This document shows, piece by piece, positions 1 through 48,884 of a DNA stretch of 48,884 nucleotides. Below the pieces are notes generated by a model. It worked only from the letters and a program-made list of their open reading frames with translations. It had not been told where the DNA came from and made no database searches. How positions within the stretch are numbered: the stretch's first letter is position 1; every line of letters starts with the position of its first letter. The stretch is from Desulfobacteraceae bacterium (GTDB lineage: Bacteria > Desulfobacterota > Desulfobacteria > Desulfobacterales > JAABSP01): NCBI GenBank assembly GCA_011390345.1, contig JAABSP010000043.1, forward strand, positions 1-48,884. The letters run 5' to 3'. The position numbers and the translations under genes are program-made.

Positions 1-41
1 GCTACGGTATTGAAGTTCATGGATTGTCCTTTCCATCCAAA

Positions 42-73
42 TTTTTGAGTTTTTGGGTTTTTGAGTTTTTGGG
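42..73. repeat. 16-bp perfect tandem duplication, AT/G-rich
   Basis: Two exact head-to-tail copies of a 16-base unit (five T, GAG, five T, GGG) occupy 42-57 and 58-73, followed by an AT-rich stretch up to the first gene. The unit has no recognisable function. It lies in the upstream region of the first chemoreceptor gene, and nothing else could be supported between 1 and 214. Confidence 0.8.
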
Positions 74-214
74 TTCAACATAAAAATCTCGACAAACAAA
101 AGGCTGATAATATGCTTTTCCATGTATTTTGTAAAAAATATGTGGAACTAATTATTTTAAATTATATTGTTGAAAACAATTCATTCACGGGTATTGGTAT
201 TGGAAAGGACTGAT

Positions 215-1900
215 ATGATTAAGTGGATACATAATCAGAAGATTGGAAGAAAATTTGGAATTTTATTTGCGGCAGTGATTGCGCTTATTATGTTTAACCT
301 GATCGGAATAATAGAGGTTGGGAAAACGGGGTATTTTCAGTTTTTGGAACGCGAACATATTGAATTCGTTCTGTTAATGCGGAGCAGACTGGAGCAATTT
401 CAACGCACACTCCAGAATAGAGGAGCACATGAGGAACATTCCCTGATCACAGCCCCTTCCGATGACCGGTTGAAGATGGGGTTACAGCCGTTACTGGATG
501 AAACGATAAAACAACCACAAGAATGCCTGGCCGCGGTCAATGGGATTGAAATATCAGCTTTTCGGATGCTTGGTTTTGGCGAGGCGTTTGATCTCTGTGA
601 GAAGGATATTGTTGATCTGACCAACGCGGATCAGATCATTGAACAATACCTGAACCGCACAATGACAGCCACCGAGTTTGCCGCCCGGTTTAACGAGCAT
701 CTCAACGAAATAGAAACTCAATCGCGCCGGTTTTCCGTCATTATTCCGGAAGCCCGCGACACCGTCAGAAATCTGATTTTAATCGGGACGATTCTGCTCT
801 CTTTTGTCGTGTTAGGCATGTTTCTGATGATTGCCAATATGGTGCGAAAACCGATTGTGAACATGGCGGAACGCATTAAAGATATTGCCGAAGGCGAGGG
901 AGATTTAAGCAGGCGTCTTGAAATAACATCCCATGATGAAATCGGAGAGACCGCGCACTGGTTCAATCTATTTGTCGAAAAACTGCAAGGCGTTGTGAGC
1001 GAAGTGAAAACAGCGGCTGACAATGTGGCTTCCGGCAGCCAGGAGATGAGTTCCAGTTCGGAAGAGATATCCCAGGGCGCATCAGAGCAGGCCGCCAGCC
1101 TGGAGGAGGTCTCCTCCACCATGGAGCAGATGGGCGCCAACATCCAGTTGAACGCGGACAACGCGGCCCAGACCGAAAAGATCGCCATCCAGGCCGCCCA
1201 GGACGGCGAAGAGGGCGGCCGACAGGTCAAGGAGACGGTGGACGCCATGCGGAACATCGCCAAGAAGATCGGCATCATCCAGGAGATAGCCCGGCAGACA
1301 GACCTGCTGGCCCTCAACGCGGCCATCGAGGCGGCCCGGGCCGGCGAGGCCGGAAAAGGGTTCGCGGTGGTGGCTTCGGAGGTCCGCAAGCTGGCCGAAC
1401 GGAGCGGCGTGGCGGCCAAGGAGATCAACACCCTGTCCATCAGCAGCGTCGATGTGGCCGAAACCGCGGGCCAAATGCTGGAGAAAATCGTGCCGGACAT
1501 CCGGAAGACCGCGGATCTGGTCCAGGAGATCAGCGCCGCGTCCAAAGAGCAGACCGCGGGGACCGAACAGATTAACAAGGTCCTCCAGCAACTCGACGAT
1601 GTGGTCCAGCAGAACGCCTCGGCCTCCGAAGAGGTGTCGTCCATGGCCGAGGAGTTGTCGGCCCAGGCCATCCAGCTCCAGGAGACCATGGGGTTTTTCA
1701 ATGTGAATGGCGACATGGGCGCGTCGACGGAGCGCCGAAGGGAGGCCCCGTCGATGGGCAAAAGGAAAGCCGCGGCGCCCGACCCCTGGAAACGCGAAGC
1801 CGACCACGCCCGGGACCCGGCGCCTAAAAAGGGAAAACAGAACGGAACCCGGCTGGCAATGGGGGACGCGGAATCGGACGAGGGGTTCGAGCGGTATTGA
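215..1900 (+). CDS. methyl-accepting chemotaxis protein
   Basis: Transmembrane chemoreceptor of about 561 residues that signals to CheA/CheW. The ATG at 215 is preferred over an upstream in-frame start at 167 because a GGAAAGG ribosome site lies just before it (202-208). A membrane segment follows the N-terminus ([14 protein letters not shown]), then a periplasmic sensor of about 150 residues of no recognised family, a second membrane segment ([15 protein letters not shown]), a HAMP domain, and a cytoplasmic signalling domain with the conserved hairpin ([20 protein letters not shown]). The protein ends in GFERY, resembling the tails of the receptors at 25-33 kb. The DNA is AT-rich up to about 1020 and strongly GC-rich afterwards, suggesting a mosaic origin. 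It lies 23 kb from the main che operon. The ligand cannot be predicted. Confidence 0.93.
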
Positions 1901-2094
1901 TGGATCTTCATCCACAGATCATAGGAAAAAAAGGAAAAAAAAGGTTCGTGGTTCTTCCCTATGAGGAATTTCTAGCGCTTGAAGAAGCTTTGAGCGACTA
2001 TGAAGATCTCAAAGATCTCAGGGAAGCAAAAGAAGAGGCTAAAGATCAACCCGGCGTGCCTTTGGATCAGGTTATCGCTGAATTGGATCTGTGA
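1900..2094 (+). CDS. Phd/YefM-like antitoxin, orphan
   Basis: A 64-residue acidic protein. The ATG at 1900 shares its A with the last base of the MCP stop codon (TGATG), so translation is probably coupled. The N-terminus has a beta-hairpin-like segment (KKRFVVLPYEEF), followed by an acidic helix and the tail GVPLDQVIAELDL, typical as recalled of the C-terminal toxin-wrapping part of Phd/YefM-type antitoxins. No RelE/Doc-type toxin follows: the next gene is convergent and unrelated. The gene is AT-richer than its surroundings. It is either an orphan antitoxin left after loss of its toxin or a small regulator that acts alone. The family call rests on pattern only. Confidence 0.65.
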   Translation: MDLHPQIIGKKGKKRFVVLPYEEFLALEEALSDYEDLKDLREAKEEAKDQPGVPLDQVIAELDL

Positions 2095-2167
2095 ATATTT
2101 CTCACCAATTTTTTCGAGTTCATGATCCTGCAGCATTCACCTTTTCCTTTAAAAACATCACTGGGTT

Positions 2168-3148
2168 CTACTCCGGTGCATAGGGCTTCCCCAGCGCAGT
2201 CGGCGCCTTCCCCCAGAGCCATTTGAGCATCGACCGGAACCAGGGCCTCCCTTCGGACCAGATCACCACCCGCTCCTTCTGCGCCAGGTTCATGAAGAGC
2301 AGCGTAAAGATCATCAGCGGAAAGGGCGCGACCTGAAAGACCTGTGCCGGCACGCTCGGAAACCAGCCTTGAAGATAGATCCCCATCACCTGCAGAAATG
2401 CGAAGAGATATGCTCCTGCCGCGGCCCTGATCGGGTCCCAGCCCCCGAAGATCACCAGGGCCAGCGCGATCCAGCCGGTTCCTTCGGCCCCCTGGGGTCT
2501 TCCCCATCCCGGCTTGACCGAGAGGGAAAAAGTGGCCCCGGCAAGCCCCACCAGAAGGCCCCCGGCCAGGGTATAGAGCATCTGTGTCCGCCGGGGATCG
2601 ATGCCTCTGGCATACGCGGCCTTTGGATGCTCCCCCACGGCCCGCAGGCGCAGCCCGGCCGGGGTCCGATAGATGTACCACCAGCAGAAGCCGATGAGCA
2701 GCAGGCTGAAGTAAACCGGAAGGCTCTGATTGAAGAAGACCGGCCCGAAAAAGGGGATCTCCTTTAACAGGGGGATCGGCAGGGACGGAACCTGAGGGCC
2801 GTGGAGCCTGGCATAGGGATTGCCTAAGAAATAGGCCAGATCCCTTGCCATCAGCGTCAGAACAAAGCCGACCGCAACCTGGGACCGGTTCAGGTGAATG
2901 CTGAAGATGCCTACCACGGCCGCAACCATCGCACCGGCCATTGCGCCGGCCATAAAGCCGAAAACAAGGCTTCCGGTGGTATATGCGGCCGCAAACCCGG
3001 CCATCGCGCTCAGCAGAATCGACCCGTCCAGAGAGAGGTTGATCAGCCCGGCCTTTTCCGTCAGGGTCTCCCCGAGCGCGGCCATGACAATCGGCGCAGC
3101 CCCGGCCACCACTCCGGCAAAGAGGATGGTGAGATCGATTTCGGTCAT
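2168..3148 (-). CDS. BMP-type ABC transporter permease (second subunit)
   Basis: Inner-membrane permease of 326 residues, of the branched-chain amino acid/nucleoside permease superfamily (NupQ/YufQ-like). It is hydrophobic throughout, with about eight or nine membrane segments and the conserved region LTEKAGLINLSLDGSILLSA near the N-terminus, which marks this subfamily. The ATG at 3148 was chosen because it overlaps the stop of the upstream permease by four bases (ATGA) and GGGAGG lies upstream of it. A longer reading frame to 3211 would overlap that gene by 67 bases. It is the last gene of a four-gene importer operon. The substrate is probably a purine nucleoside or related compound, inferred from the family. 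Confidence 0.9.
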   Translation of the reverse strand: MTEIDLTILFAGVVAGAAPIVMAALGETLTEKAGLINLSLDGSILLSAMAGFAAAYTTGSLVFGFMAGAMAGAMVAAVVGIFSIHLNRSQVAVGFVLTLMARDLAYFLGNPYARLHGPQVPSLPIPLLKEIPFFGPVFFNQSLPVYFSLLLIGFCWWYIYRTPAGLRLRAVGEHPKAAYARGIDPRRTQMLYTLAGGLLVGLAGATFSLSVKPGWGRPQGAEGTGWIALALVIFGGWDPIRAAAGAYLFAFLQVMGIYLQGWFPSVPAQVFQVAPFPLMIFTLLFMNLAQKERVVIWSEGRPWFRSMLKWLWGKAPTALGKPYAPE

Positions 3149-4203
3149 GGATTGGCCCCTCCCGGAGATCCTTTGACGCCTTGGGTTCCGATCTTTATTC
3201 GGGCCCGCCACGCCTGCACACCGAGAACGGCCAGCACCAGAATCCCCTGAATCACGCCGCTTAAAGAGGAGTCGATCTGTAGCATCATGGGCAGTTGAAT
3301 GCTGCCCACATTGAGGCAGGCAAAGAAGAAGGCGACCAGGGGTGCAATCCGGATGTCATAGTTGGAGAGCATCACCACCAGAAGAGCGAGATAGCCGTAG
3401 TTGCTGGAGATGGCCGGGATGAGACGGTGGTAGATTCCGCTCACCTGAAGGGTTCCGGCAAGGCCGGCAAATCCTCCCGCGAAGATCATGGCCAGCAGCA
3501 TGTTGCGGGCCGGGTTGAGGCCCAAGAGGAAGGCCGCCCGCTCATTTCCCCCCACAGCCTTGAGCTGAAGGCCGATGCGGGTGTATCGGAGGATCATCGC
3601 GGTCACGGCAATGGCTCCGATGGCAAGGAAGAGTCCCACCGGCGACATCCGAAGCCCCGGAAACTGGGGGAGCCATAGATTGATGGGAAAGAGTTCGGTG
3701 CCGCTCATGGAGGCGATGCCAGGGCGCTTCCAGGGGCCGAAGATGAGCCATAAGATGATCCCCTGGGCCACGAAATTCAATCCCAGCCCCGCAAATATCT
3801 CGTTGACGCCGCCACGGGTCTTTAAAAATCCGGCCAGCAGGGCCCAGAGACCCCCGCCGATGATCCCCGCGGCAAAGGCCAGCACCAGATAGAAGAGAGG
3901 GGCTTCTCCGCCCATCCCCAGACGAAGGGCAGCCGTGGCAAAGACCGCACCCATCATCACCTGCCCCTCCACGCCGATGTTCCAGAGGCCGATCCGGAAG
4001 GTGTAGAGCAGCCCGCAGGAGCAGAGGGTCAGGGGAATCCAGGCGTTTAGCACATGGGAGAGCTTGTTCAACGATCCCAGAGACCCTTTGAAGATGTGAA
4101 TGTATGCGGCAAAGGGCGGCGCGCCCGCGATGAGCAGGATCAGGGTGGTGAAGAGGAGCACCCCCATCAGGCTGAGCAGAATTTCGGCAAGGTTTCGGAT
4201 CAT
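3145..4203 (-). CDS. BMP-type ABC transporter permease (first subunit)
   Basis: Inner-membrane permease of 352 residues (NupP/YufP-like), partner of the following permease. Several hydrophobic helices are visible, as is the family landmark RIGLWNIGVEGQVMMGAVFA, corresponding to the 'NIGxEGQ' motif of nucleoside-type permeases. It starts with ATG 11 bases after the stop of the ATPase gene and overlaps the next permease by four bases, so the four importer genes are almost certainly one transcript. The two permeases would form the heterodimeric channel driven by the double ATPase encoded upstream. Confidence 0.92.
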   Translation of the reverse strand: MIRNLAEILLSLMGVLLFTTLILLIAGAPPFAAYIHIFKGSLGSLNKLSHVLNAWIPLTLCSCGLLYTFRIGLWNIGVEGQVMMGAVFATAALRLGMGGEAPLFYLVLAFAAGIIGGGLWALLAGFLKTRGGVNEIFAGLGLNFVAQGIILWLIFGPWKRPGIASMSGTELFPINLWLPQFPGLRMSPVGLFLAIGAIAVTAMILRYTRIGLQLKAVGGNERAAFLLGLNPARNMLLAMIFAGGFAGLAGTLQVSGIYHRLIPAISSNYGYLALLVVMLSNYDIRIAPLVAFFFACLNVGSIQLPMMLQIDSSLSGVIQGILVLAVLGVQAWRARIKIGTQGVKGSPGGANP

Positions 4204-4214
4204 GTTCTAATGTT

Positions 4215-5663
4215 CTACGCCCTTCCCGCGATGGCCAGCCCCAGCTCCCGGAGATCGGTCTCTTGGGTCCGGACATCCTTGATCACAGCGCCGTTGAAAA
4301 AGACCATGACGCGGTCCGCCTGCGCTAAGATCTCGTCCAGCTCCGAGGAGGCAAAGACGATCGCGGCCCCTTTGGCGCAGAACCGGTGAAGATGCTCCCA
4401 GACCCAATTGGCCGATTCCACATCCAGGCCCCGGGTCGGATTTTCGAGCAGCAGCAGGGTCGGATTTTCGGAGAGAAAGGAGAGCAGCAGGCGCTGCTGA
4501 TTGCCGCCCGAGAGGCTTTCCACGGAAAGGTTCGGCTCTCCTTTGATGCGGAAGTTCGTGATCCGGCGCGCGGCGTCGGCAATGGCCCCGGGCCAGCGGA
4601 CCCAGAAGCCGCCTCCATTCTGCAGCGCGGAATGCTCCGCAAGGGTCAGCCCTGGAATCAGCCCCTCCTCCAGCCGACCCGACGGGAGAAAGTTCACCCC
4701 TTTTCGTTTGAACCCGTGATGGTTCTGCCGTTTCATGGGCTGTCCTTTGAGGTGGATCTCTCCGGAGAGGGGAGGGATGAGCCCGGCCGCGGTCCGCAAA
4801 AAGACCCCTTGGCCGCTGCCTTCGAGACCCGCAAGCCCTACTACTTCGTTTTCCCGGATGAGGACGGAGCAGCTTTTCAGGCCCGTGCGGCCGCCGCGGG
4901 CATGGATACTGGTGAAGTTCAGCACCGGCCCGCCCGGGGCTTCGGCCGATCTCGGCGGCGGCTTGGGCCGGGTGCCGAACATCAGGGTCATGAGCTGGTC
5001 AGGATCAAAGGGGCTGTCCATCTCCCCGGCCCCCTTGCCCCCTCTTAAAACCGTCACCCGGTCGCAGAGGGCCTCCACATCTTCAAGCTTGTGGGAGACG
5101 AGGATCACCGAACGGCCCTCGTCTGCGAGCTGCTTCAATGCGGAAAAGAGCGCGGCCTTCTGGGTTCCGGAGATCCCGGTGGTGGGCTCGTCCAGAATAA
5201 GGGTCCGGATGCCCTTTTCCAGAAGGCGCAGGATCTCGAGCTGCTGGCGCTCGCCGATGGTGAGAGATGCCAGGGGCGCGTCCGGATCGAGGGTGAAGCC
5301 GAAACGGCGGCAGAGATCGGTCAGCCGGATGCGCAGTGCGGTCATGTCGGAACTCGACTGACCCAGCTTGAAGTTCTCCAGCACCGAAAGGAGAGGGAAA
5401 TCGAGGGGGTCCTGATAGAGCATCCCGATCCCGAGACCGGCCGCGTGTGCCGGGCTCTCGTATTCCACTATTCCGCGGTCGATGCGGATCTCTCCGTCCG
5501 TTTTCGGGGTATAGCCGGAGAGAATCTTCATCAGGGTGCTCTTGCCGGCTCCATTCTCCCCTAACAGACCGTGGATCGATCCGGGAACCACCCTCATGGT
5601 GACATGGTCGTTGGCCCGGACAGATCCGTAATCCTTGGTGATGTTTTGCAGCGCGATCTCCAT
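4215..5663 (-). CDS. double-domain ABC importer ATPase, nucleoside/sugar type
   Basis: Cytoplasmic ATPase of 482 residues with two fused nucleotide-binding domains, as in MglA/XylG/NupO proteins. Domain 1 is complete: Walker A GENGAGKST, signature LTIGERQQLE and Walker B LILDEPTTG. Domain 2 has a degenerate Walker A (GLEGSGQGVFLR, lacking the GKS/T lysine) and Walker B LLLLENPTRGLD, with the signature LSGGNQQRLL intact. Loss of the second Walker A is usual for this family, so only one site is expected to hydrolyse ATP efficiently. The start overlaps the stop of the binding-protein gene by one base (TAATG), indicating translational coupling. Confidence 0.94.
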   Translation of the reverse strand: MEIALQNITKDYGSVRANDHVTMRVVPGSIHGLLGENGAGKSTLMKILSGYTPKTDGEIRIDRGIVEYESPAHAAGLGIGMLYQDPLDFPLLSVLENFKLGQSSSDMTALRIRLTDLCRRFGFTLDPDAPLASLTIGERQQLEILRLLEKGIRTLILDEPTTGISGTQKAALFSALKQLADEGRSVILVSHKLEDVEALCDRVTVLRGGKGAGEMDSPFDPDQLMTLMFGTRPKPPPRSAEAPGGPVLNFTSIHARGGRTGLKSCSVLIRENEVVGLAGLEGSGQGVFLRTAAGLIPPLSGEIHLKGQPMKRQNHHGFKRKGVNFLPSGRLEEGLIPGLTLAEHSALQNGGGFWVRWPGAIADAARRITNFRIKGEPNLSVESLSGGNQQRLLLSFLSENPTLLLLENPTRGLDVESANWVWEHLHRFCAKGAAIVFASSELDEILAQADRVMVFFNGAVIKDVRTQETDLRELGLAIAGRA

Positions 5664-6850
5664 TATCTTGCGCTGCTGGAGCCCTCCATCCCCTTTAGAA
5701 GCTGCTCCATGTACCAGATCTGTTTCTCCGATGCGGTCTCTCCTTCCTTGACAAAGACCGAACCATCCTGATAGAAAAGGGGGCCTTTGAAGAGCTGAAT
5801 CTTGTCGGTTCCCAGATCCACAACGAACTCCTGCAGCTTTTCCCGGGCATCATCGGAGAGGGCCTGCCCCATGTTGTACCCGATGGCGCTGGAGTCGGGA
5901 TCATTGATGTTCTCCCAGTCCGGGGCCATCCAGATCCACTGGGATTTCCAGTCTCCGGCCTTTGCATCCCTGATCATCCGGACATAGCCGGGTCCCCAGT
6001 TGTAATAGGGAACCCCGAGGCAGACTTTCTCCGCGCCCCGACAAGCGCCCTTGTAGTCGTAGGGGATGGCCCAGACCGCTTTTCCGGCCTCCCGTTTCTT
6101 CCGGGCCACCACGGTGTTCTCGGTGGTGTCGATGCCGGAGATCACCACGTCATGGCCCGTGTCGTAGAAGTTCTGGGCCACCTGGGTCGGGTCCGCGGTG
6201 ACGCCGGGGATGTTGAACCAGAAGCCGATCCATGTTACGGAGAATTTGAGATCTGCGGGATCTTTGCCCAGCACCTTCTCCCAGGCATATTTTGCGCCCA
6301 GATAGGAGGAGGCTGCAAGGCGTCTGGTCTCCTCGTTGACCAAGGGCCCCAGATAGCCGATCTTCCCGGTCTGGGTGGTCATCGCGGCCGCAAATCCGCC
6401 CATCATCTTGCCGTAGATCATCTTGGCAAAGAGGTTGGAGAGGTTGGCCGGAGCCTTTCCGGTGAGGACATCGTCTCCGGAGCAGTGGATGAAGCGGGTC
6501 TTCGGATGCATCATGGCCGCCTCCCGAATGCCGTCTTTCATGTCATCGGAGTTGGCGATGATCAGCTTTGCCCCCTTCTCGACCATGTCATCAACCAGTT
6601 GGGGGATGGTGACGCCGGGACGGTCGGCCGGGTTGACCTTGTCGATGTAGAGCATCTTGGTCTCGGGCAGGTGCTCCTCCACATATCGGCCCCCCTCATA
6701 GTGGGCCTGGCTGTATCCGTGGTCGTTGTAGGGTCCCACCAGCAGCAGGCCGAAGATGTAGGGCGAATCCGCGGCAAGAACCGCAGGAGGCGCGATTAGC
6801 GCGATCAGAAGGCTCAATCCGGCAAGACAGAAGACTAGTTTTCGGTTCAT
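5663..6850 (-). CDS. BMP-family periplasmic substrate-binding protein
   Basis: Binding protein of 395 residues for the adjacent importer. A Sec signal peptide is visible (MNRKLVFCLAGLSLLIALI, cleavage probably after VLA-A near residue 27). There is no lipobox cysteine, so it should be soluble in the periplasm rather than a lipoprotein. The mature part begins with the BMP/PnrA-family pattern (GLLLVGPYNDHGYSQAHYEG) and continues with IIANSDDM and the RFIHCSGDD segment. BMP proteins bind nucleosides or related ligands. The substrate here is inferred from the family, not shown. It is the first gene of the operon, about 80 bases downstream of a good promoter candidate. Confidence 0.92.
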   Translation of the reverse strand: MNRKLVFCLAGLSLLIALIAPPAVLAADSPYIFGLLLVGPYNDHGYSQAHYEGGRYVEEHLPETKMLYIDKVNPADRPGVTIPQLVDDMVEKGAKLIIANSDDMKDGIREAAMMHPKTRFIHCSGDDVLTGKAPANLSNLFAKMIYGKMMGGFAAAMTTQTGKIGYLGPLVNEETRRLAASSYLGAKYAWEKVLGKDPADLKFSVTWIGFWFNIPGVTADPTQVAQNFYDTGHDVVISGIDTTENTVVARKKREAGKAVWAIPYDYKGACRGAEKVCLGVPYYNWGPGYVRMIRDAKAGDWKSQWIWMAPDWENINDPDSSAIGYNMGQALSDDAREKLQEFVVDLGTDKIQLFKGPLFYQDGSVFVKEGETASEKQIWYMEQLLKGMEGSSSAR

Positions 6851-6930
6851 GGTTTTCTCCTTTTGTTATTGCCAAAGCAGTCTTTTTCACGATTTTCGAT
6901 GACGATGACGATCCATCGACCTGTCTTTCG

Positions 6931-6959
6931 GATATATATTGAAAGCCGATTCGGGTCAA
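6931..6959 (-). promoter_or_regulatory. sigma70-type promoter for the BMP importer operon
   Basis: Read on the minus strand: TTGACC (6959-6954), a 17-base spacer and TATATC (6936-6931). This matches the consensus at 5/6 and 4/6 and leaves a leader of about 75 bases to the binding-protein start. It is back to back with the plus-strand element at 6973, forming a divergent control region. A triplet-like GATGAC repeat lies in the leader. Confidence 0.5.
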
Positions 6960-6972
6960 GTTCGTTTTTCTG

Positions 6973-7001
6973 TTGACAACTTCTTAAAGATCCATTCAAA
7001 T
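6973..7001 (+). promoter_or_regulatory. sigma70-type promoter for the cNMP-binding/OadG/OadB genes
   Basis: A perfect TTGACA at 6973-6978, a 17-base spacer and TCAAAT at 6996-7001 (4/6). The -10 box is weak, so an activator may be needed. It is divergent from the importer promoter, with only 13 bases between the two -35 boxes. Confidence 0.4.
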
Positions 7002-7054
7002 TAAGGGCTATTATTTTCAGAATATCGAATTTAAGGAAGAAAGGACAGAAGAAA

Positions 7055-7510
7055 ATGGCAATCGACACGCAGACCCTAAAATCCCTCGAACTCTTTTCAG
7101 AGCTGGATTCCGAGGAACTGGAGCGGACAGCGAAGCTGATTCATCCCATGCGGGTGATGGAGGGAGAGGTGCTCGCCCTTCGGAGAGAGCCTGCGCAGAT
7201 GTTCTACATGATCATGAAGGGAAACTTCATGGTCTCCTTCAAGGAGGGGAAAGCCTTTACCCTCCATCAGAGGGGAGACATCATGGGCTGGTCCACCATC
7301 GTAACCCCCTTCAGGTACACCGGAACCATCGTCGCCCTGACCGACGGAGAGGTGCTGGCCATCAACGGGGATGAGTTCAAGGTACTCATCCAGGGAGATG
7401 CCTCCATCGGTGAAAAGATCATGAACCGGATCAATCCCATTATCGCGGAGCGGGTCCCCTATTTCTCCCGGGAGGCTCGGGAGGCTCGGAAGGAACTGCT
7501 GGAGGCATGA
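7055..7510 (+). CDS. cyclic-nucleotide-binding-domain protein without DNA-binding domain
   Basis: A 151-residue cytoplasmic protein made of one Crp-like cNMP-binding beta-barrel (residues 10-130; LELFSELDSEELERTAKLI at the start, GDIMGWSTIV in the phosphate-binding-cassette position). The C-terminus is a short charged helix and lacks a helix-turn-helix, so it is a stand-alone sensor domain rather than a transcription factor. Whether it binds cAMP, cGMP or another ligand cannot be said: the cassette has GWS instead of the classical GE-L-A-L pattern. An AAGGA ribosome site precedes the ATG. It is followed closely by the OadG-like and OadB genes and may tune that complex. Confidence 0.8.
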   Translation: MAIDTQTLKSLELFSELDSEELERTAKLIHPMRVMEGEVLALRREPAQMFYMIMKGNFMVSFKEGKAFTLHQRGDIMGWSTIVTPFRYTGTIVALTDGEVLAINGDEFKVLIQGDASIGEKIMNRINPIIAERVPYFSREAREARKELLEA

Positions 7511-7553
7511 AGCATTCAAGATTAAGGCCAAAACGGCAAGGAGGTAAATGCAT

Positions 7554-7964
7554 ATGACCGGTATGGAAGCGATATCCGCGCACAACGGCTGGGCCATCTC
7601 CGCAATCGGCGTCACCATCGTCTTCACGGGGCTGACGGTTCTCTCCCTGACCATCTCCCAGCTCCACAAGGTGCTGGCCTTTATGGAGCGGAAAAAGTCC
7701 GATTCCCAAAAAAGGGCCGAAGGTGCAAAGGAGATCGATGTCTCCGACATCATTATTCCCGGCGATATGAAGGAGACCGCTCGAGAGTACAAGATGATCA
7801 TCGATCGGATGGATGCGCCCTTTTCCCTGCCCAGACTTCTGGAACTTTCAGAGAAGTGCGGCCTCAACCGACCCTATTCCAATCTCAATGACCTGATCGG
7901 CTCCGGGCTGATCGAGCCGGACGGAGAGGGATACTACCGCTGGAAAGGGCCGGACAATCCTTGA
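7554..7964 (+). CDS. OadG-like small membrane subunit with C-terminal wHTH-like domain
   Basis: A 136-residue protein with one N-terminal membrane helix (WAISAIGVTIVFTGLTVLSL), a charged linker and a C-terminal segment of about 50 residues (LPRLLELSEKCGL ... LIGSGLIEPDGEGYYRW) that looks like a small winged-helix fold. The N-terminal half matches the gamma subunit (OadG) of Na+-translocating decarboxylases, which anchors the complex. The extra C-terminal domain is not part of the OadG proteins I know. ATG 7554 is preferred to ATG 7548 because the GGAGG at 7540-7544 is 9 rather than 3 bases away. Its position before oadB supports the assignment. Confidence 0.7.
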   Translation: MTGMEAISAHNGWAISAIGVTIVFTGLTVLSLTISQLHKVLAFMERKKSDSQKRAEGAKEIDVSDIIIPGDMKETAREYKMIIDRMDAPFSLPRLLELSEKCGLNRPYSNLNDLIGSGLIEPDGEGYYRWKGPDNP

Positions 7965-7988
7965 TAAAAAGTCTTCCGTCGGAATTTC

Positions 7989-8046
7989 GAAAGCGTCTTT
8001 TTTATCCTTTTTGCAAAGGAACTTTTACTGTTTTGAAAACGCTTTC
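7989..8046. repeat. 8-bp inverted repeat in the oadG-oadB spacer
   Basis: GAAAGCGT at 7989-7996 and its reverse complement ACGCTTTC at 8039-8046 flank an AT-rich loop of 42 bases. They could form a weak mRNA stem between the small and large membrane subunits, possibly affecting their relative expression. No T-run typical of a terminator follows. Confidence 0.35.
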
Positions 8047-8091
8047 ATCCTTTGAAAAGATTGTAAAAGAGAAAAGGAGTTAAGGGGATTT

Positions 8092-9219
8092 ATGGAAAAT
8101 ATGTTCATGGATTTCATTTCCAATACCGGTTTTGCCATGGCCGACTACCGCCATATCATCATGATCATTATCGGGATCACCTTTATCTATCTGGGGATCG
8201 CAAAGCATTACGAGCCGTTGCTGCTGATCCCCATCGGGTTCGGCATCCTGATGGGCAACATCCCGGTCTTCAAGGGGCTGGGGCTTGGGATCTACGAGGA
8301 TAACAGCGTTCTCCACTACCTCTATTTCGGCGTCACCTCGGGTGTCTATCCGCCGCTGATCTTTCTTGGGATCGGAGCGATGACCGATTTTTCGACCATG
8401 CTGGCCAGGCCCCTGCTGATGCTGCTGGGCGCGGCCGCGCAGATGGGGATCTTTCTGACCTTTCTCGGCGCGCTCGCGTTGGGGTTTGCCCCCAATGAGG
8501 CGGCCGCGATCGGTATCATCGGCGGCGCGGACGGGCCCACCGCGATCTTTCTGACCGCGAAGCTCGCGCCCATGCTCATCGGGCCTATCGCAGTGGCGGC
8601 CTACTCCTACATGGCGCTGGTTCCGGTGATTCAGCCGCCCATCATGCGGCTGCTCACTTCCCGGCAGGAGCGGCTCATCCGGATGGAGGAGCCGAGAGAG
8701 GTCTCCAAGCTGGAGAAGATCATCTTCCCGATTATCGGCTTTCTGCTCTGCTGCTTTCTGGCGCCTGCGGCCCTTCCGCTTCTGGGAATGCTCTTTTTCG
8801 GGAATCTGCTTAAGGAGTGTGTGGTTGCGGAACGGCTGGCGCAGGCCGCGCGGACCTCAATTATCGACTCGGTAACGATTCTTCTGGGGCTGACGGTCGG
8901 CGCCAGCACACAGGCCGATGTCTTTCTGACGCCGCAGTCGGTGGGAATCTTCGTTCTCGGTGCGGCCTCCTTCTGTGTGGCAACGGCTTCAGGGTTGCTC
9001 TTTGCCAAGATCATGAACATGTTTTTGAAGGTCAAGATCAATCCGCTGCTGGGTGCGGCCGGGGTTTCGGCTGTGCCGGATTCCGCGCGGGTGGTCCAGA
9101 TGGTGGGGCAGGAGGAAGATCCCACGAACTTTTTGCTGATGCACGCGATGGCGCCCAATATCTCCGGGGTTATCGGCTCTGCCATCGGCGCGGGGGTGCT
9201 CTGGAGCTTTATGAGCTGA
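8092..9219 (+). CDS. oadB: Na+-translocating decarboxylase beta subunit
   Basis: A 375-residue integral membrane protein of the OadB/GcdB/MmdB family. This subunit decarboxylates carboxybiotin and couples it to Na+ export. Many membrane helices are visible along with the family's key motif GGADGPTAIF (Asp essential for Na+ and carboxybiotin handling) and the C-terminal GAAGVSAVP...ARVVQ region with NFLLMHAMAPN. Usual length is about 375-430, so it is complete. An AAGGAG site precedes the ATG. The carboxyltransferase (alpha) and biotin-carrier subunits are absent from the window, so substrate (oxaloacetate, methylmalonyl-CoA, glutaconyl-CoA) cannot be decided. A terminator hairpin follows about 110 bases downstream. 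Confidence 0.92.
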   Translation: MENMFMDFISNTGFAMADYRHIIMIIIGITFIYLGIAKHYEPLLLIPIGFGILMGNIPVFKGLGLGIYEDNSVLHYLYFGVTSGVYPPLIFLGIGAMTDFSTMLARPLLMLLGAAAQMGIFLTFLGALALGFAPNEAAAIGIIGGADGPTAIFLTAKLAPMLIGPIAVAAYSYMALVPVIQPPIMRLLTSRQERLIRMEEPREVSKLEKIIFPIIGFLLCCFLAPAALPLLGMLFFGNLLKECVVAERLAQAARTSIIDSVTILLGLTVGASTQADVFLTPQSVGIFVLGAASFCVATASGLLFAKIMNMFLKVKINPLLGAAGVSAVPDSARVVQMVGQEEDPTNFLLMHAMAPNISGVIGSAIGAGVLWSFMS

Positions 9220-9234
9220 GTGGGAGGGGTGTAA

Positions 9235-9267
9235 GGGACCAAAAGGACGAAAAGGACATAAGGGACG
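9235..9267 (+). repeat. GGAC micro-repeat cluster
   Basis: Four GGAC tetramers spaced by short A-rich spacers (GGACC-AAAA-GGAC-GAAAA-GGAC-ATAAG-GGAC) just after oadB. The same arrangement, longer, recurs at 43041-43120 between obgE and proB, so this looks like a dispersed genomic repeat family. Confidence 0.65.
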
Positions 9268-9332
9268 GTGACTCCTTTTGATCGGAGGAGGCCTGCCTCT
9301 GGTCCTGAAAAATGTCTTTGCGAAGGAATGTA

Positions 9333-9380
9333 AAAAACCGGGAGCAGCTTTTTTTCAAAAAGGGGTTGCTTCCGGTTTTT
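9333..9380. terminator. bidirectional intrinsic terminator
   Basis: Arms 9333-9348 and 9365-9380 pair over 16 positions (14 Watson-Crick, two G-U) with a 16-base loop. The stem begins in A5 and ends in T5, so both transcripts see a stem followed by a U-run. It sits between the convergent oadB gene and the coiled-coil gene and should terminate both. Confidence 0.8.
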
Positions 9381-9430
9381 GTCATTCAAAGGGGGCTGCT
9401 TTTCGTTCTGGTATAAGTCCTTCTTCGGAA

Positions 9431-12421
9431 TCAACCTTTGGCCGGTTTCTTCCGCTTCTGAAAATAGGCTTCGATCCGGGCGATCCGTTTTTCCAGATCC
9501 GGTACCAGATTCGATACCAGATCCGATATTTGGGGGTCGGGTTCTTCGGGCTCGCTGGGGGCTTCCAGAATCTCCATCGCTTTTTCCAGCCGGCTTTCCA
9601 GGGTCGAAAGCTTTGCGGTCTGCTCCTTTTGAGCTTCGATCCGGGTCTTCTGGATCTCTTGGAGCTTGTTGACATGCTTTACGATCCGGTTTACGAATGT
9701 CTTCATTTCGGTTATCCGGGCGTCATTGGCCGCAAGGGATGGTTCGAGCCGTTTCCGGACCAGTTCGTTTCTTGATTTTTCGATCATATCCCCTGCCGTA
9801 TCCTGAACCATTTTCTGGATGGGGCCTTCGATCTTCTCCTGAATCAGGCTTTCCATCCGCTCTGAGGAACCGGCTTCCCGCTGTTCAATCTGATGTTCAA
9901 TCTGCTGCTCGAACTGTTCGATCCGGTTTCGGGCCTGTGCCATCCTCTCGTCGATTTCCCCGAGCCGGTTTTGTGCGGTTCCGAGTTCGGCCGATAGACT
10001 GCCGATCTTCTCCTCCAGCTCACTTTTTACCGCGTCTCCTGCGCCCTGTGCCTGTTTTGCGGCGTGCGCCACCACCTTTTTGACCTGGTTCGACAGCGCG
10101 GTCATCCTCTCGTTCAGTCGGCCGTTCAGGGCCGCGTCCGAATCTTGGAGCCTTTTCTCCCAATCATCAGCCTGTTCGACCATCCGCTTTTCCAGCGGTG
10201 CAATCCTCTTTTCAATGGAACCATCCAGCTCCGACAGCCGGTTGTCGATCTTTTCGGCCAGCAGGCCGCCCAGGGTGTCCATCTCCGCTTCTTTCGATTT
10301 CAGATCCTCAGAAAGGGAGTGGATGGCCTTCTTCTCCGATTCGAAGCCCTCCATCACCTCGGTTCGGGTGCTGTCAAGAAACTGCCGGGCCTCCTCTTCA
10401 AAGGCTTCCATCCGCCGGTACTCGTCGGCCAGTTCCCGGTTGAGGGTTTCGATATCCTCCTTTTCCGATGAGAGGGAGGAGAGAAGCCCGTCGATTCGGA
10501 TCTTCTCCGCATCGAAGCGGGAGAAGATCCGCTCCTTCATCTCCTCCTCGACGGTCCTGATCCGGCCTTCGATGTTTTCTTTTTCTTCGGAAAACCGTTC
10601 GGAAATCTCCTTCCGGGTCTTCTCCTCAAATCGATGCTGCTGCTCTGAGATTGCTTCGTCTCTCCGGTCGATAGCGTCTGCAACGCTGTTTCTGAAGAGC
10701 AGGAGGTTGGACCGCAGATGGTCCAGCTCCATCTTTGAATCGGAAAAGAGAGCGCTCTGGCTGGCGACCATATCTTCGCTTTTACGCTCGATCTCTTCGG
10801 CAATGCTGTTTTTGAAGATCCGGAGATTGGATTCCAGATGATCCATTTGGGTTTTCGAATCGGAAATCAGGTCTGAAAACCGTTCGATTTCCTTTCCGAT
10901 TCGGCCTTCTGCCGATGCCGCGGCCTCATCGGCCCTTTTTCGATTCTCTTGCAGGAAGGCTTCAAAGCCTTTGATCTCGGTTTCGATATGATCCCGCAGG
11001 GCTTGAACATCCGCTCCCCTGGTTTCAAGCCTTTTCAGGGTCTCTTGGATACCCCCTTTCTGCTGCTCGAATCGGGTTTCGATATCCGCATCTTTTTCGG
11101 AGAACCGCGATTCAAGCTGCTCCTTCTCGGCTGAAAAACGGGCTTCGTATTCCTGAAACCGCTCCGCCAGCTCGCGGTCAATCCGTCGGCGCTCTTCTGC
11201 AAACCGATCGGAGAACCCCTGCCGGGTCTCATCCCGGAATTGGCCTTCCTCCTTTCGGATCTCTTCGATCTCCCGGGCAAATGTTTCGGAAGTGTTTGTC
11301 CGGAACAATTTCAGCTCCTCCGTAAGACGATTCAGCTCCGTTTTCGACGCCTCCCGAAGCTTTTCGACCGCTTCGGCCTTCTCCTCTCCCAACCGGCGCA
11401 GGGCTTCGATACGGGATTCGCCCTCCTGAAACCGCTTTTCCAGCCCATCGGCCTCTGCTGCAAAACGATCTGAAAACTCCTTTTGTACTCGGCTTTCGAA
11501 GTCGGCCTGTTTGCCTTGAATTCCGTTCGAAGTCTCGTCGATCCTGCGATCCATGTCGGCTGCAACGCTGTTTTTGAAAAGGGAAAGCCCCTCTTCGAGC
11601 TGCCCGAATGCGGTTTTTTGCTCTTCAAAGAGTCCTTTGAAGCGTTTTCGATCCTCCGCCAGATCGTTTTGCAGGGCCCGAGCCTGTTCCGCTTCGGCCC
11701 GCATCCGCTTCAGCTCGACTTCGATCCTTTCGGTCTGCTCTTTCAATCCGTCATCAATGGCCTGAACCTTCTCCTCGAAAAGGGCCTCGATATATTCGGC
11801 CTCCTCGAAGAATTGTTGGGAAAGGTTCTCCCGGAGCCTCTTCTCTTCTTCGGATTGACGGCTTGTCAGGGCATCGACCGTCTCCTGCCGCGCATCATTG
11901 AAACCGCGGATCGCCGCATCGGTTTTCGATTCGATCTCGGATCGGATCTGCTGTGTCAGGTTCTCGGCAGACTCGTTTTGTAACCGCTCGATCTCCCTTC
12001 TCAGGCGGGAGAACTCCTCGTCCGTGCCCTCCATGAAGGCATTCAGCCGGGCGATCTCCTCCTCGATAAGATACCGTTCCTCCTCAAGATCCCGGTTCTC
12101 TCTCCGGAGCCGCTCCAAGATCTGCGAGATATCGGTCTGCCGGTCGGTAAATTCCGTCAGCAGCCGGTTCAGCTCGCCGGCAGAGCGGTCCCGGGTCTCA
12201 TCCAGTCGCCTGAGCCCTTGGGTGTAGATCGATTCCATCTCCTTGTTCCGGTCCAAAGAATCGCTCAGTTGAACTTCATGCTCTTCGATCCGCCGGTGTG
12301 TTTCCTGTACTTTTTCTCTCACCTGGCGGATCAGTTCCACCGTGTCGAAGAGTTCCTCGATCTTTTGACAGGACTGGGAGATCTTTTCCAATGCAGCATC
12401 AGGAGACGATATCCGGCTCAA
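9431..12421 (-). CDS. giant coiled-coil protein, operon partner of the RecQ-like protein
   Basis: A protein of about 996 residues that is almost entirely charged alpha-helical heptads (Glu/Arg/Lys/Leu/Ile) with few prolines or glycines, so a long rod is expected. No membrane segment, signal peptide, ATPase motif or enzymatic motif is visible. The short proline-containing tail (EAPSEPEEPDP) precedes a last helix ending PAKG. Internal repeats include a 40-residue tandem pair and a dispersed S-D/E-R-F-x-x-E motif (SDRFAAE, SDRFAEE, SERFSEE). The TTG at 12421 was chosen as start because it overlaps the upstream stop (TTGA) and GGAGG lies 10 bases before it. A longer frame from 12568 would overlap the upstream gene by 150 bases. 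Function unknown. Translational coupling to the RecQ-like gene suggests a joint role. Confidence 0.75.
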   Translation of the reverse strand: MSRISSPDAALEKISQSCQKIEELFDTVELIRQVREKVQETHRRIEEHEVQLSDSLDRNKEMESIYTQGLRRLDETRDRSAGELNRLLTEFTDRQTDISQILERLRRENRDLEEERYLIEEEIARLNAFMEGTDEEFSRLRREIERLQNESAENLTQQIRSEIESKTDAAIRGFNDARQETVDALTSRQSEEEKRLRENLSQQFFEEAEYIEALFEEKVQAIDDGLKEQTERIEVELKRMRAEAEQARALQNDLAEDRKRFKGLFEEQKTAFGQLEEGLSLFKNSVAADMDRRIDETSNGIQGKQADFESRVQKEFSDRFAAEADGLEKRFQEGESRIEALRRLGEEKAEAVEKLREASKTELNRLTEELKLFRTNTSETFAREIEEIRKEEGQFRDETRQGFSDRFAEERRRIDRELAERFQEYEARFSAEKEQLESRFSEKDADIETRFEQQKGGIQETLKRLETRGADVQALRDHIETEIKGFEAFLQENRKRADEAAASAEGRIGKEIERFSDLISDSKTQMDHLESNLRIFKNSIAEEIERKSEDMVASQSALFSDSKMELDHLRSNLLLFRNSVADAIDRRDEAISEQQHRFEEKTRKEISERFSEEKENIEGRIRTVEEEMKERIFSRFDAEKIRIDGLLSSLSSEKEDIETLNRELADEYRRMEAFEEEARQFLDSTRTEVMEGFESEKKAIHSLSEDLKSKEAEMDTLGGLLAEKIDNRLSELDGSIEKRIAPLEKRMVEQADDWEKRLQDSDAALNGRLNERMTALSNQVKKVVAHAAKQAQGAGDAVKSELEEKIGSLSAELGTAQNRLGEIDERMAQARNRIEQFEQQIEHQIEQREAGSSERMESLIQEKIEGPIQKMVQDTAGDMIEKSRNELVRKRLEPSLAANDARITEMKTFVNRIVKHVNKLQEIQKTRIEAQKEQTAKLSTLESRLEKAMEILEAPSEPEEPDPQISDLVSNLVPDLEKRIARIEAYFQKRKKPAKG
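10625..10864 (-). repeat. 40-codon tandem duplication within the coiled-coil gene
   Basis: Two consecutive 40-codon units encode closely related segments: SDSKTQMDHLESNLRIFKNS and then SDSKMELDHLRSNLLLFRNS, each continuing A-(E/D)-x-I-(E/D)-R. More diverged copies of the L-x-x-L-x-LF-(K/R)-NS element occur earlier in the protein (about residues 275 and 366). Growth of the rod by unit duplication is the simple reading. Confidence 0.75.
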
Positions 12422-14961
12422 TGGGACAGTTCCTCCAAGGCTTTGTGTAAACGGTTTCGGATCGGTTTGAAGTCGATCTCTGCCAGTTGATCGGCAAAGC
12501 AGCGGACATGCAGCCATTCCAGACGGGAGGGCTCCAGATTGAGTTCTGCTCCGGCCTGACAGAGCCACTCCTCTCCCTTTGGCGATGCCGCGGGGCCGTA
12601 CTCGTCGTCCAGGATGTCGAAGAGGGCAGGCTTTGTTTCATCATCTGCCGCTTCATAGAATCGTTTCATGGCCGATATCTCCATCCGGCTCCGGTTTGCG
12701 GTCCGGATCAGATCGATTGCATGTTTTTTCGACTCTGGGGCCGGGGAGAGGGCGTGGGCCAGATAGAGCGCCCACAAATCTTCCGGGGCTTCGGCAAGAT
12801 ATTGGTACGGACTGCCCCTCTGATGGCCGGCAAGATCGGCGCATATCCGGTAATAGAGATTTTCCGGATCATCGGAGAAACTCTCCTTCAGCCTCTCTGC
12901 CGCGTCGAAATCAAATGATCCGGGAGAAGCTGCCGGCAACTCCCGAAGGATTTTTTCCTTTTCATCAGCGTTTGCGTCTTCAAGCGGTTCGGGCATCCTC
13001 TCTTCAAAGTGCAGATCCGGGCGGCAGAGATCGCACCTTCCGCACCGCCAGGCTTCATCTACTACCCGGAAGTGCTTTAGAAGGGTCGCAGTTCGACAGT
13101 CCTGTGCCCGGATGAAGTTCATCAGCGTTCCGAGCTTCCAGCGGGCAGTGGCCCTCAGACGTCGGCACAGTGGCTCGAAGATCACCGGCAGGCAATCGCA
13201 TAGGGTCTCTATGAGAAGGGTACATTGGGGGTAGCATTGGATCTGCCGGGATTCGATGGCCGTTCCCAGCGCGGTTTCGATTTTTTGGCCGTACTGCTCC
13301 CGAAGCCGCGCTATCTCGCCGAATCTTCCGGTCAGTCGTTCCCGGGGAAAGAAGGAATCGCCGATTCCTGTGGAATCGATGCTCTCTCTCAGGTATTTCC
13401 AGAGACTTCCCACAAGGGCGTTTCGATCCTGGGAGGGGCGGAATCCCTTGATTTCAAAACAAATTTCAGCTTCGATCTCCCGGGCCCGAAAGTTTTCCAG
13501 CAATCCCAGCCCCTGCAGATGGTAGAGGACGATTCCGGTTCTTTCGGCTTCTGATGCCGGGGAGGAGAATCGCGCGGGGGTATCCCCCCGCTCATGGGAT
13601 CTGAAGATCGCATCTGCTGCTGTAAGGGCAGCCGATGTCATCTCCACAGGGCCGGGAATGGTTCGGTCGATCTGCAGATGCATTTTTCCGTAGTCGCACA
13701 GTTCGGCTTTTCCGTAGAGGCAGCCGGATTCGACGCAGGGGGGGATCTCAGCGCCCTGGTTCTCCAAATCCTTCCGGCATCCCTCGGCCGGAAGATCGGC
13801 CACCTGAACGCAATGGGCTTCCTCGCCTGCGGTTACGGCCCAAAGGGTTCTGCGGGCCCATCTCTCCAGATCGCCCCAGAGGGAGGTGTGAAGTGCAAAA
13901 CGGGCTTTTCCGCCATCATCTCCGCTATCGGCCGCAGCATATTTGGGGTCGTAGTTGGTCCGAAACATCAGCTCCGGCATCCGATTTCCCCCCTTACCTT
14001 TGTCACCTTCAAAAGGGCGGTCAAACGCGTTTATGCTGCCGGACTCAACCCGAAGCGGGTAGGGATATCGAGGAAAGAAGATCGGCGCTTTCAATGGCCC
14101 TGCCCGGTCCATCCCCTGTCCGGTCTTCCCGTGAATGTCGCTGTAGATCAGCCGGAAAGATTTCTCTTGGGCCTCCAGTACGGTTCCCCAGCCGTTGTCG
14201 TTATATGCGCCGTCCGCATGGTCGGCCCCCACGGCTTTAGGGATCTCCTCCCAGATCAGGCCTTCGAACGCGTTCTCCTTTTCCTGCAGGCCATCCTTTC
14301 TGACCACCCCGAAACTGAGGCTCTCCGGCAGCCGAATCGGGGAGGATATCTCCTCGGGCCCTTGCAGATCGAGCCGATCGGAAATATCTTTCAGGACGAG
14401 CCGGTCCCGGGTGCGGGTCAGCCCCACAAATACAAGCTTCCGGTGCTTTCGGCGGATCTCTTCCAAAACCGGCAGGGCAGCCGCATCAATGGCCGAAAAC
14501 GCACTCCCCCACGGAGAGAGGCGTTCAATATGATCCGCGATCACCATTCCCGGGCCGAGCTTTTCCAGAATGGGCAGAACCGTCTCTTTCCGGTTTTCAA
14601 GGGCCAGGGACTTGAAGGAGAGAAAGGAGATTTTCAAAGAGCCGCTCCGGATACGGGCCAGAAAGGTTGTCTGTTCGATGATCTTCAAGGCTGCGTTTTC
14701 GACTCTGGTCCACTGACATCGGTCTGTGATGATAATGATTTCTTTGGAGATGGCGCCTGCCGGCAGGATCAAAGAGAGCTTTTCCCGGCTCTCCATCCGG
14801 ACCAGCAGTCGCCCGCCCTTTGGAACTCTCAGGGGATGAGGATGTGCAGGGGATGGTTTTACCGTAATGAAATGGTGGGAAAATGTCTGGGACACCGGCT
14901 GTATGGAAAGCCGTTCGAGCCATTGTTCATCCGGTGGGATGCGTCTTATCTCCAGCAGCAA
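12418..14961 (-). CDS. RecQ-family pseudohelicase with zinc-binding domain
   Basis: An 847-residue protein whose layout follows RecQ through both RecA-like domains and the zinc subdomain, with catalytic residues lost. Compared with E. coli RecQ from memory: the Walker A region reads LILPAGAISKE (no GKS/T). The DEAH...QWG stretch is IADHIERLSPWG (141-152), with DEAH replaced. The ALTAT motif is GLTRTRD (180-186). The motif V/VI region is ARFALHTSLWGDLERWARR (about 353-371), with GRAGRDG gone. The zinc subdomain is retained: KLGTLMNFIRAQDCRTATLL then C640-GR-C643-DL-C646, with C622 as fourth ligand. A second cysteine group lies at 395-422. About 200 unassigned residues follow. TTG start with AGGAG six bases upstream. 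ATP hydrolysis is not expected. The role may be structural or DNA-binding together with the coiled-coil protein. Confidence 0.7.
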   Translation of the reverse strand: MLLEIRRIPPDEQWLERLSIQPVSQTFSHHFITVKPSPAHPHPLRVPKGGRLLVRMESREKLSLILPAGAISKEIIIITDRCQWTRVENAALKIIEQTTFLARIRSGSLKISFLSFKSLALENRKETVLPILEKLGPGMVIADHIERLSPWGSAFSAIDAAALPVLEEIRRKHRKLVFVGLTRTRDRLVLKDISDRLDLQGPEEISSPIRLPESLSFGVVRKDGLQEKENAFEGLIWEEIPKAVGADHADGAYNDNGWGTVLEAQEKSFRLIYSDIHGKTGQGMDRAGPLKAPIFFPRYPYPLRVESGSINAFDRPFEGDKGKGGNRMPELMFRTNYDPKYAAADSGDDGGKARFALHTSLWGDLERWARRTLWAVTAGEEAHCVQVADLPAEGCRKDLENQGAEIPPCVESGCLYGKAELCDYGKMHLQIDRTIPGPVEMTSAALTAADAIFRSHERGDTPARFSSPASEAERTGIVLYHLQGLGLLENFRAREIEAEICFEIKGFRPSQDRNALVGSLWKYLRESIDSTGIGDSFFPRERLTGRFGEIARLREQYGQKIETALGTAIESRQIQCYPQCTLLIETLCDCLPVIFEPLCRRLRATARWKLGTLMNFIRAQDCRTATLLKHFRVVDEAWRCGRCDLCRPDLHFEERMPEPLEDANADEKEKILRELPAASPGSFDFDAAERLKESFSDDPENLYYRICADLAGHQRGSPYQYLAEAPEDLWALYLAHALSPAPESKKHAIDLIRTANRSRMEISAMKRFYEAADDETKPALFDILDDEYGPAASPKGEEWLCQAGAELNLEPSRLEWLHVRCFADQLAEIDFKPIRNRLHKALEELSH

Positions 14962-15058
14962 GGAAATCTCCTGTACAGGTCAACTGTTTTCGAATCCGAT
15001 CCTAAAGGGGTACTCCATTCCGGGGAGGAGATCAAGGGAATCTGTGACATTTTTTTGT

Positions 15059-15087
15059 TTTACAATTTTTCCGTGAAGGGTTATAAC
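15059..15087 (+). promoter_or_regulatory. sigma70-type promoter for the rubrerythrin-like gene
   Basis: TTTACA at 15059-15064 (5/6), a 17-base spacer and TATAAC at 15082-15087 (5/6), about 70 bases before the ATG. The same spacer must also carry the minus-strand promoter of the RecQ-like operon. A TATAAT on the minus strand at 15122-15117 is a possible -10 box, but no clear -35 box accompanies it. Confidence 0.6.
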
Positions 15088-15158
15088 CGGTAAAGTATGC
15101 AAAATAATGGTAAAATATTATAGCCTTTAATAAATGCAAAAGAAAGGATGGAATAGAG

Positions 15159-15635
15159 ATGGCTTATGAATTCAACGCGGATGAGATCTTTGAGATGGCA
15201 AAGCAGATCGAGCGGAACGGCTCCAAGTTCTACCGGGATGCGGCCGCAGGCATCGGAAATGCCGAAGAGGAGAAGATGCTTTTAGAGCTTGCGGAGATGG
15301 AGGATGACCACGAAAAGCGGTTTGCAAAGATGCAGTCCGATCTGACGCCCAAGGAGAAGGAGCAGAACGTCTTCGATCCCGAGGGAGACGCGATGCAGTA
15401 TTTAAAGGCTCTTGCCGATCACCGTGTCTTTTTCGAAAAGGAGATCGACACCTCCTCGATGAGGGATATCCTGAAGGCCGCAATCACAGCCGAAAAGGAC
15501 TCCATCGTCTTCTATCTGGGGATGAAGGATGTGGTTGCCGAATCCCTCGGCAAGGAGCGGATCGACGGGATCATCAAAGAGGAGATGAGCCATATCACCA
15601 CCCTGACCCGGAAGCTGGTGGCGCTAAAGCGGTAG
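15159..15635 (+). CDS. rubrerythrin/ferritin-like diiron protein
   Basis: A 158-residue cytoplasmic four-helix-bundle protein. Diiron ligand motifs are visible: E-x-NGSKFY in helix 1 (about residue 18), EMEDDHEKRF (E-x-x-H) in helix 2, EKDSIVFY in helix 3 and EEMSH in helix 4. The C-terminal rubredoxin domain of classical rubrerythrin (two CxxC pairs) is absent, so it belongs to the erythrin-like group. Likely role is peroxide detoxification or iron handling under oxidative stress. An AAAGGA ribosome site precedes the ATG. The gene is divergent from the RecQ-like operon. Confidence 0.88.
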   Translation: MAYEFNADEIFEMAKQIERNGSKFYRDAAAGIGNAEEEKMLLELAEMEDDHEKRFAKMQSDLTPKEKEQNVFDPEGDAMQYLKALADHRVFFEKEIDTSSMRDILKAAITAEKDSIVFYLGMKDVVAESLGKERIDGIIKEEMSHITTLTRKLVALKR

Positions 15636-15721
15636 CTGCGGAATTCTCACTTTAGCCGGGGGAGGGGTAATGCCCTCCATCCCGGTTTTACCGAAAACGG
15701 AATCGTGGAAGCTGATGGTAA

Positions 15722-15982
15722 ATGATCAATTTTAAACAGGAAGAATTGATTGGAAGGCTGATGGATGAGATCCGGGAGATATATCCGGAGGTGGAACTGA
15801 TCCGGGTGGGAGAAAGCCCTGAGAATCCGGCTACTCTTTGGATTGAAGTTACTGCTCCTGAAGATGATGATCGGCGGATTGAAATGCGGGAATTCGCGTC
15901 CGAAAAGGTTGCCGATATCCACCTGGACTATGGTTATCATATGCTAATGATGCCGGTGCGGCAGGTGGCAGAAGCCTCCTGA
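15722..15982 (+). CDS. small conserved-looking protein of unknown function
   Basis: An 86-residue acidic protein, family not recognised. The sequence alternates helix and strand (LIGRLMDEIREIYPEVELI, then ATLWIEVTAPED, then HLDYGYHMLMMPV), a ferredoxin-like or small alpha/beta pattern. It lies 86 bases after the rubrerythrin-like gene in the same direction, and codon use is like its neighbours. The ribosome site is weak (GGAAG about 13 bases upstream). It could be co-transcribed with the rubrerythrin-like gene. No function is proposed. Confidence 0.55.
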   Translation: MINFKQEELIGRLMDEIREIYPEVELIRVGESPENPATLWIEVTAPEDDDRRIEMREFASEKVADIHLDYGYHMLMMPVRQVAEAS

Positions 15983-15997
15983 TTCAAAGCCGTAATT

Positions 15998-16717
15998 TCA
16001 GGAGACGGCCGAATCCGTCAGCAGCTTCCCCTGTTCCGCAAGATCCGTAAGCCCCAGCCGGTCCAGCAGCCGGATCTGGGGCCCATCGACTTGGATCAGC
16101 CCTTCTCCGGACATCTTCCCGAAGATCCGGGAGAGGGTCTCCGGAACGGTCCCTAAAAGGTTGGCCAGCTCCCGCTTGGAGATGTTGAGCCGCACTGCTC
16201 CCTTATCCATCTCCTCTTTATCGGAGCTTTGGTCCAGGTAGAGAAGATAGGCCGCAAGCCTCCCCGGAACCTCCTTCAGGGTCAGGTTTTCGATCTGAAC
16301 CGTAAACTGGCGCAGGCGCATGGAGAGGACCCCGAGCATGTTGAGGGCAAGTGGCGGGTTCTTTTCGATGAGTTGCACGAACGCGGCGCGGGGCAGAAAG
16401 AGAAGCCTGCTTTTGACCAGGGTCTGGGCCCCTGCCGGATAGGACTTTCCGATGAAGACGGGAACTTCGCCAAAGGGCTCGCCGGGGCCGAAGATGTGCA
16501 GGATCTGCTCCCGTCCTTCAGCAGATACCTTGAATATCTTCACTCTTCCCGAGGCGACCACATAAAAGCCCCTGGCCTCTTCCCCTTCAAAGAAGACCAT
16601 CTCCCGCTTTACATAATCCCGGCCCACCGCGATCTCCCCGATCTTTTCCAGTTGATCTTCGGGAAGACCCCCGAAAAGCGGTGTTCCGGAAAGGATGTCA
16701 ACGGCCGCTACTTTCAT
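15998..16717 (-). CDS. Crp/Fnr-family transcriptional regulator
   Basis: A 239-residue regulator. The N-terminal effector domain (residues 8-125; LFGGLPEDQLEKIGEIAVGRD, FGPGEPFGEVPVF) is followed by a dimer helix and a C-terminal Crp-type helix-turn-helix (LNISKRELANLLGTVPETLS, where ETLSR is the DNA-recognition part). It has no N-terminal cysteine cluster of the FNR type, so it is not an oxygen-sensing 4Fe-4S protein. In related anaerobes such proteins respond to nitric oxide or redox state. It begins directly after the stop of the UroD/MetE-like gene and may control the cytochrome genes upstream. Confidence 0.88.
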   Translation of the reverse strand: MKVAAVDILSGTPLFGGLPEDQLEKIGEIAVGRDYVKREMVFFEGEEARGFYVVASGRVKIFKVSAEGREQILHIFGPGEPFGEVPVFIGKSYPAGAQTLVKSRLLFLPRAAFVQLIEKNPPLALNMLGVLSMRLRQFTVQIENLTLKEVPGRLAAYLLYLDQSSDKEEMDKGAVRLNISKRELANLLGTVPETLSRIFGKMSGEGLIQVDGPQIRLLDRLGLTDLAEQGKLLTDSAVS

Positions 16718-17743
16718 TTACTCGATCCCGTAGCGGGATCTGAGCCGGCCTGAAAGCTTTCTCAATCTTTTAAAGGCCGCCTCCACGGTCTTCTCCCCGT
16801 CCTTGTTGACGAGGCAGCAGGTGGCCGGAGAGAGGAGACTCTGGGAGAGTAGAAGATCCATCGGAACTCCCCTTTTTTCAAGATCGGCCCATAAGCTGAC
16901 CAGCCCCCTTTCCAAAGAATCGACATCGCTCAGGCCAAAGGGCTCGGCATTGGTGGGAACGATTCCCCAGACGAGTACCGCGCCCTTTTCCAGAAAGGCT
17001 CTGATCGCGCCGTGGTTGGAGACAAAGATCTCGCCGTTGGAGAAGACGTCCAGAGAGAGGATATCCAGATCCAGCCCCAGCAGAAAGCTCCAGTCCGGAT
17101 TTCCGCAGAGGTGAATCCCCCGGGGCCGGTCGATAAGGGAGAGGAAGGTATCGAGATCGGCCTTTGCCGTCATGTCGTTGTAGCCGGACATGGCGCTGAA
17201 GACATACTGCAGCCCCGGCTCGTCAATGAACATGAACGCGTTTTCGTTCATCCTCTTGAGCTTCTGGAGCTGGATGTTGATCCGGCCCGCCATGAACTCC
17301 AGCATAAAGGGCCGCACCGTGTCGTTGAAGAGGATGGGCCGCTCCTCCTCGTCCAGCACATTGAAGCCGAAGCTGACGGGCCCCTCCAACTGCCCCCGGA
17401 TCGCGGGCCGGTCTTTTAAATCCATCCCCAAAAACCGGTGGTAAACCTCGGAATATTCCGGGCTGATGTCGAGATACTCGGGCTCGGCCATCCGGTTCAT
17501 GGCCTCTTCCAGCTCCAGCGCGAACTTGTCGGTGGAGAAGCGCAGGTTCCGGTTCTCCATGTCTAAAATGATTCCCGGAAAGTGCTCGGCCGCCTGGACG
17601 TACATGTCCTCGTAATAGCTCAGCAGCGGGAGCTGGGGCCAGAAGGGGATGTCCAGCGAAAGCGCGGAATCCAGAGCCCTTTCCGCATCCTTGTGGGGCA
17701 TGACGGCCATGGCCGTGGTCAGCAGATTTCCGGGGATCGGCAT
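16718..17743 (-). CDS. UroD/MetE-superfamily protein, possible corrinoid or zinc methyltransferase
   Basis: A 341-residue TIM-barrel protein of the uroporphyrinogen decarboxylase/cobalamin-independent methionine synthase superfamily. Visible landmarks are FIDEPGLQ (about residue 175), GIHLCGNPDWS (H-x-C, first zinc ligands of MetE-type enzymes) and SPATCCLVN near the C-terminus, in the place of the last zinc cysteine. These suggest a methyl transfer role rather than haem synthesis. The substrate is unknown. The gene abuts the Crp/Fnr regulator with no spacer and lies 53 bases downstream of the octahaem cytochrome, so all four minus-strand genes may be co-transcribed. AGGA lies 8 bases before the ATG. 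Confidence 0.75.
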   Translation of the reverse strand: MPIPGNLLTTAMAVMPHKDAERALDSALSLDIPFWPQLPLLSYYEDMYVQAAEHFPGIILDMENRNLRFSTDKFALELEEAMNRMAEPEYLDISPEYSEVYHRFLGMDLKDRPAIRGQLEGPVSFGFNVLDEEERPILFNDTVRPFMLEFMAGRINIQLQKLKRMNENAFMFIDEPGLQYVFSAMSGYNDMTAKADLDTFLSLIDRPRGIHLCGNPDWSFLLGLDLDILSLDVFSNGEIFVSNHGAIRAFLEKGAVLVWGIVPTNAEPFGLSDVDSLERGLVSLWADLEKRGVPMDLLLSQSLLSPATCCLVNKDGEKTVEAAFKRLRKLSGRLRSRYGIE

Positions 17744-17796
17744 CGGTTTTTCCTATTCTGTTTCTGTTCTTTTCCTGTTCCTGTCTTATTCAGGTC

Positions 17797-19203
17797 TTAT
17801 TCAGGGGTTTTTCCGAAGATGACTTCCGGCCTGGTGGTGTCCCCGGTGGCATTGGGGAAGTCCGGATACTTGTAAGCCTTCTCGTTTTTCTCGATCAGCT
17901 TCCGGGCCTCTTCCATATACTGGTTGTACCGGTTCTTGCACTCGTAGAAGCCGTGCCACCAGGCATAGTCCGGGGCCATCATGGCTGCACCCATCCGGGC
18001 CCGACGGCCCTCATGGTGCCACAGCTCGTAGAACTCGACCTCCAGGTGCTCGTCAAAGAATCTGGTGTTGTCCAGCAGATTCTTGTTGTAGAGGTCGTCG
18101 AGCATCTTCTTGGCCGGCTTGTAATAGACCTCGTTGTACTCCTCGATCACCCGATCCTGTTTGTCGAAATGGCCGTCCACCCAGGTCTTTCCGTGGCACT
18201 GCTTGCAGACCTCCTTCATCTTGGCCCGCTCGTTCTTCCAGTTGGTCTTTGCCGGGAATGGCTTGAAATCCTGGGGCCGGACCGTCAGCGGGGCCTGAAG
18301 CTCCCAGGCGAGGCGCTCGGTCACGTCGTGGGAGGTGAGGACTTTCCCGGTTCCGGACATGTGACAGGAGGCACAGGTGGGGCCCCGAAAGTCGACTCCC
18401 GCGCTCCAGGTTCCTGGGGCTGCAGTCCAGTTGTACTCGTCACCGAACGCGGTGTAGATGTCGCCGTGCTTCGACTCCATATAGATCTCGATCTGGGGAT
18501 GGTCCGGGCCAAGATGGCACTGGCCGCAGGCTTCGGGCTTTCGAGCCTCCATCAAGGAGAAGCGGTGGCGGGTGTGGCAGCTCGTGCAGCTCCCCTTGCT
18601 GCCGTCGAGGTTGATCCGCCCCACGCCGACGTTGGGCCATGTGTCCGGGTCGAGCTGGCCGTCCTTCATCTTCAGCACCGTGCCGTGGCAGTAGTAGCAG
18701 CCCGAGGCCCGCTCCAAATCGCTGTTCATGCCGTCATTGAGCCACGGGTCGATCTTCCAGATGATCTCCATGGTGTTGGCGTGCTTGCTGACGCTGTACT
18801 GCTTGGCCTCGTCCGGATGACACCGTGAGCAGTCTTTGGGGGTCACGACGCCGGAGATGGGAACCTTGTAGAAATCCTTGTCCCCGTATTTCCGGGTGTA
18901 CTCGTCATAATACTTGAAATGCTCCTTGTCCACATCCGGGTCCGTCTCGTCGGCCTTGTGGCAGTCATAGCAGGTGATGTTGGCGTTTGCATGGCGGCTG
19001 GCGGCCCAGTCCGCAAAGATGCCGGGATGTTCGGCCTTGTGGCATTCGATGCAGATGGACGCCTCCCGGGGCATGCTCCGTTCGATCCGGAACTCTTTGT
19101 CCTTGGGCATGTTCTGCCCTTGTGACTGGCTCAGTGCATTGGTGCAGACCAACAGCAGAATGGTGCATGAAACCGCGCATGCGGCCTTCCAGATTCGTTT
19201 CAT
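17797..19203 (-). CDS. octahaem HAO-like cytochrome c
   Basis: A secreted 468-residue multihaem cytochrome of the hydroxylamine oxidoreductase family. The signal peptide is followed by eight CxxCH motifs (CIECH, CYDCH, CSRCH, CYYCH, CTSCH, CGQCH, CASCH, CKQCH; about residues 51-337), and the DYAWWHGFYE stretch near residue 413 is typical of the family. CYYCH is the fourth motif, the position of the P460 active haem in HAO. Without the HAO tyrosine cross-link, relatives reduce nitrite or hydroxylamine to ammonia. That residue cannot be assigned by eye. ATG 19203 is preferred over GTG 19206 because AAGGAGG is then 6 bases away. Placed after a tetrahaem quinol dehydrogenase, it probably acts as a periplasmic reductase, but the direction is unproved. 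Confidence 0.88.
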   Translation of the reverse strand: MKRIWKAACAVSCTILLLVCTNALSQSQGQNMPKDKEFRIERSMPREASICIECHKAEHPGIFADWAASRHANANITCYDCHKADETDPDVDKEHFKYYDEYTRKYGDKDFYKVPISGVVTPKDCSRCHPDEAKQYSVSKHANTMEIIWKIDPWLNDGMNSDLERASGCYYCHGTVLKMKDGQLDPDTWPNVGVGRINLDGSKGSCTSCHTRHRFSLMEARKPEACGQCHLGPDHPQIEIYMESKHGDIYTAFGDEYNWTAAPGTWSAGVDFRGPTCASCHMSGTGKVLTSHDVTERLAWELQAPLTVRPQDFKPFPAKTNWKNERAKMKEVCKQCHGKTWVDGHFDKQDRVIEEYNEVYYKPAKKMLDDLYNKNLLDNTRFFDEHLEVEFYELWHHEGRRARMGAAMMAPDYAWWHGFYECKNRYNQYMEEARKLIEKNEKAYKYPDFPNATGDTTRPEVIFGKTPE

Positions 19204-19233
19204 CACAGGCCTCCTTATTTTTCGCGTTGCCGG

Positions 19234-19788
19234 TTATATTCCCAGGCCCCGATAGGGCTCTTTGGACTGGATGTAGTCGTACTGCTCCCGGGGAACATGG
19301 ACCAGGTTCCGGTGGCAGTCCACGCACTTCTTCTCATAGCCTGGCCGGGCATAGACCACGGAGCGGTGCGCGAGCATTGCCCCCCGCTTGTAGGGCATGT
19401 AGAGGATGTTCAGGTGGCACTTCTGGCACTGGTCGTTCTTGATCGAGGCATAGGCCTTTTTTCGGTTCTTCTCCCGATCGTACTCTTCCATGGTGAAGTG
19501 CGCGATGACATCCTTGATGCCGTGCATGGTCTTGGCGTAGAAGAAGTTGAAGGTATCGTGGGGCGCGGGCAGATGGCAGTCCATGCAGTCGGCAACGAAC
19601 CCGTGGCTGTTGTTGGTGTGGGAGGAGGTCTTCCAGGTGTTGTACGCGAACTCGATCTCGTGGCAGGATGCGCAGAATTGGGGGGTGGAGGTGCGGACCA
19701 TTGTGTAATAGGTGAGGCTGAAGAGGGGAAACGCGACCAGAAGGCCGAGAACGATGAAGATCAGGGGTTTCAGATAGCGTCGCTGCAT
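19234..19788 (-). CDS. NapC/NrfH-type tetrahaem membrane cytochrome c
   Basis: A 184-residue quinol dehydrogenase with one N-terminal membrane anchor (LIFIVLGLLVAFPLFSL) and four haem motifs: CASCH (39-43), CMDCH (68-72), CQKCH (121-125) and CVDCH (155-159). Proteins of this family take electrons from menaquinol and hand them to a periplasmic partner, here surely the octahaem cytochrome encoded 30 bases downstream. The pair has the layout of the HaoC/HaoA modules of Campylobacterota, from memory. AAGGAGG stands 6 bases before the ATG. Confidence 0.92.
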   Translation of the reverse strand: MQRRYLKPLIFIVLGLLVAFPLFSLTYYTMVRTSTPQFCASCHEIEFAYNTWKTSSHTNNSHGFVADCMDCHLPAPHDTFNFFYAKTMHGIKDVIAHFTMEEYDREKNRKKAYASIKNDQCQKCHLNILYMPYKRGAMLAHRSVVYARPGYEKKCVDCHRNLVHVPREQYDYIQSKEPYRGLGI

Positions 19789-19870
19789 GAGAAGCCTCCT
19801 TGGTTGCCGGTAGTTACGCAGAGTCCGGGAAAGGTTCCCGGGGCTTAAGGAATATCGGACCTTTTGCGTT

Positions 19871-19888
19871 GATCAGGGCATGGTGATC
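19871..19888. promoter_or_regulatory. inverted repeat, possible operator of the cytochrome operon
   Basis: GATCA (19871-19875) and TGATC (19884-19888) form a symmetric element with an 8-base spacer, just downstream of the predicted transcription start of the cytochrome operon. It does not match the FNR box spacing. A link to the neighbouring Crp/Fnr protein is a guess. Confidence 0.25.
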
Positions 19889-19905
19889 CTCTTTGAACTG
19901 TTTTT

Positions 19906-19935
19906 ATTGTAGAAAAAAACGACGCTACCGGTCAA
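19906..19935 (-). promoter_or_regulatory. sigma70-type promoter of the cytochrome operon
   Basis: On the minus strand: TTGACC (19935-19930, 5/6), an 18-base spacer containing seven T, and TACAAT (19911-19906, 5/6). The leader to the NapC-type gene is about 110 bases. It lies between the che operon end and the cytochrome genes. Confidence 0.55.
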
Positions 19936-19970
19936 GGGAAATTTATTGTAACTAAAAATATCAGAAACTT

Positions 19971-20369
19971 TTATTCGATCAGTCCCAGAGCCCGGACCTC
20001 CTTGAGCAGCTTATCCTTGTCGATGGGTTTGACCAGATAGGCGGTCGCGCCGCCGTCGTAAAATGCCCGGACCACCGATTTCGGGTCATCCAGGGCCGAG
20101 ACCATGATGGCCTTGACCTCCTTTTCGGCCGGAACACCGAGCTTCTTTTCGATCTTCCGGATTTCGGAAAGAGATTCCTGCCCATCCACATTGGGCATCA
20201 TGATGTCCATACAGATCAGATCATAGGGGGCCCCGTCCTGCCAGGCCATTTCAAAGGCCTGAATCGCCTCTTTTCCGTCCACCACGATGTCGCAGTCTCC
20301 GTAGGGGGAGAGAAGATCCTTCAGGATCCGGCGGGAAATAAAATCATCTTCTACGATCAATGTCTTCAT
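19971..20369 (-). CDS. CheY-like single-domain response regulator
   Basis: A 132-residue receiver domain without output domain. The acidic pocket EDD (residues 7-9), the phospho-acceptor Asp55 (CMDIMMP), Ser in MVSALDD and Lys in YLVKPID are all present. ATG 20369 is used because AGGAG lies 7 bases upstream. An in-frame extension to 20471 would overlap the histidine kinase. It is the last gene of the chemosensory operon and directly follows the hybrid kinase. It could be the CheY of this pathway or the output of the hybrid kinase. No other CheY is in the window. Confidence 0.9.
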   Translation of the reverse strand: MKTLIVEDDFISRRILKDLLSPYGDCDIVVDGKEAIQAFEMAWQDGAPYDLICMDIMMPNVDGQESLSEIRKIEKKLGVPAEKEVKAIMVSALDDPKSVVRAFYDGGATAYLVKPIDKDKLLKEVRALGLIE

Positions 20370-20383
20370 GATGGCTTCTCCTT

Positions 20384-22375
20384 TTATCGATGATTGTCCG
20401 ATTCCGATCTGTTCTTTCCGGCCTCTTCCGGGGAAAAGGAGGCGCTGAGGCGCTCTAACAGAATCCGGCACTGCTGGGTATCTCCCTTGCGCAGGGCAAG
20501 AAGGAATCGGAAAGCTGTCTTTGCGGTCTCCTCTGCTCCGGTCTCTTCTGCAGCGGCCTTCAGGGTCTGTGCATGGGATTCTGCTGCGCTCGCTTCGTTA
20601 TTTTGGAGCGCTTCCGCCATTCCCGCCAGATGTCGTGAAAGATCGGGGTCAGGGTGCGTCCAGGGAAGAGCCGGTGCTTTCATTTCCGGATGTTGAGGCC
20701 GGGATTCCTCTTGGGACATCTTGGATTCCGTTGATGCATTCGGTACATCTTTGGGTTCATGGAGAAATGCCCTCAGATAGTTGAGAAATTGGTCTCTGCC
20801 AACGGGCTTTGCAAGATATCCCTGCATTCCCGCGGCTCGGCAGCGCTGCCGGTCCTCCTTGAAAGCATGGGCTGTCAAAGCGATAATCGGGATTTTTCTG
20901 GCCTTGTCCGAGAGCCGCCGGATCTTTTTGGCTGCTTCGATTCCATTCAATGTCGGCATTCGCAGATCCATCAGCACCAGATCAAAATGGCTCTCTTCCA
21001 TGGCCTGAACAGCGGCCGGGCCATCGGAGACAGCGGTGACCTGGTATCCGCCGTGCCGGAGATAGTGGGTAAAAACCCGCTGGTTGAGGGAATCATCCTC
21101 GGCCAGCAGCACCCGGATCTGCTGATTCAGAGAAGGGGAGGGGATCGTCGGTTCCTGTTCCGGGGATTCTTTTGCAACCGGTTTCTGAGCCTTTTTAAAG
21201 GGGATGCGGAAATGGAATGTGCTTCCCTTTTCGATCCGGCTCTCTACCCAGATCTCTCCGCCCATCATCTCCACCAGTTTTCTACAGATGTTCAGGCCGA
21301 GACCGGCCCCGCCGTGGCTCCGGGTGATTGAGCTGTCAGCCTGGACAAAAGAATCGAAGATGATATGGAGCTTCTCCGGGGGAATGCCGATGCCCGTATC
21401 TTTTACGGAAAAATGGAGCTGGATATGCTCGGCCCACTGCTCTTCGGATACAGCCTGAAGCCGGATTTCTCCCATCGGGGTGAACTTGACCGCATTGCGC
21501 ACCAGATTGACGAGAATCTGGCGAAGCCTTCCCGGATCACCCATCAGCTTTTGGGGAATCTCTTCCGCGATCTCCCAGCCGATCTCGAGCCCCTTCTCCT
21601 GGGCTCTCAGCTTCATGGGAACCATCACCGAACGGATCACGGCCTCCAGGTCAAAGGGCGTGGTCTCTATGGTCATCTTTCCGGCCTCGATCCTGGAAAA
21701 ATCGAGGATGTCGTTGAGCAGATGGAGAAGGGTATCTGCGGAATGGCGAACCAGGGTCATATACTCCTGCTGCATCTCATCCAGCCGGGTGTCGGACAGC
21801 AGGTCGAGAATACCGATGATCCCGTTCATGGGGGTCCGGATCTCATGGCTCATGTTGGCCAGAAATTCGCTTTTGGCCCGGTTGGCAGACTGCGCGTTTC
21901 TGGCCAGTTGATTCGCGCAGGCGATGGAATTCTTCAGCTTCTGGTTGGCCTCCTCATACTGGCGCGTTCGCTCATCCACCCTTCTTTCCAGGTAGGAATT
22001 GAGTTCCTGAAATGCGTTTTCCGCCTCCCTCTGCCGGGTGATGTCTTTGGCAAAGACCGCCACCCGGTCCACCCGGCCGTCCGGCTCCCGGATCGGAAAG
22101 ATATGATTGTCGTAATACCGGCCATTGTTCTGATCCTTGAAGCGGACCGGCAGAGCGGTTTCGAAGGACTCCCATACATATCGCTTTCTCCGCTTTGCTG
22201 TCGATTCCGGTAGATGATCATAGATACTCTTGCCGATGAGGGTCTCCCTCGACTTACCGATCTGTTCAGCCGCAATCTCATTGATGGCAAGAACCCTTCC
22301 CTCGGTATCCAGAAGGATAGCGACCTCCGGGAAAGCATTCAGGAGCGCCTGTTCGTTTTTAGAAAGTTCTCTCAT
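20384..22375 (-). CDS. hybrid histidine kinase: PAS, HisKA, HATPase, receiver and degenerate Hpt
   Basis: A soluble 663-residue kinase without membrane segments. Order: PAS domain (about 8-118), coiled coil (120-165), HisKA with phospho-His177 (NMSHEIRTPMNG), HATPase with N-box LVRNAVKFTP and G1 DTGIGIP, G2 GGAGLGL, then a receiver with Asp470 (LVLMDLRMP). The C-terminal 75 residues resemble an Hpt domain (AQTLKAAAEETGAEE, about 602-616) but Gln603 stands where the phospho-histidine should be. His601 is two residues off. It sits between cheB and a CheY-like gene, so it may receive input from, or feed, the chemosensory pathway. Confidence 0.9.
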   Translation of the reverse strand: MRELSKNEQALLNAFPEVAILLDTEGRVLAINEIAAEQIGKSRETLIGKSIYDHLPESTAKRRKRYVWESFETALPVRFKDQNNGRYYDNHIFPIREPDGRVDRVAVFAKDITRQREAENAFQELNSYLERRVDERTRQYEEANQKLKNSIACANQLARNAQSANRAKSEFLANMSHEIRTPMNGIIGILDLLSDTRLDEMQQEYMTLVRHSADTLLHLLNDILDFSRIEAGKMTIETTPFDLEAVIRSVMVPMKLRAQEKGLEIGWEIAEEIPQKLMGDPGRLRQILVNLVRNAVKFTPMGEIRLQAVSEEQWAEHIQLHFSVKDTGIGIPPEKLHIIFDSFVQADSSITRSHGGAGLGLNICRKLVEMMGGEIWVESRIEKGSTFHFRIPFKKAQKPVAKESPEQEPTIPSPSLNQQIRVLLAEDDSLNQRVFTHYLRHGGYQVTAVSDGPAAVQAMEESHFDLVLMDLRMPTLNGIEAAKKIRRLSDKARKIPIIALTAHAFKEDRQRCRAAGMQGYLAKPVGRDQFLNYLRAFLHEPKDVPNASTESKMSQEESRPQHPEMKAPALPWTHPDPDLSRHLAGMAEALQNNEASAAESHAQTLKAAAEETGAEETAKTAFRFLLALRKGDTQQCRILLERLSASFSPEEAGKNRSESDNHR

Positions 22376-22385
22376 CCTATCTGTC

Positions 22386-23456
22386 TCAACTGCAGACCCG
22401 AATTACCATTGAAGCGATATTCCCCAAGGGAAGCACCTTTTCGGTCGCCCCCAGCTTGATGGCCTCGTTGGGCATGCCAAAGACCACGGAAGTCGCCTCA
22501 TCCTGTGCAATGGTGAACGCCCCTACATCCTTCATCTCCCGCATTCCCTTCGCGCCGTCATCCCCCATGCCGGTCATGATCACCCCCACGGCATTGGGCC
22601 CCGCATACCGGGCCCCGGAACGGAAAAGGACATCCACAGAGGGCCGGTGGCGGCAGACCAGGGGGCCATCCCGCACTTCCACATAATACCGGGTTCCGCT
22701 CCGTTTTAAAAGGGTATGCCGGTTCCCCGGCGCGATCAATGCCCGGCCCCGGATCACCGTGTCGTTGTTCTCGGCCTCCTTGACCGATACCCGGCAGAGG
22801 GTGTCGAGCCGCTTGGCAAAGGCCGCGGTGAACTGTTCAGGCATGTGCTGGACGATGACTATGCCGGGCGCATCCATCGGCATCCCCTCCAGAAAGATCC
22901 GCAGGGCCTCGGTGCCGCCGGTGGAGGCCCCCGCCAGCACCACCTTTTCCGTGGTGTGGAACATTGTCCGGCCCGTGGGTTTGGGGATGACGGCATCCGC
23001 TGTCAGCTTCGGGTCCACGGACCGGATCTTGGGCAGGGGCCGGCGCCGGGCCATCGCGGCCGCCCGGACCGCATCGCAGATCCGCATCCGGGACTCTTCC
23101 AGAAACCGCTTGGTCCCGAGCCGCGGCTTCTCGATGATCTCGGCCGCGCCGGCCTCCAGAGCTTTCATGGCCAGATCCGAGTCCTTGGTGGTGAGGCCCG
23201 AACAGATCACCACCGGGATGGGATGCTGGGTCATGATCTTCTGTAGAAAGGTGATGCCGTCCATCCGGGGCATCTCCACATCCAGAGTGATCACGTCCGG
23301 CACTTCCTTGCGGATCTTGCCGGCCGCGATATAGGGGTCCGACGCGGTCGCCATCACCTCGATATCGGGGTCCGAATCGAGGATCTGCTTCATGGTCTGC
23401 CGGACCACCGCGGAATCATCCACCACCAGCACCCGAATCTTCTTTTTGTTGATCAC
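22386..23456 (-). CDS. cheB: chemotaxis response regulator protein-glutamate methylesterase
   Basis: A 356-residue two-domain enzyme that demethylates and deamidates receptors. The receiver domain ([16 protein letters not shown], phospho-Asp in [13 protein letters not shown]) is joined to the methylesterase domain with catalytic Ser in [10 protein letters not shown], His in VQHMPEQF and Asp in [11 protein letters not shown]. The GTG at 23456, four bases after the cheD stop, gives the standard CheB N-terminus. A longer frame to 23600 lies inside cheD. GGGGA precedes the start. It is part of the cheW-cheR-cheD-cheB block. Confidence 0.93.
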
Positions 23457-23460
23457 GGCT

Positions 23461-23970
23461 TTACGATTTCCCCAGTCGCTTGAGCCATACCTCGCCGGTA
23501 TGGGGGTAAAAATAGATTTTCCGGCCATGATATCCGCCCACATCCTTTGCCGAAACCCGCATCCCCAGCTCCCCGATCCGCCGGAGCGCAGAGGCTGCAT
23601 TCAGCGAACCCACCGTGGCATAGCGGGTCGGTGGGTTGTCCCCGCCGAACATGTCAGCGCCGCCGAAGACCTTCACCTGAATCCGCGCCGGCGGGGTTTT
23701 GCTCCGGAGGATCTTTGCAGCCATAAGGGAGACCGCGCAGTCAACGTACCGAAAGGGATCTTGGCAGTCGGTCCGGCATCCCGAGGGCTCCTGGCATTCG
23801 GGCATCAGCGCATGGCAGATGGCGCCGGTCTCTCTTTGTTCATCGAACATGGTCACCGCGATGCATGAGCCGAGCACCGTGATGATGCGGGCCGGCCGAT
23901 CCCTATAGATCATGTCTCCGGCCTTGAGATAATCGGCTGGCACCCCCTGAGTGTTCCATGCGGCTCTCAT
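23461..23970 (-). CDS. cheD: chemoreceptor glutamine deamidase
   Basis: A 169-residue protein that deamidates receptor glutamines and can bind CheC-type proteins. Catalytic Cys36 (VLGSCIAVT) and His53 (ICHALMP) are present. The segment after the His carries an unusual cysteine group (C59, C65, C69, with C78 further on), not part of CheD as I know it, which may bind a metal or form disulfides. It begins one base after the cheR stop. Confidence 0.9.
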
Positions 23971-23971
23971 T

Positions 23972-24844
23972 TCAGTTCCGCCGGTAGACGGTCGAAACGG
24001 TCGGGGTGAGCGGAAGGTCGAGCCCGTTCAGGGTTTCGGAGTGGCCCATGAAGATGTAGCCTCCGGGCCGGATGTGCCGGCAGATCCCCCGGATCACCCG
24101 CTGCTGCGTGGGCCGGTCAAAGTAGATGATCACATTTCGGAAAAAGACCACATCGTAACTCTCACGGATATCAAGATCCCTTTCCATCAGGTTGATCCGG
24201 CGAAAGTTTACCTTGGCCCGAAGTTCGGGAACGATCCGGACCAGCGAGGAGGTTTTGTCCTTGCTCTTCAGCAGATACCGCTTCCGCATGGGCATGGGAA
24301 CCGGCTCGATCTTCTCGTGCTCATAGATCCCGGCAACCCCTTTTTTCAGCACCTGTGTGGAGATGTCCGAGGCCATGATGGAAAAGTCGAAAGTCTGCCG
24401 GAGGATCATATAGTCGCAAAGCACCATGGCCAGGGTATAGGGCTCCTCGCCCGTGGCGCATCCCGCGCTCCAGAAGCGGACAGTGTTTCCCGAAGACCTG
24501 CGCTGCAGGATCTCCGGCAGTACGACATTGGTCAGGTGTTCAAAATGCTTCGGCTCCCGAAAGAAGTCGGTCTTGTTGGTAGTGATCGCATCGATCATGG
24601 CAAAGGTTTCGCCGGTCAGCCCCTCAGGGCTGAAGACATAATCGTAGTAGGCCTCGAAAGATTCGATCCCCAGCAGGCGCATCCGCTTCTGCAGGCGGGC
24701 CTGGAGCATGGTCTTTTTGGCCTCGGTGATGTTGATCCCCAGCTCCTTTCGGATGAACTGGCTGAACCGGTCGAAGGTCTTTGTCGTCATGGGCGATGCG
24801 GTTGACAGAAAAGCGCTGCGGGAGGGAGCCGTCATTGGCCTCAT
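23972..24844 (-). CDS. cheR: chemotaxis protein methyltransferase
   Basis: A 290-residue SAM-dependent enzyme that methylates receptor glutamates. The N-terminal helical domain (FDRFSQFIRKELGINI) is followed by the SAM-binding fold with FWSAGCATGEEPYTLA, the ASDIS acidic loop and VVFFRNVIIYFD. The ATG overlaps the cheW stop by four bases. A second in-frame ATG 18 codons later also fits the usual N-terminus. Four of the nearby receptors end in acidic-F-x-x-Y tails that could dock the beta-subdomain of this protein. Confidence 0.94.
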   Translation of the reverse strand: MRPMTAPSRSAFLSTASPMTTKTFDRFSQFIRKELGINITEAKKTMLQARLQKRMRLLGIESFEAYYDYVFSPEGLTGETFAMIDAITTNKTDFFREPKHFEHLTNVVLPEILQRRSSGNTVRFWSAGCATGEEPYTLAMVLCDYMILRQTFDFSIMASDISTQVLKKGVAGIYEHEKIEPVPMPMRKRYLLKSKDKTSSLVRIVPELRAKVNFRRINLMERDLDIRESYDVVFFRNVIIYFDRPTQQRVIRGICRHIRPGGYIFMGHSETLNGLDLPLTPTVSTVYRRN

Positions 24845-25416
24845 TTCTCCTCGACCTCCTCGGCCGCTTCGGTCTCCGCTTCAGCGTGGGGCTCATGGGA
24901 AAGGTCATCCTCCTCCTCTTCCAGATCGAGATCCGCGCCGGTCTTTTCCACAAGTGCCAGCTCCTCTGTGGAGAAGATCCGGTCGATGTCGAGCAGGATG
25001 ATGAACTTCTCCTCCTGTTTGCCGATCCCCTTGATGAAATCGGTGCGCCAGCGCATGCCGATTCTCGGGGGCGGTTCGATGTGCGCGGGGTCCAGTTCGA
25101 TCACCTCCTCCACCGAGTCGGCCAAAGCCCCCAATACAGTGGTCTCGCCGTCGATAAGGATCTCCATCACAACGATCCGGGTGTCCACGGTGTTCTTTAT
25201 CCTGGACAGGCCGAACTTGAGCCGGAGATCCACCACCGGAACCACTGTCCCCCGGACGTTGATGACCCCCCGCATGAACTCCGGGGCTCGGGGAACCCTG
25301 GTGATTGGGCTCAGATCCAGCACCTCCCGCACCTGGGAGACATCGAGGGCAAAGATCTCATCTCCCAGCCGAAAGGTCAGATACTGTGATGTCTCGGATA
25401 TTCCTGTCTCATTCAT
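24841..25416 (-). CDS. cheW: chemotaxis coupling protein with acidic C-terminal tail
   Basis: A 191-residue CheW that links receptors to CheA. The CheW fold runs from about residue 10 to 155 (YLTFRLGDEIFALDVSQVRE; FMRGVINVRGTVVPVVDLR with the conserved RG). The last 30 residues are nearly all Glu, Asp and Ala, an extension absent from E. coli CheW. Its role is unknown. The gene precedes cheR with a four-base overlap and follows the tandem MCP genes by 55 bases. Confidence 0.92.
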   Translation of the reverse strand: MNETGISETSQYLTFRLGDEIFALDVSQVREVLDLSPITRVPRAPEFMRGVINVRGTVVPVVDLRLKFGLSRIKNTVDTRIVVMEILIDGETTVLGALADSVEEVIELDPAHIEPPPRIGMRWRTDFIKGIGKQEEKFIILLDIDRIFSTEELALVEKTGADLDLEEEEDDLSHEPHAEAETEAAEEVEEK

Positions 25417-25471
25417 CTTCTCTCTCCTCTATGCCGTTCGCATTTGATGAAGAATCTTTTTGTCGATCGTG

Positions 25472-27991
25472 TTAGTATTTTTCGAATTCGTCATCGTTCA
25501 GATCTCCTTCATGCCCCTGGGCAAGCTCGATTGCAATGCCTCGAGAATTCCTGGCCGGTTTCGGATTTGACGGTTTCCGAACCGTTTTCTCTCCTGCTGT
25601 CGGGGCCGGGGAGGCGGTCTTTTCCCGATGTTTTCCCGGATCGGAAAGGCTCCGCACCCGGAAAAAGGAGATCGTATCCCGCAGTTGCTCGGACTGGGAG
25701 GAGAGGGTCTCGGCTGTGGAGGCCATCTGTTCGGCCGTGGACGCGTTCTGCTGGATCACCTGGTCAAGCTGGCCAATGGCCTTGTTGATCTGGTTGGCCC
25801 CCGCATTCTGCTCGTTGCTCGCGGCCGTGATCTCCTGCACCAGATCCGCAGTCTTCCGGATGTCGGGCACGAGCTGGTTCAGCATATTCCCGGCCTCTTC
25901 GGAGATGGAGACGCTCTCGGCCGAGAGCTTGCCGATCTGTCCTGCAGCCCGCTGGCTCCTTTCCGACAGCTTACGCACCTCGGAGGCCACCACCGCAAAT
26001 CCCTTGCCGTGCTCCCCGGCCCTGGCCGCCTCGATGGCCGCATTCAGCGCCAGCAGATCCGTCTGTCTCGCGATCTCCTCGATAATGTTGATCTTCTGCG
26101 CGATCTCCTTCATGGCCTTCACGGTCCGGGCAACGGCTTCCCCTCCTTTTTCCGCATCCTCAGCCGATTTCAGCGCAATCCCCTCGGTCTGCATAGCGTT
26201 GTCCGAGTTCTGGCGGATATTGGCCGCCATCTGCTGCATGGATGAGGATGCCTGCTCGGCAGATGCCGCCTGTTCCGAGGCCCCTTCGGACATGGCCTCC
26301 GCGGTCGCGCTCATCTCCTGGCTGCCGGATGCCACACTTTCGGCCGCATTCCGCACTTCGGCCACCACGGACTGGAGCCGGTTGACCATCTCCTCCAGCG
26401 CGTTCATCAGCACATCCCGGTCCGACCGGGGCTTTACCTGCACGGTCAGATTCCCGGCCGCCATCTCCAGGGCCACCTCCGTCACCTGGCGGGTCGCGTC
26501 GATGAGCGCGTTGAGATTCCCTTTGATGCTGTTGAAGTCCCCTTGGTATTCTCTGGTTATCCGTTCCGGGATCTCGCCTTTGGCCACCGCGTCGATGCAT
26601 GCGGCCGTGACCCGGATCGGGTCCGCAAAGGCTTCGATGAGGCGATTGATGCCCTCTACCAGATTCCGCCACCCGCCGGAATAGCCGGCCGCGTTTCCCC
26701 GGACTTCGAGACGCCCCTCCTGAACCGATCGGATCAGCCCGTCGATTTCGGTCAGGATCACCTCATTCAGGCGGCGCACCATCTCCTGGAGCGCGACCAT
26801 GAGCTGATCCTCGGCCGATCTCGGCTTCACCTCGGCCGACAGGTTCCCGGCCGCTATCTCCCTTGCGGTGTGGGTGATCTCATTCATCGCGTCGATGAGC
26901 CGGTTAAGGTTCTCCTTCAGACGGTTGAAATCCCCATGGTATTCGTCGGTGATCCGCTCCGGAACCCGGCCCTCTGCGATCTTCTCCAGGGTGGCCGCAG
27001 CCGTCTTGAAGGGGATGACAAACGCGTCGATGAGCCGGTTGGTGGAGGTGATCAGCTCGGCCCATTGGCCGGAGGAGTTCTCTGTATGCCCCCGGACCTC
27101 CAGGCGCCCCTCCCGGATCGCGCCGGTCAGATCATCCATCTCCGAAAGCACCCGGTTGATGCTCTCCTTCATCTCGGAAAAGGCCCTGGCCAGATCCCCG
27201 ATCTCATCCTTTTGCTCTGTTGGAAGATCTCCGCTCAGGTCTCCGCCCGAGATCCGGGTCGCGGTCTGTACTATTCCGGAAAGGGGCCGGTTTATGGATC
27301 GGGTGATGGAGATCGCGATGAAGAGCGCTGCGCCTGCTCCGATCAGGGTGAAGATGACCGCCCAAAGGATGGCACTTTTCCGTGTATCGTCAAAGATTTG
27401 ATCTGCGGCATGGCTCTCCTGAATCAGGGCGTTCACCAATTGATTCAATGGCTCTATTACTTCGTCCCGGGTTCGATCGATTCTTTCGTCGATTTCCTGA
27501 ATCCTTGTCATATTTCCGGCGTTTTCCCTGCCTTCCAGGGAACCGATGGCCGGGGCATCGGAATACCGATTTCCGGCAGATTCTACTCTTTCGAGGAGCG
27601 GGAGCATCTCCTCTTCAAAGAGATCGAGGTATCTGTCGTACCGGGCTGCAAAGACCTCGGCCCATCCCTGTTCAGCTTCGGTATCCGCAAGCTGCCGAGC
27701 CCTGGAGATATCCTGCGCGGCCGCGGCTTTGGCCGCGGCAAATTCCTGCCGGCTCTCCTCCAGATTCCGGTTGATCACCGCATCCGCGACCACGGCATAG
27801 ACCCCATCCAGTCGTCTGGCGATCTCCTGAATCGCGATGGCATCCTCGGCCCGCTTTGCGCCCTTGTCCTGGAGATCGGCAAGGGTATTCATTCTCAGGA
27901 TCTGAAAGAGGGCCACTCCGCCGAGAATGGCCACGACGATGACAAAGCCGGCCATCAGCCTCGGTCCGATGCGGATATCGGCGATCTTCAT
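25472..27991 (-). CDS. methyl-accepting chemotaxis protein with two HAMP-like modules after the HAMP domain
   Basis: An 839-residue chemoreceptor. It has membrane segments at about 11-32 and 207-229, a predominantly helical periplasmic four-helix-bundle-type sensor of about 170 residues, a HAMP (230-283), then two reiterated units starting at GRLEVRG (295 and 426), each containing G-x-W, (L/I)IDAF or LIEAF and a GDFN-x-(I/L)K-x-NLN block. These look like poly-HAMP repeats. The signalling domain has the hairpin [20 protein letters not shown]. The tail ends DDEFEKY. AGGAG precedes the ATG. The ligand is unknown. Confidence 0.93.
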
Positions 27992-28052
27992 GGTACATCT
28001 CCTGTTTGTTAATAGTAATAATGAATATCTGGAAAAAAGTCAAAAGACAATT

Positions 28053-30557
28053 TCAATAGTTCTCGAAAGCATCATCATCTTCGGGATTCTCATCCGGCTC
28101 CAGTGTCAGCGGAACCCTCTGGGAGGGCGTTGGATTCCGCTTTCGATCCGCTCTCTCCTCTCCGATGTGCGAAGATCTTTTCTCCTGCACACGCCGGCCC
28201 TGTTGCAGGGGGCGGGGCAGGGTGAAGAAGGCCGCAGTGCGCTGAAGGGTTTCCCCATATCCGGCCAGTTGTTCGGCCGTGGCAGCAATCTCTTCGGCCA
28301 CTGATGCGTTCTGCTGAATGACTTGGTCGAGCTGCTGCATGGCTGAATTGATCTGATCCGCGCCCGAGTTCTGCTCACTGCTGGCCGCAGAGATCTCCTG
28401 CACCAGATCCGCGGTCTTCCGGATATCGGGCACGAGCTGGGCCAGCCTTTCACCGGCCTTTTCCGCGACTTCCACACTCGATCCGGAAACGCGGCCGATC
28501 TCGGCCGCGGCCTTCTGGCTCCTTTCGGCCAGCTTTCGGACCTCCGAGGCCACCACCGCAAATCCGCGCCCCCCCTCTCCGGCCCGTGCCGCTTCGATGG
28601 CCGCATTCAGCGCCAGCAGATCGGTCTGCCTTGCGATATCTTCGATGATGGTGATCTTCTTCGCGATCTTTTTCATGGCCGAGACCGTATCGGCCACCGC
28701 ATCTCCGCTGGAGAGGGCATCCTCTGCGGAGCGGATCGCGATTTTTTCGGTCTGTTCGGCATTCTCCGCATTCTGGCGGATGTTTACCGCCATCTGTTCC
28801 ATAGAGGCCGTGGCCTCCTCTGCTGAAGCGGCCTGTTCCGATGATCCCTGGGACATCTCCTGGGCGCTGGAACTGAGCTGCCCGCTGGCCGAACCTATCC
28901 GGTTCGACAGATCCTGCAGCTCCTGAACAAAGCGGGCAAGGTTGTCGATCAGGGTGTTTAGGCTGACCTTGATCTCGTTGAAGTCGCCTTTGTAATCGTC
29001 CTGCATCGGCTCCGGGATTTTCCCGGCCGCGATTCTTTGCAGATAGTCGGAAGTGGTGGCAATGGGCCCGGTAAATGCATCCACAAGACCGTTGACGCCG
29101 GCCATCAGGATTTCCCACTGGCCCTGGAAGAGTGCAGTCTGCCCCCGGACATCGAGCCGCCCCTCCCGGACCCCCTCCACCAGCCCCCGGATCTCCTCCA
29201 TAAACGTTCGGACCGTCTCCTGAACCATCCGAAAGCCGTCTGCGACCTGCCCCATCTCGTCTTTTCGATGGATGTCGATATTTTGATCGAGTTCTCCTTT
29301 GACCATATCGCCCGAGACCCGGAGCAGTCCACGCATGGGCCGAACAATGGCCATGGTGATGAGGACGGCAAAGAGGATTCCGGCCATCACGGCCGCAATT
29401 CCCACCCTCACTGCAAGGTTCGACAGAAAGCCGGCCTGTTCTGCGGCCGACCGGACCCTGGCATCGGCATCTGCCATCGCATCCGCGTGTAGTCGTTCCA
29501 CAGCCGGTTCGATCTGGTGAACCGCATTCCGCATGATATCGGTCCGCTCCCGGATGATTTCATCTTCTCCTGCCAGCGCGTCAAAGGCTTTTCGATATGC
29601 AATGAGCTGGGCTTGGATCCTCTCCCGATATCGGGGGAGGATGTTCGATTGTTCCACGGCTTTTTCGATATTGGCGATGGATTGGTGGGTCATTTGCACA
29701 TATTTTTCATCCCCACGCAGCAGGTAATCCTTCTCATCCCTTCGGAGCTGGAGGGCCAGGGCTTTGATCTCGGGAACATAGATCCCCTCCAGGGCGGTTC
29801 GGATAGCGTCGGCTGCCGGTATGGCGTCGGCCGCGCCGGTCAGATCGATAGAGGTGCTTTGATCCGCGGCAAATGCCCTGCTATATCCGGCAAGAGCCCC
29901 TGCGATCCGCTCTCTTGCGGATGCGTCGATCTCCGATGTCTCCACCTTTCTTTCAAACCCATCGATGGCCTTTTGGAGTTCAGCAAGCTCGGAAAGGGAA
30001 GGAGTTAACCGATATTCCAGACCCTGGAGCCGCATCCTCTGATAGGCCAGATAGAGTTCTCCAACGCTCAACCCATCGGCATCGGCCAGCAGTTCGTGAA
30101 CCGCGTTTCGAAAGGCCCCCTGAAGGCCGCTGTTGTGATCCAGCCCCCGCTGCTCCCAGGCTTCAGCCACTGCATTGAAATTCTTCAGATAGGTTTCGGC
30201 ATGTCCGATAATCGCCTCGGCCGAGGCCGCCATCTTCCCGTCACCGGTATCATGTGCCAGGGCTGCAATGGTCTTTGCCGATTTCTTCAGCGCGGCCGTA
30301 TGCTCGGCTGCCTGCTTTGCATATTTCTTCTCCTTGCGTAGCAGAAAATCCTTTTCGCTCCGGCGGGCCTGAAGCATAAAGGTCTGCACATCGGCCGCGT
30401 GATTGGCAATGGCGATCTGATGGTCCATCAGATCCTGAAATTCGGTGATGGTCGTCTCCACGGCATTGCGATAGATGAGGATCACGCCGCACAGCAGAAG
30501 GAGAACAATACCGAATCCCAACAGCAGCTTCGTTCGGATCTTCAGGTTTTTCAGCAT
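28053..30557 (-). CDS. methyl-accepting chemotaxis protein with HBM-type sensor
   Basis: An 834-residue receptor. The periplasmic part (about 31-385) has two matching helical modules marked by [10 protein letters not shown] (65-74) and [10 protein letters not shown] (272-281), the signature of the helical bimodular (HBM) sensor as I recall it from McpS-type receptors that bind organic acids. The second membrane segment is at about 385-405, then HAMP, one GRLDVRG unit (466) and a signalling domain with the hairpin [20 protein letters not shown]. The tail is DDAFENY. AAGGAG lies 8 bases before the ATG. The ligand class (small carboxylates) is inferred from the sensor family only. Confidence 0.92.
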
Positions 30558-30603
30558 TATGGATCTCCTTGTTTGAGAATGGCTCTGGTTCTTGGATCAG
30601 GGA

Positions 30604-30768
30604 TCAATATTTCTCGAACATCTCATCATCCGGATCGAGTTTTTTCCGGGAATCCCCCAGTTTCAGCCGATATCCTTTGAGCTGTTTTGAAAGTTTGCTT
30701 ATCGGTTTCGGCTCTTTTCCATCATTTTTTATTTCCCTCCCGGTTTTTCGGCCGGCCCGCTCGGGGTT
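30604..30768 (-). pseudogene. remnant C-terminal tail of a lost chemoreceptor
   Basis: In the 222-base gap between two MCP genes, one reading frame encodes 54 residues that look like an MCP C-terminal linker and tail: a basic stretch followed by KKLDPDDEMFEKY and TGA at 30606-30604. The ending is the acidic-F-E-K-Y tail of the neighbouring receptors. The frame is closed upstream by a stop at about 30771 and has no start codon, so it is not translatable as a gene. It is best read as the scar of an MCP deletion or recombination in the tandem array. Confidence 0.65.
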
Positions 30769-30779
30769 TCACATCTAAA

Positions 30780-33374
30780 TCAGTAGGGGACGAACTCATC
30801 CCCCTCTTCTTCCACCAGTTCGATGCCGAAGCCATCTGTCTTCTGATCGGTATCTGCTTTGGCCGATGATTGCCCTTTCGATTCCCTTTTGGAGCCCTTT
30901 TTTCCGGTTCGTAAAGGTCGTTTCCCCTCTTCTGCGCCGCGGCTTTTTCGACCGGTTCCGTAGCGCGAGGCTGCGGCCTCTGAGATCCTGAAGAAGCCCG
31001 CGGTCTTCTTCAGGGTATCCCCCTGGTCATCGAGCTGTTCGGCTGTGGCCGCAACCTCCTCGGCCAGAGCGGAGTTCTGCTGGATCACCTGGTCGAGCTG
31101 CTGCATGGCCGAGTTAATCTGATCCGCGCCCGAGTTCTGCTCGTTACTCGCGGCCGAGATCTCCTGCACGAGCTGGGTGGTACTCCGGATGTCCGGGACC
31201 AGCCGGGCCAGCATATCCCCGCCCTTCTCGGAGATTTCAACACTCTTGGATGAGAGGGTGCTGATCGATACAGCCGCCTTCTGGCTCCGCTCTGCCAGTT
31301 TCCGAACTTCAGAGGCCACCACCGCAAAGCCTCTGCCGGTATCTCCGGCTCTTGCGGCTTCGATCGCGGCATTGAGCGCAAGCAGATCGGTCTGCCGCGC
31401 GATCTCTTCAATGATGCTGATCTTTTCCGCGATCTCCTTCATGGCCCTTACGGTCTCCGAGACGGCTCTGCCGCTCTCTTCGGCATCTTCCGCGGCCTTG
31501 ACCGCGATCTGCTCGGTCTGAGAGGCATTGTCCGCGTTCTGGCGGATATTGGCCGACATCTGCTCCATAGAGGCAGTGGCCTCTTCCGCGGACGCGGCCT
31601 GCTCCGATGATCCCTGGGACATCTCCTCCGCGCTGGTGCGAAGCTGGGCGCTCGCGGCCACCACCCGGTCCGTGGCATCCTGGAGATCAAGGGTGAAGAG
31701 GGTCAGGTTTTCGATCATGGTGTTGAGGTTGTCCCGGATGCGGTTGAAATCCCCCCGGTACTCATCGGTGATTTTATCAGGAATATCGCCCCCCGCGATC
31801 CGGTCGATGCAGCCGGCCGCCATATGGAAGGGAGCGACAAAGGCATCCACCACTTCATTGATCCCCTTGACCAGCTCCTGCCAGTCCCCCTGGAAGGGCG
31901 CGGGATCGCCCCGCTGGTCCAGTCGGCCGTCCCGGATCGACCGGATCAACCCGTTGGTCTCGGCCAGGACCCGGTTCATGTTCCGGATCAGGGTGTTCAG
32001 ATTCTCCCGGATGCGGTCGAAATCTCCCTCATAGGTCTCGGTGATCTCGGCTGGGATCTCCCCTTTTGCGATCCGATCGATGTTTTCCGCGGTCATGTTC
32101 AGGGGGGCCGCATACGCGTCCGCAAGGGCATTGACCCCGGAGACGAGCTGTTGCCATGCCCCGGGAAAGTTGTCGGGATTGCCCCGGGTGTCAAGCCTGC
32201 CCTGACGGATGGCCTCCACAAGGATGTTGGTCTCGTCGATGACATTTCCGATCCGGGATTTCATCCCCCGGAAGGCCTCGGCCAGATCCCCGATCTCATC
32301 CTCTTGACGGATCTCGATCTCCCTATCCAGATCCCCCTGAGCCACGCCGTCAGCAATGCCGACGATCTTGGCAATGGGTTGGCTGATGCTTCTGGCCACA
32401 AAGAAAGCAAAAACGGCAACCACAAGCGCGATGATGCCGGCGATGATGAGAATCAGCCAGATGAGCCCCCGGATCGGCTCTCGAACCTCTGTCCTGTCGA
32501 TCTCTGCCAGAAGCGCCCAGGTGATCTCATCGGAGATCTTCACCGGCGTATAGGCCGACAGCACAGGATTGCCGTTGTAGTCGATGATGATAGCCTCTCC
32601 GGTCTCTCCTGAAAAAGCCGCCTCTGTCGCCTCTGTCTTGACGCTTCCCTTGCTGGGGTTGGCAAAGGAGGCTTTGACCGTATGATTTACCCTGTCCAGA
32701 TAGGAGTCGGATCGCATGAGCCGATCCGGGCCCACCAGATAGGTCTCTCCGCTCTCTCCCATGCCTGAGCGCTCCTGCATGATCTCGTTGATGGATTCGA
32801 GGGAGAGCTGAAGCACAACAACCGTCTCCACGGCTCCGGCATCGTTTATGACCGGCTGGGTGATGAACATGGCCGGCTCTCCGTTGCTCGGGGCATAGGG
32901 CGCGAAGTCGGCAATGCCAAATCGCCGGGTCCGCAGAACCCCGCGGGCCAGGTCGCCGAGGCTTGTGTCCGAATACCGCCCCTCCACGATGTTGGTGTTG
33001 TAGTCATCCTCATGGAGCACCGTGAAATAGATTCTCCCCTCGGGGGAGATCAGAAAGAGATCATAGTAGTGATACTGGCGGATATAGTTTTCAAAATAGG
33101 ATTCCAGGGTTTCGGCCCCGGTCTCCGTTCCCTGGAGGAGCCTTACGTTGTCGGCCAGCACCGAGATATCGCCTTTGCGCTCGTCAAAGAAGCGCTGGAG
33201 CTGGTTTTTTTTGATGTCCCGGACGCTTTCGAGCTGGTTGAAGGATTGTTCCATCATCGCTTCTGATGTGAGCCAGGCGATGATGATACCGATTATGGCA
33301 AGGGGCAGGAGGCCGACGGCCAGGAAAAGGCCGATCAGCTTGGGCTTCATTTGAATGTCTCGATATCGTTTCAT
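30780..33374 (-). CDS. methyl-accepting chemotaxis protein with dCache-type sensor and two HAMP-like modules
   Basis: An 864-residue receptor. Membrane segment at about 12-34, then a periplasmic sensor of about 265 residues with the dCache pattern ([63 protein letters not shown]). The second membrane segment is at 303-325, HAMP 326-380, two reiterated units starting GRLDTRG (392) and GRLDQRG (483), then a signalling domain with the hairpin [20 protein letters not shown]. The tail is GDEFVPY, a variant of its neighbours' tails. dCache domains often bind amino acids, but no specific ligand can be named. Confidence 0.93.
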
Positions 33375-33403
33375 CGTCTGTTTTCTCCTATTGGATTTTG
33401 AAT

Positions 33404-35377
33404 TTATTCGGTTTTCTCTCTGCGCCGGTCTCCCTCCACGGTCTCCAGAATCTGATGCAGATCTATGATCAGGGCTACGCTTCCGTCTCCTAAAATGGTG
33501 GCCCCGGAGATTCCCCGGATCTCCTTGTAGAGTTTTCCGATGGGCTTGATCACGGTCTGGTGCTGGCCTACCACCTCATCCAGGCCGAAGCCGATGGTCT
33601 CCCCCTTGAGTTTGGAGACCACCACCCGTTCGATGGGCGGCGGCGGACTTTCGGAATGGAAGATCCGGCGAAGGTTGATGTAGAGGATTCGGCTGCCCCG
33701 GTAGTCCATCATGCCCCGATCTTCGGAGCGGTCCGCACTCTTTCGATCCATCTCCACGCACTCCTCCACCGCAGAGAGGGGAAGAATATAGTCCTCGTCA
33801 CCGATCCGCACCAGCAGGCCGTCGATGATGGCCAGTGTCAGGGGGAGCTTCAGTGTGACGGTCGTCCCTTTTCCGAGCTTGCTGGCAATATGAACCGTCC
33901 CCTGAAGGGTTTCGATGCGGCGTTTGACCACATCCATCCCCACCCCCCGGCCCGACACATCCGAGAGTCTCTTTGCCGTGGAGAAGCCCGGAATAAAGAG
34001 CAGGTTGTAGATCTCATCATCCTCCAGGAGCAAATCCGGGGGGATCAGGTTTCTTTCCACTGCACATTTCCGGATTTTTTCAGGATCGATTCCCGCACCA
34101 TCCCCGGAGATCCGGATCAGCACGCTGGTCCCGGCATGTTCGGCCGAAAGGCGAATTGTCCCCTGCCGCGGCTTTCCCAGCCGTTCCCGCGCATCGGGCG
34201 GCTCGATGCCGTGATCGATGGCATTCCGGATAATATGGATCAGCGGGTCCCCGAGCTGCTCGATCACGGTCTTGTCCAGCTCGGTCTCTCCGCCCTCGGT
34301 CTCCATCCGCACGTCCTTGTCCAGTTCCTTGGAGAGATCCCGCACCAGCCGCTGATATCGCTGAAAGGTGCTCCCGATGGGGATCATCCGGATGCTCATG
34401 GTGACATCCCGCAGAGACCCGGTGAGCCGCTCCACTGATTCGGAAATGGAGACCAGCTCCGCATCCGCAGCCCCGCCTGCCTTGCGGCTCAGATTGGCCT
34501 GCACCGTCACCAGCTCCCCCACCAGATCCACCAGGGTGTCGAGCTTCTCGGCCGGCACCCGGATGCTCGATCGGTTCTCCTTTACCAGCGTCTCTTTTCC
34601 TTGATGGTCGGATTTTGATGTGCCGGTCTGCCCGGCTTCGGCCCCATTTTCCGGAGCCCGGACAAGGGGCTCATCGGTCTTTTCATCGTCTGAAACCCGG
34701 ATTTTCAGATCACAGGCGTCAGCGGCAAAAATAAAGACATCCTGAATGGCATTCTTGCCCTGATCGGTTCTGAGGCGGATCTGCCATCGGAGATAGCAGC
34801 CTTCCGGGTCCATGGAATCGAGCCGCGGAATTTCCTGCAGATCCGGCAGAATCCGGCATTCTCCCAATCCCCGCAGCTCATTCAGCAGCAGAATAGGGTT
34901 GGAGCCGGTGGCAAAGAAGGTTCGATAGGGGGCGAAATCAATGGTGTAAAGAGTGAGAGTTCCTCTGGGATGCTCTTCGGTAATGGCCGGTTCGGATATC
35001 GATCCTGATTGGATCGACTGGGAAATGGTCTTGAAGCGGGTCATCAGATCGGCCACCTGAATCCCATCCACCGGCTCCTCCCCCACCATGCGCCGGATCA
35101 CGTCGATCGCGGAAAGAGAGTGATCCACAAGGGCTTTGGTGACGCCGATCCTTCCGTCCCGGACCGATTCATATACGGTTTCGATCTCATGGGTGAAACC
35201 CGCTACATCCTCGAAGCCGAACATGGCTCCCGATCCCTTGATGGTATGAAGAGCCCGGAAGATCCGGTGAATCAGCTCCTGATCCTCGGGATTTCCCTCC
35301 AGCTCCAGCAGAAGACCCTCCAGCTCTCCGACCAGCTCAAAGGCCTCCTCCTGATAGGCCGCCTTATGTGTCTCCAT
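33404..35377 (-). CDS. cheA: chemotaxis histidine kinase
   Basis: A 657-residue kinase at the core of the chemosensory array. Hpt domain (1-110) with phospho-His44 ([15 protein letters not shown]), a linker with a small domain around 140-245, dimerisation helices (about 270-340), HATPase with [12 protein letters not shown] (N-box) and [10 protein letters not shown] (G2), and a C-terminal CheW-like domain. In the G1 box the residues are [10 protein letters not shown] instead of the usual D-D-G-A-G, so the conserved first Asp is Gly. AAGGAG lies before the ATG. No separate P2 CheY-binding domain was clearly recognised. Confidence 0.94.
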
Positions 35378-35405
35378 GAAATCTCCTTTGTCGGCAGGTA
35401 TGGTT

Positions 35406-35708
35406 TTAGATTCCCAAGACCTCCGATGGGTTCAGACCGATTCCCTCGATGGCATTGATGACGGCATCAGATGTCGATGAGACGGTATAGTTCTTGCCGG
35501 TCTGTTCCGCGGTGAGCTTCGCGGAGCAGAGGAGTTGAACCCCGGACGCGTCGCACTCTTCCACCCGGGTCAGGTCAAGTTCGATGGGTTGGTTTTCGCT
35601 GAAACTCTCCAGAAGCCTCATCCGAAGATCCGCCACTTCGTAGATGGTTAGTTCCCCCTCAATGGTCAATTGAATGCCATTGGCTGAGGTTGTTTGGGTC
35701 ACGTTCAT
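35406..35708 (-). CDS. STAS-domain protein
   Basis: A 100-residue STAS (anti-sigma-factor-antagonist-like) protein. The pattern [40 protein letters not shown] (Ser after DA corresponds to the usual phosphorylatable serine) is clear. The ATG at 35708 with GAGGA upstream is the best start and overlaps the upstream MCP gene by 50 bases. A frame open to 35849 is unlikely to be used. STAS proteins encoded between MCP and CheA are found in several alternative chemosensory operons, perhaps as a phospho-sink or coupling partner. The kinase acting on it is not identified. Confidence 0.82.
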
Positions 35709-37674
35709 CGATTTCATCCTCTGTGGGTTTTTCTGCAGCGTTCCGGGTTCCCGCAAGCGCGGCAAGGCGAGAGACCATCGCATCGATCTCCTCGGCCTGT
35801 TTTTCCATATCCTCGGAAACGTACGCGAAATTCTGCGCGTCCGCGGCATTGGTCCGGGTCAGTTCGTCGATGGCAGAAACCGCCCGGTTGATCCCGTCGA
35901 TACCCTGGGACTGCTCGTCCGACGCGGCTGCGATCTCGGCCACCAGTTCGCTGCCCTTGGTCACATTCTCCGTTACCTTCCGATAGCGCTCCTGGGTCTT
36001 CCCCACCAGATCCACGCCTTCATCGATCCGTCGAACCGTCTTTTCAATGGCTTGGGCCGTCTCCTTTGCGGCCTCTCCGGATCGGAGGGCAAGGTTTCGC
36101 ACCTCCGATGCCACCACCGCGAACCCTGCGCCCGAATCCCCGGCCCGGGCCGCTTCCACTGCCGCGTTCAGCGACAGCAGATTGGTCTGAAACGCGATCT
36201 CGTCAATGCTCCTCACCACTTCGGAGGTCTCCCGGCTGACCTGGGTAATTTCATCCATGAAGCCCTCCATCTCGGCCATGGACTGGTCCAGCCGGCCCAC
36301 CATCTCCCTCGTCTCCTGCATCCGCCGGTCCGCCTCCCGGGCATTGTCCGAGTTCTGCCGGGTCATCGCCTCCATCTGCTCCAGGGAGGCGGTCACCTCC
36401 TCAAGGGAGACGGCCTGCTGATCGGCCCCGTCCGAAAATCGCCTGCCGGCCTCGGATATCTTTCCGGCCGAGTCTGTCAGCCGGCCCGCGTTCCGGGTCA
36501 GGCCACCGATGACCGCTTTGATGGGCTCGCTGATCCGCCGGGCAAAGAGCCAGACCAGCAGCAGCGCTATCATGCCGACTGCCGCGCCGACACCGGCCTG
36601 TTGAAGTATATCCTTATTTCCCCTTTTCTTCAGGGTTTCCTGCATCTGCCGCACCTCCGCAAGAACGGCCGAGGTCGGCAGTCGGATCATGACAGCCCAG
36701 GTCATTCCGGTATCGCCGATCTGCATGGGAACCGTGACATCCATTGTCTCGCCGTCAAGATCCACCTCGATCTCCTCGCCGATCTCCACCTCCGATTCCG
36801 CCGGTTCCGACAGGTCTTCGGCCCAGTTCTCCTCGATCCATTTCCGGATGTGCTTTCCGATGAGTCCTTCATGATCGCTGGCGGCCGCGATCAGGCCGTT
36901 TCCGCTGATCACGGCAATGCTGCCCACACCGTTGTAGAGATCCGCATCGGCCCGCCGCGCAATTTCCTGCATGAAATCGAGCCTCAGATCGGCCCCCACA
37001 ACACCGTAGAAGGTCTCCCGGTTCATGATCGGAACCACCAAGGTCGCCATCCAGAAGGTTTTTCCCTGGACAGGATAGGGGTAGGGGTCGATGATCGAAG
37101 CCCTCCTCCGCTCCTTTGGCAGAAGATAGAATTCCCCCTTCCGCAAGCCGTTTTCAAAGGTTTCGGTGCTCTCGTAGCCGATGACAGGCTCGAGCAGAAT
37201 CTCTCCGTCGGGGCTCCGGCCCCAATACGCGGCCAGCCGGCCCGTCTCGTCATGGCCCGGGGTATTGGCATAGAGTTCATCCAGCCCGTCCAGCGCGTTC
37301 GGCTCCCAGACCGTTCCTATGCCGGCAAGGTGCGGGTTCTTCTCCAGAACGCTTTGCAGGATCCGGACTATCCGTTCCCGGTCGATGTGGAGGCCCATCT
37401 CCGGATTCTTGATCCCGGAAAAGAGATCCGCCAGTGTCCTCGATGTTGTCAGTGCCGATTCCAGTGCCGATTCGATATCGAAGGACATGGCGTCGGCCCG
37501 CTCTATCAGAACGGATCGCGCCGCCTTGTGCGCGGCTTGGGTGGCCAGATCGCTGACAAAAGCTTCGGTTTTTCGGGTCGAGTAGATGCCGTAGATCACC
37601 GCGGCTCCCACAGAGGCGGTCAGGCAGAGTCCGAAGATAAAGACCAGGCGCATCTGAAGGGATCTGAAGATCAT
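35659..37674 (-). CDS. methyl-accepting chemotaxis protein with dCache-type sensor, no tail motif
   Basis: A 671-residue receptor. A first membrane segment ([20 protein letters not shown]) is followed by a large periplasmic sensor (about 30-350) with dCache features ([69 protein letters not shown]). The second membrane segment is near 365-382, followed by a short region in place of a full HAMP and a signalling domain with hairpin [20 protein letters not shown], a class different from the other receptors here (LSLNAAVE instead of LALNAAIE). It ends [10 protein letters not shown] and lacks the F-x-x-Y tail. The WEPNA and AAYWGR elements are common in dCache receptors. The ligand is unknown. Confidence 0.92.
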
Positions 37675-37688
37675 CTCTATTACCTCCT

Positions 37689-38684
37689 TTATGGCTTTTG
37701 GAGCGGCTGCAGCGCGTCCAGCAGAGGGCAGGTATGCAGAAACGTCTTCGTATCGATCGCCTTTTTCAGCATCCCGTTTTCCGACAGGAACCGCTCCAGG
37801 TTCTCCACATATGCGGAAAGCCCCCCGGGAACCCGGTTTCTTTCCACCAGGGCCTCCCGGTCATGGATCTTCACCGCAGCGAGCATGGCCTTGAGATCCG
37901 CTTCGCTGTATGGCGGGTCATTTTTAAAGGTGCGGGTGTTGAGGATCTCCATGTATTCCTCCCAGTTGGCCGGATCTTTACACCATTCCACCGCACGGAT
38001 CCATCCCCTTAGAATCGACTGCAGATCGGCTTCCGGGATCTTCTCCAGTGTCTCTTCCAGCGCCATCATCCCCTCGGGCATGCATCCTTTGTAATCGGCA
38101 GAGGTGGCAACGACTCTTCCCTTTCCCTGCCGCACGGCCTGCATGGCCCAGGGGTTGAAGCAGAGGATCGCATCGAGCGCGCCATCGATGAAGCGGTTCG
38201 ACAGTACCTTCGGCTCCATCTCCACGACTCGCAGATCGGCCAGCTTCAGCCCGGCATCGGTTAAAAACTGGTGAAAGAAGTAGAGGATCGGCGGGTTTTT
38301 GATATAGACCCCCGCGAATCTGTCTTTCAGTTCGGAAGAGTCGAGGTTCTGGCGCAGGATGATCTTGTCTCCGCCGTGGGACCAGTTCGTCTCCGCGATG
38401 ATCCGCACCGGAAGCCCCTCCATATAGAGATCGGCAGCCGTTCCGATCATCTCGAAGGAGATGTGGACAAGTCTCTTTTTGAACAGGTTGATCAGCTCCT
38501 GGGGATTGGTGAGGGTGAAGAGCCGGACATCTACGCCCTCATCCTTCCAGAATCCTTTGGCGTAGGCCACGTTGGACGGGGACCATCCGGCCCAGGCCGC
38601 GTTGGCGATCTTGTAGGTTTCGGCAGCGGAGATGGCCGATGTGAATAGAATGATGGCAATTACAATCGGAGCAAGTCGTTTCAT
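37689..38684 (-). CDS. NMT1/TauA-type periplasmic binding protein
   Basis: A 331-residue secreted binding protein. Signal peptide [20 protein letters not shown], then the SsuA/TauA/ThiY pattern ([42 protein letters not shown]). Such proteins bind sulfonates, nitrate, thiamine precursors or similar. There is no permease or ATPase gene next to it: the next gene, 15 bases downstream, is the MCP. This argues for a sensory rather than a transport role, presenting a ligand to the receptor. It is the first gene of the che operon. A GAGGAGG site precedes the ATG. Confidence 0.88.
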
Positions 38685-38759
38685 CTTTTCCCCTCCTCTT
38701 CTGATTGTTCGGCAGGGCGGCCCCCGATGGGGCGGGGCGGATTTTGTGAGATAAGGATT

Positions 38760-38789
38760 TTATTACCATTTAGGCTGACAGGCTGTCAA
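38760..38789 (-). promoter_or_regulatory. promoter candidate for the chemosensory operon
   Basis: Perfect TTGACA on the minus strand (38789-38784), an 18-base spacer and TAATAA (38765-38760, weak). The leader is about 70 bases and contains a GC-rich run (38716-38740). It is the only good -35 box before the operon. Confidence 0.4.
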
Positions 38790-38834
38790 AAGGAAAGGAA
38801 GAAAGGAGGGGAGAAAAATGGGCAGACGGCAATT

Positions 38835-39374
38835 CTATTCGGGAAGGGTGCGGTTGACGTTCTCCATATCATAGGTTCTGAAGATCAGCTTCTCCTTTTC
38901 CATGCGGGCTTCGGGATAGGGGACCCGCGGCGTCTCTGCTGCCCGGGATGCAGCTTCGGCTTTGGAGGGGATCGCTTTCATCCCGTATCCGATTCTTTTG
39001 CCGGTCACCGTATCCAGAAGGATCGCATCACTCCCGTCCGAAGCCACTGCAAGGGGGATCTGGGTCTTATCCAGAAGGCGGGCCGCGGAGACCACCTCCC
39101 GCTCCCGGGACCCCAGAGATCCGGCCGCGCACTTGATGACCATCCATCGCTCTCCCGCGACCCGAACCGCCAGATCGATCTTGGAGCGATAGGGAGTCCC
39201 GTTCACTGTCAGCTCGATGGGGATGTCGATCTCGATATCTGTTTTGTCATACCCCTTCTCCTCCACCAGAAAGCGTTCCACAGCCTGGCGGTTCTCTTCT
39301 GCGCCGATCCGGGGGATCTCCTTTCCGGTGGCATAGTCTTGGATCATGATAAAAGGCTTCTGCCCGTCATTCAT
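38835..39374 (-). CDS. stand-alone HsdR N-terminal-type domain protein
   Basis: A 179-residue protein resembling the type I restriction enzyme R N-terminal domain (HSDR_N) without helicase. Near the N-terminus it has EENRQAVERFLVEEKGY, then the nuclease-fold-like EIDIPIELTVNGTPYRSKID, ERWMVIKCAA and VSAARLLDKTQIPLAVAS. In the E-x-K position of the PD-(D/E)XK core it has IKC, so catalysis is doubtful. The ATG at 39374 overlaps the rsfS stop by eight bases with GAGGAG upstream. An open frame to 39596 is an antisense-like extension inside rsfS. The family occurs next to rsfS/nadD in other deltaproteobacteria, as I recall. Function unknown. Confidence 0.72.
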   Translation of the reverse strand: MNDGQKPFIMIQDYATGKEIPRIGAEENRQAVERFLVEEKGYDKTDIEIDIPIELTVNGTPYRSKIDLAVRVAGERWMVIKCAAGSLGSREREVVSAARLLDKTQIPLAVASDGSDAILLDTVTGKRIGYGMKAIPSKAEAASRAAETPRVPYPEARMEKEKLIFRTYDMENVNRTLPE

Positions 39375-39867
39375 CTTCAATCTCCTCATCCTCCCAATCG
39401 GAAAGATCCTCTTCGTCATCGGCCCACTCCGAAACGGGGAGGTCTTCATCATATGAAATCTCTTCTTCATCTTCTTGGGGAATCCGATCGGCCTGGATCG
39501 CGGCCGCCTGGACCAGTGCGCTGATGTCGATCCGAGGGGCATCGATCCAGAGGCTCTCCAGGTCGTAGAGTTCCCGCACCGACTCGTAGAAGACATGGAT
39601 CACCACTTCGCCGTAGTCGATCAGCACCCAGTGCCCCTCCCGCATTCCTTCCACGCTCAATGGGCTTCTTCCCTCTTCCTTCAGCTCTTTTCGAATATGT
39701 TCGGCAATGGCCGTCACCTGCCGGTTGGATCGGCCGCTGCAGATGATAAAGGTGTCCGCCACGGAGGTGAGGTTTTCCACATCGAGGGCCACCACCCGCT
39801 GCGCCTTTCTGCCCAGGGCAGCTTTGAGATAGACCTCGATGGGCAGCGGGCCTTTTGCTTCTGTCAT
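39367..39867 (-). CDS. rsfS: ribosomal silencing factor RsfS with acidic tail
   Basis: A 166-residue protein. Residues 10-115 are the RsfS/Iojap domain (VVALDVENLTSVADTFIICS, SNRQVTAIAEHI, GHWVLIDYGEVVIHVF, YYDLE-like YDLESLW), which binds ribosomal protein L14 and blocks subunit joining in starvation. The remaining 50 residues are almost wholly Asp, Glu and Ser, an extension missing from the usual 105-120-residue protein. The ATG overlaps the nadD stop (ATGA). Confidence 0.93.
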   Translation of the reverse strand: MTEAKGPLPIEVYLKAALGRKAQRVVALDVENLTSVADTFIICSGRSNRQVTAIAEHIRKELKEEGRSPLSVEGMREGHWVLIDYGEVVIHVFYESVRELYDLESLWIDAPRIDISALVQAAAIQADRIPQEDEEEISYDEDLPVSEWADDEEDLSDWEDEEIEDE

Positions 39868-40532
39868 TTATAGAGTCCTTTTTCGTTTATGTATTCTTCA
39901 ACTTTTTCGGGCAGCAGAAAAGTTATGGACCGCCCGTTTTTCACCTGTTCCCGGATCTGCGTGGCCGAGATATCCATCAGGGTGGCTTTCAAGACATGGA
40001 CCCGCGGCTTTTCCGGATGGATATAGGTTCTGTTTTCGCTCTCCAACTGGTATTGATCCAACTGGTATTGATCGGATATCCGTTCCCGAAGCACCGATCC
40101 CACGGCCTTCATCATCTGCGCCTGTTTGGGCCCGGGGCGGGCCATGACGATGAAGGGAACCGCTTCCATAAGATGCTTATAATGCTTCCAGGTGTCAATC
40201 TCCAGAAACGCATCCAGCCCCACCAGGAAATAGAGGCGGGTATCCCGGGGCAGTCCGGATTTGAAATGGCCGATGGTGTCGATTGTGTAGGAGGGGCCTT
40301 CCCGCTTCAGCTCCACGTCGCTGACTTCGAATTCCGTGCGGTTTGCGGCAGCAAGCTCGGTCATGGCCAGCCGGTCCTGCGGGTCTGCGGCCCATGCCTT
40401 GTGGGGCGGAACCGATGAGGGGATCAGCAGGATTTTTTCAAGATCGTATGCTTCGAGAGCCTCCAGCGCGGGCCGCAGATGTCCGTAGTGGATCGGATTG
40501 AAGGTTCCGCCGAGAAGGCCGATCGATTTCAT
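39864..40532 (-). CDS. nadD: nicotinate-nucleotide adenylyltransferase
   Basis: A 222-residue enzyme converting nicotinate mononucleotide and ATP to deamido-NAD+. Signature GLLGGTFNPIHYGHL (residues 5-19), with the (H/T)xGH-type motif, and SSVPPHK, both as in NadD. The C-terminal STQIR-like motif (SATQIREQV) is present. It sits in the conserved proA-nadD-rsfS order. ATG start, stop overlapping rsfS. Confidence 0.95.
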   Translation of the reverse strand: MKSIGLLGGTFNPIHYGHLRPALEALEAYDLEKILLIPSSVPPHKAWAADPQDRLAMTELAAANRTEFEVSDVELKREGPSYTIDTIGHFKSGLPRDTRLYFLVGLDAFLEIDTWKHYKHLMEAVPFIVMARPGPKQAQMMKAVGSVLRERISDQYQLDQYQLESENRTYIHPEKPRVHVLKATLMDISATQIREQVKNGRSITFLLPEKVEEYINEKGLYK

Positions 40533-40545
40533 GTGCCTTTTTTCT

Positions 40546-41802
40546 CTATGTCCGAACCTGTCCCTCTCCGAGTACGATGAACTTGGTGGTGGTCAGCTCC
40601 TCCACGCCCATGGGGCCGAAGGCATGTAGCTTGGATGTGCTGATGCCGATCTCCGCGCCCAGGCCGAGCTGGCCTCCGTCGTTGAATCGGGTGGAGGCGT
40701 TGACCAGCACCACCGAGGAATCGACCTCCCGAAGGAACCGGTGTGCCCGGGTATAGTCTTTGGTTACGATGGCCTCGGTGTGCGCGGAGCCGTATTTTCC
40801 GATGTGTTCGATGGCCTCGTCCATGTCGGAGACCACTTTGACGGCCAAAATCATGTCCAGGTATTCCGCGGGCCAGTCCGCATCGGTCGCGCCCGCGGCC
40901 GCGGGCAGGATCTTTCGGGTCGCGGGACATCCCCGAAGCTCCACTCCGGCCTTGCCGAACCGCTCGGCCATGACCGGCAGAAAGTCTTCCGCGATCTTCT
41001 CGTGGACCAGCAGGGTCTCCAGGGCATTGCAGACCCCGGGGCGTTGGACTTTGGAGTTGAACGCGATATCCGCGGCCATTTCGATGTCCGCATCCGCATC
41101 CACATAGACATGGCAGACGCCCTTGTAGTGCTTGAGCACCGGGATTCTGGAATGCTCCACCACAAAGCGGATCAGACTCTCGCCGCCCCGGGGGATGATC
41201 AGGTCGATATACTCCTCCTGAGCCAGCAGCGCGGTAACGGCCTCCCGATCTCGGGTGGGAACTACCTGCACCGCCTCTTTCGGGAGTCCGGCTTCATTCA
41301 GGACATCATGGACGATCCGGGCCAGCACCTGATTGGAGGCCAGGGCCTCTGAGCCGCCCCGAAGGATCACGGCATTGCCGGCTTTGAAGCAGAGGGCCGC
41401 GGCATCGATGGTGACGTTGGGACGGGATTCATAGATGATGCCGATGACACCGAGGGGGATCCGCATTTTCGAGACCGTGAGCCCGTTGGGTCTTCGCCAG
41501 GTCTTTTGGATGGCCCCTACCGGGTCCTCGAGGGCCGCGACCTCCCGGAGTCCTCCGGCCATGGACGCGATGGTGCTATCTTTGACGGTGAGCCGGTCGA
41601 TCATGGCCGCTGTAAGGCCCATCTCCCGGGCCCGCTTCAGGTCCTCGCTGTTTTCGGCCTGAATCCGCGCGGATTCCTTCTCCAGCCGGTCCGCAATGGC
41701 CATAAGGGCCCGATCTTTTTCCTGGGTGGAACAACGGGCAACGGCAACCGATGCCTTTTTTGCGGCTGCGGCCATCTCCCGGATCGTCGTCTCTATGCTC
41801 AT
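40546..41802 (-). CDS. proA: gamma-glutamyl phosphate reductase
   Basis: A 418-residue NADPH-dependent enzyme, the second step of proline synthesis. The catalytic Cys is in [14 protein letters not shown], the cofactor-binding region includes [12 protein letters not shown] and [12 protein letters not shown]. The second of two adjacent ATGs (41802), 7 bases after AGGAG, gives the standard N-terminus ([18 protein letters not shown]). An in-frame start at 41844 adds a repeat-like segment ([10 protein letters not shown]), derived from an 11-base tandem repeat in the proB-proA spacer. Adjacent to proB. Confidence 0.95.
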
Positions 41803-41857
41803 CATCGGCTCCTGAATCTCATCTTGAATCTCATTATGAATCAAATATTTCTTCCGG

Positions 41858-43009
41858 TTATTCGCACAGTTCCGAGTCGGCTGTGGTGATGGTCAGATTG
41901 TCCCGATGGATCACCTCGTCATAGGGTTTGTAGCCGAGGCATTCCTTGATCTGGCTCGTCTTCAATCCCATGATCCGCCGGATCTCCGCGGCGCTGTAAT
42001 TTACGAGCCCGGTTCCCAGAATCTGGCTGCCGCCGTTTTTGAATTCCACGGGCGCGCCGGCCCCAAACTCCCCCTCCACATCGACGATGCCGCTGGGCAG
42101 GAGGCTCTTTCCTCCCTCAAGGAGAGCATGGGCCGCGCCCGAGTCGATCCGCAAGGTCCCTTTCGGCTTTAAGGTGAAGCCGATCCAGCACTTGCGCCGG
42201 TTGAGCTTCTCCTCTTTGGGGGTAAAGAATGTGCCGTGATCCTCACCCGAAAGAATCTTCAGCAGGATGTCGGGCTTGTCCCCTTTGGCAATGATCATGG
42301 GAACGCCCGAGACCGTCACCTTCCGGGCCGCCTTGATCTTGCTGAGCATGCCACCGGTTCCGAGAGCGCCGGGGATCTCGCCGGCAAATCTTTCGATCTC
42401 CCGTTTGAAGACCGAGACCTCGGGGATCAGCTCCGCATCATGGAATTGCCGGGGGTCCTTGTTGTAGAGGCCGTCGATGTCGGTCAAATTGATGAGGATG
42501 TCCGCGTCCATCAAAAGGGTGATCATGGCTGCGAGGTTGTCGTTGTCCCCTAGCTTGATCTCCTCGATGGAGACGGTGTCGTTCTCGTTGATGATGGGAA
42601 CTACGCCCCAGGAGAGGAGGGTGTGCAGGGTGTTTCTCGCGTTGAGGTACCGCTTCCGATGGGTGAGGCCGTCGCCGGTCAGCAGGATCTGGGCCACTTT
42701 ACGGTTATAGGCTTCAAAGGCTTTTTCATACTCCATGATGAGGCCGGCCTGGCCCACCGCGGCCACGGCCTGGCGCTTGGGGATTTCGTCGGGTCTTCGG
42801 GAGAGGTTGAGCTTTTTCACCCCGGAGGCCATCGCGCCCGAGGAGACGAGGATCACCTCTTTGCCCTGATCCTGGAGGCTGCAGATCTGGCGGCTGATCT
42901 CTTGGATCACTTCGAGGTTGAGGCCGTTGTCCCTTGTGAGGACGTTGCTGCCCACTTTGACCACCACCCGATGGGCTTTTTCAATGTAGCGTTGTCGGTT
43001 CAGGTTCAT
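41858..43009 (-). CDS. proB: glutamate 5-kinase with PUA domain
   Basis: A 383-residue kinase for the first step of proline synthesis. The amino acid kinase domain ([55 protein letters not shown]) is followed by a C-terminal PUA domain (about 285-370; [28 protein letters not shown]). Length is usual for the long form. It is followed 55 bases later by proA and preceded by a repeat-filled spacer. Confidence 0.96.
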
Positions 43010-43040
43010 GGAGTCAGGTTTTGAAGGGGTTTTTCACGAT

Positions 43041-43120
43041 GGACTGAAAAGGACAAAGGACATAAAGGACAAAAGGGACATAAAGGACGATGGACTGGAT
43101 GGAAAGGGACATAAAGGACC
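43041..43120. repeat. GGAC micro-repeat array
   Basis: Ten GGAC tetramers in 80 bases, separated by A-rich 3-6-base spacers (such as ATAAA and AAAAG) and interrupted by GATGGACTGGATGG. It is the longer relative of the cluster at 9235-9267. No reading frame is supported. It occupies the obgE-proB spacer. Confidence 0.75.
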
Positions 43121-43158
43121 ATGGACTCGATGGAGAGATTCATTTGTGATGCACCAGC

Positions 43159-43225
43159 CACTATCCACCATTCACCATCCACCATTCACCATCCACCATT
43201 CACTATCCACCATTCACCATTCACT
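43159..43225. repeat. heptanucleotide repeat array ending in the obgE stop codon
   Basis: About nine imperfect copies of a 7-base unit, CCATTCA alternating with CCATCCA or CTATCCA. On the minus strand the first unit supplies the TAG stop of obgE (43226-43224), so the array abuts the coding region exactly. There are no spacers, so this is not a CRISPR array. It resembles simple heptamer repeats seen in other bacterial spacers. Confidence 0.8.
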
Positions 43226-44234
43226 ACAATGCAGCCTTGTCCAGCATCTGCACCACCGCGGAGACCAGTTTCTCCGTTCCCTCCGCGCCCCGAGCCGAGA
43301 TCTGCAGGAAGTCATCGTCTCTCTCTTCCGCCCATGCCTCGGCGAAGCGGTCCGCTTTTTCCCGGGCCTCCGGGATGTCGATCTTGTTCAATACCACGAG
43401 TTGGGGCTTTCCGGCAAGTTTTTTGTCGTGAAGGGAGAGTTCCCGGTTGACTGTTTTGTACCCTTCGAGGGGGTCTTCCGGATCGATGGCTGCCGCATCT
43501 ATGAGATGGACCAGGACGCGGGTTCTTTCGATATGGCGCAGAAACTGGGTTCCCAGGCCCGCTCCCTGATGTGCTCCTTGGATGAGGCCGGGGATGTCGG
43601 CCACCACAAAGGGCTCGCCCCAGGGGTGTTTGACCACGCCGAGGTTGGGGGTGAGGGTGGTAAAGGGATAGTCGCCGATCTTGGGCCTTGCCGAGGAGAG
43701 GGCCGAGATCAGGGTCGATTTGCCCACGTTGGGCAGGCCGATGAGTCCTACGTCGGCCAGAAGCTTCAGCTCGAGTTGGAGGGTGAGGTGCTGGCCCGGC
43801 TCGCCGGGCTGGGCAAACCGGGGGGCCCGGTTCGTGGAGGTCATGAAGCGGCGGTTGCCCTGGCCTCCGCGGCCTCCTTGGGCCACAACGGCCCTCTGTT
43901 CGGGCTGGGTGAGATCCGTGATCACCTCGCCGGTCTCCGCGTTTCGGATGATTGTTCCGGGGGGCAGCTCAAGGAGGAGGTCTTCGCCGTCCTTGCCGGT
44001 CTTCTGCGCTCCCTGGCCGTAGCCGCCGTTCTTGGCCGCCAAGTTCCGCTGGTACCGGAAATCATACAAAGTCCGCTTCCGGGGGCTCGCCTTTATGATG
44101 ACATCGCCGCCCCGGCCCCCGTCGCCGCCGTCCGGTCCGCCTTTGGGGACGAACTTCTCCCGCCGGAAGCTGACGCATCCGCGGCCCCCGTCGCCGGACC
44201 GGACGGTAATGGTTGCTTCATCGATGAACTTCAC
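43224..44234 (-). CDS. obgE: Obg-family GTPase
   Basis: A 336-residue ribosome-associated GTPase needed for large-subunit maturation. The glycine-rich Obg domain (1-155; [31 protein letters not shown]) precedes the G domain with G1 [10 protein letters not shown]3 DIPGLI, G4 NKID and G5 SARGAEG. It starts with GTG overlapping the L27 stop (GTGA). There is no extended C-terminal OCT domain. It belongs to the conserved rplU-rpmA-obgE block. Confidence 0.96.
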
Positions 44235-44485
44235 TCGGCATAAACACTTGCTCTTTTGCGGTCTTTGCCCATCCGCTCATAGACCACCACCCCGTCGATC
44301 TTGGCAAAGAGGGTGTAGTCCCTGCCCAGGCCCACGTTCTCACCGGGATGGATCCTGGTCCCGAGCTGGCGCACCAGGATGTTGCCGGCCCTTACGCTCT
44401 GGCCCCCGTAGATCTTGACGCCCCGGCGCTGTCCATTGCTGTCGCGGCCATTTTTCGAGCTGCCGCCCGCCTTTTTATGTGCCAT
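44231..44485 (-). CDS. rpmA: 50S ribosomal protein L27
   Basis: An 84-residue ribosomal protein near the peptidyl transferase centre. Conserved [21 protein letters not shown]-terminus and [14 protein letters not shown]. The start overlaps the L21 stop by one base and the stop overlaps obgE. There is no N-terminal extension needing cleavage of the Firmicutes type. Confidence 0.97.
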
Positions 44486-44940
44486 TACTCCATCTCCTCT
44501 TTCTGTGCAAGATCGCCCTCGCCGCCCTGTTCGGTCTCGGAGGGCGCTGTCGGTTCAGGGGTCTGGTCCGGCGCGGCCTCTTTCTGTGCCAGGGGCTGCT
44601 GATCCGATTCCCCCTGATCGAGTTCTTCGGGGCTGCCGATACCATCCACCTTTATCGCGGTATAATACTGCCGATGCCCCTGTTTTCTCCGGTACCGTTT
44701 CCGGCGCTTGTATTTGAAGACGATGATCTTCTTCTCCCGGTCCTGCTCCACGATATGGCCCCGGACCGCGACCCCTTCCACCACCGGCTGCCCTACCTTC
44801 AGCTCATTGCCGTCGGAGTAGAGCAGCACCTGATCGAAGGTCACGTTGGACCCGATCTCTCCGGGCAGTTTTTCCACCCGGAAGACCTGGCCCTTTTGGA
44901 CCCGGTACTGCTTTCCGCCCGTATTCACCACAGCATACAT
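44485..44940 (-). CDS. rplU: 50S ribosomal protein L21 with acidic C-terminal extension
   Basis: A 151-residue protein. Residues 1-103 are standard L21 ([38 protein letters not shown]). About 48 further residues rich in Glu, Gln, Pro and Ala follow ([11 protein letters not shown] onward), beyond the usual 103-residue length. First gene of the ribosomal block, with AGGAGG 9 bases before the ATG. Confidence 0.95.
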
Positions 44941-45000
44941 ATCCGTCGATCCTCCTTCTGTCTTTCAATAATGACATGACGATTCAATCGAAAATGTCAA

Positions 45001-45029
45001 TTATTAAATGATTAAAAAGATCCTGTCAA
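45001..45029 (-). promoter_or_regulatory. sigma70-type promoter of the rplU operon
   Basis: Minus strand: TTGACA (45029-45024), a 17-base spacer and TAATAA (45006-45001). A second TTGACA lies immediately downstream (44999-44994) without a clear -10 box. It lies about 60 bases before rplU in an AT-rich island. Confidence 0.55.
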
Positions 45030-45057
45030 GGAAAAAACAGGCCGTTCAGGAGCGGAT

Positions 45058-46218
45058 TCAATATCGGAACAGGGCCGCAGCCAGGGTGTTGCCCGGAACT
45101 TCCTCCCGCGGGCAGGTATAGACCGCGCCACCCTTCATGAGGGTATAGATCGCGGCGAAATCGAGCAGATCCCCGTCCCCGTTCTCCTCCCGCTGGTGCA
45201 GATCCACCTTTCGGCTCTGGGGGTCAAAGGAACCCCACTGCTGCACCCTCACCGCCACAAACAGGGAATCGACCCGGCCGTCAAAGGCCGCGGGCACGAT
45301 CTCCTTGATGTCTCCGGAGGCCAGCTCCCGCTCGGACATCTGGTGATATCGATCCTCCACCTCCTGCCGTTTCCGGAGGAAGTAGGGCTCCACCACCTCC
45401 CATGCCTGCTGCTGGAGCTGCCGGTCATTGAGTTCATCCGCATTCGTGTGGATCTCCTCATCCAGCAGGTGCGGGTAATGGTTGGCCTCCCGATAGAGGC
45501 CGGTCATGTGTTCCAGCCCCACGATCACCAGAGGAATCCCCTTTCGGTCCACCGCATCCCGAACCCCTGTGTCCACCTGCTGGAAAAAACGGGCGAGGTT
45601 CTTCTTCACATCATCCTTGCCCACCCCCTGGCCGAAATACATCGCGGGCCTGCCGCTTCCGTCCGGGCGTTGGTTCTGGGTTTCCGTATGCTGCTGGAGC
45701 TGCTCCAGGGGCTCGTCATACTGGATTACCGCTTCGATGTTTTTGGGCAGGCTCTCCGCAGTGATCTGCCGGGTCTGCTGATAGGTACACTGGAGCAGCC
45801 GGATGTTCTTCTGGCTCAGGGCCAGGACATAAAAGGCCATCTCTTTGCTCAGAAGGGGGAGGAGAAGCTTTACATGGAACCGGTTGGACATCACTACAAG
45901 CTCGTTAAATGAGATCGGCAGCCGATATGCGCTGAAAAAACCGGGGGAGAGAAAAACCGCGAGGCCCTCATCCTGAAAGCTCCAGAAGCGGGTCTCCTCC
46001 AGCAGCCGGCGGGCCGGCTTGAAGACCTCCTCCATGGAGAGATCTTTGGGCCCCCGCTCCCGCCAGTTCTCTTCGGCCTTGCGGATCAGGTTTTTGAAGC
46101 GGATCAGGTTCTGCTGACTGTTGGTTCGGGAAGCCGGCATGTAGATGGAAATGTTGTGGCTGTGCTGATTGCTCATCAGCATCGACAGCTCATCCCTGGT
46201 AAAGATTTCTCTGTTCAT
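45058..46218 (-). CDS. baeRF-family (bacterial archaeo-eukaryotic release-factor-like) protein
   Basis: A 386-residue cytoplasmic protein resembling the baeRF family, relatives of eRF1/Pelota with suggested roles in ribosome rescue or RNA-related stress. Recognised by its start (FTRDELSMLMSNQHSHNISI, IYMPASRTNSQQN), LLSKEMAFYVLALSQKNIRL, PLVIVGLEHMTGLYRE and the ending with GGAVYTCPREEVPGN. The family is mostly uncharacterised and the biological role is not shown. It has AGGAGG 8 bases before the ATG and is divergent from the methyltransferase gene. Confidence 0.75.
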   Translation of the reverse strand: MNREIFTRDELSMLMSNQHSHNISIYMPASRTNSQQNLIRFKNLIRKAEENWRERGPKDLSMEEVFKPARRLLEETRFWSFQDEGLAVFLSPGFFSAYRLPISFNELVVMSNRFHVKLLLPLLSKEMAFYVLALSQKNIRLLQCTYQQTRQITAESLPKNIEAVIQYDEPLEQLQQHTETQNQRPDGSGRPAMYFGQGVGKDDVKKNLARFFQQVDTGVRDAVDRKGIPLVIVGLEHMTGLYREANHYPHLLDEEIHTNADELNDRQLQQQAWEVVEPYFLRKRQEVEDRYHQMSERELASGDIKEIVPAAFDGRVDSLFVAVRVQQWGSFDPQSRKVDLHQREENGDGDLLDFAAIYTLMKGGAVYTCPREEVPGNTLAAALFRY

Positions 46219-46440
46219 GTAATCTTCCTCCTTTCCGGTTGGAAGTTGTCATCCGCCCTTCATCTCTATCATAACGAAGATCTGCAAAAAAATACATGGA
46301 AACCTGTAATTCCCACCTGAAAAGCATTAAAGCATGGCGGCAATACCGCTCACCTCATCATCGGCTGCAAAATCCTTCACGTCCCTTGGATCATTTATGT
46401 CCTTTTTTTTCAATATTTTCTTCGCGATCTGGCAATTATG

Positions 46441-46449
46441 TGGTATAAG
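46441..46449 (+). promoter_or_regulatory. extended -10 element before the methyltransferase gene
   Basis: TGGTATAAG fits an extended -10 (TGnTATAAT, 5/6 in the hexamer) 26 bases before the chosen ATG. No convincing -35 box is seen. The rest of the 46219-46474 spacer holds nothing I can name. Confidence 0.3.
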
Positions 46450-46474
46450 AGGGAAAACGGACCAGGAGCAGATT

Positions 46475-47395
46475 ATGGACCAGAGAACAGACCACCGCAG
46501 ACGAACCACCAGAACAGCCACCAGCCCCTTCGGAACCCCGGGGCGGATCAACCACAATTCCGAGAGGTTCTACAACAGCCGTCTCTACGAGGGAATGCGG
46601 CCCTGCAAGTCTGTCTGCTATGAGGAGAATCCCGTCCCCGAAGATCACCTCAACCGCATCTTCTGCCGGTCCAGCGAAACCATGGCCGAGCTGCCCGACA
46701 ACAGCGTCCACCTCATGATCACCTCTCCCCCCTACAATGTCTCCAAGGATTATGACGAAGATCTCGATCTTCCGGAATACCTGAACCTCCTCGACCGGAT
46801 CTGGGCCGAGACCTATCGGGTGCTGGTCCCCGGCGGCAGAGCCTGCATCAATGTGGCCAATCTGGGCCGCAAGCCCTACATCCCGCTGCACGCGCACATC
46901 ATCTGCGGCATGACCCAGATCGGTTTCCTCATGCGGGGGGAGATCATCTGGAACAAGGCCGCAAGCGCAAGCCCCTCAACTGCCTGGGGAAGCTGGCTCT
47001 CCGCGGCCAACCCGGTGTTGAGGGACGTTCACGAGTATATCCTGATCTTCTCCAAAAAGAGTTTTTCAAGAAAAAGAGCTGAAAAGAAGAACACCATCGG
47101 CCGGGAGGAATTTCTGCAATGGACCAAAAGCGTCTGGAATTTCCCCGCGGTCTCCGCAAGACAGATCGGCCATCCGGCCCCCTTTCCCGAAGAGTTGCCC
47201 CACCGTCTGATTCAGCTCTATTCCTTTGAGGGCGATGTGGTGATGGACCCCTTCTGCGGAAGCGGCACAACCTGCCTGTCGGCCGCGCGAAACGGACGCT
47301 GCTATGTGGGGTATGAGATCGAGCCGGATTATGTCAATTTGGCGCAGGACCGGATCGAGAGCCTCTGCAGGGATCTGGAGCCGGTTTCGGTATAG
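46475..47395 (+). CDS. solitary beta-class DNA methyltransferase (N4-cytosine or N6-adenine)
   Basis: A 306-residue SAM-dependent DNA methyltransferase. Catalytic motif IV TSPPY (83-87) precedes the SAM-binding motif I DPFCGSGTT (258-266), the beta-class order. SPPY is common in N4-cytosine but also N6-adenine enzymes, so the base cannot be fixed. The start at 46475 (AGGAG 7 bases upstream) is chosen over an open frame to 46334, whose first 47 residues are low-complexity and Phe/Ser-rich. No restriction endonuclease follows directly, so it may be an orphan regulatory or phage-defence methyltransferase. The next plus-strand neighbour is absent and the downstream gene is convergent. Confidence 0.86.
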   Translation: MDQRTDHRRRTTRTATSPFGTPGRINHNSERFYNSRLYEGMRPCKSVCYEENPVPEDHLNRIFCRSSETMAELPDNSVHLMITSPPYNVSKDYDEDLDLPEYLNLLDRIWAETYRVLVPGGRACINVANLGRKPYIPLHAHIICGMTQIGFLMRGEIIWNKAASASPSTAWGSWLSAANPVLRDVHEYILIFSKKSFSRKRAEKKNTIGREEFLQWTKSVWNFPAVSARQIGHPAPFPEELPHRLIQLYSFEGDVVMDPFCGSGTTCLSAARNGRCYVGYEIEPDYVNLAQDRIESLCRDLEPVSV

Positions 47396-47421
47396 CCCCG
47401 CCTCTTTTTTTCCTTTTACCC

Positions 47422-48240
47422 TTAATCCTGATCGAACCTTCTCGATGCTCTCGGCGGTGCGGTCTTCTCCCCCAGCCGCCTGATCCGGTCCGAAAAGATT
47501 TTTGCACACGCAGGGCAATACCGATGATGTTCTTTCACATCCGGATGAGGCGCGGTTCGCTGGTGGACATGTTCCAGAAATCGGGGTGTCGCTACCATCT
47601 GGCCGCACCCTTCGCACCGCTCCAGGGGATGCTGGCCGATCACCTCGTCTCTGATGGTGATGGTGCGGACATTGTCATGGTCAGTCACCTGAATGGCTTT
47701 TGTGGGGCAGATATTCGCGCATGTCCCGCAGCCGATGCACTTCCCCTGAACCGCCACTATAAAGGGATGCCCCTCCCGATGTTCCACCTTCAGCGCCTTC
47801 GCGCCCACGATCTCATCGCAGACCCGCCGGCAGAGATGACACCGGATGCACCCGTCCGGCTGGGGATGGGTATGGAGATGGTACTCCTCCGCAATCCGGA
47901 AAAGGACCTCGGACTGGGGCGCATGTGAGAGGAGATGGTTCAATGCCCGGCTCCGCTGGGCCCGGATCTCGTCGCTGTCAGTGATAATTCGCATTCCGTC
48001 CTGCACCTTGGCAATGCAGGAGCGGCGGATCTTTCCATCTGATTTTGGGGTCTCGATCTCCACCAGACAGAGGCGGCAGGCGGCCGAAGCCTTCTTCAGG
48101 GCCGGGTGGTAGCAGACCGCAGGGATCTTGACGCCTGATCCGCGCAGGACCTCCATCAGGTTTTCTCCCTCTGCGGCCTTGTGGGGGACGCCGTCGATTT
48201 CGATGGTTGCGGTTTTTCCCGTAGAACTGTTGTTTTTCAT
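47422..48240 (-). CDS. NuoG/HoxU-like iron-sulfur subunit with extra CxxC pairs
   Basis: A 272-residue electron-transfer protein. An N-terminal plant-type 2Fe-2S domain (C43, C55, C58, C75), then two 4Fe-4S clusters (C131/C134/C137/C141 and C168/C171/C174/C178). The intermediate His-Cys3 cluster of NuoG is lost: the region (HLLSHAPQSEVLF) has no cysteines. After the ferredoxin part come CEGC (209-212) and CPAC (242-245), which could form a zinc ribbon. It probably belongs to an Fe-hydrogenase, formate dehydrogenase or Hdr-type complex, but no partner lies in the window. ATG 48240 is preferred over TTG 48276. The ribosome site is only moderate. Confidence 0.8.
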   Translation of the reverse strand: MKNNSSTGKTATIEIDGVPHKAAEGENLMEVLRGSGVKIPAVCYHPALKKASAACRLCLVEIETPKSDGKIRRSCIAKVQDGMRIITDSDEIRAQRSRALNHLLSHAPQSEVLFRIAEEYHLHTHPQPDGCIRCHLCRRVCDEIVGAKALKVEHREGHPFIVAVQGKCIGCGTCANICPTKAIQVTDHDNVRTITIRDEVIGQHPLERCEGCGQMVATPRFLEHVHQRTAPHPDVKEHHRYCPACAKIFSDRIRRLGEKTAPPRASRRFDQD

Positions 48241-48330
48241 TTCGGCTGGTTCTCCGTCTTTTTGTATCCTTGCCAATATCGAATTTCAGATCCGAAGAGA
48301 TGTGCTTCCGATCAGTTGTATTTCAGACAG

Positions 48331-48359
48331 AGAATACCGCTTCAGAGGAATTTTTGCAA
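48331..48359 (-). promoter_or_regulatory. weak promoter candidate for the iron-sulfur subunit
   Basis: Minus strand: TTGCAA (48359-48354), a 17-base spacer and TATTCT (48336-48331); 4/6 and 4/6. It lies about 90 bases before the chosen ATG. Nothing else was seen in the 48241-48435 spacer. Confidence 0.3.
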
Positions 48360-48435
48360 GTTGAGAGATTTGTCTTGAATCAGTCTGCAGTATCATTCCG
48401 GATCTTTTTCTCCAAAGCCGCCAGCCCGGCCTTGA

Positions 48436-48867
48436 TCACTCCCAACCGATGGCCGATACCATCACCCTGATCCCGTCGATGACCATCTCCCGGGAAAGCT
48501 GCTCTAAAACCGCCTCATCATCGACCGGCACGAAGAGTGCAATAATCACCTGAGCCAGCGACAGTTGCCGGGCATAATCAGCGGCCTGGATTTTTGCCCG
48601 ATCCAGCCTCGACTGACTCTGAAAGCTTTTCACTTCGATAACCCCCCGTTTGCCGGCGCAGTTCAGATGGAGATCCACCCTGCCGTTGCCGGTAGGAAAT
48701 TCGGGGCTGACGATGCAAAGGTCTTCCACGGCCTGTTTCAGCCAGAAGTAGAGGTGAAAATGCCCCACCGCCTCTCTCAGGTGCATGTCCGCGCGGCGCG
48801 GCTGTTCCTTCCAGGGATTCAGCCCCTTTGTCCGCAGCCGTTTCAGGTAGGATTTATACCGCTCTGT
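48436..48867 (-). CDS. 3' part of a PD-(D/E)XK nuclease-like gene (truncated by contig end)
   Basis: The C-terminal 143 residues of a larger protein whose start lies beyond the window. The fragment has HLREAVGHFHLYFWL, then PTGNGRVDLHL and GVIEVKSFQSQSRLDRAKIQ, where D in GRVDL and E-x-K in IEVK fit the PD-(D/E)XK nuclease core, followed by a conserved Q-A-x-x-YA helix. Similar domains form the C-terminus of AAA-ATPase-type proteins, sometimes in defence or mobile loci. The apparent first residues (MLFRS) are encoded by adapter sequence and are not real. Confidence 0.65.
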   Translation of the reverse strand, partial: TERYKSYLKRLRTKGLNPWKEQPRRADMHLREAVGHFHLYFWLKQAVEDLCIVSPEFPTGNGRVDLHLNCAGKRGVIEVKSFQSQSRLDRAKIQAADYARQLSLAQVIIALFVPVDDEAVLEQLSREMVIDGIRVMVSAIGWE

Positions 48868-48884
48868 AGATCGGAAGAGCACAC
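48868..48884 (+). other. Illumina TruSeq adapter read-through
   Basis: The last 17 bases, AGATCGGAAGAGCACAC, equal the first 17 of the TruSeq adapter as I know it. They are technical and not genomic. The genuine sequence ends at or just before 48867. Confidence 0.95.

Follow-up and report, generated by a model that had tools for sequence, protein, structure and literature searches.

A contig from a Desulfobacteraceae bacterium, analysed over its entire length of 48,884 nucleotides (referred to here as the window), carries two overlapping genes which raise the question of what a RecQ-like protein without helicase motifs might do beside a large coiled-coil protein, and from what such a combination has descended.

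Gene pair and RecQ ancestry

The initial annotation had described two open reading frames, coding for proteins of 847 aa and 996 aa. Both frames were recovered, and the pair lies in the following setting:

12418..14961, (-) strand: RecQ-derived pseudohelicase, 847 aa, TTG start (ORF and translation, RecQ profiles and structures, motif table)
9431..12421, (-) strand: coiled-coil rod, 996 aa, TTG start (translation)
12418..12421, (-) strand: TTGA overlap of the stop codon TGA and the start codon TTG (read in the sequence)
12158..12421, (-) strand: head at the N-terminus of the rod (residues 1-88), which shows homology to the heads of intact-class partners
9335..9378, no strand assigned: terminator-like hairpin of 20 pairs with a T-rich tail, between convergent genes
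5663..9219, no single strand: neighbouring genes Bmp (-), cNMP-binding, OAD_gamma, OAD_beta (+) (Pfam)

The TTG starts and the TTGA overlap noted earlier were borne out by the sequence itself: GGAGG lies a few bases 5' of the rod start and AGGAGA precedes the pseudohelicase start, i.e. there are ribosome-binding sequences ahead of both. The choice of starts matches the homologues, the alignment reaching near their first residues (their starts are TTG, GTG or ATG). The terminator said to close the pair is the hairpin listed above; the scan detected 13 terminator-like sites overall, against 10.1 in shuffled sequences, and the remaining 12 have stems of at most 8 pairs. The sigma-70 promoter scan found no promoter (2.2 expected in shuffled sequences).

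The pseudohelicase matched the NCBIfam RecQ profile (1.1e-10) and RecQ of the PDB (6e-5). Its match to Pfam RecQ_Zn_bind (3.2e-4, 21.8 bits) lies below the 25-bit cut-off; the homologue in G026 reaches 29.3 bits. Structure prediction had been proposed as a check of the RecQ fold, and the model obtained (mean pLDDT 69.8) has this fold: the best 50 Foldseek matches listed are all RecQ-family chains. RecQ also leads in the structural comparison (VIA), with Z 11.8 over 319-330 residues and rmsd 4.4-5.0. DEAH-box RNA helicases (Z 10-11) tie with it, being within about 1 Z, so this comparison alone is insufficient to single out RecQ; the matches listed by Foldseek, together with the sequence (profiles and PDB RecQ), do so. 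RecQ was likewise the top structural match for the model of an intact relative (Z 24.9).

The earlier claim of RecQ similarity over both RecA-like domains was too generous, as the core of the second domain (RecA2) is mostly deleted and residues 278-351 of the model have a pLDDT < 50. The following regions were distinguished in the protein:

14296..14814, (-) strand: remnant of RecA-like domain 1 (RecA1), approximately residues 50-222, with motifs I, Ia, II and III eroded (alignment with intact relatives)
13786..14295, (-) strand: remnant of RecA-like domain 2, approximately residues 223-392, with its core deleted and motifs IV-VI either absent or no longer recognisable (alignment, low pLDDT)
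13678..13779, (-) strand: family-specific motif C395-x13-C409-x4-C414-x7-C422, then H428 (alignment)
13372..13650, (-) strand: putative winged-helix-like segment, approximately residues 438-530, drawn solely from the helix/strand order of the model
13012..13221, (-) strand: RecQ zinc subdomain, a long helix and C622-x17-C640-x2-C643-x2-C646 (Pfam, below cut-off; alignment)
12421..12984, (-) strand: C-terminal helical domain, approximately residues 660-847, all-helical in the model and, among the dead forms, the region of highest conservation

As the initial annotation had stated, the zinc cysteines C622, C640, C643 and C646 are kept. They are invariant across the first four homologues aligned and, in the motif table (15 intact and 10 dead rows), across all 15 intact and all nine readable dead rows. 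With its four cysteines in place, this stretch corresponds to the RecQ zinc subdomain; the family profile gave a weak match between it and PDB RecQ (E 0.0027). A second conserved set, C395, C409, C414, C422 and H428, had been missed: the four cysteines are invariant in 10/10 dead and 15/15 intact rows, and the histidine is found in 10/10 and 13/15, respectively. This extra motif belongs to a stretch of about 200 residues that separates motif VI from the zinc cysteines, which distinguishes the family from RecQ. The usual RecQ layout is without such an insert.

Alignment revealed that the window protein has lost Walker A, both Glu and His in the DEAH box, motif III except for LT, and motifs V and VI, in agreement with the earlier view of a RecQ-derived protein without ATPase motifs. 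The position of the Walker A GK(S/T) is taken by SREK, that of the DEAH box by ADHIE, that of ALTATA by GLTRTRD and that of motif VI (GRAGRDG), within the shortened RecA2, by ARRTLWAVTAG, none of which has the form that defines a RecQ helicase. It follows from these motifs that the protein would be without ATPase activity and, as judged by the defining motifs, it is a RecQ descendant standing outside the RecQ helicases. It shares with them the RecA1 remnant, the zinc subdomain with four cysteines and the RecQ chains as top structural matches, and differs in the lost ATPase motifs, the deleted RecA2 core and the long rod partner.

Intact and motor-dead relatives

A search at the protein level in 58 related genomes gave four matches, including that of the window itself, and a profile search found the family in 12 of 291 genomes of the order (Desulfobacterales). 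The family proved uncommon: the C-terminal profile detected it in 13 out of 389 genomes searched in the order and in the same 13 among 389 genomes of the class; at the level of the phylum, 2 of 395 genomes were positive (the window's own and G517). A pattern-seeded scan of the genomes of 84,980 species identified 17 loci, five of which were judged to belong to genomes already found, and nine matches were obtained in plasmid records of Thermus, Deinococcus and Thermomicrobium. A phage origin was rejected on the basis of 0 matches in 50,697 phage records and 0 confirmed cases among 29 pattern matches on viral contigs.

Every readable helicase motif is kept in the relatives from six other phyla. 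The intact rows carry TGxGKS (13/13 readable), DEAHCxSEWGHDF, LTATA, TK(G/V)FGMGIDK and YQExGRAGR (15/15); the G216 sequence could be read from motif II onward only. Moreover, 7/8 full-length intact proteins have N-terminal matches to the restriction-type nuclease families DUF559 and MTES_1575, with DUF559 above the cut-off in all seven (Pfam), and the remaining protein, from Thermomicrobium, gave no Pfam match to either. L047 additionally carries an exonuclease domain (Pfam). Homologues with intact motifs, which had been named as a finding that would speak against the initial annotation, are thus present outside the dead clade and absent from within it.

The 13 family genomes of the order comprise 10 with motor-dead forms (G000, i.e. 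the window, G001, G003, G026, G062, G078, G118, G146, G167 and G183), two with forms that are intact where readable and one, G329, left unclassified because it can be read only over its last 281 residues. Among the dead rows, the Walker Lys was found in one of the eight with a residue at that position (G118, which retains a shortened GRGKS) and the DEAH Glu in two of the nine readable ones (G062 and G183); the Asp of motif II is retained in all nine readable rows, and G026 has a near-complete motif VI. RecA2 is shortened in 10/10 dead rows, measuring 64-119 aa between its flanking anchors vs 144-195 aa in intact forms. Dead proteins with a readable start begin near the RecA1 remnant, which leaves no room for a nuclease domain. 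The copies in G146 and G183 are cut short by the ends of their contigs. Two of the ten copies look damaged, which may reflect assembly errors: G167 is frame-broken at both ends, and in G183 the helicase is truncated and a DnaJ-like ORF on the opposite strand occupies the place of the rod.

A maximum-likelihood tree built from 23 C-terminal halves separated nine dead from 14 intact rows at a branch with a support of 100/99. The tree was rooted at midpoint for drawing only, and the direction of change, from intact to dead, therefore rests on the agreement of the intact motifs with RecQ in general. We infer that RecA2 was probably deleted first and that the ATP site eroded later and separately, because every dead row has a shortened RecA2 and the surviving RecA1 motifs vary between rows. 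The motif counts, as well as the rod lengths given below, describe one clade, within which the events are not independent. Conservation flips from the motor in intact forms to the C-terminal half in dead forms: the mean pairwise identity of RecA1, RecA2, the Cys-to-Zn stretch and the C-terminus is 0.556, 0.490, 0.338 and 0.290, respectively, in the former, and 0.297, 0.282 (22/45 pairs being long enough), 0.344 and 0.355 in the latter.

The coiled-coil partner

The rod of the window shows heptad periodicity (z 10.6 over shuffles), contains 4.7% Pro+Gly and is composed in 41% of Asp, Glu, Lys and Arg. Such periodicity was observed in 22/22 partners tested (3.5-11.6 standard deviations over shuffles). 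Comparison of dead and intact-class rods using hhalign gave a probability of 93.8-95.4% for the heads vs 0.4-3.3% for other segments, with the exception of one segment overlapping the head (51%). No internal repeats were detected in the rod as self-matches at E 1e-5, and the strongest lag (203) was 3.0 standard deviations out. The weak profile matches of the rod to SMC/Rad50, ZorA and other coiled-coil proteins concern their coiled-coil parts only. A rod of the SMC/Rad50 type was rejected, as the model matches were internal coiled-coil stretches far under the cut-off and no ATPase domain was listed; the ZorA rod of Zorya was also rejected, as all ZorA matches start at profile position 202 at the earliest and the MotA/ExbB membrane domain is unmatched.

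A coiled-coil gene lies directly downstream of the helicase gene in 8/9 dead loci with a readable downstream side (the exception is G183; in G001 the contig ends before this side) and in 17/18 non-dead loci read, a count that takes in G329 and the frame-broken L053. In the exception among the latter, a short copy on Thermus pTF24b, no coiled-coil gene is annotated and a transposase gene comes next. The L043 locus stops at a contig edge. The rods of the two classes do not overlap in length, with 239-479 aa in 13 intact-class forms vs 493-1205 aa in eight dead forms (Mann-Whitney p 1e-5, kinship ignored). After removal of L053 and G329, whose helicases are not verified as intact, the intact-class range is 239-406 aa (n=11; p 3e-5, kinship ignored).

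The coupling of a dead helicase to a rod, which the initial annotation had put forward as an unfamiliar combination, is therefore a conserved feature of the readable dead loci, but the pairing predates the inactivation of the helicase, since a neighbour of this kind also accompanies the intact-motif relatives in other phyla. The window pair has in common with the nuclease-RecQ and coiled-coil module the cysteine motif, the RecQ zinc subdomain, the C-terminal domain and the coiled-coil gene directly downstream. Its descent from a two-gene module, composed of a RecQ-type helicase (mostly with a nuclease domain) and a coiled-coil protein, is well supported by these sequence comparisons.

Possible functions of the pair

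With a probability of roughly 0.5, the pair may represent a descendant of this module domesticated into a DNA-binding scaffold that has no motor and sits on a long tether. The sequences support well that the ancestral module combined a RecQ-type helicase, in most cases bearing a restriction-type nuclease domain at its N-terminus, with a coiled-coil gene that overlapped or adjoined it. One lineage of the order lacks the nuclease domain and most of RecA2, and its RecA1 has eroded ATP-site motifs; the cysteine motif, zinc subdomain, C-terminal domain and partner have been retained, the last in a longer form. The pseudohelicase would no longer move on DNA; instead, its zinc/winged-helix half might provide a platform for passive binding of DNA or junctions. 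This platform would dock to the head of a long rod, probably a dimer, by which whatever is bound would be tethered or spaced. A defence-like nuclease-helicase would in this manner have become a chromosomal scaffold, with housekeeping unwinding falling to a separate, ordinary RecQ. A bolder version, according to which a nuclease-RecQ-coiled-coil immunity module was domesticated once in the order and, its motor being discarded, became a RecQ-derived scaffold in which the length of the rod (up to 1205 residues) replaces motor activity, is offered as a tentative proposal. Motor loss with retention of the partner and the cysteines and lengthening of the rod suggests that a defence-like machine may have turned structural, and the graded series from intact to motor-dead forms of one two-gene machine makes non-motor roles testable by comparing homologues.

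It is unlikely, though worth consideration, that the dead pair is still antiphage, with the pseudohelicase as a sensor of phage DNA or of replication intermediates, and with a rod that signals or sequesters, all without a motor. Such a role would fit the patchy distribution of the family and the company of its intact members: 8/16 neighbours of intact copies chosen by eye had PADLOC matches, the strong ones being to the Gabija proteins GajA and GajB and to PDC-S23 (G517), HerA (L043) and RmrA (L041), along with a pAgo-type model (4e-22; L044) and two weak others. However, no effector domain, whether a nuclease or another kind, was identified by Pfam in the window protein or in its G026 and G118 counterparts, and 13/14 neighbours of dead copies, also chosen by eye, were without a match at 1e-5, the one match being to REase_II beside G078. 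As the neighbours were hand-picked, partly (near intact copies) because of a defence-like appearance, this contrast serves as a lead rather than as a test, and it is only suggestive of phage defence being a better fit for the intact relatives than for the dead pair. A further argument against defence is a gene order common to different genera. The four neighbours listed for the window flank the pair in G003 in the same order and on the same strands (tblastn identities to L006, the G003 locus: Bmp 77%, cNMP-binding 70%, OAD_gamma 52%, OAD_beta 90%), and the G118 locus has an OAD beta relative (56%); none of five window neighbours tested by tblastn was found at the G026 locus. Genes resembling ilvE and a UGPase (named by eye) occur near the pair in both G003 and G026.

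Another reading, which we consider rather improbable, is that the pair regulates ordinary RecQ by competing for the same DNA structures or partners. An ordinary RecQ above the family cut-off is encoded elsewhere in 10/12 genomes (in the window genome at G000:C141), nine of them being among the ten with the dead form, and the window protein retains the zinc half. This reading is countered by G078, in which the dead form occurs and no RecQ exceeds the cut-off.

Decay of the window gene into a pseudogene, open by chance, appears highly improbable, notwithstanding the lost motifs and the two damaged copies, given that frames of about 800 aa or more are open in 7/10 dead genomes, that three open-frame relatives are 29-32% identical to the window protein and that eight cysteines are invariant. 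Furthermore, comparison of G001 with G003 gave dN/dS 0.32 (dS 0.77, 787 codons) and regional values of 0.29-0.37; in this single genome pair the whole protein is therefore constrained, though loosely, the value for ilvE in the same pair being well below (0.086). That the window protein still hydrolyses ATP via an unusual site can hardly be credited, despite the conserved Asp of motif II and the GRGKS of G118, in view of the universal shortening of RecA2 in dead rows, the degradation of motif VI in most of them and a P-loop stretch devoid of GK(S/T) in the window.

Among known systems, the best PADLOC matches were to DpdF models for the window protein and to DpdF and PsyrT models for the relatives, the best-matching stretches lying mostly in the shared RecQ core. 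The pair differs from these systems in that their partner genes are unmatched by the rod. DpdF, of 7-deazaguanine defence, is defined by other dpd genes alongside, and PsyrTA by the antitoxin partner PsyrA beside the helicase. No dpd genes occurred among the profiled window neighbours, which represent part of the window genes (nine proteins by Pfam, two by PADLOC), and PsyrA was not listed in the PADLOC scan of the adjacent partner, which is the coiled-coil rod. The widely scattered nuclease-helicase-coiled-coil module, of which the PADLOC 2023 library matched mainly the RecQ core, is a candidate for phage defence. Neither a RecQ-coiled-coil module nor a RecQ pseudohelicase appeared among the matches listed from the open-access literature (mostly without preprints), and RecQ is not named in the main text of PMC12839542.

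The preferred reading, a motor-less scaffold, has two parallels in known proteins. PriA of Deinococcus radiodurans, a member of the PriA and not the RecQ family for which we know of no rod partner, may be regarded as the closest experimental precedent found. It is reported to have lost ATPase and unwinding activity and retained DNA binding (PMC4504706). As in the dead clade, helicase motifs were lost in one lineage, and the retained DNA binding corresponds to that proposed here for the pseudohelicase. The second parallel, RecC, is an SF1-family protein and, unlike the window pair, works in a complex with active motors. In RecBCD (cf. PMC1185551), its inactivated nuclease/helicase-like domains are kept as structural parts of the DNA machine, a structural reuse of dead domains.

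Cysteine motif of the pseudohelicase

The motif C-x13-C-x4-C-x7-C (window 13678-13779) is invariant across both the dead forms, in which the helicase motor motifs are lost, and the intact forms of the RecQ-derived protein. Its ligand could be an Fe-S cluster or zinc.

Dead copies with apparent damage

Two of the dead copies appear to be damaged, i.e. that of G167 (L031:7632-9953), which carries frame breaks, and that of G183 (L035/L036), which is truncated and accompanied by no rod gene. In both genomes the apparent damage may reflect assembly errors.

Domains and neighboring genes

In one intact relative (L047:2959-7338), a RecQ-type helicase with its motifs intact is combined in a single protein with an RNase_T exonuclease domain and a nuclease match to DUF559/MTES_1575. 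In Thermomicrobium, the coiled-coil partner (L071:10400-11041) terminates at its C-terminal end in a long hydrophobic stretch which, as judged by eye, resembles a membrane helix.

In L069 (1009-10991), a Gabija-like GajA/GajB pair is located near an intact nuclease-RecQ-coiled-coil pair, and in plasmid pDrdI of Deinococcus wulumuqiensis (L072:2561-11465) another large DEAD/DEAH-type helicase gene immediately precedes the RecQ-coiled-coil pair. The window itself carries an N6_N4_Mtase DNA methylase gene (46334-47395), which shares the contig with the pseudohelicase-rod pair but lies far away from it.
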